Of a stretch of DNA of 48,752 bases, positions 1 through 48,752 are shown piece by piece. Both the position numbers and the translations under genes were made by a program. The notes below the pieces were generated by a model. The model was given only the letters and a program-made list of their open reading frames with translations. It was not told the DNA's origin and did no database searches. This DNA comes from Nitrososphaera sp. AFS (GTDB lineage Archaea; Thermoproteota; Nitrososphaeria; Nitrososphaerales; Nitrososphaeraceae): NCBI RefSeq assembly GCF_009898475.1, contig NZ_QURE01000020.1, positions 1 through 48,752 on the forward strand. Reading direction: 5' to 3'. Every line of letters begins with the position of its first letter. The first letter of the stretch is position 1.

Positions 1-1188
<1,188 letters not shown>

Positions 1189-1430
1189 CAAATAGAACGA
1201 TCTTATACATAAGTGGGATGCTATGAGTTGATAGACGCTGCGAGTACCAATTTGTGGACCTAAAAATTTTCCAGACGGCTTGTGCAAATCCGAACCTCCT
1301 AAAATTATTGAAACGAAGTACTTTAGTCAAATACCTTGTCTGAAAAGAGATTTGTAGGAAACAAAATTGGTGGGTGATTCTGATTCAATATTCCAATTTG
1401 ATATGATAGCTTTTGCATAAACTCATGATG

Positions 1431-1715
1431 CTATGTTGTGGTGGTGGTCGGCTCTTTATAGAATACTTGGATCACAAAATCACTGGCAAGTAATTTTGTC
1501 TTGTATTTCATGTTCCTTGGCCTTGTTCTTAACCTATACCCGCAACACGGGCACCATATTCCATTCCAATCTATGAATTCTTCACAGACTTGGCACCGTT
1601 TCTGTCCACTAGCATAGCGTCCCAAACCACTTGGTTTCCTAGCCTTATGACGTATACAGGTACCTTTGCAAGTCAGAAGATCGTCAAGCCTCCATACATA
1701 ATATTCAATGAACAA
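1431..1715 (-). CDS. Small zinc-ribbon protein of thaumarchaeal type
   Basis: This 94-residue frame carries a conserved core: GRYASGQKRCQVC at residues 32-44 followed by WCPCCGYRLRT at 54-64, giving a C-x2-C...C-x2-C zinc-ribbon pattern (Cys41, 44, 55, 58) and an extra CKGTC at 16-20. I recognise this as a small basic protein that occurs in several copies in soil thaumarchaeal genomes, with no established function; nucleic-acid binding is a guess from the zinc ribbon and basic charge. The start is TTG at 1715; no in-frame ATG precedes the core. On the minus strand an A/T box (ATATAAATATA, about 1724-1735) sits at a plausible distance for a leaderless transcript. The last 20 or so residues, ending in a run of Thr, look unconserved. 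Confidence 0.7.
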   Translation of the reverse strand: MFIEYYVWRLDDLLTCKGTCIRHKARKPSGLGRYASGQKRCQVCEEFIDWNGIWCPCCGYRLRTRPRNMKYKTKLLASDFVIQVFYKEPTTTTT

Positions 1716-2723
1716 AAATATATTTATATCTTGCCATGAATGTCAATATCTAAGTACTATCATGACTAACTTTGAAAAGGAGATTGCGCTAGATTAACAC
1801 ATATATGCCATTCTAAGCAGTCTTAGTATTTCTTTGAGCCCTTTGAATTCTAGTAAAGCATAACAATATTGACTTTGCATTATTTTAGAATGATAAACGT
1901 TGATTTTGATTGTCGCCATCTAAAGTATAAATGTAATTGGTAAGCTACGCTCCAGTTTAGTTATCTAAACAGCTAGTGATCTAAAGGATGAATTGAAAAA
2001 GGAATTGTTCAAATTAGGTCCAAAGTCTGGATTATATTTGCGGCCAGTTGCAAAGTCAATTAAATCGTTAAACGACTTTTTATGCCTTTAAATAACCAGA
2101 TGTTTACAACTAGTAGGGTATTTCTGCAGCTATCTAATTTGGTGGGGCGGCGCAGTTGTACCAAGGTTCTATGAAACGTACTAGCCACATCATCCATAAT
2201 AGGTATTGTAATCATCTGGTCATAATAAAAAGCTTCTTAACAATGTGTCTTGTATAAAATCAAATACTTTATTTGTAGCAGGAGGGTTCAAATTTATTCT
2301 TCCGTATTTCTAATCTGTTTATCATGTACTGTACTTAAAGCACTAGGAATTCTAGAAAGAACATTCTACTGACAGTCGGTACGTTAAAAGTAAAAAATGG
2401 TACTTGTTAATAGTCTTCTTTAAGGCCGACACCAGTCAATTATTATTTACGAAATAAAATAGATTGCTTCGACTACAAAAACTGCAGAAAAATTGTCGAT
2501 AAGGGATGTCGAAGCGTACAAAGAGAAAAGGGAATGTGGGGTGTAAACGAAACAGTCTAACACAAATTTCAGTGGTTCCATAAGCATTCAACGAAACGTG
2601 TAACATCGATAGTACTAGGCAGAGAGTTGCCACCTATGTTGGTATCTGAAAGTTTTACCTAGCTCTGCAAGTACTACCGCTAATAATTATGATTAATATA
2701 ACTCCATCACGTGATTAAAAAAG
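1716..2723. other. Long intergenic region with possible gene remnants
   Basis: No convincing complete gene lies here. Two stretches look like decayed coding sequence. A 39-codon open frame on the plus strand at 1972-2091 (ELKKELFKLGPKSGLYLRPV within it) has no start codon. A second, at about 2414-2666, is described separately. The final 30 bases hold the presumed rfcL promoter (TTAATATAA at about 2693-2701, roughly 25 bases before the ATG). Confidence 0.4.
2414..2668 (+). pseudogene. Possible decayed gene of unknown family
   Basis: One plus-strand frame stays open for about 84 codons except for a single internal TAA after GMWGVNETV. It has protein-like composition (KNCRKIVDKGCRSVQ, then HKFQWFHKHSTKRVTSIVLG) and no start codon. 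I do not recognise the family. An overlapping minus-strand frame of 65 codons looks less protein-like. This may also be chance; a protein search of the two halves joined through the stop would decide. Confidence 0.25.
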
Positions 2724-3965
2724 ATGATGTGGTCTGAGGTCTATCGGCCGAGAACAGTAGAGCAGATGTTTGGAAACGAGGATGCCAGGATAAATGTGAT
2801 CAAATGGCTGTCAAAATGGATTGACGGAGCTAGGCCTCTACTCTTAGTTGGCCCAAGCGGAGTTGGGAAGACAACGCTAGTCAAATTATTAGCACTTAAA
2901 TTTGACTACGATTTAGTTGAAATGAATGCTAGCGACACCAGAAACAAGATAGATCTTGAAAGGTTAATTCTTCCACTGTTTAATAACAAAAGCGTGTCTG
3001 GAAGAAAAGTATTGCTATTTTTGGATGAAGTGGATGGAATATCCGGAAGAGAGGATTTAGGCGGATTAGAATATTTGATCAAAATAATGAAGGAGTCAAC
3101 TATCCCTGTCATTATGGCCGCTAATACTCAAGATAATGCGAAGATTAAACAACTGTCAAAAGTTTGCAAGACTGTAAAGTTTAGTCCGGTACCTCCCAGA
3201 ATTCTAGCTATATTCTTAGATTATGTGCTACGCAGTCATGATAAGAAGTTGGACGTAAAAGAAAAAAAATTAGTTATAGATCGCAGCAACGGAGACATTC
3301 GGGCTTTGCTGAACAATGCCCAAGCAAAGGTTGCTGGCTATGACGCAGTAGCAAATGATGTCTCCGAAATAGATATTGCGACTGCCATAAATGGATATTT
3401 CTCGTCTATTAATAGCCTAGAGGCAATGAACTACATCTCCCACGCAAATGCAACTTACTCAGATCCACGATTTGGCATGTCCTCTGATGAGAGGAGAAAA
3501 GATAAGCTTAATGCTTTCTTTTCCAGCATAGTCTCGTCAAGGATTCGGTATGATAGCATAGCCTCACTTCTTGATGTACTTTCCAAGGTAGATTTGGTTG
3601 TAGGACGCATGGCAAAAAATAGGCGATGGAGTCTATTGAGATATATAGATTACATGATCGCATACGGTCTTTTTGAAAATTCTAGGAAGCTCGGGTTAAA
3701 ATATAACCAATATAGTATGATCTGGCCAATAATGGCGCCGATTTCTGCAAGAGGTCAATTAATGAAGAATTTGCTTCTTAAATTCGCACTAAAGACACAC
3801 ACATCGAAGAGCATATTCGGATCGCTGTATCTACCGTATCTAGTGAAGATTATGCATGATAATAACATAGATCCTAGAGAATTAGTAGTAGAGCTGAATT
3901 TGGATCAAAAAGAAGGCGAAGCACTAGCGAGAGAATTGGAAATAATGGCAAAAAAAGATCGGTAG
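2724..3965 (+). CDS. rfcL: Replication factor C large subunit
   Basis: This is the large subunit of the archaeal clamp loader, which opens the PCNA ring and loads it on primed DNA using ATP. The 413-residue protein begins with the RFC box WSEVYRPRT, followed by Walker A GPSGVGKTT at residues 43-51, Walker B LLFLDEVDG at 97-105 and a sensor-1 stretch AANTQD. The SRC arginine-finger motif of small subunits is replaced by SKVCK, as expected for the large subunit. The C-terminal collar region is helical. The protein ends in AKKDR, and I see no clear PCNA-binding (PIP) box at the very end, where many archaeal RfcL proteins have one. Two ATGs are adjacent at 2724 and 2727; a TATA-like box near 2693-2701 suits a leaderless message. 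Confidence 0.93.
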   Translation: MMWSEVYRPRTVEQMFGNEDARINVIKWLSKWIDGARPLLLVGPSGVGKTTLVKLLALKFDYDLVEMNASDTRNKIDLERLILPLFNNKSVSGRKVLLFLDEVDGISGREDLGGLEYLIKIMKESTIPVIMAANTQDNAKIKQLSKVCKTVKFSPVPPRILAIFLDYVLRSHDKKLDVKEKKLVIDRSNGDIRALLNNAQAKVAGYDAVANDVSEIDIATAINGYFSSINSLEAMNYISHANATYSDPRFGMSSDERRKDKLNAFFSSIVSSRIRYDSIASLLDVLSKVDLVVGRMAKNRRWSLLRYIDYMIAYGLFENSRKLGLKYNQYSMIWPIMAPISARGQLMKNLLLKFALKTHTSKSIFGSLYLPYLVKIMHDNNIDPRELVVELNLDQKEGEALARELEIMAKKDR

Positions 3966-4680
3966 TACATGTATTGGTTTTGACTACTGGTGCTAATAAT
4001 TACGGGTTAAAGGACATTGTTAGTGAAAAAAGCCGTTAATAAGCAATATTTGATTACCGGCTCTTTTCGATCTGCTGATCAAGAAAACTATCTGTTTATA
4101 ATAGTCAGAATCCCACAAGTTTGGTTAATTTCCCATTCATTAGACAATATTCAGAAGAAATCAAGGCAAGACCTCTACACAGCACTCATCACTTGTGAGA
4201 TCACTCCTCCAAGGGTGATGATTATACCAAATACGGCAGTCAGATTGTTACTAAGCTGTAGTTTTTTAATCATTCTAATGTTGAGATCACATCGCAGAGA
4301 AGAGGTGTTAACTCCTAAAGAAAAATCAGAAGTTGAATTGTGAATGAAATAGTTCTAATCTGCTAAAACCTACTAACACCAAAGTTCTACCATAGTTTTA
4401 GAAATCTCAGAATAAAGCTACTATGCAAAACCAAAGGAATACATTCAGTATACACACTGGCTAATGCAGTAACCTCTTCTCATGATAGTTTCCCCATGTC
4501 GATAACTGGACTTGTAAATTAAGCAAGTTATCTAAGTATAGTAGCTAACAATATTCCGTTCAAGATAACTTTACAACCCTTGGTTAGGTATACAGATATT
4601 GAACAGAAATAAGTATGAGGCGGGATTCGTGAGAAGCAGTTGAGTTTGATCATTTTCGAATCTGTTCATCTGCAGACCGG
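3966..4680. other. Intergenic, no supported gene
   Basis: This gap separates convergently oriented rfcL and the RAM protein. It contains one plus-strand open frame of 108 codons (4017-4343, TTG start). Its composition is unremarkable and it shows no motif, so I do not call it. Nothing else stands out. Confidence 0.5.
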
Positions 4681-4926
4681 TCAAGTGGTCAAATCTTCAT
4701 TCTTGATCAGTGTCACAGAAGATGTGATATTAGCTATTTTTTTTAAATCAGTCCCAAGAGCTCTATTGAGATCTTCAATTGTACCTGCCTCGACTCTAGC
4801 TATGATGTCATATGGACCAAAATAGAGACTATCTGCTTCAACAACCTCTGATAATTCTCCGAGCTTAGCCAACACTTCTTCTAGGAAGCCGGTGTTACAA
4901 GTTATCAATACATATGCTATTGGCAT
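4681..4926 (-). CDS. Stand-alone RAM (Lrp/AsnC ligand-binding) domain protein
   Basis: The 81-residue protein consists only of the ferredoxin-like RAM/AsnC C-terminal domain: AYVLITC at the start of strand 1, then helix FLEEVLAKLGEL, the turn ADSLYFGPYDIIARVEAG, and a C-terminal strand ITSSVTLI. In full-length Lrp/AsnC regulators this domain senses amino acids and forms oligomers; here the helix-turn-helix is absent, so it cannot bind DNA on its own. Such single-domain proteins are common in archaea and may tune full-length Lrp proteins by hetero-oligomerisation (inference). The start is ATG at 4926. It stands alone in a wide gap. Confidence 0.88.
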   Translation of the reverse strand: MPIAYVLITCNTGFLEEVLAKLGELSEVVEADSLYFGPYDIIARVEAGTIEDLNRALGTDLKKIANITSSVTLIKNEDLTT

Positions 4927-5756
4927 AGTGATTTACTCTGTTCGTAAATAATTCTTCTAAAATATTTCTGGCACATGTTGTTAGAGCTAGCTAAAATCGT
5001 GATGACGAATGTAACATAACTCTTATTATATAGTAGAATTAAAGGCAATGCTGAAGTCGAGCTAAATTCTATCCTAGCCATTACTCATAACAATATATTT
5101 GGTTGAACCCTGCAGATCAATAGCCATCTGTTTTTTCGCTCCAGCCATATATCCTATTGAGATTTTTAATATAAATTCGAAGATATATACTTATGTTATG
5201 AAACGCAGGATTGACTTGAACCTGGTCTGATTGATTCCCTATGAGTCTAGGAAGTATGTCTCAAATTAGAAGCAGTCACTTGGACAGGTTTTTTAATGTA
5301 GTAGCAACAGCTTTAAGGATCAATTTAATTACTTAGAATCATGATTCGGTGCCGTCTCTTTATTGAGCAATTGCCAAATTCTTTAAAATTGCTCAAAGAC
5401 CAGCCTCTATTATTCTTCCCTTCCAGTTAGTTAGTCCAGCAGATTCGGCCCCCTAGTGAATTAAAATCCGATTCATAGACCTTACATAAATGCACTCATA
5501 ACATATACTCATTTATTTTTGGGCAAGCCGAAGAGTTAATATACTCTATTTTCATCTGCATTTGATTTAATTTTTATCGGTGTCCAAGGTTTACTAGGAT
5601 CGACGATTTTTTAATGTTTGAAATCTGAGGAGGCTGATAGTGGCCTTATGTCAATCTAGGTTTGTATTAATTATGGGTGGTATCAATTTATCATATTCCC
5701 TTGTCCTAATTTCTAATTTTATCAAAAGATAAGCCTATTATTGTGTGCCATGTAAT
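4927..5756. other. Intergenic region, 830 bases, with one possible micropeptide
   Basis: No gene of normal size is supported. Apart from the short minus-strand frame at 5074-5148 listed separately, there are only short plus-strand frames at 5200-5340 (one starting MKRRIDLNLV and stopping at once). The sequence is AT-rich and has no clear inverted repeat. Confidence 0.4.
5074..5148 (-). CDS. Possible 24-residue leaderless peptide
   Basis: A short frame starts at ATG 5148 with MAGAKKQMAIDLQGSTKY and stops at TAG 5074-5076. A good TATA-like element (TTTATATT on the minus strand, about 5168-5176) is centred some 24 bases before the ATG, the spacing expected for a leaderless archaeal transcript. 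I do not recognise the peptide; it may be the 5' remnant of a longer gene. The support is the promoter spacing and composition only. Confidence 0.25.
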   Translation of the reverse strand: MAGAKKQMAIDLQGSTKYIVMSNG

Positions 5757-7157
5757 TCACTTTTTGATGGGGAAATTTTCTAGGAAGTATTTTCTGAGTC
5801 TATCTGCATTTGTATTACTTATCTTTATGTCGTCGCGAAAAACCTCTGTGATCCCTTTTAAAATTTTGCCCTTGTATGCCCTGATTTTTAAAAATGAAGG
5901 GGCATCTATCGATTCTGCTTGAACGAGTTCCATTTTTAATGCCGGACCTCTGGAAAGCATACCTTGCTCTGCTTCGCCACGAATCATGGAATCGTTCTCT
6001 TTATCTCTGTGTGGCCTATCAAATTGCATCGTATGTAAATTTATCTTATCTTCTATTACTACCCTTAATTTGTTCGCATCCTTCTCTAGCTTGAATGTAT
6101 ACTTCTCAAGTCCTTCCACCTCAATTATATTTCCTACAGACTTGTTTTTATTGCCGTCTATATTCGCAAAACCTGTCGCCTTCCAGACTACTCCTTCTTT
6201 TCCCACCGTTATCTTAAACCTTCCACCATCTCCACTAATCATGAGATGGGAGTCAATAACCTTTTGAAGATCATTGGTAGTCATAGATTTTACTGGGCCC
6301 CTGAACCACTGATTTTTTTTCTCATCAAAATCGTTTAGTCCAGAATAATGAACGAGATAACATTCTTTCACATTCCACGTTCTAAGCAAAAAATATGACT
6401 CACTTACTGAAATCATTCCAGTCTCGGGATGAGGGTTATAGGTTTGAGTGCCGAGAATCAAAAGATCTGGGTTCCACATCAGGTTCTCGTCTACATTGAT
6501 CAGTGTCAAAAAATCCCAACCCATGATGATTTTTTTGTCCTGGAACTTAATGACATAGATAACAGAGCCAGGAGGGGTATTTTCGCCATGATTTGCAGGA
6601 ACAGGTATAACATGTAGGGGACCTATTTTGACATCTTCATTAGCTAGAATCGGGGTAAAATTCAAATAATTTGTTTCCATTATGGTCGGAAATTTTTTTG
6701 TTATTTGCTCAAGGCACTCTTTCGTGCAATAAATAGTGATGGTACACGAAAATTCTTTGGCCTTGTCTGCAAGTTTAGGAAGATCGCTTACATGATCATC
6801 ATGGGAGTGCGTTATAAGGACGGCATTAGGGATTTTTGATAGTGGCAATTCTAGTATCGGATTGATGCCGGAACCATGTGCAAGTTTCTCTAAGCTTCCC
6901 ACTACGCCCTCACCTATGTCAACCAACAAATGAAAGATGATTTCTGATTGGGAAGCTGAAGCGAGTGTGCTGAAAACAGAGCAGGATGTATTCGCTTTTA
7001 ATTCCTTTTGATTTATTTCGGCTGCTCTCTCAGAATGTTTCTCCTCGCCAATTGTAGAGACAGGGGGAAGAGTTCCATTGATTCTTACCAATAGCCCATC
7101 TACTGCTTTCATCTGAATGCGTGGAGAATCAGAGACCGATTTATTTACTAAAGCCAT
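5757..7157 (-). CDS. Metallo-beta-lactamase-fold hydrolase
   Basis: The 466-residue protein has the metallo-beta-lactamase signature THSHDDHVSDLP (H-x-H-x-D-H; histidines near residues 117-122), preceded by LLVDIGEG and followed by a later histidine in PVPANHGENTP and an Asp in MGWDFLTL, a layout like the RNase Z/PhnP branch. The substrate cannot be read from the sequence. The N-terminal 70 residues contain an extra polar segment (EEKHSERAAEINQKE) before the first core strand completes, and the C-terminal 130 residues lie beyond the fold and match nothing I know. ATG at 7157 is preferred to the adjacent TTG at 7160; an ATATATAAG box at about 7181-7189 (minus strand) is 25-30 bases upstream. 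Confidence 0.8.
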   Translation of the reverse strand: MALVNKSVSDSPRIQMKAVDGLLVRINGTLPPVSTIGEEKHSERAAEINQKELKANTSCSVFSTLASASQSEIIFHLLVDIGEGVVGSLEKLAHGSGINPILELPLSKIPNAVLITHSHDDHVSDLPKLADKAKEFSCTITIYCTKECLEQITKKFPTIMETNYLNFTPILANEDVKIGPLHVIPVPANHGENTPPGSVIYVIKFQDKKIIMGWDFLTLINVDENLMWNPDLLILGTQTYNPHPETGMISVSESYFLLRTWNVKECYLVHYSGLNDFDEKKNQWFRGPVKSMTTNDLQKVIDSHLMISGDGGRFKITVGKEGVVWKATGFANIDGNKNKSVGNIIEVEGLEKYTFKLEKDANKLRVVIEDKINLHTMQFDRPHRDKENDSMIRGEAEQGMLSRGPALKMELVQAESIDAPSFLKIRAYKGKILKGITEVFRDDIKISNTNADRLRKYFLENFPIKK

Positions 7158-7469
7158 CAAATATCATTATTTGAATGTCTTATATATTGTATTTACGAAG
7201 GTCAAATACGGATTGATTCTGTGATGCAAATCATTTCATTTCTGTGGGCTAGGCTCACCCTCTTTAGCGCGCTTCAGCTGAAGTACAGCCTCATCTAAGG
7301 GTAGCTATGTTATAAAGGGCCCACGAAGCCTTTAACAACGACCTCTTCTAGGATCTAAGTACATAGATGGATAAGAAATTTTGAACAATGTAACCGATAC
7401 TCAAAATAGGCTCCTAAAAATATACTTATAAAACCAGAATTATACATCAGTGTCAGATTATGTAGAAAC
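7158..7469. other. Divergent promoter region before tRNA-Leu
   Basis: This gap holds the promoter of the minus-strand metallo-hydrolase and that of the tRNA gene. The latter is a TATA box at about 7425-7434 (CTTATAAAAC), 36 bases before the tRNA 5' end. A perfect 12-base palindrome CTTCAGCTGAAG lies at 7272-7283; its role is unknown. Confidence 0.5.
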
Positions 7470-7502
7470 GCGGGGGTTGCCAAGCCCGGTCAACGGCGTG
7501 AG

Positions 7503-7529
7503 ATCAAAAAGATGGCTTACCGACACGAC
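7503..7529 (+). other. tRNA-Leu intron 1 (non-canonical, 30/31)
   Basis: The 27-base intron has a four-base-pair core helix CGTG (7497-7500) with CACG (7524-7527), a 5' bulge AG|A cut after 7502 and a 3' bulge AC|G cut after 7529. The inner helix is weak. Excision restores position 31 as G, pairing with C39. Confidence 0.85.
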
Positions 7530-7536
7530 GCTCAGA

Positions 7537-7555
7537 TGTATCGATTGACTGAGGT
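7537..7555 (+). other. tRNA-Leu intron 2 (canonical, 37/38)
   Basis: The 19-base intron has a core helix CTCA (7531-7534) with TGAG (7550-7553), a 5' bulge GA|T cut after A37 (7536) and a 3' bulge GT|A cut after 7555. The core uses anticodon-loop bases, as usual for 37/38 introns. The middle exon is only seven bases, 7530-7536. Confidence 0.85.
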
Positions 7556-7843
7556 ACCTCATCCCTTAGGGGTTCGTGGGTTCGAATCCCACCTCCCGCA
7601 CCTGTATTTCAATACTCCTGAATTATATTTACATTATTATTAGAAAGAATAGTGGATTCCTGTAAAGAAGTTACTTCAGAAGTATGCCAACTACTTGGAC
7701 AGATCGTTTTCATGTTCGACTTAGTCAAAGGAATATAAGCCAGGTACATTCTCTGATAACATGACATATCATCTACTCAGAAAGGAAAGTCATCCAATTC
7801 TTTCTATATATGCTATTATGTCTCTTCCTGTATATTCTAATCC

Positions 7844-8557
7844 ATGCCATTGAAGAGTATATCTGCTCACAAAATATTTCTAAGAATGGAATCTGCGCTC
7901 TACAATGGGAATCTACCTAGACCAACTGCACTTAAGGGCCTTCAGGCAGAGCAGCAAGATCCATTCAAAATCCTTATTGGAACTATTTTATCAGCCAGAA
8001 CTAGAGATGAAATTACAACGAGGGTTGTTCATAACTTGTTTAAGAAATTTAAGAATGCTAATGCACTTGCTGAGGCAGACTTAGAGGATATCAAATCCAT
8101 CATCCGAAGTATTGGTTTCTATAACGTTAAAGCCGAGCGAATTAAGAAGGTATCGCAATTAATAGTCAAGGGTTTTAATGGAAAAGTTCCAAACGACATT
8201 AAAGATCTTATTGAATTACCGGGTGTGGGGCGGAAAACCGCCAACTGCGTTTTAGTATATGGATTCAACAAGGCTGCAATTCCTGTTGACGTACACGTTC
8301 ACCGAATTTGTAATAGATTGGGACTTGTTGATACTTTGAATCCAGAAGACACCGAAATGGAGCTGCGACGAATTCTTTCTAAGAAATATTGGCTAAAAGT
8401 GAATAATACGTTGGTTATGTATGGCCAAAATATTTGTCTTCCTATAAGACCAAATTGTAACTTATGCAGTGTAAGGACAGATTGCAAATTCTATCGTACA
8501 ATCATTCTACCCTCTCATAACTTGACAGGGAACAAAAAGGGCCAGCGGGTAACCTAA
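7844..8557 (+). CDS. nth: Endonuclease III (DNA glycosylase/AP lyase)
   Basis: This base-excision-repair enzyme removes oxidised pyrimidines and cleaves the abasic site. The 237-residue protein has the helix-hairpin-helix LPGVGRKTAN at residues 125-134 with catalytic Lys131, the catalytic Asp149 in PVDVHVHR, and a C-terminal 4Fe-4S cluster loop C-x6-C-x2-C-x5-C at Cys198, 205, 208 and 214. Length and motif spacing fit the family, with a short basic tail added. ATG 7844 is the first in-frame ATG. The gene stands alone, 240 bases after the tRNA. Confidence 0.95.
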   Translation: MPLKSISAHKIFLRMESALYNGNLPRPTALKGLQAEQQDPFKILIGTILSARTRDEITTRVVHNLFKKFKNANALAEADLEDIKSIIRSIGFYNVKAERIKKVSQLIVKGFNGKVPNDIKDLIELPGVGRKTANCVLVYGFNKAAIPVDVHVHRICNRLGLVDTLNPEDTEMELRRILSKKYWLKVNNTLVMYGQNICLPIRPNCNLCSVRTDCKFYRTIILPSHNLTGNKKGQRVT

Positions 8558-8755
8558 TTTTGCATTTATTGTATGGAATACAATATTTGGAGTCTTAAAC
8601 CTCGTGTTATTATTGTATGAATCTAATGCAGGAAACTGAGTAATTGCAACGAGTGCTTACGACAGTCCGACTCAAACAACAAACAAACTGACTGTTTGAG
8701 AATTTAGTGAATAATCTTTTATGTTTTTAAGTTAGGTGCTCTATTATTATCTAGA

Positions 8756-9310
8756 TTGAACACCCCGCAAAGACGACGTAATCGTGCTACTAGATCGCAA
8801 AAGAAAATAGACCCTACTGAAGGTGCTGAGAAGGTGAAGGATATCGCAAAGACTATTCGTGCTGCCTCATACACGGCAAGAGATACAGTAAAAAAATTTC
8901 ATGAGAGTGGAGCTATTACAGATCTTGCCGAAGCAGTACATGAGGCAGCTGTTGCAACTAAGGATACAGCAAACGAAATCAGTGATACTTCTAGAGAGAT
9001 TAGAGATAGTCACGTAGCTGGCGATACGGCTAGTGCTGTTGAACAGACTGCCAAAGCGGCAGGTGAAACATTAGTAGCTGTAAAACAAACAGCCAAACAG
9101 CTCCCACGGGCGGCGCCGAGAACTACTAAAACCATTACAACAAGAGCCAGAGGTACACGGAAGGCAATTAAATTCATTAGAAATAAAACTGAAAAGAGAG
9201 TAAAAAACAATACTGCCAAAGCAAAGAACACGATGCCTAGAGTCAAACGAAAAGCAAAAGCATCATTGGCCGGGCGCAGGCAAACACCGAGACGGGAAAA
9301 TAGCAAGTAG
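8756..9310 (+). CDS. Amphipathic Ala/Thr/Lys-rich protein, LEA/H1-like
   Basis: I do not recognise a named family. The 184-residue protein has no Cys or Trp. A long predicted helical middle (about residues 22-115) repeats short units such as DTA-x-AV-x-x-TAKAA and ATKDTANEISDTSRE, an 11-residue-like amphipathic pattern seen in LEA and apolipoprotein-like proteins. The C-terminal 70 residues are strongly basic (RARGTRKAIKFIRNK, VKRKAKASLAGRRQ), like a histone-H1 tail. A DNA- or stress-related role is an inference. No ATG lies near the frame start; TTG 8756 is the first plausible start, and the frame is closed by TGA at 8708 upstream. Confidence 0.6.
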   Translation: MNTPQRRRNRATRSQKKIDPTEGAEKVKDIAKTIRAASYTARDTVKKFHESGAITDLAEAVHEAAVATKDTANEISDTSREIRDSHVAGDTASAVEQTAKAAGETLVAVKQTAKQLPRAAPRTTKTITTRARGTRKAIKFIRNKTEKRVKNNTAKAKNTMPRVKRKAKASLAGRRQTPRRENSK

Positions 9311-9697
9311 AAAAAAGAATTCAGGTTAATCTTGAGCAATTCCATTTTTTAGAAAATGCTTGAGCATTGCTATTAACGAGAATGCCGGTATTAGTTATAT
9401 GATCCCTTCTTCCAAGCATACTGATATGGATCTTAATGTCCCAATTTTGCTGCAGTAATCTATTTTTTTTTGATTCGAAATATGACCCGATGGTATAGAA
9501 ATTACAAATCATTCAGCAACGGTTTATATCGATTTTCAAGAGTATACATCATTGACCAATTCAACAATCTTATTATTTTCGCAAAATCAACTAAAAATAG
9601 ATTGCAAACTGAGCGTGACCAAAAAGATGCAGCTACTGTTCCATAGCTTGTGATGAATAAGCTTAGGATAGCCGGCTGAACACTAGCAAGAGTCCGT
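9311..9697. other. Intergenic, possible small frames only
   Basis: The gap separates two converging genes. Two minus-strand open frames of 63 and 69 codons (9321-9512 and 9502-9711) overlap in different frames; the first contains a protein-like GRRDHITNTGILVNSN. I recognise neither and the second starts inside the upstream protease gene, so they are not called as genes; a decayed gene is possible. Confidence 0.35.
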
Positions 9698-10471
9698 TCA
9701 AATATACGCAATAATGAATAGAATCATCGCACCAGCCATGGTACATGCCCACAATATTTTGTTCCAATCGAAGATTTTCTGTCCGTCTAACACTCCAAAT
9801 GGTAACATGTTAAACATCGCTATCCAAGCATTGAATGAAGCACCTGCATATAGGTATGACTGATATGGGTACAAGTGGGTTGATATTAGAAATGAAAATC
9901 CCATTATCAAATTAGTTAGTGGTCCAATGAGTGCAACCCTTCCAAACCTATTCTTGTCTGATAATCCAACCATAACTGCTCCTGGAGCTATAAACTTGAA
10001 TGGCATAATGGGTAGTGCTGATATTGCTGTGATTATGAGGCCGTACAGCTGTGCGCGAAACTCGGCCCAGCTTCCATAGTATTGGGCTAAGAACTTATGA
10101 GCCAACTCGTGAACTAGGAAGGCGCTTACGAATATTGCAAGGATTTGCCATGAAACATGTCTGTAATGGTTAAGGGATAATCCCACTCCCACTATTAATA
10201 TAGTAGCAACCACAAGATGTAACAATTCTGTTTTTGAACTCTTTATCCTTATGGCTCTTGAGACAGATCTTCCAACACTATTACTGAATGATCTTTGTGC
10301 ACCGTTACCATCATTGGTGCGCTGTATCATGAGTCTTCTCTTTTCGGCAAAGTCATTAATGAAGGGACATGAATGATACATAGGAATCCTATGAAGATGA
10401 CAAAAAAAATTCCCACAATAGTTGCACCGGAACGGTATGCTTTCTTCAGCGCTACACTTCTTACACTTCAT
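9698..10471 (-). CDS. AN1 zinc finger fused to site-2 protease (M50)
   Basis: The 257-residue protein joins two modules. Residues 3-35 match the AN1 finger exactly: C-x2-C-x9-C-x2-C-x4-C-x2-H-x5-H-x-C (Cys3, 6, 16, 19, 24, His27, His33, Cys35). After a Ser/Arg linker come membrane segments with the metalloprotease motif HELAH at 121-125 and a second motif LPFGVLDGQK at 223-232, where Asp229 should be the third zinc ligand. Site-2 proteases cut within the membrane, often to release regulators; AN1 fingers bind ubiquitin-like or stress factors in eukaryotes. How they work together here is unknown. ATG 10471 starts right at the finger. The gene diverges from the phosphodiesterase gene. Confidence 0.9.
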   Translation of the reverse strand: MKCKKCSAEESIPFRCNYCGNFFCHLHRIPMYHSCPFINDFAEKRRLMIQRTNDGNGAQRSFSNSVGRSVSRAIRIKSSKTELLHLVVATILIVGVGLSLNHYRHVSWQILAIFVSAFLVHELAHKFLAQYYGSWAEFRAQLYGLIITAISALPIMPFKFIAPGAVMVGLSDKNRFGRVALIGPLTNLIMGFSFLISTHLYPYQSYLYAGASFNAWIAMFNMLPFGVLDGQKIFDWNKILWACTMAGAMILFIIAYI

Positions 10472-10654
10472 TAATCGTATTTCAATTAATATGTAAATTT
10501 TGGATATATTAACTCAATCCCCCTACAGAACTATTTTAGAGCAGTTACCTAACTAAGTACTTACAAAATTACCTAACTATTATTCAACTAATCGAGATTA
10601 AGAGAAATTTAAGTGACCAGAAGGGTAAAATAGCCAACGAGTTCACCTTCTCGA

Positions 10655-11191
10655 ATGAAAATCGGAATAATATCAGATACACATGACGACCTGGAGAATG
10701 TTCATAAGGCTATAGATCTTTTTAATGATGAGGATACAAATTATGTAATTCATGCTGGTGATTATGTCTTTCCAGGGGTGGTTAGAGAATTTCAAAATTT
10801 GGGCGCAAAATTTATTGGTGTACTTGGCAATAATGATGGTGAAAGATCACTTCTTCTAAAAAGCTTTCTTGATATTGAAGGGGAATTGAGGGGAGAATTA
10901 GGTGAAATAGATCTCGATCGGTTGAAGTTCGGAATATATCATGGAACATCGAAGGAAATCAAGGAGATGCTCGTCAATAGCGGCAGATATGATATCCTAG
11001 TTTGTGGTCACACTCATATACGAGAATCAACATTGGCTCTCAATGGAACAGGCAAAAACAATAAAAAAACGTTGGTTCTTAATCCTGGAACTGCCCACAA
11101 GAAAGTAGCAAGCAAATCCAGAGCATTTGAAGAGAGCGGGGTTATAATATTCGACACCCAAACTAAAGAATATAGATTTGTTGATCTATAG
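10655..11191 (+). CDS. YfcE/MJ0936-type metallophosphodiesterase
   Basis: The 178-residue calcineurin-like enzyme has the full metal-binding set: SDTHDD (Asp8, His10), HAGD (Asp36), GNND (Asn60), YHG (His96) and GHTH (His119, His121). Members hydrolyse phosphodiesters in vitro with Mn or Ni; the cellular substrate is unclear. The length is normal for the family. ATG 10655 begins directly with the first core strand (MKIGIISDTH), so the start is secure. Confidence 0.92.
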   Translation: MKIGIISDTHDDLENVHKAIDLFNDEDTNYVIHAGDYVFPGVVREFQNLGAKFIGVLGNNDGERSLLLKSFLDIEGELRGELGEIDLDRLKFGIYHGTSKEIKEMLVNSGRYDILVCGHTHIRESTLALNGTGKNNKKTLVLNPGTAHKKVASKSRAFEESGVIIFDTQTKEYRFVDL

Positions 11192-11648
11192 CTCTCGCCA
11201 GCAAAATGAGAAAATTTATAAACAAGCATTTGGATGAAGTACAAATTTGTATCGTAAGGACGTAGCTATATTTATGCCACAGTCCACTTTTGATTATGTT
11301 TATGATTATTCTAGGTACGTTAGAATGTGTTGATAAGTATGGTTTAACTCTATAACGTGATTTGGCCATAAATCTTTACACATATTCAAGTAATCTCAAC
11401 ATGAGTCCTGATAACGCCAAAGTGGAGCAACATGATCCAGACATTAAGATCGACATTAATAAAACTTCAACCGTACAATTGTTATTTATAGGTCAGTAAT
11501 CATGGAATTCATTCTATCGACATCTCCGTATCTAAACAATCTAATGAAAATTTGATTCGTCTAAAATCAGACAAACAATGATTATAGACTTATTTATCAT
11601 GAAGTTCTTCTAAGTTCGTATAAAGGATACTTCTGGTATGACTATTAC
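11192..11648. other. Intergenic with one possible short gene
   Basis: A plus-strand frame of 32 codons at 11401-11499 (starts MSPDNAKVEQHDPDIKIDIN) has an A/T box (CATAAATC) about 25-30 bases before its ATG. Its product is unknown and the call is weak. Nothing else is seen in the gap. Confidence 0.3.
11401..11499 (+). CDS. Possible 32-residue peptide
   Basis: The peptide is acidic and hydrophilic at its N-terminus and ends STVQLLFIGQ. It has a TATA-like box at leaderless spacing. There is no recognised family. It could be a small protein or the start of a decayed gene. Confidence 0.25.
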   Translation: MSPDNAKVEQHDPDIKIDINKTSTVQLLFIGQ

Positions 11649-12173
11649 ATGAACACAAATACTAGAGCAACATCAACTATATTTGTACTCCTCGTGGTGA
11701 CGACAACATCCTTCCTCTTAGTCGCATCAGGCGCAATGGCCGGCCTAGCAGCTAGTTCAGACCTCTCTCACGGTAGCGGCAAAAAAGGTGACCATGGCAG
11801 AACCGATAATAGCGTAAGTGAAAGTGGTAATAACATTATTAATAGTACAAAAAATAATAGTCCTTCGTTTACAACAACTAATGAAAATCCAAACTTGGAT
11901 AATCTCTTGGCATGTGAATCAGGTGCAGCAAATGGATCAGGCCACATTACTATGAGCGAAGTTATGAATTGTTATTTGCAATTCTCCCGCGGTTCGGCTA
12001 GTTCTTTGGCAGTTCTAGGAGACCATCAAAATTCAGATAGCAAAGGAGGTGGCAGTGGACTAGGTTTGACTTCAGGCCACCATGCCAATTCCAAAACTAT
12101 AACTCACTCTAGTCACCATAAGGGCGCAGCCGACTCGACTAGTCCAGGTCATAATCATACTACCACCAGCTGA
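11649..12173 (+). CDS. Secreted Ser/Gly/His-rich protein
   Basis: The 174-residue protein has an N-terminal signal-type segment, IFVLLVVTTTSFLLVASGAM (residues 11-30), then a low-complexity extracellular part rich in Ser, Asn, Gly and His. Two cysteines (in LLACES and MNCYLQ) flank a short conserved-looking stretch, GHITMSEVMNCYLQF. The last 50 residues carry many histidines (SGHHANS, THSSHHKG, GHNHTTTS), which suggests metal binding, though this is inference. I know no named family. It stands alone. Confidence 0.65.
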   Translation: MNTNTRATSTIFVLLVVTTTSFLLVASGAMAGLAASSDLSHGSGKKGDHGRTDNSVSESGNNIINSTKNNSPSFTTTNENPNLDNLLACESGAANGSGHITMSEVMNCYLQFSRGSASSLAVLGDHQNSDSKGGGSGLGLTSGHHANSKTITHSSHHKGAADSTSPGHNHTTTS

Positions 12174-12408
12174 CCATAATATCAACGAGCAGAGCCAGTT
12201 CGTCTCTATCTTTTTTAATTACCTACGAAAGTTCAATTACCATATTCTGATCAATATCAACTTATAGTTAATTCTCAACTTTATCATAAAATTTAAAGAT
12301 TAATCATATTGAAACCTGAACTTTCTAGATTTGGATACTGATTCTTTATGTTCCTCCACTTAATTAATATATCTTTTAAACTAATAAATTCAATTATGTA
12401 TTAGTGTA
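12174..12408. other. AT-rich intergenic stretch
   Basis: Between the secreted protein and the decayed frame at 12410 I see no gene, repeat or clear hairpin. Confidence 0.5.
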
Positions 12409-12409
12409 A

Positions 12410-12685
12410 TTTATAGGAGTCACACTTGTATTATATAGATCAGATATTTTTGATGTAATTATCTTAGACTGGGGGATAATTCCTTGTTCATATTTTGGCC
12501 AGTCTCTAATGTATATATCTGTAGAGCCATTAATAGAGCATATCAAAAATGTCTTCAAAATAGACCAATTACCAGTAGAATATCAGAAAGCCTCAGGTAT
12601 GTTCATTGTATATTATAATTGCAAGACACACAAACAACATCTGAGTGCAATCAAACAGATGTTAGGAAGCTATATAGTTCAATAA
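12410..12685 (+). pseudogene. Decayed reading frame A beside APC permease
   Basis: A plus-strand frame stays open for 91 codons (12410-12682) but has no usual start codon until ATG 12509, which would leave 58 residues. Translation contains DIFDVIILDWGIIPCSYFG and, near the end, THKQHLSAIKQML. The first part resembles a response-regulator receiver core around its phosphorylated Asp (weak). A second, more damaged relative lies at about 15218-15425 and shares both landmarks at DNA level. The frame ends 42 bases before the 3' end of the oppositely oriented permease gene. It may still encode a 58-residue protein. Confidence 0.5.
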
Positions 12686-12727
12686 GAGCATGAGAAAAAT
12701 ATGTGATAGATTTATGCCCACTCTCAA

Positions 12728-15088
12728 TTATCTTCTAATGAGTTTTAGAAACCATACCTTTGCCCGGTGAACCCCTGGAAATGTAGACTCCTTTGCAATT
12801 ACTACTGGACAATTCAACTGATTCAATACGGACAGTAGATTATTGTTATTGAGGAAACTGAGGCTGCTAATACTTGAGCCAGTGACAACTAAATCAGGTT
12901 GAGATGCGTTAACAGCAGATAAAATTAAATTTGCAAATTTTTCACTATTCCTTCTCGTTTCGTCTGACAAATAGATCTCATTGAATTCAACTCCCACCTG
13001 TTCAAGGTACTCCTTGCGTTTGTTGTCTTGCGTAAGACGATCTTCAAATTCCCTAGAGTTACCCTCCTGCTGGTCTTCTACTCTTTTAATTATGGCCAAT
13101 ACACTAACATTGAACTTTCCGGAATGTTCCAACCAGCTCGTAGCCTTAAGAACAACATTTGAATCAAATCCACCATCATATAAAACCACCATGTTCTTCT
13201 TTAAATTTAGGTCCGTTCGGCGATCTGTTTGATTGGAACTTGACCATTGCTCTAGTGAGGGCTCTAGGACAAAATCATCTCCAGTTGTTCTGATAGCTAG
13301 TACATCACAGGTAATCAAGGTCTGGAGTTTCCTATTGTTCCTGTATGTTTCAAAATCAATAATTACTAAATTGATTTTTTGTTCTTCGATCGTTGCTAAT
13401 ATCGCTTCGCTTGTATCATGTGAGATCCTAAACAGGTGATGACTCAAAATATTCTCTCCTTCTAGCATTTTTTCTAGGGGCTCAAATGACTTTCTAGCAG
13501 CATCTGCGAATGCAGTTCCAGCTGATAATGGGGTCTGTGTCGGTACTGTAAGTACCCTCAATACATTAACTTCCCCATCATTTTCTTTTGCAACTCTGAT
13601 TGCGTATTTTATTAGCCTGTCAGGATTTTCCGGTGTGTATGGGATCAAGATCCTGTATTCCTTTCTAGTTAAATCTCCTTCACTAGTTACAAGTGGAGCA
13701 TAATGCTCTATTTCCTTTTTAAAGGTGTACATACGATAGAGTGCAAAGCCGACGATAATCCAAAGGAATGAGATAAACCAACTCATTGGTTGGGTAAAAA
13801 GTAGATACAAAGCCAATCCAAGTTTAAGGAAAATACCAACAATTGGTATTATTGGAAAAAAGGGTATCTTAAATCCATAATCTAACTTATCGCCATAAAT
13901 CCGTCTTATGTTAATCACTGCGATATTCACCTGTGTAAATAGTAATAGGAAAATAACCCCAGCAGCAACTGCGATCTGATCCAATGGAAGCGTGTATGCC
14001 ATTACTGCCATTATGACGCCAGAGATTACTATGGCTACGTGAGGAGTTCTATACTTTCCATGAATAGCGCTCAGACGGTGTGGCAAATTGTAATGCCTTC
14101 CCATCGCAAATGCAACTCTGGAGGAAGAAAACGTGGTAGCATTTAGAGCGGCTAGACTAGATACAATACCTCCTAGCAGCACTATAAATGCGCCATAGGG
14201 GAGAAAGAAGCCAGCAGCTCTAGTTATACCTAGGTCTCCGTAATGGCCTATGAATTTCCAGGCTGGAATCCCTTTCGGAAATATTGCACCTATGGAAACA
14301 AACGCAACGAGACAGTAAAGAACAACTACTACCGCAAGTGAAATAAAAATAGCTCTAGGAATATTTTTCTTCGGGTTTTTCACTTCCTCGCCTGTTTGGA
14401 CAATTATCTCGTAACCTTCAAACGCTATAAAAGTTAGCCCCATCGCTGCTACGATCCCGCCAATACCATTAGGAATAAAATCAGCGAAATTGCTTCTCCA
14501 TTCTGGATGATTGTGAATAGTCCAAAGGCCGGCCCCGATCAAGGCAGCTATTGTCCCTAGCTGGACTACTGTAACTATTGTTCCAGCCTTGCCTGTTTCC
14601 GAAACCCCTTTGACATTGATATATGTGAATGCAGCTATTGACGCGACAGCTATTAATTTATCAAGAGGAATAATTCCCAAAAGTGAATGTTCTCCGACCA
14701 TGTTCAGCATCCTTAAAAGACTGAACACAAATGAACCAAATCCTACCGCATACAAGCTTCCTGCCACGATATGCGCAAACCATGCCATCCAGCCACTTAT
14801 GAACGCGTTCGGTCTGGGGAGCCCTTCTCTAACCCAAAGATATCCACCACCCGCTTCTGGGATGGCAGATCCGAGTTCAGCGTATCCCATTGCTGTGAAT
14901 AGGGTAATTACTGCATTAATTATGAAGGCAATTATAACAGATCCGCCTGCTAAACCAATCGCTGAACCGGTTAAGACAAATATAGCTCCTCCCACTAAAC
15001 CAGCCACGCCGATCATCAATACATCTACAAACCCCAGTGAACGTACTAAGTGCTGGTGTGGGGTATCCTCATTATGCGGGATAGACAA
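12728..15088 (-). CDS. APC-family amino acid permease with C-terminal USP domains
   Basis: The 786-residue protein is a cytoplasmic-membrane transporter of the amino acid/polyamine/organocation superfamily. The N-terminal about 455 residues hold roughly twelve hydrophobic segments; the first contains the family glycine pattern GVAGLVGGAIFVL, and EVKNPKKNIPRAI is the usual conserved loop. The remaining 330 residues are soluble and look like two universal-stress-protein domains (the first from about 475, the second from NMVVLYDGGFDSN to LNCPVVIAKES). Such tails are thought to gate or regulate transport. The substrate is unknown. The start is TTG 15088, as an in-frame TAG lies just upstream and no ATG precedes the conserved LVRSLGFVDV. 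Confidence 0.9.
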   Translation of the reverse strand: MSIPHNEDTPHQHLVRSLGFVDVLMIGVAGLVGGAIFVLTGSAIGLAGGSVIIAFIINAVITLFTAMGYAELGSAIPEAGGGYLWVREGLPRPNAFISGWMAWFAHIVAGSLYAVGFGSFVFSLLRMLNMVGEHSLLGIIPLDKLIAVASIAAFTYINVKGVSETGKAGTIVTVVQLGTIAALIGAGLWTIHNHPEWRSNFADFIPNGIGGIVAAMGLTFIAFEGYEIIVQTGEEVKNPKKNIPRAIFISLAVVVVLYCLVAFVSIGAIFPKGIPAWKFIGHYGDLGITRAAGFFLPYGAFIVLLGGIVSSLAALNATTFSSSRVAFAMGRHYNLPHRLSAIHGKYRTPHVAIVISGVIMAVMAYTLPLDQIAVAAGVIFLLLFTQVNIAVINIRRIYGDKLDYGFKIPFFPIIPIVGIFLKLGLALYLLFTQPMSWFISFLWIIVGFALYRMYTFKKEIEHYAPLVTSEGDLTRKEYRILIPYTPENPDRLIKYAIRVAKENDGEVNVLRVLTVPTQTPLSAGTAFADAARKSFEPLEKMLEGENILSHHLFRISHDTSEAILATIEEQKINLVIIDFETYRNNRKLQTLITCDVLAIRTTGDDFVLEPSLEQWSSSNQTDRRTDLNLKKNMVVLYDGGFDSNVVLKATSWLEHSGKFNVSVLAIIKRVEDQQEGNSREFEDRLTQDNKRKEYLEQVGVEFNEIYLSDETRRNSEKFANLILSAVNASQPDLVVTGSSISSLSFLNNNNLLSVLNQLNCPVVIAKESTFPGVHRAKVWFLKLIRR

Positions 15089-15217
15089 ATATTCTATCTA
15101 CTCTCGCCCCTGTATATTCAATATTAATTAAAGGTTTAGGAGTTTGTGCCCTGCAATTCGCGAGCTTCTAGAGGGAGATATCAACTTCAATATGGCTACG
15201 GAAGAACCACTAGTAGA

Positions 15218-15425
15218 CCGGGCATAATTCCCTATTCATATTTCGAATATCCATTTATAATTCGGTAAAGCTAGTCCTTGGCTCAGATGTTTTGTTGACA
15301 AACCATCAGTTCCACCCAACTTGATTATTACAAGCGCAGAACACAAACAGCATCCGAATACAGTCAAACACCTTAGACAATATATTAAGAATGGAAGCCA
15401 AATTATGCGCCTGTCTCAATTAGTC
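15218..15425 (+). pseudogene. Decayed reading frame B, relative of frame A
   Basis: This sequence shares with 12471-12680 the stretch reading GIIPYSYF (frame A: GIIPCSYF) and, after a shorter middle part, EHKQHPNTVKHLRQYI (frame A: THKQHLSAIKQMLGSYI). The two halves lie in different frames and a TAA intervenes, so it cannot be translated whole. Like frame A it sits on the plus strand immediately before the 3' end of a minus-strand transporter gene (14 bases). Confidence 0.5.
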
Positions 15426-15438
15426 AATTAACTTCTAT

Positions 15439-16842
15439 CTATGTTTCTGCCCCAATTTTCCCAACTCTGTATTGCTTACCTTTCATTAATCCTAGATACA
15501 GCAATGACGATCCAACAAAGCTTGGAATTGTCGCACCGATCTGAGGCCATTGAAAAATGTAGATTGGAGATAATGAGGATAAAAGATAATACAACAAAAC
15601 ACCTACTAGCCAAGATATAATTGCAGGAATTCCAATTAGGAGATGTTTACCATACATCATATCGAGTGTGTATCGCCGGCGGTTAATTATGTAGTAGTCT
15701 GTAAGAACAACCCCAAACAATGGGACAAAGACTGCTCCGATTAAAAGGATGAAGGTCTCGTATCGAGATATTGGTATTATAACTGCTAAGACGGTGCTGA
15801 GGACTGTAAAGCCGATTATTAGATAACGTTGATTTATTTTGTGAAATACACTTTGGCTGGAAATGGCTGATGAATAGATATCTGCAAACGCGTTAGTAAT
15901 TTCGTGTAATATAAACATGAACAAAAGCGAGCCAAAAAACATTGATTGAATCGAAACTATGATAGCAATAGTATCAGAACTATTAACTAGCAAACCTCCA
16001 AAATAGAATAAAATATTGGTAATTGCAAAGCCTATGAATGTGCCTATAAAGGCGCCTTTGTTATTTCTGGAAAAACGATTATAATCTGCTACTAATGGCA
16101 TCCAAGATACAGGTAGAGCTATCACAATATCCAGAGCAGAGAAGAAAGACATTCCGGATTCGCCAGACGTAGAGAGTAGCTGTGAGAAATGACCAGACGC
16201 TAAAAGATTGATAATGATTAGAATCGAGGCAGCATATACCATCCAAACAGCAAATTTCTCAAGCCATTGTCGTATTATTGTGAGCGGCCCAACTAAACCA
16301 AACAGAATAATGGATGCTCCGAATACCAGGGTCCAGGCAGAATAGGAGATTCGATTCCCAGTCAATATTTCAGTTGCTTTAGACATTATCATGATTTCAA
16401 ATACTGTCCACCCAACTAACTGCATCACATTTAATATTGCCGGGATGGATGCTCCATAGAGACCAAAGGAAGGTCTAGTACTAACAATGGAAGGAACTGC
16501 ATGACCGCTCCCAATCCTTCCTGCTAAAGCTAGAAGCAATGAGCCTGCTACTGAGCCCACTATTATCGCAGGTATAGCGTAGGCAAATGGAGTAGCTGTG
16601 AGAAAAGAACCAGCAGAAAAGACTAGTAATCCTACACCTAGACTAGACCAAAGCACAAAATATTCAATTCCTCTAAGAGTTCTATCACCTCGTGGAATAG
16701 GTTCAATACCCCAAGTTGGTAGCTTTGCCCATGGAAACATCTTGCAGGTTACATTATATTTGCGACAATATGAATGTCGAGTTATTGCTAAATAATGGGC
16801 TCGAGAACTTTTTTCTGCCGAATCGTAAAATGACATCTCCAT
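15439..16842 (-). CDS. NCS1-family (cytosine/HMP-type) permease
   Basis: The 467-residue integral membrane protein has about twelve hydrophobic segments. It carries NCS1 hallmarks: WGIEPIPRGDRTLRGIEYF before helix 1, LWSSLGVGLLVFSAG, the QLVGWTVFE helix, and PVSWMPLVADYNRF in the middle. The family imports pyrimidines, purines, allantoin or the thiamine precursor hydroxymethylpyrimidine; the pattern looks nearest to CytX/CodB but the substrate is uncertain. The true start may be the internal ATG at 16740 (MFPWAKLPTWG), because the first 34 residues (with HYLAITRHSYCRKYNVTC) look unlike a transporter N-terminus. Confidence 0.85.
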   Translation of the reverse strand: MEMSFYDSAEKSSRAHYLAITRHSYCRKYNVTCKMFPWAKLPTWGIEPIPRGDRTLRGIEYFVLWSSLGVGLLVFSAGSFLTATPFAYAIPAIIVGSVAGSLLLALAGRIGSGHAVPSIVSTRPSFGLYGASIPAILNVMQLVGWTVFEIMIMSKATEILTGNRISYSAWTLVFGASIILFGLVGPLTIIRQWLEKFAVWMVYAASILIIINLLASGHFSQLLSTSGESGMSFFSALDIVIALPVSWMPLVADYNRFSRNNKGAFIGTFIGFAITNILFYFGGLLVNSSDTIAIIVSIQSMFFGSLLFMFILHEITNAFADIYSSAISSQSVFHKINQRYLIIGFTVLSTVLAVIIPISRYETFILLIGAVFVPLFGVVLTDYYIINRRRYTLDMMYGKHLLIGIPAIISWLVGVLLYYLLSSLSPIYIFQWPQIGATIPSFVGSSLLYLGLMKGKQYRVGKIGAET

Positions 16843-16964
16843 CTAATATCCATGTCACTAATTACATGCAACGGGATAATGACTAACCACTAGACTTGAC
16901 GAAAGGAAATAGAGATATATTATACCATCGCAGAGGAAGTTTGTCAGCGGGGTGGGGAAGCCAG

Positions 16965-16986
16965 ATTCTCAAAAGGACTAGGCTAG
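16965..16986 (+). other. tRNA-iMet intron 1 (D loop)
   Basis: The 22-base intron has core helix AGCC (16959-16962) with GGCT (16981-16984), 5' bulge AG|A and 3' bulge AG|G. The inner helix is poor (a possible TTCT/AGGA pairing), so this is a relaxed motif. Confidence 0.85.
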
Positions 16987-17021
16987 GTGATCCCGGCGGG
17001 CTCATAACCCGCAGAGCGGTT

Positions 17022-17052
17022 TCCACTTTATGCACTAAGCATGTGGCCGCAA
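17022..17052 (+). other. tRNA-iMet intron 2 (T stem)
   Basis: The 31-base intron has core helix GCGG (17016-17019) with CCGC (17047-17050), 5' bulge TT|T and 3' bulge AA|G. The inner helix is strong: CCAC with GTGG, then ATGC with GCAT around an ACTAA loop. The splice falls between positions 52 and 53 of the T stem. Confidence 0.9.
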
Positions 17053-17082
17053 GTTCAAATCAACCCCCCGCTACTGATCAAC

Positions 17083-18480
17083 TCACAGGAGCCGAAACCA
17101 TCCTTTGATCAATTCTGCATTCGGCCTAGACCATGATGATTTCTCAATTCCATACCTATGTGGTGGCTTCGTCAAATGTCGGCGAGATTTAGGTGTAGGG
17201 ATATAAAGGCCAGGTTGAATGCTTCTTTTGTGAGGGATTGGGATCTTTTTGGCATTGATGTTCCTATATTTGCATTTGTCGCATTGAAATCCTTTATTCC
17301 GGCCCTCTGACTTCATCTTTTTGCGGCAAAACGTGCATAATGGATTTGACAAATCGTAGGTTTGCACAATAGACAATATTGAGATATATTCTACATTCAG
17401 AATCACCTGACTGGCTGTGTTGGAAAGATGAACTCCACACCCAATTTGGATTGTATCTCCTCTCTCAAGTTGCGAAGCAATGTGTGTAATACCAGTTGGT
17501 TCATAGACCGCAACTGGTCTAGAGGTGCCACTTGTGTCTTCAACAGCAAAGAATAAGTGACCGCCCTGTATAACCTGAGGTGTAGTGGTGACCGTTCCGA
17601 CTACATAACCAGACATATAAGGTCTAATAGATGATAGTTGCAATTGGTTTTGCAAATGCATATCTGTACCCTGGTTTGAACGAAAAACCATGTATCCCTC
17701 CAAGCTCTCTTCTACACATAGTGAATTTAGAGAAGAGACCACAATTTCAGGACTTTCACCTCTTATGCCACAAAAAACGGGGTCTGGACCATGAGGTGCG
17801 ATCAACACACGCCTGTGGGTTTGATCATAGTTATTAAAGGTATAAGGAAAAGTTCTATTGTCATAGTTTATGACACTTGTTACATTTATTTGTCTGTATG
17901 TTCCACAGTTGTCACGTGTTCGGTATGCTATAACTTCGTAAGTATAATCTCCTTCTTCTAAACTTCCTATTGCCGCCAATGAACCTACAATACCTTGACC
18001 GTTTCCAAAGGTGAAATAGCTCATACAATGTTTCTTTGCTACCTTTTCAGCAATTTGCCTACTTTGTACATCATACAGTGCAATTGCCCCGAAATCCTTG
18101 ATCATTTTCGGGATGGGATTACCATTTAAGAATACAACGCCGGGATTTGCACCATTATTGATAGCTGATTCTTTTTCAACAATTAATCTTAATTCTTGGA
18201 TTATTTTTTCATGGTCTTTAGCCTTAATTCTTAGACACACTGCTCCATTTCCTCGCGTCTTCATAGGTATATTCGGGTTTAATCTCACCAACAATGGATA
18301 ATCGATGAATTGTGCATCAGAATTATCTAGTAAAAACCTGGTAATCTTAAAAGCAAGATGCGTAGTGCATTTCCCTTCGAGGGAGTCAGTATCATCAAAT
18401 CCAATATGGAGTATCTCGCTCTGATTTATATCGTGTAGATTAGGTTCATATAACGAGCTCTTTGTATTCCAGCTCAACAT
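17083..18480 (-). CDS. tiaS: tRNA(Ile2) 2-agmatinylcytidine synthetase TiaS
   Basis: TiaS uses ATP and agmatine to modify C34 of tRNA-Ile(CAU), so that it reads AUA rather than AUG. The 465-residue protein has the N-terminal signature HIGFDDTDSLEGKCTTHLA (residues 26-44), a kinase-like middle with GNGAVCLRIK and NGQGIVGSLAAIG, an OB-fold segment (YVVGTVTTTPQVIQGGHLFFAV), and a C-terminal zinc ribbon CTFCRKK...CDKCKY. ATG 18480 is some 25 residues before the signature; the start is plausible. It lies next to the CAT-anticodon initiator tRNA gene, which must not be its substrate; the neighbourhood is probably chance. Confidence 0.93.
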   Translation of the reverse strand: MLSWNTKSSLYEPNLHDINQSEILHIGFDDTDSLEGKCTTHLAFKITRFLLDNSDAQFIDYPLLVRLNPNIPMKTRGNGAVCLRIKAKDHEKIIQELRLIVEKESAINNGANPGVVFLNGNPIPKMIKDFGAIALYDVQSRQIAEKVAKKHCMSYFTFGNGQGIVGSLAAIGSLEEGDYTYEVIAYRTRDNCGTYRQINVTSVINYDNRTFPYTFNNYDQTHRRVLIAPHGPDPVFCGIRGESPEIVVSSLNSLCVEESLEGYMVFRSNQGTDMHLQNQLQLSSIRPYMSGYVVGTVTTTPQVIQGGHLFFAVEDTSGTSRPVAVYEPTGITHIASQLERGDTIQIGCGVHLSNTASQVILNVEYISILSIVQTYDLSNPLCTFCRKKMKSEGRNKGFQCDKCKYRNINAKKIPIPHKRSIQPGLYIPTPKSRRHLTKPPHRYGIEKSSWSRPNAELIKGWFRLL

Positions 18481-18987
18481 TTAATGTGGTGAATTCTAAA
18501 AGTAATTGTAGATATTAACTATAACGATAGTTACAGGTATTAATGTTATGTTAGGTCAGGCCGATCAACAATGGATTTTTGGTAGACGAGATTACCTTAA
18601 TCATCACCAACCAAACAAATACTTAAGTAGACTGAATTCGAGCCACATTCCCAGTATAAGTAATAATGGCAACTAATTATGTACTATCTTGAGTAGACCA
18701 TTCAATTCCACTGGATTCGATATAGCTTTTTGAGTAGACCATTCAATTCCACTGGATTCGATATAGCTTTGCTGTGTTTTTATTTTTTAATAGACACTAT
18801 AAAGCTCGCTCGGCAATTTTCCTCTCGGCGATCGCAAGTAAATAGTTACTGGCCGTGCCATATTGGCATTGGGTAACCTATAGAAATAACACTCGAACGA
18901 AGTTAATGCAATATTCACTAGGACTCAATGTAAGATTAATTGCAAAGAATCCGAATCATTTTTAACAATGGACACGAATATATTCAA
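18481..18987. other. Intergenic region upstream of hisI
   Basis: This 507-base gap between divergent genes contains the 41-bp tandem duplication described separately and, at about 18958-18964, a TTTTTAA box some 25 bases before the preferred hisI ATG. No gene is seen. Confidence 0.6.
18689..18770. repeat. Perfect 41-bp tandem duplication
   Basis: Two identical, directly adjacent 41-base copies occupy 18689-18729 and 18730-18770. Each begins TTGAGTAGACCATTCAATTC and ends CGATATAGCTTT. The identity suggests a very recent duplication (or an assembly artefact). Neither copy falls in a gene. Confidence 0.95.
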
Positions 18988-19320
18988 ATGCTAAAGTCAA
19001 TTGAAGAGATAGACTTTACCAAACGTAATGGCCTTATACCTGTAGTTCTCCAAGATAGAAAGACAAAAGATGTTCTAATGCTCGCGTATACTAATAAAGA
19101 AGCACTAGATAATACTCTAAGGACTGGCAATGCCTGGTTTTGGAGCACATCACGCAATAAATTGTGGATGAAGGGTGAAGAATCTGGCAATATTCAACCT
19201 GTGCTGGATGTATGCGTGGACTGTGACTCTGATGCATTGTTGTATTTAATAGATTCCGAAGGAGCAGTTTGCCATACTGGTAATCGTTCATGTTTTCATA
19301 ATAGATTGAATAAGCAATAG
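18988..19320 (+). CDS. hisI: Phosphoribosyl-AMP cyclohydrolase (histidine pathway)
   Basis: HisI opens the adenine ring of phosphoribosyl-AMP, the third step of histidine synthesis. With ATG 18988 (MLKSIEEIDF) the protein has 110 residues, normal for stand-alone HisI without a HisE domain. The zinc and active-site motifs are present: WFWSTSRNKLWMKGEESGN, VDCDSDALL and CHTGNRSCF. The frame is open further upstream to a TTG at 18940, but ATG 18988 fits family length and has a TATA-like box about 25 bases before it. The other histidine genes are not in this window. Confidence 0.93.
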   Translation: MLKSIEEIDFTKRNGLIPVVLQDRKTKDVLMLAYTNKEALDNTLRTGNAWFWSTSRNKLWMKGEESGNIQPVLDVCVDCDSDALLYLIDSEGAVCHTGNRSCFHNRLNKQ

Positions 19321-19469
19321 CAGGCCTCATTCAGTCAAGGGGAGTGAATAATATATTGACACTAACCTATATAAAGTTAATATTTATTAATGATCAAAAT
19401 TAAGTATCACTAAAATTTTGATTAGCCAAACTTATCTACTCCTTTTAGAGAAAACTGATAATCACAGAT

Positions 19470-20693
19470 ATGGGTATCATACAATCGCTACGATGTAGGG
19501 AGTGCAGAAATGAATACGACCCTAAGTTTAGGTACATATGTGAAGAATGTTATGGGCCTCTTGATGTTATTTACAAGTTCGCTTCTGATATAAAAAGAGA
19601 CACTTTCAGCTTACGAGAGAAGACTTATTGGCGATATTTCGAACTCCTGCCTATTGCTCACAAAGGCAATATTGTAAATCTGAACGCAGGCTTCACTCCA
19701 CTTCAACATGCAGATATACTCGGCAGACAACTAGGAGGGTTGAAAAACCTATTTATAAAGAATGATTCTGTAAATCCGACATTTTCATTTAAGGATAGGC
19801 CAGCTGGCGTAGCCGTGTCAAGGGCAAAGGAGAGTAAATTGAAAGCAGTAGGTTGTGCTTCCACAGGTAACTTGGCGTCCGCAACGGCTGCTCACGCTGC
19901 CAAGGCAAAATTACCATGCTATATCTTTGCACCGACTGATATAGAAAATATTAAGATTGCACAAGCATTATCTTACGGAGCAGAATATGTAGCAGTAGAT
20001 GGTACCTATGACGATGCAAACAGAGTTGCAGCCGTAGTAGGTGACTCAAAGGGCATTGGAGTGGTCAATATTAACATGAGGCCATATTACGTGGAAGGTT
20101 CAAAGACACTGGCCTATGAGGTTGCTGAACAGCTGAATTGGCAGGTCCCTGATCATCTTATTATTCCTGTTGGAAGTGGAGCAATGTTAAATGCAATTTG
20201 TAAAGGCTTCGAAGAGTTAAGTGATTTAGGATTGATTGATAGCGTAACAAATTTGAAGATCACGGCTGCTCAACCACATGGTTGTGCTCCTGTATTTAAT
20301 GCATTTAAAAATAACAGCAATGAGGTTATTCCTGTTGAAAGACCTGAGACTATTGCAAAGAGTCTTGCAATAGGAGATCCAGGGGATGGCCTATACGTAC
20401 TCAGAAGACTCAAACAATACAATGGAATTGCTGAGGAGGCCACAAATGATGAAATCATAGACGGAATACTGGCATTGGCAAAGACAGAAGGTATCTTCAC
20501 AGAACCTGCTGGTGGAGTGGCAATAGCAGTACTTCAGAAGATGGTTGAAGAGGGTAAGATAGACAGAGATGAAAAAGTAGTTTGCTATATCACAGGAAAT
20601 GGGCTAAAGGCAACGGAAGCACTAGCAACTGTGTTGCCTACTCTCAGTGTCGTGAAACCTGACGTACAAACGGTTTCAGCAATGATTAGATAA
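19470..20693 (+). CDS. thrC: Threonine synthase
   Basis: This PLP enzyme converts O-phosphohomoserine to threonine. The 407-residue protein starts with a zinc ribbon (Cys9, 12, 24, 27: CRECR...CEECYG), then the N-terminal fold with LNAGFTPLQ, the PLP lysine in NPTFSFKDRPAG (Lys108), the substrate loop CASTGNLASATAAHAAKA and the phosphate-binding PVGSGAMLNA. The zinc ribbon is common in archaeal threonine synthases. ATG 19470 is well placed. The next gene follows after 25 bases on the same strand, so the two are probably one operon. Confidence 0.92.
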   Translation: MGIIQSLRCRECRNEYDPKFRYICEECYGPLDVIYKFASDIKRDTFSLREKTYWRYFELLPIAHKGNIVNLNAGFTPLQHADILGRQLGGLKNLFIKNDSVNPTFSFKDRPAGVAVSRAKESKLKAVGCASTGNLASATAAHAAKAKLPCYIFAPTDIENIKIAQALSYGAEYVAVDGTYDDANRVAAVVGDSKGIGVVNINMRPYYVEGSKTLAYEVAEQLNWQVPDHLIIPVGSGAMLNAICKGFEELSDLGLIDSVTNLKITAAQPHGCAPVFNAFKNNSNEVIPVERPETIAKSLAIGDPGDGLYVLRRLKQYNGIAEEATNDEIIDGILALAKTEGIFTEPAGGVAIAVLQKMVEEGKIDRDEKVVCYITGNGLKATEALATVLPTLSVVKPDVQTVSAMIR

Positions 20694-20718
20694 TCCTGCA
20701 GTAGAGTAGGTATATAAT

Positions 20719-22071
20719 ATGGCTAATGTGGAATTTGTGATCCCGTCGGTCCTTAATAAAGGCATGGGAGAGAAAAAAATCTCATTAGAAGCTCGTGATC
20801 TGAGCGAAGCGTTTCTGAAAGTCTCGGATATCCTTGGTGATGATTTTAAGCGTAGAATATTTGATCTGAATGGAAAGCCCCGTTCCCTGATCAATATTTA
20901 CGTTAATGGCAAAAATATGCGTTTTAGCAGTGATGGTATGTCTGCCCTGCTCAAAGACGGAGATTCCCTATATATATTACCAGCCGTGGCTGGAGGAGCA
21001 GACCTGACGAATGAAGATACTCAGCGCTATTCTAGGCAAATAATGCTAGATGAGATTGGATTCATCGGAATGGAAAAGTTACGCTCTGCGAAAATATGTG
21101 TTGTAGGAACTGGAGGCATAGGAAATCCCGTTGTAACTCAGTTAACAGCAATGGGAGTTGGCAAACTCACAATTGTTGATAGAGATGTTATCGAAATATC
21201 TAATTTACATAGACAACATCTATACAACCAAGGTGATCTGGGCAAAGTTAAGGTTGAAGTAGCTGCAGAACGTCTAAAAAGAATAAACCCCCATGTTGAA
21301 ATCGAAGCTGTCCCCGTTTCTATTACTAAATATACTGCCGAAAGTGTCGTCAGAGGAATGGATCTAGTAATTGATGCACTCGACAGTGTTGATGCAAGAT
21401 ATGCCCTCAATGACGCATGTATCAAAAACAATATACCATTTATTTACGGTGGGGCACTGGGCATGTTAGGCTCGGTGTGCACTATACTCCCTAACAAATC
21501 TGCATGTTTACGCTGTATGTTTCCCGCATTGACCGAAGATGACATGCCTACTTGCAGTACCGAAGGGGTTCATCCATCAATCTTGTATTTAGTAGCTGGC
21601 ACCCAGGTGTCTGAGGCAGTAAGGGTTATTCTAGGGCAAAAACCCAAACTAATAGATAGATTGCTATATATCGACTTAAACGAACTATCCTTCGATAAAA
21701 TCCAAATGTCTAGGCAAGAACAGTGTCCTTCATGCGGACAAAAAGAAGACAAGAATGTAGACTTAGTTCCGCAGCAGGAAGAAGTGATAATTGAGGAGCT
21801 ATGTGGAAGGGAGAGAGGCAGACGGGCATATAGCGTTACTCCTACATCAACACTATCTAATTCAATTAGTCTAGCCGGAATAGCAAAGAACGCAGAAACG
21901 CTTGGTTATGACATCAAAATGAAGGGGAAGCTAGGTATCACTGCTATAAGCGCAACTGCTAGCAAATTGTCAATCAGTTTTCTTAGAAGTGGCGCAGCGA
22001 CAATTGTCGGTGCAAAAGATGAGCATGATGCAATGTCAATTTATAGAGAATTTGCAAAGTCTAGTGACTAG
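20719..22071 (+). CDS. MoaD/ThiS-like domain fused to E1-type (MoeB/ThiF) adenylyltransferase
   Basis: The 450-residue protein joins a ubiquitin-like domain (residues 1-93), ending in the diglycine of VAGGADL, to an E1-like enzyme. The enzyme part has YSRQIMLDEIG (105-115), the nucleotide loop GTGGIGNP (130-137), IVDRDVIEISNLHRQ, a zinc site (Cys263, 266, 336, 339), and the probable catalytic Cys279 in DMPTCSTEGV. E1 enzymes adenylate the C-terminal glycine of MoaD/ThiS-like carriers for sulfur transfer or protein tagging. Here the diglycine is internal, so it must either be freed by a protease or act differently. About 80 extra residues follow the zinc site. The gene is coupled to thrC (25-base gap). 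Confidence 0.9.
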   Translation: MANVEFVIPSVLNKGMGEKKISLEARDLSEAFLKVSDILGDDFKRRIFDLNGKPRSLINIYVNGKNMRFSSDGMSALLKDGDSLYILPAVAGGADLTNEDTQRYSRQIMLDEIGFIGMEKLRSAKICVVGTGGIGNPVVTQLTAMGVGKLTIVDRDVIEISNLHRQHLYNQGDLGKVKVEVAAERLKRINPHVEIEAVPVSITKYTAESVVRGMDLVIDALDSVDARYALNDACIKNNIPFIYGGALGMLGSVCTILPNKSACLRCMFPALTEDDMPTCSTEGVHPSILYLVAGTQVSEAVRVILGQKPKLIDRLLYIDLNELSFDKIQMSRQEQCPSCGQKEDKNVDLVPQQEEVIIEELCGRERGRRAYSVTPTSTLSNSISLAGIAKNAETLGYDIKMKGKLGITAISATASKLSISFLRSGAATIVGAKDEHDAMSIYREFAKSSD

Positions 22072-22102
22072 TCTTCTTGAGCCGTATCGAGATGTAAGTT
22101 TA

Positions 22103-22819
22103 GAACTCATCTGAAAAGTCTCATTAGAATCGTTATACAGCCAAGTTGTAGTGTTGGTAGAGGAATATTTTGGTCTACCATGTTTTGGTTCAGTATTACT
22201 TCTTTCTTTTATTTGGGCTCTAATACGTCTATTGTAAAGGTATGTTAGTACTATAAGCGTATGATATTTGGGATCAGCCCAAATGCATTGTGGTCTGCTC
22301 TTTGGCCTTCCACTGTTATTCCTAATTTGTATATTATTCAGGAGGGGAATTAGCTTTCTGCTTTCATCCTCATTTCCTGGATCCAAATCTGTTACTATTG
22401 GTAATGATTTAGGCGTTACTGCTACGTGTATCTTGCTTCCCTTTATTCTCTTATAGCCATCAAAGCCTATTTCTTGCCCCCTTTCCTTGATGCTACGGTG
22501 CTACTATCTACTGATAGATCGTCTAAGTTTATCAATTCAGAATTATAGCCACGTGATATCAAGTAATTCATCATATTTTTCCACACATCTCTGATATTCC
22601 ACTTCATATGTCTTTCCCAAGCTGTTTTGTAAGAACCGTATTTTGAGGGCATACCATCCATCTACATCCACTCATAAGGACATATAAGTTGCCATTAACT
22701 TTATTCCTGTCATTAGCTCTAGGTTTACCAGTAGGAGCATGAGGAGGAATTGATGGTAGTAAAAGATTCCATTGATTATCTGTTAGCTCTCCAAACCTCA
22801 CTAGTTTGATAAAACACAA
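22103..22819 (-). pseudogene. IS5-type DDE transposase, frameshifted
   Basis: The reading frame shifts near 22640 (after GCRWM, before PSKYGSYK) and near 22470 (after KGGK, before GFDGYKRIKGSKIHVAV). No stop is met before the left end of the element. The order of motifs is that of the IS1031/ISL2-like branch with a DDE catalytic core. Confidence 0.85.
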
Positions 22820-22871
22820 TCAAAGCTATACGTAAACTGGTGAGATAGTCTATTACTTTCCAGATGAGTTC
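22103..22871 (-). mobile_element. Dead IS5-family insertion sequence
   Basis: The 769-base element has inverted ends (left GAACTCATCTGAAAAGT, right ACTTTCCAGATGAGTTC, one mismatch over the outer bases shown) and a TTA target duplication at 22100-22102 and 22872-22874. The inside encodes, on the minus strand, a transposase of IS5 type: LTDNQWNLLLPSIPPHAPTG, GCRWM, YGSYKTAWERH, LSVDSSTV (first catalytic Asp), DPGNEDESRKL and WADPKY. It needs at least three frames, so it is inactive. It lies just downstream of the E1 fusion gene. Confidence 0.9.
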
Positions 22872-22874
22872 TTA

Positions 22875-23158
22875 ATGCAATCCATTTTTATTAAATGAGT
22901 GAAGGGTCTATATTGATAGAAAAAGAAATTTCAGCCAGAGTACCTTCCAGGGATCGATCTGCTCCAAAGTACTTCGGCAATAATTTTGGCTACTTAAGTC
23001 CTGTACGATTGTAAGGCAACTCAAGAACAGTACCAGACAGTTCCCTCTATGATGCTGATTTAGGAATTGTACTAATTTGAGATATTATAGGCCAGTTTAT
23101 AGAACGCCAACCATCGAAATGTAAAAAATTTGAAATTTAAATATCGTTTTTAGTAGTA
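22875..23158. other. Intergenic, nothing recognised
   Basis: Between the insertion sequence and the glycosylase gene I see no gene or repeat. Confidence 0.5.
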
Positions 23159-24133
23159 CTACCATCTTCTACCCGCAATTTCGCGCATGTGATAGTAGAT
23201 GAATTGTTGTGCGTATCCGCTATATTCCCCAAAATAGCGCCTTAGGTATCGCGATACTGCTGTGTATTGATTTGTGCTTAAACTCTCGTTCTTGCTTAAT
23301 TTATCAAGCTTCGTATCTCCGCTCTCATCTAGGAGCCAGTAATAATATCGTGAAATTGCTTTCGAAATCCATACATCAATGGGAAATGCGTCAAGTTTTT
23401 CCAGCGAGAATAACAATATACAATCAGCAATTTTATTGCCAATTCCGTATACCTTTAGAAGTTCGCTCTTTGCTTCCTCATATTCTCTATGAATTAGATG
23501 ATCCGTATCTAGATTGCCAGAGATGAGATGTTTTGCCACAGCCTTAATGGTCTTGGCTCGATAACCGACGCCACATGCTTGTAGGTCACTCAGGGTTGCC
23601 ATGTTCAAACTTTTGGTAGAGGGGAAAGTATAAAATTCTCTTCCGTCAAATGTTAATTTGGTGCCAAATTTTTTCGAAAGATTCATTAGCATTCTACGAA
23701 TCATTGTTATATTGGTATTACTGGCACATGCGAAAGAGAAAAGACATTGGTGGGGCTCTTGTCGCATCAAACGCAAACCATGATATTTTTTAATTGCTTC
23801 ATGGACCAAAGCATCATTTGAAAGGATTGACAATACTTTACCTATGTTATCGTCTAACCTAAACACCTTTCTTTCCCATCCTTGGATTTCAGGATAGGAG
23901 CTAAATTCGAATTTATTATCTTTACTACTATTACTATCTCTATCACTATTACTACCACTATCACTATTACTAGTACGTCCATCATCCAAAACTGTAAATT
24001 TAACGATATTGTCCCCATAGGTGCCGTACCAAGAATTACCGATTTGTTGCCATAGAAACATTTGGCCGCTACTAACACTGATAGTTGGGTTAAAATAATA
24101 ATACCTATAATAAAGAGAGTCTGGATCAGACAA
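23159..24133 (-). CDS. OGG1-like 8-oxoguanine DNA glycosylase/AP lyase
   Basis: The enzyme removes 8-oxoguanine from DNA. The 324-residue protein has the N-terminal OGG domain (SGQMFLWQQIGNSWYG, residues 22-37), the LFSFACASNTNITMIRRML helix region and the helix-hairpin-helix VYGIGNKIADCI (228-239) with catalytic Lys234, and Asp253 in FPIDVWI, as in human OGG1. Between strands of the N-terminal domain an Asn/Ser/Asp-rich insert (residues 52-74) is encoded by a degenerate trinucleotide-like repeat at 23920-23975. The first codon is TTG 24133, six residues before a Tyr-rich stretch; no ATG precedes the conserved part. Confidence 0.9.
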   Translation of the reverse strand: MSDPDSLYYRYYYFNPTISVSSGQMFLWQQIGNSWYGTYGDNIVKFTVLDDGRTSNSDSGSNSDRDSNSSKDNKFEFSSYPEIQGWERKVFRLDDNIGKVLSILSNDALVHEAIKKYHGLRLMRQEPHQCLFSFACASNTNITMIRRMLMNLSKKFGTKLTFDGREFYTFPSTKSLNMATLSDLQACGVGYRAKTIKAVAKHLISGNLDTDHLIHREYEEAKSELLKVYGIGNKIADCILLFSLEKLDAFPIDVWISKAISRYYYWLLDESGDTKLDKLSKNESLSTNQYTAVSRYLRRYFGEYSGYAQQFIYYHMREIAGRRW

Positions 24134-24252
24134 TAAGATCGAACCTAAAAGATGTGGTCAACCCTATTGAACCTTTTTATCTTTTTCAGGTTGACCTATG
24201 ATTTCGAAAAGCAAGTTATGAAGTGATGCTAGCCTTTCAGAAATTTAATGAA

Positions 24253-25515
24253 TCAGACTTCAACTACTTCTCCTGCATTTGGCGCCTTTGATTCAAATCC
24301 AAATTTGACTCTTATCTCCTCTGCAAACTTGGTACATGAAGGTCCGTCACCATGGACTGTTAGCACCTTTGGGTTACCCCGTATGTGCTCAAGGATCTCA
24401 AACAATTCGCTTCTACTATTGTGTCCTGAAAATTCAAACCGCCTAACATCAGCTAGACATTTTCTTTCCCTGCCATCAAAATTTACCACTTTTCTATCGA
24501 GAAGCGTTCGGCCAGGAGTACCTTCACCTTGATATGATACCATGGCAACCCCGTTCCGTTCGCTCTTGGCAATTTCCTGTAAATAAAATACGGCAGATCC
24601 TCCAACCAACATCCCGGCAGGCGAGATTATAACACAAGGTTCCCTGATCACGCTCTTTCTTCTATTCCATCCAGTTATCCACTCTGCCTCATTTATTGCA
24701 CGCTTGAACACTTCAGCGTTTTTAAGGAAAGTGGGATGTTTCAACATTATTTGGTTTGCCTTCACCGCCATCCCATCCATTACAACTTTATATCGAAAAT
24801 TATAAGATTTTAAGACACATGCAATCTCTTGTGCCCTTTCAACAGAAAAGGCCGGTATAAATAGAGTCCCATTTCTGTCAAGCACTTCGTAAGCAAACTC
24901 CAATAACTCCTTCTCGGCATCCTCTCTTGGCATCTGCTCTGTCTGTGAATATGTACTCTCAATTATCATCAAATCAATGTCATCAAAGTTCAAATCCGCA
25001 GGTCTAAGCAGTTTTGAACCTCTTGTATTGATATCTCCGGTATAGAATAACCGTTTACCTTCGTGCTCTACGATGATAGAAGCACCGCCCAATACATGAC
25101 CAGACTCATGCAGAGTTATTTTCATGTCATTTACTTTGTATGTTTCCTTATACTGTAAATTTCTAGAATGTTTCATCATTGTTGATATGTCTATATATTC
25201 AAAGGGCAAATAGAATCCAGATATTTTTATCATGTCTTCAATTAACAATTGTGAAAGCTCGAATGTGGGAAGAGTAGCTAATACTTGAACAGCTGCTGAA
25301 TCAGACAAAAACAGCGACGGAACAAATCCTGAATGATCCAAGTGGGCATGGGTAATCACTACTGCGTCAACGTCTTTTGGTCTTACGTGCATAGGAAAAA
25401 TCGGTTCTCTTTTTAAGAGAACACCATAATCCATCAAAATACCGGTACTGTTGCTATTTACAAGGAACGCCGAACGACCTACTTCTTTCGCGGCACCTAA
25501 TACTGAGACTTTCAA
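24253..25515 (-). CDS. Beta-CASP metallo-RNase (archaeal CPSF2/RNase J-like)
   Basis: This 420-residue nuclease has a metallo-beta-lactamase core with THAHLDH at residues 55-61 (His56, His58, Asp60, His61), HESGHVLGGAS and FYTGDINTRGSKLL, then the beta-CASP motifs: Asp/Glu in IIESTYS, FSVERAQEI, and the closing histidine in EFSGHNSR and TVHGDGPSC. It has no N-terminal KH domains, so it belongs to the short archaeal CPSF-like group (aCPSF2 type) rather than aCPSF1. Such enzymes process or degrade RNA, by endo- or 5' exonuclease action. ATG 25515 begins with the first core strand. Confidence 0.9.
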   Translation of the reverse strand: MKVSVLGAAKEVGRSAFLVNSNSTGILMDYGVLLKREPIFPMHVRPKDVDAVVITHAHLDHSGFVPSLFLSDSAAVQVLATLPTFELSQLLIEDMIKISGFYLPFEYIDISTMMKHSRNLQYKETYKVNDMKITLHESGHVLGGASIIVEHEGKRLFYTGDINTRGSKLLRPADLNFDDIDLMIIESTYSQTEQMPREDAEKELLEFAYEVLDRNGTLFIPAFSVERAQEIACVLKSYNFRYKVVMDGMAVKANQIMLKHPTFLKNAEVFKRAINEAEWITGWNRRKSVIREPCVIISPAGMLVGGSAVFYLQEIAKSERNGVAMVSYQGEGTPGRTLLDRKVVNFDGRERKCLADVRRFEFSGHNSRSELFEILEHIRGNPKVLTVHGDGPSCTKFAEEIRVKFGFESKAPNAGEVVEV

Positions 25516-25806
25516 TATAACCCCTTATTTTTATCTAAAGTGCTTTAAGTCTTTCACAATTATTAGCATTGCCGGTGTCATTCTTCCGAAAGGGCAATAG
25601 AATCTAGCTAACCCTTATACAAGACTCACGAAAGGATTAATAAAAAGGCAGAACTTTTCTATGAAAAATTATATTGATTTCTTTGAATCTAGTATTTTAA
25701 TATGGCTCCTGCTAATACCAGAAATAACAAATTTATTTCCTAAAATGCTTAATTTTCAATCCTGATAATAAAGCATTAATAGCCTACTTCACTAGGAAAA
25801 CAGGAT
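25516..25806. promoter_or_regulatory. Divergent promoter region, nuclease and alaS
   Basis: This is a 291-base AT-rich spacer between divergently transcribed genes. TATA-like stretches occur, but no single box is decisive. Confidence 0.4.
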
Positions 25807-28542
25807 TTGGGCAAAGATGAACTTACTTCCATCTTTTCATCAGACCCTGATAGATACTATAGGGTTAGGTTATTCGATGAATTGGGATTCGAGCGTCAAC
25901 GATGCATTAAGTGTAGCAAATTTTTTTGGGCCCTTGGGAAGAAGTTGAATTGTCCCGATCACGATAATTATGAATTCCTTACTGATCCCCCTACGAAAAA
26001 GAGGCTCGATTATATTAATGCATGGAATGAAATTAAACGTTATTTTCAGTCGAATGCACACGCTTATGTGAACCGATATCCTGTAGTTTGTAGATGGCGA
26101 GATGATCTGCATTTCACTATAGCGTCAATAGTAGATTTTCAAAGAGTTATTGGAAACAACGTTATATTTGAGTTGCCTACAAATCCGCTTATTGTTCCCC
26201 AAATTTGCTTGCGATTTAATGATATAGAAAACGTGGGCCTAACAGGTAGGCATTATACAAGCTTTTGTATGGTTGGCCAAGTATCTGATGCTGACGCATC
26301 AGGTGGCTATTGGAAAGATAAGTGTATCGAGCTCGACTTTGGAATGCTTACACATGCATTAGGAATAAAACAAGAGGAAATAACTTTCGTAGAGGATGTT
26401 TGGATGGGCGCTGGTGCCTTTGGTTGCTCATTAGAATATTTCGTTAGTGGACTTGAACTAGGCAATGCCGTTTTTACTGAATTCGAGGGAAATTTAAACA
26501 ATTATACTCAAATGAATAATAAAATTATTGATATGGGTGCAGGGCTCGAACGACTCTCTTGGATCACAATGGGAACACCAACTAGCTATGATTGCTCATT
26601 CGGGCCAGTTGTACAGAGATTAATAGACAGTTCTGGAGCCCCGAATAATTCCGAACTCCTTTCGGCATATTTTAAGGCAGTTTCTAATCGATTTGACAGT
26701 TTGAATGGCGATCTTGAAGGGCTGAAGCGTTCTGTAGCCAAGGAACTGAAGTTATCTAGTGACATGCTTGCAAAGCTGATAATTCCTCATGAAGCAATCT
26801 ATACAATTGCAGATCACACGCGCACCTTGGCTTTTGCTATATCTGATGGAGCCCTTCCATCAAATGTCGGAGGTGGATATAATCTAAGAGTAATTCTGCG
26901 TAGGGCTCTTTCGATTATTGAGAGATTAGGTTGGGTAATGAAACTCGATGACATCGCGGATGCTCACATTGATTATATGAGAGGCATGTATCCAGAACTT
27001 GAAGAACATAGAGAAGAGATTAGGACAATACTTCAAATCGAATCTCGCAGGTATGTAGGATCTAAGCAAAGGATGGAAGCTCTTGCTACCTCGATAAAGA
27101 AAACAAAGAAGAAGTTATCGGTAGATGATTTGATCAGAATGTATGACTCTGATGGTGTTACGCCTGATTTTCTGGTCGATTTTGGAGTGTTGGAGGGCAT
27201 CCCGCCTACCTTTTATACAAAACTTGCCGAGCTTCATACAGACCAGGTAGCAAAACATGTTCAACATCCTGTCTATGGAATAGATGGTATTTCACCGACT
27301 AGATTATTATATTACGAAGATAAATCAATACGGAAATTCACCGCCAAAGTTCTCAATGTTGTCGATAAATGTTTTCTGGTTCTAGATCGGACAGCATTCT
27401 ATCCTAGGGGGGGTGGCCAGGAGCCGGATACAGGCGATATTAATGGTCTGAAAGTGATTGAAGTTTTAAAACAGTCAGATGTAGTAGTTCATAAACTCCA
27501 AACTCCATATGATTTTAAATGTGGTGATACCGTGCATGGAACAGTGAATGATCGAAGGCGTGAGTCAATTACAAAACACCATACTGCTACACATGTGCTC
27601 AACACATCTGCCAGAGAGAATCTAGGATCTTGGGTATGGCAGAATTCTGCATATAAAGATGAGAATTATGCCAGGTTGGATATAACTCACCATTCTTCTC
27701 TCCATACCCAAGATATTGAAAGAATAGAAATGACTGCAAATCAAATAATTAGACAAAACTTGCCTGTTAGGATTGACTTCTACGATCGTGTTGAAGCTGA
27801 GCGAGCCTTCAGCTTTAGAATCTATCAAGGCGGCGCTGTCCCTACCAATAACCTTAGAATCGTTAAAATCGGGAATCGGGATATAGAAGCATGTGGCGGA
27901 ACGCATGCTACCACTACGGGTGAAATAGGATTAATTAAAATCACAAAATCGGAAAGAATTCAGGATGGGGTAGTCAGATTAGAGTTTGTTGCTGGTCAAG
28001 CTGCTATTAGTTATATTCAAAAGGAAGACAACCAGCTTGCTACGATCTCTCAATCACTGGGCTCTAGTAAGGAAAGAGTGGTTGATTCACTTCAAAAGAC
28101 ATTAGAAGATTCTCTAACAACAAAAAAGAAGGCGAAACACATGCTCCGGAGATTCGTTCCATTGATATCTAAATCTGTATCGAAATCAGCTGTGCAACTG
28201 ACCTCAGATGGAGTTAAATTTTATAATGTGAACGATAGTGAATTGGATGAGGAATATCACATCACTGTTGGCGAAAGATCAATCCAAGACGATCCTTCTC
28301 TCATCTATTTAGCACTAATCTCAAAAGACGGAGGAATAAGGGTGATCGTTTTTGTAGGTGAAAATGCACAGAAAAAGATAAGTGCAGCCGTGATTGCAAA
28401 ACAGGTTTCTGCTGATTTGGGAGGTTCAGGTGGTGGTAATAATAAGTTCGGGCAAGGCGGAGGGAAGTTTAAAGACAAAATAAATTCCGTATTACTCTCA
28501 ATAGAAGATTTAATACAGAAATATGAAGGGGAATCGAAGTAA
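25807..28542 (+). CDS. alaS: Alanyl-tRNA synthetase
   Basis: The 911-residue enzyme charges tRNA-Ala and edits misacylated Ser or Gly. It is the archaeal form: N-terminal FSSDPDRYYRVRLFDELGFERQRC-type start, a zinc-like C-x2-C (RCIKC), class II aminoacylation core (GAGLERLSW), editing domain with HHTATH near residue 595 and CGGTH near 697, and the C-terminal DHHA1/C-Ala domain with the glycine-rich GGSGGGNNKFGQGGG. The likely start is TTG 25807 (GKDELTSIF), which matches the N-termini of archaeal AlaRS; no ATG is near. leuS follows 55 bases later on the same strand. Confidence 0.95.
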   Translation: MGKDELTSIFSSDPDRYYRVRLFDELGFERQRCIKCSKFFWALGKKLNCPDHDNYEFLTDPPTKKRLDYINAWNEIKRYFQSNAHAYVNRYPVVCRWRDDLHFTIASIVDFQRVIGNNVIFELPTNPLIVPQICLRFNDIENVGLTGRHYTSFCMVGQVSDADASGGYWKDKCIELDFGMLTHALGIKQEEITFVEDVWMGAGAFGCSLEYFVSGLELGNAVFTEFEGNLNNYTQMNNKIIDMGAGLERLSWITMGTPTSYDCSFGPVVQRLIDSSGAPNNSELLSAYFKAVSNRFDSLNGDLEGLKRSVAKELKLSSDMLAKLIIPHEAIYTIADHTRTLAFAISDGALPSNVGGGYNLRVILRRALSIIERLGWVMKLDDIADAHIDYMRGMYPELEEHREEIRTILQIESRRYVGSKQRMEALATSIKKTKKKLSVDDLIRMYDSDGVTPDFLVDFGVLEGIPPTFYTKLAELHTDQVAKHVQHPVYGIDGISPTRLLYYEDKSIRKFTAKVLNVVDKCFLVLDRTAFYPRGGGQEPDTGDINGLKVIEVLKQSDVVVHKLQTPYDFKCGDTVHGTVNDRRRESITKHHTATHVLNTSARENLGSWVWQNSAYKDENYARLDITHHSSLHTQDIERIEMTANQIIRQNLPVRIDFYDRVEAERAFSFRIYQGGAVPTNNLRIVKIGNRDIEACGGTHATTTGEIGLIKITKSERIQDGVVRLEFVAGQAAISYIQKEDNQLATISQSLGSSKERVVDSLQKTLEDSLTTKKKAKHMLRRFVPLISKSVSKSAVQLTSDGVKFYNVNDSELDEEYHITVGERSIQDDPSLIYLALISKDGGIRVIVFVGENAQKKISAAVIAKQVSADLGGSGGGNNKFGQGGGKFKDKINSVLLSIEDLIQKYEGESK

Positions 28543-28597
28543 TCGCAATTTATGACCAAGATCGGCTCTAAAAAATTGGGAAATAAAGGAAGAATGT

Positions 28598-31558
28598 ATG
28601 ATTGAGATAGATTGGAATTCTATTGAAGAAAAGTGGAGGGAAAGGTGGGAAAAGCAGCAGATTTTTGAATCAGATCCTGATTTGCTTAAGAAGAAATACT
28701 TCATAACAGTTGCATTTCCGTATCCAAACTCTCCTCAACACGTAGGTCATGGAAGAACGTATGTTCTTGCTGATGTTCATGCTCGTTATATGAGAATGAA
28801 AGGTTACAACGTGTTATTTCCGATGGGCTTCCATTATACTGGCACGCCTATACTTGCTATGTCACGAAGGATAATATCCGGGGATAAAGAGTTATTGGAA
28901 ACATTTCATCAGGTTTATAATGTTTCAAGAGCTTTAATTCCAAGCTTTGCAGACCCTCTTAAAATCGCTGAGTACTTTCATAGCGAGATTAAGCTTGGAA
29001 TGAAAGAGATAGGATTTTCAATCGATTGGAGACGAGAGTTTACAACAGTAGACAAGGCATATTCAAAGTTTATCACCTGGCAGTTTAACATCTTTAGAGA
29101 AAAAGGATTGATTATTCAGGGATCACATCCGGTAGGTTGGTGCCCTAATGATCAAAACCCAGTTAGCCAGCACGATACTATAGGAGATGTTGAGCCAGAA
29201 TTCATTGAATATATATTGATTAAATTCAGATCAGAAGATGGATACATTATTCCGACAGCGACACTGAGACCAGAAACAATTTATGGTGTCACTAATTTAT
29301 GGGTCAATCCAACTATAGATTATGTTAAAATTTACCTCAAAGATAAAAAAGAAAAATGGATTGTGAGTAAGGAAGCAGCATTAAAACTAACTTATCTTAA
29401 CCATGGAATTACAATCGAATCCCACGTTTTGGGAAAGGATCTGATTGGCACCATGGCAGAAAACCCGGTCACCCGCGTATCATTTCCTCTCTATCCGGCG
29501 TCCTTCGTAGAGGCTGATGGTGGCACCGGGTTTGTAATGTCTGTACCAGCCCACGCACCTTATGATTATCTAGCACTAGAAGACCTAAAAAATAATGCTG
29601 CGATTAGAAATGAATTTAATTTAAAAGAGATCGAGATAGAGCCAATAAAGGTAATCGAGTCTGAAGATTATATGGAAAACCATGAAATACCTGCAAGAAA
29701 GTTGTTAAACAGTCGTAAAATACAGAATATGTCAGACCCGCAAGTTGAAAAGCTCACTAATGAGTTATACTCGCACGAATACTATAAGGGAAAGATGCTT
29801 CAAATGGCGGGAAAATATGCTAGCACCCCCGTATTTGAGGCAAAGGACAAGATAAAAGATGAGATCCTCCAAAGCGGTGATGCAGAAATAATGTTTGATC
29901 TGACAAATAAATCCGTTAGATGTAGATGCGGTACAAAATGTGTGGTAAAGATACTAAACAATCAATGGTTTTTAGACTACGGGAATCCGGATTGGAAACG
30001 TTTGGTGCATGAATGTCTTAACGAGATGGATTTAATACCTGGAGAGATTCGACAAGAATTTACAAATGTCATCGATTGGTTAAAGGAAAGAGCTTGTGCT
30101 CGGAAAAGTGGATTAGGCACTAAACTGCCGTGGGATAATGAATGGATAATTGAAAGCTTATCAGACTCTGTCATTTATATGGCATATTATACACTTGCAA
30201 AGTATGTTAATAATAACTCTATCCGCGATCCTGATAGTTTAACTAATTCGTTTTTTGATTATGTATTCTTGGGAAAAGGAAGTTTAGACGTTGTCGCACG
30301 AGAGCTGCGAATGTCCACGACATTGCTCAGTCAAATTAGGGACGAATTTTTGTACTTCTATCCTGTTGACTCGAGACATTCTGGAAGAGATTTAGTACCT
30401 AACCACTTGTCATTCTTTATTTTCGGTCAGGTTGCAATTTTTGAAAAAAAACACTGGCCTAAACAGATAGTTATTAATGGTTCAGTTTTGATGGGAGGCA
30501 AGAAAATGTCAAAGTCCCTTGGAAATATTATCCCACTGCGTAATGCAGTCAGAAAAAATAGTGCAGATGCGATTAGATTAGCGATGGTTATTTCAGCTGA
30601 GCTGCTACAGGACGCTGACTTTTCATTAGAGACAGTAAAAGGCCTACGTTATAAGCTAGATGATTTGTATGAAAAAGCGAAGGAGTACTCTCAACCTCTC
30701 CTATCTGATTTAGAGCAAGAAAGAATAAATGAAGAATCAGAAGATAGGTGGCTTTTAAGTAGGCTTCAACATATTATTGAGAATACAACAAAATCTTTGG
30801 ATAGGCTACGTATAAGGGAAGCGGTACATAACATATTATATACTATGGATTACGACATCCAGTGGTATGAAAAGAGGGTAAAAGCCAAGAATCGGGAGGG
30901 TTTATCAGTTGACTATGCTCGCTCTACTTTCATTGATGCTCGTATTCGAATGTTAGCGCCGTTTGCTCCATTCATAAGCGAAGAAATCTGGGAATTAACT
31001 CGCAAATCGACTACTTCGATAATGTTTTCCCAATGGCCGATAGTGGATAAAGGCAAAGAAGATGTAATTGCAGAAGAATCAGAACAATTAATAAAGAATC
31101 TAATTACGGATATTCAAAAGATTGTCAAAGTGGCCAGAATTAAGCCCAAAAGAATATATATTTATACTGCATCAAAATGGAAATTTAAAATTTATAGTAA
31201 GATCCTCTCGAAATTATCAGAAAGCAATCTTAACTTCGGCGACATAATAAAAATACTTATCAAAGACCCTGAAATCACCGAAGTAAAAAATAACTTGAAT
31301 ATGGTGCGAAAGATGGTAGAAGATATCTTATCTGAGCCACTGGAAACCAGAAACAGAAGGTTACTACTCAAGGTTTTCGATGAGAGATCGCCAATAGAGG
31401 ACGCCGAGAGTTTGATACGACTGGAAATTGACACTGACACTGTGGATGCTCAGATTTCAGTTCGTTCCGAGGATGATTGTGATGTTTCAAATTATGACCC
31501 AAAGTTAAGAGCCAAAACCTCAAGGCCATACAAGCCAGCAATCTATCTGATGGAATAA
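28598..31558 (+). CDS. leuS: Leucyl-tRNA synthetase
   Basis: The 986-residue class I synthetase has the HIGH-type motif as PQHVGHGRTY and the KMSKS loop in GGKKMSKSLGN; the CP1 editing domain (TATLRPETIYGVTNLWVNP, PAHAPYDY) and Trp-rich FLDYGNPDWK lie between them, and the anticodon-binding helical domain follows. The length and the archaeal/eukaryotic-type editing insertion are normal. Its substrate includes the double-intron tRNA-Leu(CAG) at 7470. ATG 28598 is secure. It is probably cotranscribed with alaS. Confidence 0.95.
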   Translation: MIEIDWNSIEEKWRERWEKQQIFESDPDLLKKKYFITVAFPYPNSPQHVGHGRTYVLADVHARYMRMKGYNVLFPMGFHYTGTPILAMSRRIISGDKELLETFHQVYNVSRALIPSFADPLKIAEYFHSEIKLGMKEIGFSIDWRREFTTVDKAYSKFITWQFNIFREKGLIIQGSHPVGWCPNDQNPVSQHDTIGDVEPEFIEYILIKFRSEDGYIIPTATLRPETIYGVTNLWVNPTIDYVKIYLKDKKEKWIVSKEAALKLTYLNHGITIESHVLGKDLIGTMAENPVTRVSFPLYPASFVEADGGTGFVMSVPAHAPYDYLALEDLKNNAAIRNEFNLKEIEIEPIKVIESEDYMENHEIPARKLLNSRKIQNMSDPQVEKLTNELYSHEYYKGKMLQMAGKYASTPVFEAKDKIKDEILQSGDAEIMFDLTNKSVRCRCGTKCVVKILNNQWFLDYGNPDWKRLVHECLNEMDLIPGEIRQEFTNVIDWLKERACARKSGLGTKLPWDNEWIIESLSDSVIYMAYYTLAKYVNNNSIRDPDSLTNSFFDYVFLGKGSLDVVARELRMSTTLLSQIRDEFLYFYPVDSRHSGRDLVPNHLSFFIFGQVAIFEKKHWPKQIVINGSVLMGGKKMSKSLGNIIPLRNAVRKNSADAIRLAMVISAELLQDADFSLETVKGLRYKLDDLYEKAKEYSQPLLSDLEQERINEESEDRWLLSRLQHIIENTTKSLDRLRIREAVHNILYTMDYDIQWYEKRVKAKNREGLSVDYARSTFIDARIRMLAPFAPFISEEIWELTRKSTTSIMFSQWPIVDKGKEDVIAEESEQLIKNLITDIQKIVKVARIKPKRIYIYTASKWKFKIYSKILSKLSESNLNFGDIIKILIKDPEITEVKNNLNMVRKMVEDILSEPLETRNRRLLLKVFDERSPIEDAESLIRLEIDTDTVDAQISVRSEDDCDVSNYDPKLRAKTSRPYKPAIYLME

Positions 31559-31604
31559 TCAGAAATTTATTAAAATAGAATACGATGAGTTATCTAGAAG
31601 ATTA

Positions 31605-31832
31605 CTATTTTGTTGGTTTATTTCTTTTCTTCCTCGCGGTGATAATCGATGAGAACATGTATAGCAAAAAGCCAAGTATAGCGATAGGAAGGCCATACAG
31701 AGCGAATCCTCCTTTGTGCGTGTAGCTTCCTATTCCCACGAATATTGCACCTACTAGTAACAAGGACAGTCCAAACCTAGCTGCTGTGGGCATTTGGATC
31801 TTCGTAGCCGACAATTTCTTTGCCTTCACCAT
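31605..31832 (-). CDS. Small two-helix membrane protein
   Basis: The 75-residue protein has two hydrophobic segments (FGLSLLLVGAIFVGIGSY and LYGLPIAILGFLLYMFSSII) separated by a short loop, a basic N-terminus (MVKAKKLSATK) and a basic tail (ARKKRNKPTK). Both ends are therefore probably cytoplasmic. Similar small proteins are common in thaumarchaeal genomes; no function is known to me. ATG 31832. It is convergent with leuS and divergent from ilvA. Confidence 0.7.
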   Translation of the reverse strand: MVKAKKLSATKIQMPTAARFGLSLLLVGAIFVGIGSYTHKGGFALYGLPIAILGFLLYMFSSIITARKKRNKPTK

Positions 31833-31944
31833 TGTTTCGCAAACACCAATATCATTTTATGGTTACTAACTAATCACAAAATTATAATTATGGCACAGAA
31901 GTGGATCCAGGTGTTACTTTAAATGAGAGCAGGAGATATTCAAA

Positions 31945-33174
31945 ATGCAAAATGAAAGCCATGAATTCCCTACTCTAGATGACATATTTAGAGCGAGAGA
32001 CTCAATAGGTAATTCCATTAAGAAAACTCCCTTACAAAGGTCAGAAACATTTTCCAAATTAATTGGCACGAATATCTTCCTGAAGCTCGAGTCTCTACAA
32101 AAGACTGGCTCTTTTAAGGTTCGAGGCGCATTGCTTAAACTTGGCATGTTATCAAGGGAAGAAGAAAAAGGAGGCGTCATAGCAGCTTCTGCAGGCAATC
32201 ATGCTCAAGGAGTAGCATATGCTGCTCTCAAAAAAAATATTCCATGTACAATAGTTATGCCCAGGAATGCTTCCCCTGCCAAAGTTGCTGCCACCAAGGC
32301 CTATGGGGCAAATGTGATTCTTCGTGGGCTAACCTATGAAGAATCATGGCTTGCTGCACAGGAAATCTCAAGAGAGAGAGGTCATGCAATCATTCACGCT
32401 TTTGATGATCCGCAAATAATTTCTGGTCAAGGGACAATTGGATTAGAGTTGCTTGAGGATCTTCAGAAGGTTGATGAGGTTTACTTACCAATTGGGGGTG
32501 GAGGACTGGCTGCAGGAGTAGCAATAGCAATAAAAACAAAAAATCCCAGAGTTAGGATAATTGGAATAGAGTCTGATGCATTTCCTTCAATGAAAGAATC
32601 TTTAGAGCATGGATCCATCCGACACATAGTTGCAGGCCGTACCATCGCAGATGGCATCTCGGTAAAGTCGCCTGGACGACTGACTTATGAGATAGCAAGT
32701 CAATACCTAGACGATCTAAGACTAGTTGACGACTCCTCAATCGTTCAAACCATGTTTTTACTCATGGAAAGAGCAAAGCTGGTTGTAGAACCAGCAGGCG
32801 CAGCAAGTCTTGCATATCTAATTGAGAAAGGTCATCCTAACAAAGAAAAGAACGTAATAGCGTTACTATCAGGAGGCAACGTGGATATGTATCTACTGGG
32901 ACAAATAGTTGCAAAGGGCTTAATGAATATGGGAAGAATGCTCAAAATCTTTATACAATTACCAGATAGGCCTGGTGCGCTAAAGACCATAGTTGATATT
33001 ATTGCAGATATGAGTGTCAATATTGTCGAAGTAGTTCATGACAGACTTAGCTCCAATGTTTTTGCCGGTACCGCTGGAGTCTACTTGAGCCTTGAAATGG
33101 AAAATTCAAGCCATGCAGAACGATTACTTGGCCACCTAGACGCAAAAGGAGTAAAATTCAAGATAGTAAACTGA
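31945..33174 (+). CDS. ilvA: Threonine ammonia-lyase with ACT domain
   Basis: This PLP enzyme deaminates threonine (and serine) to 2-oxobutanoate, the first step towards isoleucine. The 409 residues carry the PLP lysine in GSFKVRGA (Lys58), the substrate loop SAGNHAQG, the phosphate loop PIGGGGLAAG and SGGNVD near the end of the catalytic part. Residues from about 332 (LKIFIQLPDRPGALKTI) form one ACT domain, as in the short TdcB-like enzymes that respond to ligands. The start is ATG 31945. The product of thrC (19.5 kb) is its substrate. Confidence 0.9.
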   Translation: MQNESHEFPTLDDIFRARDSIGNSIKKTPLQRSETFSKLIGTNIFLKLESLQKTGSFKVRGALLKLGMLSREEEKGGVIAASAGNHAQGVAYAALKKNIPCTIVMPRNASPAKVAATKAYGANVILRGLTYEESWLAAQEISRERGHAIIHAFDDPQIISGQGTIGLELLEDLQKVDEVYLPIGGGGLAAGVAIAIKTKNPRVRIIGIESDAFPSMKESLEHGSIRHIVAGRTIADGISVKSPGRLTYEIASQYLDDLRLVDDSSIVQTMFLLMERAKLVVEPAGAASLAYLIEKGHPNKEKNVIALLSGGNVDMYLLGQIVAKGLMNMGRMLKIFIQLPDRPGALKTIVDIIADMSVNIVEVVHDRLSSNVFAGTAGVYLSLEMENSSHAERLLGHLDAKGVKFKIVN

Positions 33175-33259
33175 TGGTACGCTTGGCAGTTGAATTACTA
33201 GTGCTGTGCATTTATGGGGTGTCTTATTATTGAAATGGTCTTAAGTGACGATACGACAT

Positions 33260-34639
33260 TCAACTGGGACAGTCATACTCCCTGAATCCTGCCTTTAGTT
33301 TTATTAGGACGAATTCATTGTGGCCAGCTGGCAAAAAGGATGTATCAAATTTTCCTTCCCTTCTAAGTCGTTCATATTCGTTTATAGAAATCTTCTTTCT
33401 TGTTCCTATTTCTTTCTCTAAATCCATTCCTGCAACTATCTCTTTGTACTCTGGCTGCATCACGCCAGTAAACACCATTGCACTACTACCACTACCATAA
33501 GATCCGAACCCTACCCTCTTGTTTTCTAGATCTGTGCCTTTTTTATGCTCAAATTCTAATAAGCTTCGAAATCCCATGTACATGGAAGCAGTATACAAAT
33601 TACCTATTATGGTCGACGCTTCGAGTGAGCTTGCCATTTTCTTTTCAAAAACTTCATTGTAAAAAGATGTTTGCATAAATGCTCTTCTGAACTTCTCGTC
33701 TGCTCTCATAAATTCAGTGTCTGCTAAAATTGATTCAATTGTACCTCTTGGATCCTTAGGAACTGGTTCTTCTAGACCTACTTCTTTAATAACCTGATTC
33801 CATCTAGGGAGATACCTCCATTCGTGTCTAAGTAAATATGCCAGTGCTTTTTCTCCCATCCTCCTATAGGGGAGATGAACGCTAAATAGATCTATGTGAT
33901 CTGTTATGGATTCTCCATCATCCAATCTAATCAATTTTGTTCTAATTGCTTTTTCTTTGTAACTATCAAAAGCTTTTCTTACTTGAATCAAATATAGCAA
34001 ATTTGAGTAATTCCCATTAACTACGGGCGTTTCTTTTCCACATGGTCTGTAAAAATCATATTCATTTTTAATAATTGTTGATGTGACCTTTTGATCGAAA
34101 GCCAATAGTCTTGGATTGTCTTTTATCAACATGGCAACAGAACCTGCACCTTGAGTATACTCTCCAGTAGAACCAATATCGTATTTTGCAATATCGCTAA
34201 CGATGACTATAGCGGCTTTGCCATTATTTTCGTCTGCCCTAATCCAATTAGTATTATCATAAAGTGCGTAAGATCCGCTCACGCATGCAAATTTGCATTC
34301 TATACCGCCTACGTGCTCGAACGAGCTCTCACCATAAACCTGCTCGAGCATTCCAATCACAAAAGAATTCATTGCTTTGGATTCGTCTATCCCTGATTCT
34401 GTTGCGACATATATTCTCCCTATTTCTTGGGGGTGTAAATGGTTTTTTTGCATAAGTTTTAAACACGCGTTAGCGGCCATACAAGCTGGATCTTGATTTG
34501 TATCTACAAGGGCCATTTTTTTAACCCCTATGCCATACTCTAGTTTGCGGGGATCAATGCCCCTTGCCTCGGCAAAATCCTTGTAGTCTATATAAAGCTT
34601 AGGTACATAAATAGCTAGATCATCAATCCCTACCTGCAT
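33260..34639 (-). CDS. Hydroxymethylglutaryl-CoA synthase
   Basis: The enzyme condenses acetyl-CoA with acetoacetyl-CoA in the mevalonate pathway, needed for archaeal ether lipids. The 459-residue protein starts VGIDDLAIYVPKLYID and has Glu81 in VATESGID, catalytic Cys119 in CKFACVSGSYAL, and a later FGSYGSGSSAMVF. At 459 residues it is nearer the eukaryotic and bacterial MvaS type than the short (about 350) euryarchaeal type; that is from family knowledge. ATG 34639. Confidence 0.9.
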   Translation of the reverse strand: MQVGIDDLAIYVPKLYIDYKDFAEARGIDPRKLEYGIGVKKMALVDTNQDPACMAANACLKLMQKNHLHPQEIGRIYVATESGIDESKAMNSFVIGMLEQVYGESSFEHVGGIECKFACVSGSYALYDNTNWIRADENNGKAAIVIVSDIAKYDIGSTGEYTQGAGSVAMLIKDNPRLLAFDQKVTSTIIKNEYDFYRPCGKETPVVNGNYSNLLYLIQVRKAFDSYKEKAIRTKLIRLDDGESITDHIDLFSVHLPYRRMGEKALAYLLRHEWRYLPRWNQVIKEVGLEEPVPKDPRGTIESILADTEFMRADEKFRRAFMQTSFYNEVFEKKMASSLEASTIIGNLYTASMYMGFRSLLEFEHKKGTDLENKRVGFGSYGSGSSAMVFTGVMQPEYKEIVAGMDLEKEIGTRKKISINEYERLRREGKFDTSFLPAGHNEFVLIKLKAGFREYDCPS

Positions 34640-34745
34640 TATTCATCTACCATACAGGAGGGAACTATAGATAAAGACAATTTAAAGTTATATGTGGCTA
34701 TTTTTAACTAGGTGTTATAATCTCTTTGACATGAAGATATAGGCT

Positions 34746-35882
34746 TTAACAATTTTTTATAGTATGATAGAAGTTGTCTCTCTCTGCCACTTGAAACCCA
34801 ATCTGTTTTATGGAACTGATAATTTTATAAGAGCTCAGCTCCGTGGATCTCGAGCCGGTAGCTGTAACCACCTCTTCTCCGATCAGAGTACCACCGAAAT
34901 CATCAGCCCCATAATTTAGCGCAAGCTGAGCCATGCCAATCCCATTTGTAAGCCATGAAGATTGAAGGTGGTCAATTAAGCCATGATACATAATTCTTGC
35001 AATAGAAATCATCTTCAAAAGGTTAAGTCCCCCTGCAGGATATTTAACTTTGCCTTCTGCCTGCATACGTGTTTTATTAGGCTCAAAACTCCATGGAATA
35101 AATGCCATAAAACCTCCTGTCTTTTCTTGTAACTCAGCTATCTTCACGATATGACTTGCTCTTTGTTCTTCGGTTTCTGTGGTACCATACATCATAGTAG
35201 CAGATGACTTGATGTTTAATTTGTGTGCTTCCTCCATGATTCTAAGCCATTCGTGACTCTTGATTTTGAGTGGACTGATCTGTGCTTTTACTTCATCATC
35301 TAAAATTTCGGCTCCGGCTCCCGGTAATGAATCCAAGCCGGCACCTTTGAGTCTTGAAAGAACCTCCTTAGTGCTGCAATTCTCGACTGCTGCAATATTA
35401 TCAATTTCAGAAGCAGATAGCCCATGGATACCAACTTGAGGACAATTTTTTTTTATTGCTTTGAAAGCATCTTCATAAAACTCGAGCTTCAATTCTGGAT
35501 TGTGTCCTCCCTGAATCAAAACTTGGGTGATCCCAAACATTTCTCTAGCAACTAATACTCGTTTTGCGATCTCCCCCAAAGATAACGTATATGCTTCTCC
35601 ATGTCCGACTGGTCGATAAAAGGCGCAGAATTTACAGTACGTTATGCATACATTAGTGTAATTTAGTATAATGTTATTAACAAATGAAGCCCTGTTTCCG
35701 AAGAGTTTCTGCCTAATCATATTGCTGACAAGTGCTATCGGATATATGTCGTTGGATTTGAATAGCTTAATGCAATCATTTAGTCCAAGTTTTTGACAAT
35801 CCAATGCTCTGTACAGAATGTCTGCTACGTCTGATTTTGATATCAAATTATATGCAAGGCTACTTTTTTGCAACTTCGGCAC
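34746..35882 (-). CDS. mqnC: Cyclic dehypoxanthinyl futalosine synthase MqnC
   Basis: This radical-SAM enzyme carries out the ring-forming step of the futalosine route to menaquinone. The 378-residue protein has the cluster motif C-x3-C-x2-C (CITYCKFC, Cys79, 83, 86), the glycine motif VLIQGGHNPEL and GAGLDSLPGAGAEILDDEV, with SATMMYG and the C-terminal IGFQVAERD. It is divergent from mqnE, 107 bases away. ATG 35882. It is a paralogue of MqnE and of CofG/H enzymes; the motif set and neighbours point to MqnC. Confidence 0.88.
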   Translation of the reverse strand: MPKLQKSSLAYNLISKSDVADILYRALDCQKLGLNDCIKLFKSNDIYPIALVSNMIRQKLFGNRASFVNNIILNYTNVCITYCKFCAFYRPVGHGEAYTLSLGEIAKRVLVAREMFGITQVLIQGGHNPELKLEFYEDAFKAIKKNCPQVGIHGLSASEIDNIAAVENCSTKEVLSRLKGAGLDSLPGAGAEILDDEVKAQISPLKIKSHEWLRIMEEAHKLNIKSSATMMYGTTETEEQRASHIVKIAELQEKTGGFMAFIPWSFEPNKTRMQAEGKVKYPAGGLNLLKMISIARIMYHGLIDHLQSSWLTNGIGMAQLALNYGADDFGGTLIGEEVVTATGSRSTELSSYKIISSIKQIGFQVAERDNFYHTIKNC

Positions 35883-35989
35883 ATTCGGATAGATTACAAT
35901 GATATTTATTTCTTACAAAGTTGGTCATCTCTAATAATAATTAACCTAAGCAATAGATATTATATCTGAGGTTCAATGGTACGATTAGT

Positions 35990-37096
35990 TTGCTAAGGAA
36001 TAGCGAATTGGGTGGAACGCCCGCACTGGAAAAGGCATTGGCCGGACATGAGTTGACGTATAAAGATGGACTAGAGCTTATGAACGAGGAGAACCTTTTT
36101 TTGTTGGGTTCTGCAGCTGACAATATTCGTAGAAGTATCAAGGGCGATACCGTCACTTTTGTTGCTTCATATTACTTAAACTACACGAATGTATGCGCCG
36201 CCAGTTGTCCTCTGTGTGCATTTTACAGAACCAATGGCGCTCAAGATGCATTTACCCTAACTACCGAACAGATAATATCGAGAGCACGAATTGCAATTAA
36301 ACAGTTAGGAACAACAGAATTGCATATAGTCGGCGGATTTCATCCAAAGCTCGGCATAGATTATTATGAGAATATGATCAGGGCAATAAAAAGGGAATTT
36401 CCTGACGTTGTAATTAAGGCCTTGACACCTGCGGAAATCTTCTTTATCTCCAGAGTAACGAAAAATTCGACAAGGGAGGTGCTACAAAGGCTGAAAGCAG
36501 CTGGCTTGGATGCTCTTCCTGGGGGAGGAGCCGAAATTTTTGCCCCGGAAACAAGAGATATTATCGTAAGAGGAAAGTGTTCTGGCAAAGAGTGGTTAGA
36601 TACTGCCCGTCAAGCTCACGAGATTGGGCTGAAGAGTAATTGTACAATGCTCTTCGGCCATGTAGAGAAACCAGAACATATTGTTGACCATGTATTAAAA
36701 ATCAGGGATCTTCAGAAAAAGACTCGTGGCTTTACGACCTTTATCCCATTAAAGTTCAGCTTGGAGAACACCGAATTAGAACAAAAGGGACTTATAAAAG
36801 CCGAAAGTGCTGCTACTTATGACCTGAGAGTTATTGCTGTCTCTAGGCTGCTACTGGCAAATGTATTAGACAACTTGTCAGTTTATTGGGTAGCCTTGGG
36901 TAAGAAGTTGGCACAAGTGGCATTATCTTTTGGAGGTAATGATCTGGTCGGGACTGCATTTTCTGAGGAAATATTCAAAGCAGCTGGTAAAAATTCCGGC
37001 ACTTCTATTCAGGAATTAACCAGTTTGATCAAAGAAATCAAAAGAGAGCCTGCGCAAAGAGATACATTCTTCAACATCATGAGGAGGTTCAATTGA
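35990..37096 (+). CDS. mqnE: Aminofutalosine synthase MqnE
   Basis: A radical-SAM enzyme that joins SAM-derived adenosyl radical to the enolpyruvyl benzoate substrate, forming aminofutalosine, an early step of menaquinone synthesis. The 368-residue protein has CAASCPLC (Cys69, 73, 76), HIVGGFHPKLGIDYYE, and LDALPGGGAEIFAPETRDII. The start is TTG 35990; the only upstream ATG is in another frame and a TAG closes the frame at 35954. It is divergent from mqnC, and mqnD is convergent downstream. Confidence 0.88.
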   Translation: MLRNSELGGTPALEKALAGHELTYKDGLELMNEENLFLLGSAADNIRRSIKGDTVTFVASYYLNYTNVCAASCPLCAFYRTNGAQDAFTLTTEQIISRARIAIKQLGTTELHIVGGFHPKLGIDYYENMIRAIKREFPDVVIKALTPAEIFFISRVTKNSTREVLQRLKAAGLDALPGGGAEIFAPETRDIIVRGKCSGKEWLDTARQAHEIGLKSNCTMLFGHVEKPEHIVDHVLKIRDLQKKTRGFTTFIPLKFSLENTELEQKGLIKAESAATYDLRVIAVSRLLLANVLDNLSVYWVALGKKLAQVALSFGGNDLVGTAFSEEIFKAAGKNSGTSIQELTSLIKEIKREPAQRDTFFNIMRRFN

Positions 37097-37172
37097 AAAT
37101 TTGTCTGAAATAATAACTAGTGTTATGAACCTAACTCCGGGCCTGGATCGGACAGATCTGATCTAGTGGGAT

Positions 37173-38003
37173 TCAGGCGAAAATTGGCTCGGTAGCGGAT
37201 GGGACTATTCCCTCGCGTAGTCCCATCATGAGCAATTTATTGATGGCCTTTTTGCCAGTTTCGCCCATCTCAACAGTGTTCTCATTGACGTACATTTTAA
37301 TGAATTTTTCCATGACTTGTTTTGTATGTCCCCTGCTATACTTCATCGCATAATCTACAGCACTGCTTACGTTTCGAAGCCCATATACAATTGAATCTCT
37401 GAGTAGACTGTTAAATGCACCAATTTCTTCGGAACTCATGGACTTAATATTCGCAACATTAATTCCTAATGGTACGGGTAGCCCATCGGTATTGATGTGC
37501 CACCAAGCTCCCAGATCGATTATCTTGCGTAGGCGTTCTTTTTCATATGTTATTTGCGATTCATGGATTACCAGCCCAGCATCAACCTTGTCAGATAAAA
37601 TTGCATCGGGAATATTCCGAAAATTCATTTCAAAATACTTGAATTTTCCGATTACTAAGCTCAGTAATAGATTGGCCGAAGTCATCTTTCCTGGTATCGC
37701 AATAGAGCATTCCTTCAACTGAGAAAGTGATAATTCTTTTTTCGAAAGTACAGTTGGACCGTAGTTCACCCCAAAGCTAGCGCCGGACGTAAGAATTACG
37801 TGGTTTTTTATAAAAGAATATGCATAAACCGAGATTGCAGTGACATCCAAGGTACCTTTGAGTGCATATTTGTTGAGAGTTTCTATATCTTCTATAACAT
37901 GTTTAAACGTAAAGATAGGAGATACGACTTTACCTGTTTCTAAACCATAAAACATGAAAGCGTCATCTGCATCAGGCGTATGGCCGACTATTATTTCCTT
38001 CAT
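37173..38003 (-). CDS. mqnD: 1,4-dihydroxy-6-naphthoate synthase MqnD
   Basis: The enzyme converts cyclic dehypoxanthinyl futalosine to 1,4-dihydroxy-6-naphthoate. It belongs to the periplasmic-binding-protein fold family shared with MqnA. The 276 residues begin with GHTPDADDAFM, followed by VTAISVYAY, a glycine-rich SGASFGVNYGPTVLS and DAGLVIHESQ. No signal peptide is present, so it is cytoplasmic. ATG 38003. mqnA and mqnB are not in this window. Confidence 0.9.
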   Translation of the reverse strand: MKEIIVGHTPDADDAFMFYGLETGKVVSPIFTFKHVIEDIETLNKYALKGTLDVTAISVYAYSFIKNHVILTSGASFGVNYGPTVLSKKELSLSQLKECSIAIPGKMTSANLLLSLVIGKFKYFEMNFRNIPDAILSDKVDAGLVIHESQITYEKERLRKIIDLGAWWHINTDGLPVPLGINVANIKSMSSEEIGAFNSLLRDSIVYGLRNVSSAVDYAMKYSRGHTKQVMEKFIKMYVNENTVEMGETGKKAINKLLMMGLREGIVPSATEPIFA

Positions 38004-38206
38004 AAACTAGACCAACATTGAAATATGACCCACTATTATAGATTGCAACAAATTTCTATGCTGTAGTTTAGTATGATATCCTGGTCCAAAATGATTATAA
38101 CCGAATCGTCTCGATGCATATTTTTGTTACATTAACTTACTGACGTTAAAACTCATGTATGTAGGGAACGTTTAATAGTCTTGCATAAAGGTTTTTTCGA
38201 CTATAT
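38004..38206. promoter_or_regulatory. Divergent promoter region, mqnD and fusA
   Basis: This 203-base spacer carries a TTTAATAG box at about 38169-38176, some 30 bases before the fusA ATG, which fits a leaderless or short-leader transcript. Confidence 0.4.
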
Positions 38207-40403
38207 ATGCCGAAATTTAAGTCCACTCAAGATATTTTGAGAATTATTGGTAATCAAGACCAAATCCGTAACTTCGGAGTTATAGCTCATGTCGACCATG
38301 GCAAAACAACCATGAGCGATAGTCTGTTGGCCGCCTCAGGTATTATCTCTCCATCTGTGGCTGGTCAGGCTCTTGCCCTCGACTCAATGAAGCTTGAACA
38401 AAATCGCCAAATGACTATTCGTGGAGCGAATGTTACTTTATTTTATGAAAGTGGGGGCAAGGAATACGTAGTTAATATGATCGACACCCCTGGCCACATC
38501 GACTTTACCGGCAGGGTCACACGGGCACTTAGGGCAATTGATGGTGTAGTCGTGGTATCAGATTCAGTAGAAGGAATTATGACTCAAACAGAAACGGTAA
38601 CAAGACAAGCGCTTGAAGAACGGGTACGACCAGTTCTTTATATTAACAAAATTGATCGGCTAGTAAAGGAATTACGCCTAGATCCACAGGCAATGCAAAA
38701 ATGGCTATCAAACATTATCGGTGAATTTAACAGACTTGTCGATATTTATGCCGAACCAGAACTCAAAGAGAAATGGAAAGTTAGCATACAAGGGAATAGT
38801 GTTGCATTTGGGTCTGCGAAAGATAGATGGGGCTTTAACTTCTCAATGGCCCAGAAAAAGGGAATTGGTTTTAAGGACGTCTACGATGCGTACACTTCTG
38901 ATGATCCTGCTCCTATAAAGTCATTAGCTGAAAGGGCGCCGTTACACGATGCGGTTCTGGGAATGGTTGTCGAGCACCATCCTCCACCACATGTGGCACA
39001 AAAATATAGGATTCCAAAGATTTGGAGTGGAGATTTAGACTCGGATATAGGCAGAGCTCTATTATCATGCGACGAGAAAGGGGCAGTAGTAATGATGGTT
39101 ACTACAATTAACGTAGATCCTCAAGCTGGAAGAGTTGCGACAGGAAGATTATTTTCAGGAACTGTGAAGGATGGTGATGAAATTTATCTCATAGACGCAA
39201 AGAGACCTGGAAAAATTCAGTCAGTCAATATCTATATGGGCAATACGAGAGAGGTAGTAGGTATTTTGCCTGCGGGGAATATTCCGGCATTGCTGGGTGT
39301 AGATTATGCTATTGCTGGAGAAACAATCTCTACTGTTAAAAATGTTCCAGCTTTCGAATCAATAAAATATGTTTCAGAACCAGTAGTTACAATCGCTGTG
39401 GAGCCAAAACACCCAAAGGATCTGCCGAAGCTCGTTGAGGCATTGCGGCGGATAACGGTGGAAGATCCTAATCTTATAGTCAAAATAAATGAGGAGACAG
39501 GCGAAACTCTGATGGCTGGAATGGGTGTCCTACATTTGGAGATAGCTACTTCTCTATTGCAAGAGGCTGGTTTGGATATATCTACTAGCCAGCCATTGAT
39601 CAATTACAGAGAAACTATCCGGGCAAAAGCAGGACCTGTTATGAGTAAATCCCCTAACAAGCATAACAAGATCTTTATGCGCGTAGAGCCACTTGATGAA
39701 AACATAATTGAACTCATTAGAAACCGTCAGATTAGAGAGGATATGGACAAAAAGGAATTGGCCAAGTTTCTTCGTGACAAAGGCTGGAGTGCTGATGAAG
39801 CGAGGAGTGTAGCTGCTGTCGATATAAGTGGGAATATTTTGCTTGATGAAACTAAGGGAGTTCAGTTTATCCAGGAATCTATGGATTCAATTAAATCAGG
39901 CTTCGAAGATGTGATTTATTCTGGCCCAATTGCTCACGAAACCGTGAGAGGTGTTAAGTTCGTATTACACCATTTTGTGCCTCATGAGGATCCGGCGCAT
40001 AGAGGATTAGCCCAGCTGATGCCGGCAACACGTAGATCAATGCTGGGTAATATGCTTATAGCAGATCCTGTACTTCTAGAGCCAATTCTAGGCATAGAGA
40101 TCAAATGTCCTCAAGAACAAATAGGTACAGTTGCTGGGATTCTATCTGGAAAGAGAGGTAAATTGTTGCATGTAGAACAAAAGGGGTTGATTACTATTAT
40201 TCGAGGAGAAGTACCAGCTTCAGAAACATTTGATTTATCTGAAGTAATGAGAGGAGGAACCGCAGGCAAGGCCTTATGGAATACATACTTCAAGACTTGG
40301 CAAGCAGCCCCCCATATTCAGAACCCTTGTACGAGATATTAGGAGCAGAAAGGGTCTAAACCCAGAGCCACCAAGTCCGGATGAATTTATAGATAAGGAA
40401 TAA
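38207..40403 (+). CDS. Elongation factor 2, C-terminus in +1 frame
   Basis: EF-2 is the GTPase that moves tRNAs and mRNA through the ribosome. The GTP motifs are AHVDHGKTT (27-35), DTPGH and NKID; the domain IV tip has the diphthamide site His598 in AHRGLAQ (39998-40000). Read without a shift, the protein stops at 40342 after a foreign-looking tail (HIQNPCTRY). If one C of the run CCCCCC at 40308-40313 is skipped, the frame continues AP-IFRTLVRDIRSRKGLNPE, then PPSPDEFIDKE and TAA at 40401, exactly the usual archaeal EF-2 C-terminus. The base is probably a homopolymer sequencing error; a real mutation or +1 frameshifting are alternatives. ATG 38207. Confidence 0.92.
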
Positions 40404-40411
40404 TATTATCG

Positions 40412-40543
40412 ATGAATAAAATCAGCGGTGCTTCAGCTGATTCTGTCTGGATATCAGAGGACTCATATAAACAATACAACAGTTACATATCTTGCAATAT
40501 GTGCCAGTTTCGTTGCAATTTTGTCAATCCAGTGAATCATTAG
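40412..40543 (+). CDS. Possible 43-residue Cys-containing protein
   Basis: The frame begins MNKISGASADSVWISEDSY and contains SCNMCQFRCNF (C-x2-C-x3-C), which might bind metal. A TTTATAG box at about 40386-40392 lies 25 bases upstream of the ATG, though within the shifted EF-2 tail. No family is recognised; chance cannot be excluded. Confidence 0.3.
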   Translation: MNKISGASADSVWISEDSYKQYNSYISCNMCQFRCNFVNPVNH

Positions 40544-41074
40544 GAACTCAGTTGCACTTCCCTGTCTTCAAATAATCATATGTCTCTTACAATTCAGCAT
40601 TAGCTCTCGAGTCGATCAAGAATCTCTGTACACTGCCTTCAAGTTTACTAAAAGTTAACATTCTGGAATGGTATGGTTAATGTGTAATCTAGCCTCTCTA
40701 ACTTTTAGATGGGTGGTGATCCTTAATTTAACCTCTGTGCGCAGGAAGTGCTATCAAAAATGAGTTATTTATAATAATATCCCCTGTAGACTCCACTTAT
40801 CGCATCGCTCGAAAACTATCTCGGCAGAATTATAATTGGGGTGCATTTTCATTACTAATCTGCCCGCAATCGTAAGCACACAAAAGGCTATTGAATCCGC
40901 TCAAATAAACATAATCCATCAAAATAAGTCTGGGAAATTAATTATGTTAGCTAATTTTGTTAATAATCCATTAGCTCTTTAAATCTTATTATAGAAATAA
41001 TAATCTAAACTTGAGACGGAATAAAAGAAGTGCTAGAGATGAGATTAATTTCCAAATGTACATACGAGCTAGTG

Positions 41075-41083
41075 TTATATACT
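41075..41083 (+). promoter_or_regulatory. TATA box of mpgS
   Basis: TTATATACT is centred 26 bases before ATG 41105. This spacing fits a leaderless transcript and supports that start over the longer frame from 41030. Confidence 0.55.
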
Positions 41084-41104
41084 AACTTAAGTTATACCGT
41101 TTGT

Positions 41105-42289
41105 ATGAAACTCGACCTGCCAAGGTATACTGAAAGGTTTGGTGCGATAAGCCTTCACGGCGTGCAACGTGTTTACGAGTTGGATTCAGGATTTAATGAA
41201 GGTAGGCCTGCTTCAGAGGCAATTCGCAGTGTAGGGAATGTGGAAATTTCCGAAATTGAGAGGAAAATGGCTATAGTTATCCCTATTAAGGGAGAGCGCT
41301 TAAAGCTTTTAGAAGGAGTATTAAGCGGTATTCCGCATGATTGTCTAACGATTATTGTTTCGAATAGCCCTAGACAACCGGTTGATAGGTTTAAGCTCGA
41401 AAAAGAAGCACTTGAGCAATTTAACCGATTCGTTGGAAAAAATACATTAATCCTACACCAAAAAGATCCTGGGCTATCTGATGCCCTTAAGGAAGTAGGG
41501 TATAACAGTATATTTGGTCCCGATGATATTGTCAGAAATGGTAAGGCTGAGGGAATGGTTATTGGCATGCTCCTTGCAAAAATGGCAGGAAAGGACTATG
41601 TTGGATTCATAGATGCTGATAATTACGTCCCTGGAGCTGTAAATGAATATGTAAAAATATTTGCATCAGGTATTGCTATGTCTAATACACCGTACACTAT
41701 GGTCCGGATTTCTTGGATTTACAAACCAAAAGTTTCAGAAAGCGGCCTTTATTTTTCAAAATGGGGTAGAGTCTCGGAAATAACGAATCAATATCTTAAC
41801 TCATTGGTCTCCTATTATACCGGCTTTGAAACTGAAGTTATGCGTACCGGTAATTCCGGCGAACACTGTATGTCGATGAAATTGGCAGAGCTTTTAACCT
41901 ACTCTTCTGGGTTTTCCGTTGAACCTTATGAAGTGGTTGATATTCTCGAAGAATTTGGCGGTATACTGCCTACCGAAAATCAGGACGCAATGGATAAAGG
42001 TATAGAAGTCATGCAAGTGGAAACGCGGAATCCACATTTCCACGAAGAGAAAGGTGAGGATCATTTAAAAGAAATGTTTAACGGCTCACTAGGTTGTATT
42101 TATCATAGCAAAATATGTCCCCCAAGGTTAAGAGACAAGATAAATGAAGAATTACGGGGACGAGAAATATTACAGGAGGGACGAGAGCCAGATATGCAAA
42201 GAAATATACAATCCTTCAAGAGCGTCGATATACATCAGTTCGCAAAGATATTACATGATCGTGCAATAAGTTTCGTTCATTCTAATTGA
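41105..42289 (+). CDS. mpgS: Mannosyl-3-phosphoglycerate synthase
   Basis: The enzyme (glycosyltransferase family 55) transfers mannose from GDP-mannose to 3-phosphoglycerate, the first step to the compatible solute mannosylglycerate. With ATG 41105 the protein has 394 residues, as usual. It has the N-terminal PRYTERFGAISLHGVQRVYELDSG-type start, AIVIPIKGERLKLLEGVLSG, IVSNSPRQ, KAEGMVIGMLLAK and the metal-binding DAD in VGFIDADNYVPGA, plus SGEHCMSM and NPHFHEEKG later. No mannosyl-3-phosphoglycerate phosphatase is adjacent. The frame is open 25 codons further up, but that part is not conserved in appearance and lies on the promoter. Confidence 0.92.
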   Translation: MKLDLPRYTERFGAISLHGVQRVYELDSGFNEGRPASEAIRSVGNVEISEIERKMAIVIPIKGERLKLLEGVLSGIPHDCLTIIVSNSPRQPVDRFKLEKEALEQFNRFVGKNTLILHQKDPGLSDALKEVGYNSIFGPDDIVRNGKAEGMVIGMLLAKMAGKDYVGFIDADNYVPGAVNEYVKIFASGIAMSNTPYTMVRISWIYKPKVSESGLYFSKWGRVSEITNQYLNSLVSYYTGFETEVMRTGNSGEHCMSMKLAELLTYSSGFSVEPYEVVDILEEFGGILPTENQDAMDKGIEVMQVETRNPHFHEEKGEDHLKEMFNGSLGCIYHSKICPPRLRDKINEELRGREILQEGREPDMQRNIQSFKSVDIHQFAKILHDRAISFVHSN

Positions 42290-42782
42290 TGGTTAAGCGA
42301 CTGATACTTGATGTTTTTTTTAATACGCGATAGCCTGAACCGAAAAATGCAAAGAATAATTCGGTCCTCCTGTAATGACTAGTATTACAGCTAGAAAAAT
42401 CCCCAATAAAGCTCGATTCCAGAAAAAAATGCTCTCCTTTTAGATAGCATAGCTTAATTCATTTTGATCCCCTTTGTCTAATAACCATTCAGTTAGAAAG
42501 TGTATCTCAAGTGGGCTCACTCTCCTTCGTCAGGAGTAAACTGTTTGCAAATAACTACTTTATTAAAGTTAGAAAGAGGCCATTTACATTCTATAGAAGA
42601 GAATTTCGTAAAAGATAATGATATACTTGACTTAAAATGTTCGGCAATTCAATACTCATGTCGACCATAACCGAAGCATATTTCTTGGAACTTATTTTTT
42701 GCTATTCCAAAGAAGCTTATTAGTTTAGCTTATAAATAAATATTTTATAAAAAGGCTTTTAAGGCATTAAGAATAACGTATT
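42290..42782. other. Intergenic region upstream of asnB
   Basis: This 490-base AT-rich gap contains no gene I can support. A weak hairpin (CTCC...GGAG) lies near 42521-42536. The asnB promoter is at its end. Confidence 0.5.
42744..42754 (+). promoter_or_regulatory. TATA box of asnB
   Basis: TTTATAAAAAG predicts a start of transcription near 42774, which leaves a leader of about 80 bases before asnB, unusual among the leaderless genes here. The leader includes a short open frame (next entry). Confidence 0.5.
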
Positions 42783-42866
42783 ATGATTGAAGTCGAGTTT
42801 TGTAACGAAGCCTATGTTGCCGTTTTCGACCCACTAATCGAGATGAGGATAATATGTGTGGAATAG
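42783..42866 (+). CDS. Possible upstream ORF overlapping asnB start
   Basis: The first ATG after the predicted transcription start opens a 27-codon frame (MIEVEFCNEAYVAVFDPLIE...) that ends with TAG at 42864-42866, 13 bases inside asnB in another frame. It might couple or limit asnB translation. The evidence is position only. Confidence 0.25.
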   Translation: MIEVEFCNEAYVAVFDPLIEMRIICVE

Positions 42867-44533
42867 TAGGGTTATTGAGTAAGAAGGACGAGAATGTGGT
42901 ACCACTCATAGGATCTATGCTTTCCTGTATGATACATCGTGGTCCTGATGGGGCTGGGATCACTGCAAATCGGTGTGTAATACAGTCAGAATCTTTTTCG
43001 GATTTACAATATCATAAAATATCAGGTGATAGTGCATTAGGCCACGTTAGGCTTGCAATTGTTGGTGGCACTTGTGGTCAACAACCGTTCTGCAGTTGTG
43101 ATGGGCGGTTGACTATAGAACATAATGGCGAGATATATAATTACAAAAAGCTCCGAAAACAGCTATTAAAGGGTCATAAATTTGCCAGCCAAACTGACAG
43201 CGAAGTCATAGTTCATTTATTAGAGGATTATTTGAGAAACGACAACCTCATATACGCCATTAGGAAAACCGTCGCTCGGCTCGATGGAGTTTATGCTCTT
43301 GCTATTAAGGATGAAAAGTCAGGAACTATTACCTTGGTCAGAGATACTATGGGTGTTAGACAGATTTATTATGGGGAAAATGATCGCTTCGTGGCTTTTG
43401 CATCAGAACGTAAGGCTTTGTGGAAGGTGGGAATAAAGGAGCCAACACATCGTGTATTGCCAGGTTGTGCAGTTGTGATTAGGCCGAAGGAAAGGTTGCA
43501 AGAAATACAGGTATCAGCACCTCCGGTTCACCAGGCCAAGGTTATCTACAATTCTCTTTCTGTAGCAGTAGATGCATATCAAAGAGCCTTGGTTACTTCA
43601 ATGAAGAAGAGAACTCAGGATTTCGATAGAGTCGGGATAATTTTTTCAGGTGGAATTGACAGTGTAATTGTTGCTTGGTTAGCAAAGAAAATGGTCAAGG
43701 ATGTCGTGTGTTATACAGGTGGAGTTCATAACTCAAGTGATATAGTCTTTGCTCGGCAGATAGCTCGGAAATTAGATCTTAAATTGAGGGTAAACGAATT
43801 AACATCTGATGAGGTAGAACAATGTATACCTGAGATTATCGATACTATTGAGGACTCAAACGCAGGACAAGTGGAGGTAGCTATCCCTGTATATGCGGCA
43901 GTAAAGCTCGCCCATGAAGATGGAATAAACGTAATGCTGAGCGGTCAAGGTGCAGATGAGCTTTTCGGTGGCTATCCTTGGTACGCGCGAGTTCTCGAAA
44001 AAAATGGATATCAAGTATTGCGCGAACATATGACCGAAGACTTACTTTTACTGTATAAGGAAACACTCGAACGTGAAGATAAAATAACTATGGCGCATAG
44101 CATAGAGATGCGTGAGCCATTTCTTGATAAGAGGATCATCAAACTCTCTATGCAGATCGATCTCAAACTAAACGTGAAGGGGACAGAGGATCAGTTTGGA
44201 AAACATGTACATCGAAAACTAGCCCAAAGATTGGGTATACCTAAGAATATCGCCTATCGTCCTAAGGAAGCCGCACAACATGGATCAGGTATGCATGGGG
44301 TAGTTGATATGATTGCCAGAAAACACGGATTTGACGAATCTACTATCTCTCGAGGATACATTGAGGTTCTCAGGACCCGCGAGAAAGTGGGGAGCTCTCA
44401 GAGATATGGGTATCTTTTTGAGAATGAGAAATTGTGGATTGCAGAACCACATGTACAAATGTATTTTGATAGCCTCTCTAAGAAATTGCCTACGTTCGAG
44501 CCAAAGGTCCTCGCCAAGCCAAACAAGAGATAG
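42854..44533 (+). CDS. asnB: Asparagine synthase (glutamine-hydrolysing)
   Basis: AsnB makes asparagine from aspartate, ATP and glutamine. The N-terminal glutaminase has Cys2 directly after the initiator (MCGIVGLLS), HRGPDGAG, LGHVRLAIVG, EHNGEIYNY and TDSEVI. The synthetase domain has the PP-loop FSGGIDS at 264-270, and SGQGADELFGGYPWY and HSIEMREPFLD further on. The 559 residues are within the family range. Cys2 fixes the start at ATG 42854. Some archaeal paralogues amidate other substrates, but all glutaminase and synthetase motifs are present here. Confidence 0.93.
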   Translation: MCGIVGLLSKKDENVVPLIGSMLSCMIHRGPDGAGITANRCVIQSESFSDLQYHKISGDSALGHVRLAIVGGTCGQQPFCSCDGRLTIEHNGEIYNYKKLRKQLLKGHKFASQTDSEVIVHLLEDYLRNDNLIYAIRKTVARLDGVYALAIKDEKSGTITLVRDTMGVRQIYYGENDRFVAFASERKALWKVGIKEPTHRVLPGCAVVIRPKERLQEIQVSAPPVHQAKVIYNSLSVAVDAYQRALVTSMKKRTQDFDRVGIIFSGGIDSVIVAWLAKKMVKDVVCYTGGVHNSSDIVFARQIARKLDLKLRVNELTSDEVEQCIPEIIDTIEDSNAGQVEVAIPVYAAVKLAHEDGINVMLSGQGADELFGGYPWYARVLEKNGYQVLREHMTEDLLLLYKETLEREDKITMAHSIEMREPFLDKRIIKLSMQIDLKLNVKGTEDQFGKHVHRKLAQRLGIPKNIAYRPKEAAQHGSGMHGVVDMIARKHGFDESTISRGYIEVLRTREKVGSSQRYGYLFENEKLWIAEPHVQMYFDSLSKKLPTFEPKVLAKPNKR

Positions 44534-44729
44534 TCATAGGTGTTGGTTAGTTAGTCCTTGCTACTACCTTAATTGTAACTTTATAATGGTGCAGTCGTTT
44601 CTAATAAATGGAAAACGTGTACAAATAACCAATTAATTCTCGTACCAAACCTCAAAAGTACTATATTCTTGGTATCAAAGTATTCGTCAACGTGAGTCAA
44701 AAAGGGCTATTAGCAAATGGTTAGGTTAT

Positions 44730-45284
44730 TTATGGCCGTTTAATGTACTGTTCATATTGTTCGATACATTTTTCTTGTGTTTCTGACTGAACTGATCCAG
44801 GCCTAACCCGTCTTATCTTAAGTAAAGCTTCCTCAGCGTCTAAACCATGTTCTTTAATTAGATATGCAGCAAGCACTGTTCCTGTTCTGCCCCTGCCTGC
44901 AGCGCAGTGTACCATGACAGGTTTACCATGGCCAATTTGGGTACGGATATACTCAACTGTGTCATCTAACTGCTCAAGTGAAGGGGCACCATAATCCTCT
45001 ACTTTTACGTGAAGATAATTGATCTCATTTTTATTATCTTTGAATGGGCTTTTAACGAGATTGCCAAACCACTCTATTGGTAGAGGCACCTCTCGCACCG
45101 TTATTATTGTTCTTATACCATGTGCTAACACCCATAGGAATTGCGAATAAGTGATCGGAATGCCGCTTCCAGCTAGCTGATCCTTTATGATCCAGCTGTA
45201 ATTTGTCGGCTTATTAGCTATACGTCCATGAATCCATCTATAGGTATTGCCTATTACGGTCATTGCCAATATAGCAGACACCAT
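44730..45284 (-). CDS. Dual-specificity protein phosphatase
   Basis: The 184-residue cysteine phosphatase has the signature HCAAGRGRTG at residues 126-135 (nucleophile Cys127, Arg133) and the probable general acid Asp97 in VEDYGAPS. The pattern is that of atypical dual-specificity phosphatases, which act on phosphotyrosine, phosphoserine or small phosphates; the substrate is unknown. A hydrophobic N-terminal 12 residues could be a weak membrane contact. ATG 45284 has a TTATAATATATA box a short distance upstream. Convergent with asnB. Confidence 0.88.
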   Translation of the reverse strand: MVSAILAMTVIGNTYRWIHGRIANKPTNYSWIIKDQLAGSGIPITYSQFLWVLAHGIRTIITVREVPLPIEWFGNLVKSPFKDNKNEINYLHVKVEDYGAPSLEQLDDTVEYIRTQIGHGKPVMVHCAAGRGRTGTVLAAYLIKEHGLDAEEALLKIRRVRPGSVQSETQEKCIEQYEQYIKRP

Positions 45285-45630
45285 TTAGTATATATTATAA
45301 GATATATTGTTCGCTGCAGATATTGGTTCACTAACCAGAGGTCATCCCTCTGTATCCTGCAGTTAGTCTATTTGATGGGATCCTACCATGCGTGATCACG
45401 GATACATAGGTATCGATACTAACCTGACGCCCGAGAATATTATGATGCACGAATAAATCAAAAATAATAGATCATGCATTAAATCCGCTTTCAAATCAAG
45501 CGTACCCGGCTTATTGGACAAATCTAGGCAATATTTAACCATCAACGTAGCATAGCTGACTAATCTCTGCCATAATCGATTGCTCACAACCCTTAATTCC
45601 TAGCAAGGACATATTCAGTGCATAATACAA
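45285..45630. other. Divergent intergenic region
   Basis: The 346-base gap separates divergent genes and contains a perfect 10-base palindrome CGTGATCACG at 45391-45400, a candidate binding site. A 63-codon minus-strand open frame at 45396-45587 shows no motif and is not called. Confidence 0.4.
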
Positions 45631-46062
45631 ATGCCTGATGAAACTTCGGATACGGACGAGCAGTACGTTTTAGCAAGAATAAGTAAAGTCGGTTTTGTGG
45701 ATCAGTTGGGATTGGAAGGGGTGGTGATACTGCAGACTCCTGAAGGGAAAGAATTTCCTATGCGCGCTTTTTCTGGGGAGGTTGCCAAGCATATATCGCG
45801 ATTCACAAGCGGTGATAAGAATACTATTCCTACAATTTACAACCTAGTAGAGGAAATTGCAGCAATGCAAGACCTATTATTGATGGAGGTGAGGGTTTAT
45901 CAGAGCGGTTCGGTTTTGCGCGCAAATCTTTATTTCAAAACCAGAGATGCGAGTCTAGTGTTGAGAAACTATAGAGCATCTGATTCGATTGCTTTAGCAG
46001 CTTATTACGATGTACCAATTAAGGTAAGAAAGGGAATATTTGAGGAGGCAATTGAACAGTAA
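45631..46062 (+). CDS. BFN/DUF151 domain protein
   Basis: The 143-residue protein has the bifunctional-nuclease (DUF151) fold signatures: VVILQTPEGKEFPMRAFSGEVAKHI, PTIYNLVEEIAAM and the C-terminal RASDSIALAAYYDVPI. Plant and bacterial relatives show DNase/RNase activity or act in stress responses; the archaeal role is unknown. ATG 45631; an acidic N-terminus (DETSDTDEQ) precedes the domain. Confidence 0.88.
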   Translation: MPDETSDTDEQYVLARISKVGFVDQLGLEGVVILQTPEGKEFPMRAFSGEVAKHISRFTSGDKNTIPTIYNLVEEIAAMQDLLLMEVRVYQSGSVLRANLYFKTRDASLVLRNYRASDSIALAAYYDVPIKVRKGIFEEAIEQ

Positions 46063-46811
46063 CATTTCCATAGGGTACCACGGATAACCACTTTTGAACT
46101 ACATATTCTCTTTGAGTTTCTGTTTGATTGGTTCCTGATCTGAATTGGTCTCTACTATTGGCTCACATGCGAAGGCGTATTTTGGGTAAATTGCCATTTA
46201 AACGTACGAGTAATCACTAGAGACTTTTTCGCTCTAGTTTATTTGATAGTACCACAAATTGCCTATTGATAGTTCAGATTTACTAGACTTTGTACTATCA
46301 TGGCTCAGCCATCCAAACCCAGCAGAACAAACATTTGCTTACATTTTGACTTTTTGATCCATAATCATTCTAATAGGCACATCCAATTATATTCGGATGA
46401 ATGACTATATTGTACCAGAACACACTAGGTACTTCTTATAGTTGTTGAAGTGTTCTAAAGGCATTTTCGTTAATCTTCTTTTTTTCGACCGATCGAGCAT
46501 GAGCTCTTTCCTATTATTGATATCCCGACATATTTCATAGCCTTTCTGTCCAAACGATGTCATTTATGCAGTCCACGCCATTGCAGTCAGGAGCGAGCTA
46601 ATTCAAACCGCAGAGGGGAAGTCTTTCTTTGCTCAACTCTAGATATCCAAATGGAAGTTGATGACTATCTGGTTCATTTCGATACGTGATGGTGATAACG
46701 TTGTATTTAATTGGTATTTTTGGCAATCGAAGGAAAGGAAAAGCACACAAAAATAGAGTCAAGTATGTAACCAACACTTAAATCATCAGTCTTGATTAAT
46801 ATGATCGCAAA
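46063..46811. other. Intergenic region before tatA
   Basis: In this 749-base gap the only structure I see is a hairpin, ACTAGAG (46216-46222) with CTCTAGT (46232-46238) around a T-rich loop. A minus-strand frame of 41 codons at 46438-46563 is not supported. Confidence 0.45.
46216..46238. repeat. Seven-base-pair inverted repeat
   Basis: A perfect stem ACTAGAG/CTCTAGT has a nine-base loop containing TTTTT. It lies 150 bases after the DUF151 gene and is followed by TTATTT. It could be a terminator or RNA processing structure, but it is far from the gene. Confidence 0.3.
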
Positions 46812-47141
46812 ATGCCAGTTGAGTTAACCATCCTTTCGATGGCCCTAATGAACAGCATGGAAGTGATAATTATTATACTGATAGGAGTAGTTCTCATTTT
46901 TGGGGTTAAAAAGATCCCTGAACTAGCCCGGTCATTTGGAAAGGCGACTTCAGAATATGAGAAAGCTAGGATCGAGGCACGGATGGAGCTTCAACATGTT
47001 AGGAACCAAAATTCTGGCGTAGTTGGGAGAGAAAAACTGGAAGTTATCGCTGAGGGACTTGGGATCGACTATGCGAACAAGGATGATGATGAGCTAAGAA
47101 TTGCGATTGAAGCAGAAATCAACAAAAACAGGGGTAAATGA
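46812..47141 (+). CDS. Twin-arginine translocase subunit TatA-like
   Basis: The 109-residue protein has one N-terminal membrane helix (about residues 15-31, MEVIIIILIGVVLIF), the hinge FGVKKIPELARSFGKA with the conserved FG-x-KK-x-PEL pattern, an amphipathic helix and a charged cytoplasmic tail. TatA forms the pore that exports folded proteins. The tail has an extra acidic segment (IDYANKDDDELRIAIEAE). ATG 46812 or the ATGs at 46842/46851 could be the start; the latter would be nearer typical N-termini. No tatC is nearby. Confidence 0.88.
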   Translation: MPVELTILSMALMNSMEVIIIILIGVVLIFGVKKIPELARSFGKATSEYEKARIEARMELQHVRNQNSGVVGREKLEVIAEGLGIDYANKDDDELRIAIEAEINKNRGK

Positions 47142-47227
47142 ATGACAAGGAAGGAAATGCAGGACGATCGAGTATTATTTTCCTAATCTAGCTTTAGAGA
47201 TTTACAATCGGTTGCCTTTTCCTTAAA

Positions 47228-48316
47228 ATGATCCCCAGAACACGGATGGAGAACATCGTTGCTAAATATGATAAGAAAAATATTATGGTTGGTGTGATAG
47301 GTAGTCACTCTGCTTTAGAAATTATGGATGGTGCAAAGGATGAAGGTATTAAAACCGTATGTATTTGCGAAAAAGGTCGAGAAATTGCTTATCAAAGATT
47401 TGCAAGACTGACAGACAAGCTCATTTTGTTAGACAAGTTTTCGGACATTCTTTATAAAGAAAATCAAGAAGCTCTCTTATCACTAAATACGATTATAATT
47501 CCCCACCGTGCGTTTACAGCTTACCTTGGATACAATAATATTGAAAATAATTTGGAAATACCAATCTTTGGGAACAGAGCGCTACTGAGAGCAGAGGAGC
47601 GTAGATCTGAAAAATACCTTTTAGAAAAGGCAAAGATTAGACACCCTAGAATTTACTCAAAAGCGCAAGATATTGATGGGTTAGCTGTGGTGAAGGTCCA
47701 AGAGGCTAAACGGTCACTAGAGAGAGCATTTTTTGTAGTTTCTTCCTATGAGGATTATGTCAGGAAAGCAGAACTACGGCTAAAACGTGGTCTGATTACA
47801 GCGAATGATCTCGAGTCTGCCGTCATCGAAGAATATGTGATTGGTACTTATTTTAATCTTAACTTTTTTTCTTCGCCATTAACTAAAAGTACTGAGTTCC
47901 TAGGAATAGAGAGAAGATTACAAACGAATCTCCATGACTTTACTACATTAACTGCCAGACAACAAATGGAAATTGACATTGAGTTACAAAACATAGAGGT
48001 GGGACATACGCCCGCGAGTATACGTGAATCACTACTGGAGAAGGTCTTTAAAATTGGCGACTGCTTTATTAATGCAGTAAAACTAGAGTATCCGCCAGGA
48101 CTTATTGGACCCCTGTCTCTACAAAGTATTGTGACAGCTGAGCTTGATCTCGTGGTTTATGATGTCTCCCTTAGAGTTCCGGGAAATCCTATTATGGCAA
48201 CCACAAGTCCCTACACAAAGTACTACTTTGGTTACACCATGGGTGTGGGTAGACGAATTGCAATCGAAATAAAAAGAGCTATCGAACAACGAACTCTTGG
48301 ACAAATTATTACCTAA
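47228..48316 (+). CDS. purP: Purine biosynthesis ligase PurP (FAICAR synthetase-like)
   Basis: The archaeal enzyme PurP formylates AICAR with ATP and formate, replacing the bacterial PurH step in purine synthesis. The 362-residue ATP-grasp protein shows VGVIGSHSALEIMDGAKDEG at the N-terminus, IIIPHRAFTAYLGY, PIFGNRALLRAEE, VIEEYVIGTYFNLNFF and the C-terminal metal loop FDVS-like VYDVSLRVPGNPI with TSPYTKYYFG. The length is normal. ATG 47228. PurO/PurP paralogues exist in archaea, so the exact step is probable rather than certain. Confidence 0.9.
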   Translation: MIPRTRMENIVAKYDKKNIMVGVIGSHSALEIMDGAKDEGIKTVCICEKGREIAYQRFARLTDKLILLDKFSDILYKENQEALLSLNTIIIPHRAFTAYLGYNNIENNLEIPIFGNRALLRAEERRSEKYLLEKAKIRHPRIYSKAQDIDGLAVVKVQEAKRSLERAFFVVSSYEDYVRKAELRLKRGLITANDLESAVIEEYVIGTYFNLNFFSSPLTKSTEFLGIERRLQTNLHDFTTLTARQQMEIDIELQNIEVGHTPASIRESLLEKVFKIGDCFINAVKLEYPPGLIGPLSLQSIVTAELDLVVYDVSLRVPGNPIMATTSPYTKYYFGYTMGVGRRIAIEIKRAIEQRTLGQIIT

Positions 48317-48752
48317 TGATACTATGGAATAATCGATCTTATTACTAATTGTAGAGCAGTTATATGTTTACCTTACTAGTACTCTACTGTATGATAAGTT
48401 AAGTACCAAATTGCTCATTTACAACCTCAGTACTATTCATGATGGGAAATAGGATGTCTTGTTAGGATAAATGAAGGTACTTGATTTATGGTATGAAATA
48501 TTATTCTATATAGGTTATTGATATCGTGACATTCCATTCACCTTATTTCAAAATACCTTTCCTAAGCGAGCAATCTAGAAAAGACAGAAAGTATTGGCAA
48601 AAAGGTAAAGGTATCATTGGAATGGTGGCGACTTGACCTTTAACGTGCGAGTCATTGTATATAGGTATTTTATCGAGTCCATTTAATAAACAGCCAGTCA
48701 ATATTTACTAGATTTGTCAGCTACACCATTTGTATGGTCATAAGCGGGAACA
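48317..48752. other. Terminal intergenic region
   Basis: No complete gene is seen. At 48734 an ATG (reading MVISGN to the window edge) has an A/T box (CAATATTTAC) about 26 bases before it and may start the next gene, which is cut by the window end. Confidence 0.35.

What the first reader, a model, noticed from the sequence alone, without database searches (positions are those of the whole stretch)
16946..17073. Initiator tRNA-Met gene with two introns, both outside the anticodon loop
Sequence shows a complete initiator tRNA only if 22 bases are removed from the D loop and 31 from the T stem. Each site has a four-base-pair core helix (AGCC/GGCT and GCGG/CCGC) between two three-base bulges, with cuts after the second bulge base, the known archaeal bulge-helix-bulge rule. 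The anticodon loop has no intron. Non-canonical tRNA introns are best known from Thermoproteales; two in an essential, single-purpose tRNA of a thaumarchaeon imply a heteromeric (alpha2beta2) splicing endonuclease with relaxed specificity.
Basis: partly seen in the sequence, partly recalled or inferred. Interest (0 to 1): 0.75.

Follow-up and report, generated by a model that had tools for sequence, protein, structure and literature searches.

The report
Initiator tRNA gene with two introns
In a soil archaeon related to ammonia oxidisers, the only gene found for the tRNA that starts every protein is interrupted twice, at the two places that should form the tRNA's elbow; the pieces must be cut out to give a working tRNA, and most related archaea carry the same two interruptions, so it is real and conserved but an instance of a known kind of archaeal intron.

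Summary
Window 16946-17073 (+) is an initiator tRNA-Met(CAU) gene with a 22-nt intron at position 18/19 (16965-16986) and a 31-nt intron at 52/53 (17022-17052). ARAGORN calls a tRNA only when both are removed. The genome (a Nitrososphaeraceae MAG, genus Candidatus Nitrosopolaris) shows no other copy; single-contig relatives also have one, intron-bearing, copy. Of 58 family loci, 47 carry 18/19, 50 carry 52/53 and 45 both. The mature sequence is almost invariant, while introns diverge to 50-70% identity yet keep their splice helices by compensatory change. A TATA-like box is conserved upstream. A catalytic splicing-endonuclease alpha subunit with the crenarchaea-specific-loop lysine is in the same genome; beta is absent from this 90%-complete assembly but present in all five genus mates. 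Across the order, 91 of 93 readable genes have one to three introns. Non-canonical introns in Thaumarchaeota are already known, so this is a well-conserved new member of a known kind. One addition: the two introns split both halves of the tRNA elbow, so splicing must rely on the local bulge-helix-bulge rather than on the mature tRNA body. Splicing itself is inferred; no RNA data were available.

The parts
16914..16922 (+). TATA-box-like element (gatatatta), 24-32 bases upstream of the tRNA 5' end
   Evidence: sequence; a gatatat-like element at a similar distance stands upstream of nearly all family members
16946..16964 (+). exon 1: tRNA positions 1-18 (acceptor 5' strand, D-stem 5' strand, part of D loop)
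16959..16962 (+). BHB core strand AGCC of site 1 (pairs with 16981-16984)
16965..16986 (+). intron 1, 22 nt, position 18/19, between the two conserved D-loop Gs
16981..16984 (+). BHB core strand GGCT of site 1
16987..17021 (+). exon 2: positions 19-52 (D-stem 3' strand, anticodon arm with CAU and GGG/CCC, variable loop, first 4 bases of T stem)
17016..17019 (+). BHB core strand GCGG of site 2 (pairs with 17047-17050)
17022..17052 (+). intron 2, 31 nt, position 52/53, inside the T stem
17023..17026 (+). inner-helix strand CCAC (pairs with GTGG 17043-17046)
   Evidence: MFE fold; covariation over 48 distinct introns
17047..17050 (+). BHB core strand CCGC of site 2
17053..17073 (+). exon 3: positions 53-73 (T loop, T-stem 3' strand, acceptor 3' strand, A73); CCA not encoded
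17083..18480 (-). tiaS (tRNA-Ile2 CAU agmatidine synthetase), tail to tail with the tRNA; conserved neighbour, not part of the intron system
   Evidence: Pfam TiaS_FLD 5.1e-39; synteny

Best explanation
This is the only initiator tRNA-Met gene found in a Nitrososphaeraceae archaeon (genus Candidatus Nitrosopolaris). It is transcribed from its own TATA-like promoter as a precursor whose tRNA body is 128 nt. An (alpha-beta)2 tRNA-splicing endonuclease with the crenarchaea-specific-loop lysine cuts two relaxed bulge-helix-bulge sites, in the D loop at 18/19 and in the T stem at 52/53, and RtcB joins the three exons. The D stem and the first BHB can form together in the precursor. The T-stem BHB core uses positions 47-50, so the T arm, and with it the elbow, can form only after intron 2 is removed. 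Shown here: gene anatomy, conservation, covariation, single copy, presence of alpha and RtcB in this genome and of beta in its congeners. Inferred: transcription, cutting, ligation and the order of events.
For: Only the doubly spliced product is a tRNA, and it folds as a cloverleaf. In 56 of 56 full-length family genes the initiator features A1:U72, GGG/CCC at 29-31/39-41 and CAU are present, with 0-5 differences from the window's mature sequence, while introns are only 0.50-0.97 identical. Of 58 family loci 47, 50 and 45 have 18/19, 52/53 and both; all 6 of the genus have both. Site 2 core is 98% paired over 48 distinct introns; its inner helix is 87% paired against 69% with partners shuffled among sequences and 24-38% when slid; the 18/19 inner helix is 87% against 56%. 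No second copy in this genome; one copy, with both introns, in single-contig G006, G017 and G024. Conserved TATA-like element. Alpha (G000:C56, L138 686-1285) matches 2cv8 at 1.9e-40 and its K54 aligns with A. pernix K44, the lysine credited with broad specificity (PMC6379350). Beta in G001-G005 lacks the catalytic His. RtcB at 4.5e-171.
Against: No RNA evidence. Beta is not in this assembly (89.6% complete). In the window's own sequence the inner helix of site 1 is weak. The core pairs themselves are mostly invariant, so they show little covariation (core 98% observed against 96.5% shuffled for site 2, 90% against 89% for site 1).
Confidence: 0.95

Rival explanations
1. A decayed initiator tRNA pseudogene with insertions; the working gene lies elsewhere.
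For: ARAGORN and Rfam see no tRNA in the raw sequence; the assembly is about 10% incomplete.
Against: Exons are near-invariant over the family while introns diverge but keep their helices; no other copy in closed relatives; promoter element conserved.
Confidence: 0.02
2. The inserts are retained in the working tRNA as expanded D and T arms.
For: No RNA data exclude it directly.
Against: The T stem GGUUG/CAACC is perfect only after removal, and the first insert splits the invariant G18-G19; cut sites carry BHB geometry; relatives replace these introns by others at 37/38, 56/57 and 59/60 or have none.
Confidence: 0.01
3. The introns are removed by something other than EndA, for instance a self-splicing ribozyme.
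For: Group I introns are known in archaea (PMC6125680, listed).
Against: 22 and 31 nt (13-37 nt in relatives) are far too short for a ribozyme (general knowledge); covarying BHB-type helices; EndA alpha present.
Confidence: 0.01

Closest known systems
Non-canonical BHB tRNA introns of Crenarchaeota (Thermoproteales) and Thaumarchaeota
   Same: Short introns outside 37/38, BHB-like sites, several per gene, (alpha-beta)2 endonuclease (PMC4090602, PMC8450103, PMC3218864)
   Different: Here in the only initiator tRNA gene, at 18/19 and 52/53, and conserved as a pair through most genera of a family. These two positions are not in the example list of PMC4090602 (20/21, 22/23, 25/26, 29/30, 30/31, 45/46, 53/54, 56/57, 59/60, 'etc.'); they may be in GtRNAdb, which could not be consulted
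Permuted initiator tRNA gene of Thermofilum pendens (59/60 and 37/38) and split initiator tRNA of Nanoarchaeum equitans (37/38)
   Same: Initiator tRNA gene disrupted and restored by BHB splicing (PMC3218864)
   Different: Those are permuted or trans-spliced; here exons are in order and spliced in cis, with no anticodon-loop break
Crenarchaeal (alpha-beta)2 EndA with crenarchaea-specific loop (Aeropyrum pernix, 3p1z / 3ajv; 2cv8)
   Same: Catalytic Tyr/His/Lys and the CSL lysine align in alpha; separate non-catalytic paralogue in congeners
   Different: Beta not recovered in this genome; activity untested

Membership tests
archaeal initiator tRNA-Met | CAU anticodon, A1:U72, three G:C pairs at 29-31/39-41, cloverleaf after splicing | tested here: met
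archaeal BHB tRNA intron | 4-bp core helix with cuts two bases into 3-nt bulges at both junctions | tested here: met
   core 4/4 at both sites in the window; across relatives 90% and 98% of core cells paired; the flanking helix is weak on one side of each site, i.e. relaxed BHB
archaeal BHB tRNA intron | exact removal gives a standard tRNA | tested here: met
   with single-removal and no-removal controls negative
archaeal BHB tRNA intron | cut by EndA and ligated by RtcB in the cell | not testable with these tools
   enzyme genes present, no RNA or enzyme data
(alpha-beta)2 EndA | catalytic alpha plus distinct non-catalytic beta in the same genome | tested here: inconclusive
   alpha in G000; beta missing there but in G001-G005, both together in G002, G003 and G005
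EndA with crenarchaea-specific loop | conserved Lys equivalent to A. pernix K44 | tested here: met
   K54 of alpha aligns with K44 of 3p1z chain B; K44 named in PMC6379350
group I self-splicing intron | ribozyme core of more than about 200 nt | tested here: not met
   introns are 22 and 31 nt; no Rfam intron match

The most novel reading that the evidence does not exclude
The initiator tRNA gene of this archaeal order is a preferred home for introns, kept by selection as a folding checkpoint: breaks at G18/G19 and in the T stem prevent the elbow from forming, so only spliced molecules can be end-processed and enter initiation. The order-wide pattern (91 of 93 genes disrupted, one to three introns at several positions, different positions in different families) is compatible with this but equally with neutral gain and retention. 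Whether initiator genes are more disrupted than other tRNA genes was not measured.
Probability: 0.12. Interest if true: 0.65.

Novelty: new member of a known kind. Interest (0 to 1): 0.4.

Why it matters
Common gene finders miss this gene completely (ARAGORN and Rfam's tRNA model both fail), so genomes of this soil group can look as if they lack an initiator tRNA. Translation initiation in these archaea depends on two correct splicing events in a single-copy gene, which would make the endonuclease essential for every protein made. Both halves of the elbow are interrupted, so these precursors are natural substrates for asking how EndA finds its site without the mature tRNA body. The comparative set (41 distinct 18/19 introns, 48 distinct 52/53 introns) is ready material for that test.

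Tried and rejected
Pseudogene, retained insert and self-splicing intron were considered and rejected (see rivals). The alternative cut 17a/18 was rejected from relatives whose intron ends in A or T. The first automatic alignment mis-centred several loci near contig ends (L032, L034, L043, L055, L057); redone with anchored search. In more distant families my aligner's positions 50/51, 55/56, 56/57 and 62/63 are approximate, because T-arm introns there have several possible registers and some have core scores of 2-3; they are used only as 'other intron in the T arm'. L101/L102 and similar low-scoring cases probably hold two adjacent T-arm introns that the aligner merged. Eight intron-bearing or long tRNAs of this genome aligned to Rfam put their extra bases in the anticodon or variable region rather than in the D or T arm, but tRNAs disrupted like this one would be missed by that search. 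Literature searches found no paper naming these introns in Nitrososphaeraceae initiator tRNA; subscription papers and GtRNAdb are outside the library.

Full report
Observation. Window 16946-17073 reads AGCGGGGTGGGGAAGCCAG [22 nt] GTGATCCCGGCGGGCTCATAACCCGCAGAGCGGTT [31 nt] GTTCAAATCAACCCCCCGCTA. With both bracketed stretches removed the 75-mer is a complete cloverleaf with anticodon CAU and ARAGORN reports tRNA-Met(cat). With one or none removed ARAGORN reports nothing, and neither ARAGORN nor Rfam sees the gene in the raw window. By standard numbering the breaks are 18/19 and 52/53. The initiator features A1:U72, GGG/CCC in the anticodon stem and CAU are present.

Splice sites. Both junctions obey the BHB rule: AGCC/GGCT and GCGG/CCGC cores, with cuts two bases into three-base bulges. 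The minimum-energy fold of the unspliced RNA contains both cores, the D stem and the anticodon stem, but not the T stem, whose first two bases (49-50) are held in the second core. Site 1 has a weak inner helix in this genome and site 2 has almost no outer helix, so both are relaxed rather than strict BHBs.

Whose genome. The window lies in a 2.34-Mb, 154-contig assembly, 89.6% complete. The window's best named match is a Nitrososphaeraceae soil MAG (L198, 89.5% over 5.9 kb). The next, at 75%, is Candidatus Nitrosopolaris wilkensis (L182), which carries the same T-arm intron as genus member G005. I therefore place it in Nitrosopolaris, family Nitrososphaeraceae.

Conservation. The gene was found in relatives by DNA search, fetched, and split into exons and introns by an alignment that permits introns anywhere. 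Of 58 family loci, 47 have 18/19, 50 have 52/53 and 45 have both; none is intron-free. In the other families of the order 18/19 and 52/53 recur, alone or with 37/38, T-loop, acceptor-stem (4/5) or variable-region introns. Overall 91 of 93 readable genes are disrupted, by up to three introns. Intron-free genes exist in G074, G084 and some named lineages such as L160, L186 and L197.

Selection on structure. Mature sequences of 56 full-length family genes differ from the window's at 0-5 positions, while introns have median identity 0.59 (18/19) and 0.68 (52/53) to the window's. Over 48 distinct 52/53 introns the inner helix is 87% paired through CG, TA, AT and GC changes, against 69% when partners are shuffled and 24-38% when slid; for 18/19 it is 87% against 56% and 53-69%. 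Related sequences inflate such contrasts, but the alternation of pair types at one position (for example inner pair 2 of site 2: 25 CG and 19 TA) is hard to get otherwise. The core strands on the exon side are fixed by the tRNA, so there the evidence is conservation, not covariation.

Is it the working gene? A search of this genome with the mature sequence finds only these three exons. In three single-contig relatives of the family (G006, G017, G024) the only copy carries both introns; other closed genomes also have a single copy, disrupted in their own way. A gatatat-like box stands 24-32 bases upstream here and at a similar distance in nearly all family members. The initiator tRNA is therefore made from this gene or not at all in the assembled part.

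Machinery. EndA alpha (199 aa, G000:C56, L138 686-1285) matches crenarchaeal catalytic subunits (2cv8, 1.9e-40; A. pernix 3p1z, 8.9e-39), with Tyr, His and Lys of the triad and a lysine aligned to A. pernix K44 of the crenarchaea-specific loop. That lysine is reported to be needed for the broad specificity of crenarchaeal (alpha-beta)2 enzymes (PMC6379350). A second paralogue without the catalytic His is found in all five other genus members (G001-G005) but not in this assembly. RtcB ligase is present. PMC4090602 already states that Thaumarchaeota have alpha2beta2 enzymes.

Mechanism and a point of interest. Intron 1 separates G18 from G19, the two D-loop bases that dock on the T loop (general knowledge); intron 2 splits the T stem. 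Neither half of the elbow is intact in the precursor, so the enzyme cannot use the mature-body ruler that eukaryotic EndA needs (PMC6379350) and must read the local motif. That is inference from anatomy.

Place among known things. Non-canonical BHB introns, several per gene, are known from Thermoproteales and from Thaumarchaeota: tRNAscan-SE 2.0 reports 107 non-canonical introns in thaumarchaeal genomes and trained a dedicated model on them (PMC8450103). Initiator tRNA genes disrupted in other ways are known (Thermofilum pendens, Nanoarchaeum equitans; PMC3218864). What this adds is the specific, family-wide pair in a single-copy initiator gene and the order-wide pattern. I found no paper naming it, but the tables of GtRNAdb were out of reach and may list it for cultured Nitrososphaera.

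Verdict. Interest 0.4.

Noticed in passing
window 17083-18480 (-) and 16946-17073 (+): tiaS, the enzyme that modifies the other CAU tRNA (Ile2), lies tail to tail with the initiator tRNA gene, usually within about 2-270 bases, in nearly all family members whose flank was held, and within 1-6 kb in several other families. No reason for the linkage is known to me.
   Followed up: partly
window 7470-7600 (+): A second intron-bearing tRNA, apparently tRNA-Leu(CAA) with a canonical intron of roughly 45 nt after the anticodon; Rfam tRNA 29.6 bits. ARAGORN misses it.
   Followed up: partly
L203 (JAJYUR010000022.1, titled Candidatus Micrarchaeota FK1.bin29): Its intron-free initiator tRNA is identical in mature sequence to that of Nitrososphaerota FK4_bin.88 (L186) from the FK series; probably a mis-binned contig.
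   Followed up: no
L052 and L141 (genus g12): The tiaS match runs 22 bases into the 3' end of the initiator tRNA gene on the opposite strand, so the two genes may overlap there.
   Followed up: no
G067 (order member, 94% complete): No EndA hit at all in this genome although its initiator gene carries 37/38 and 59/60 introns; probably assembly gaps, not checked.
   Followed up: no
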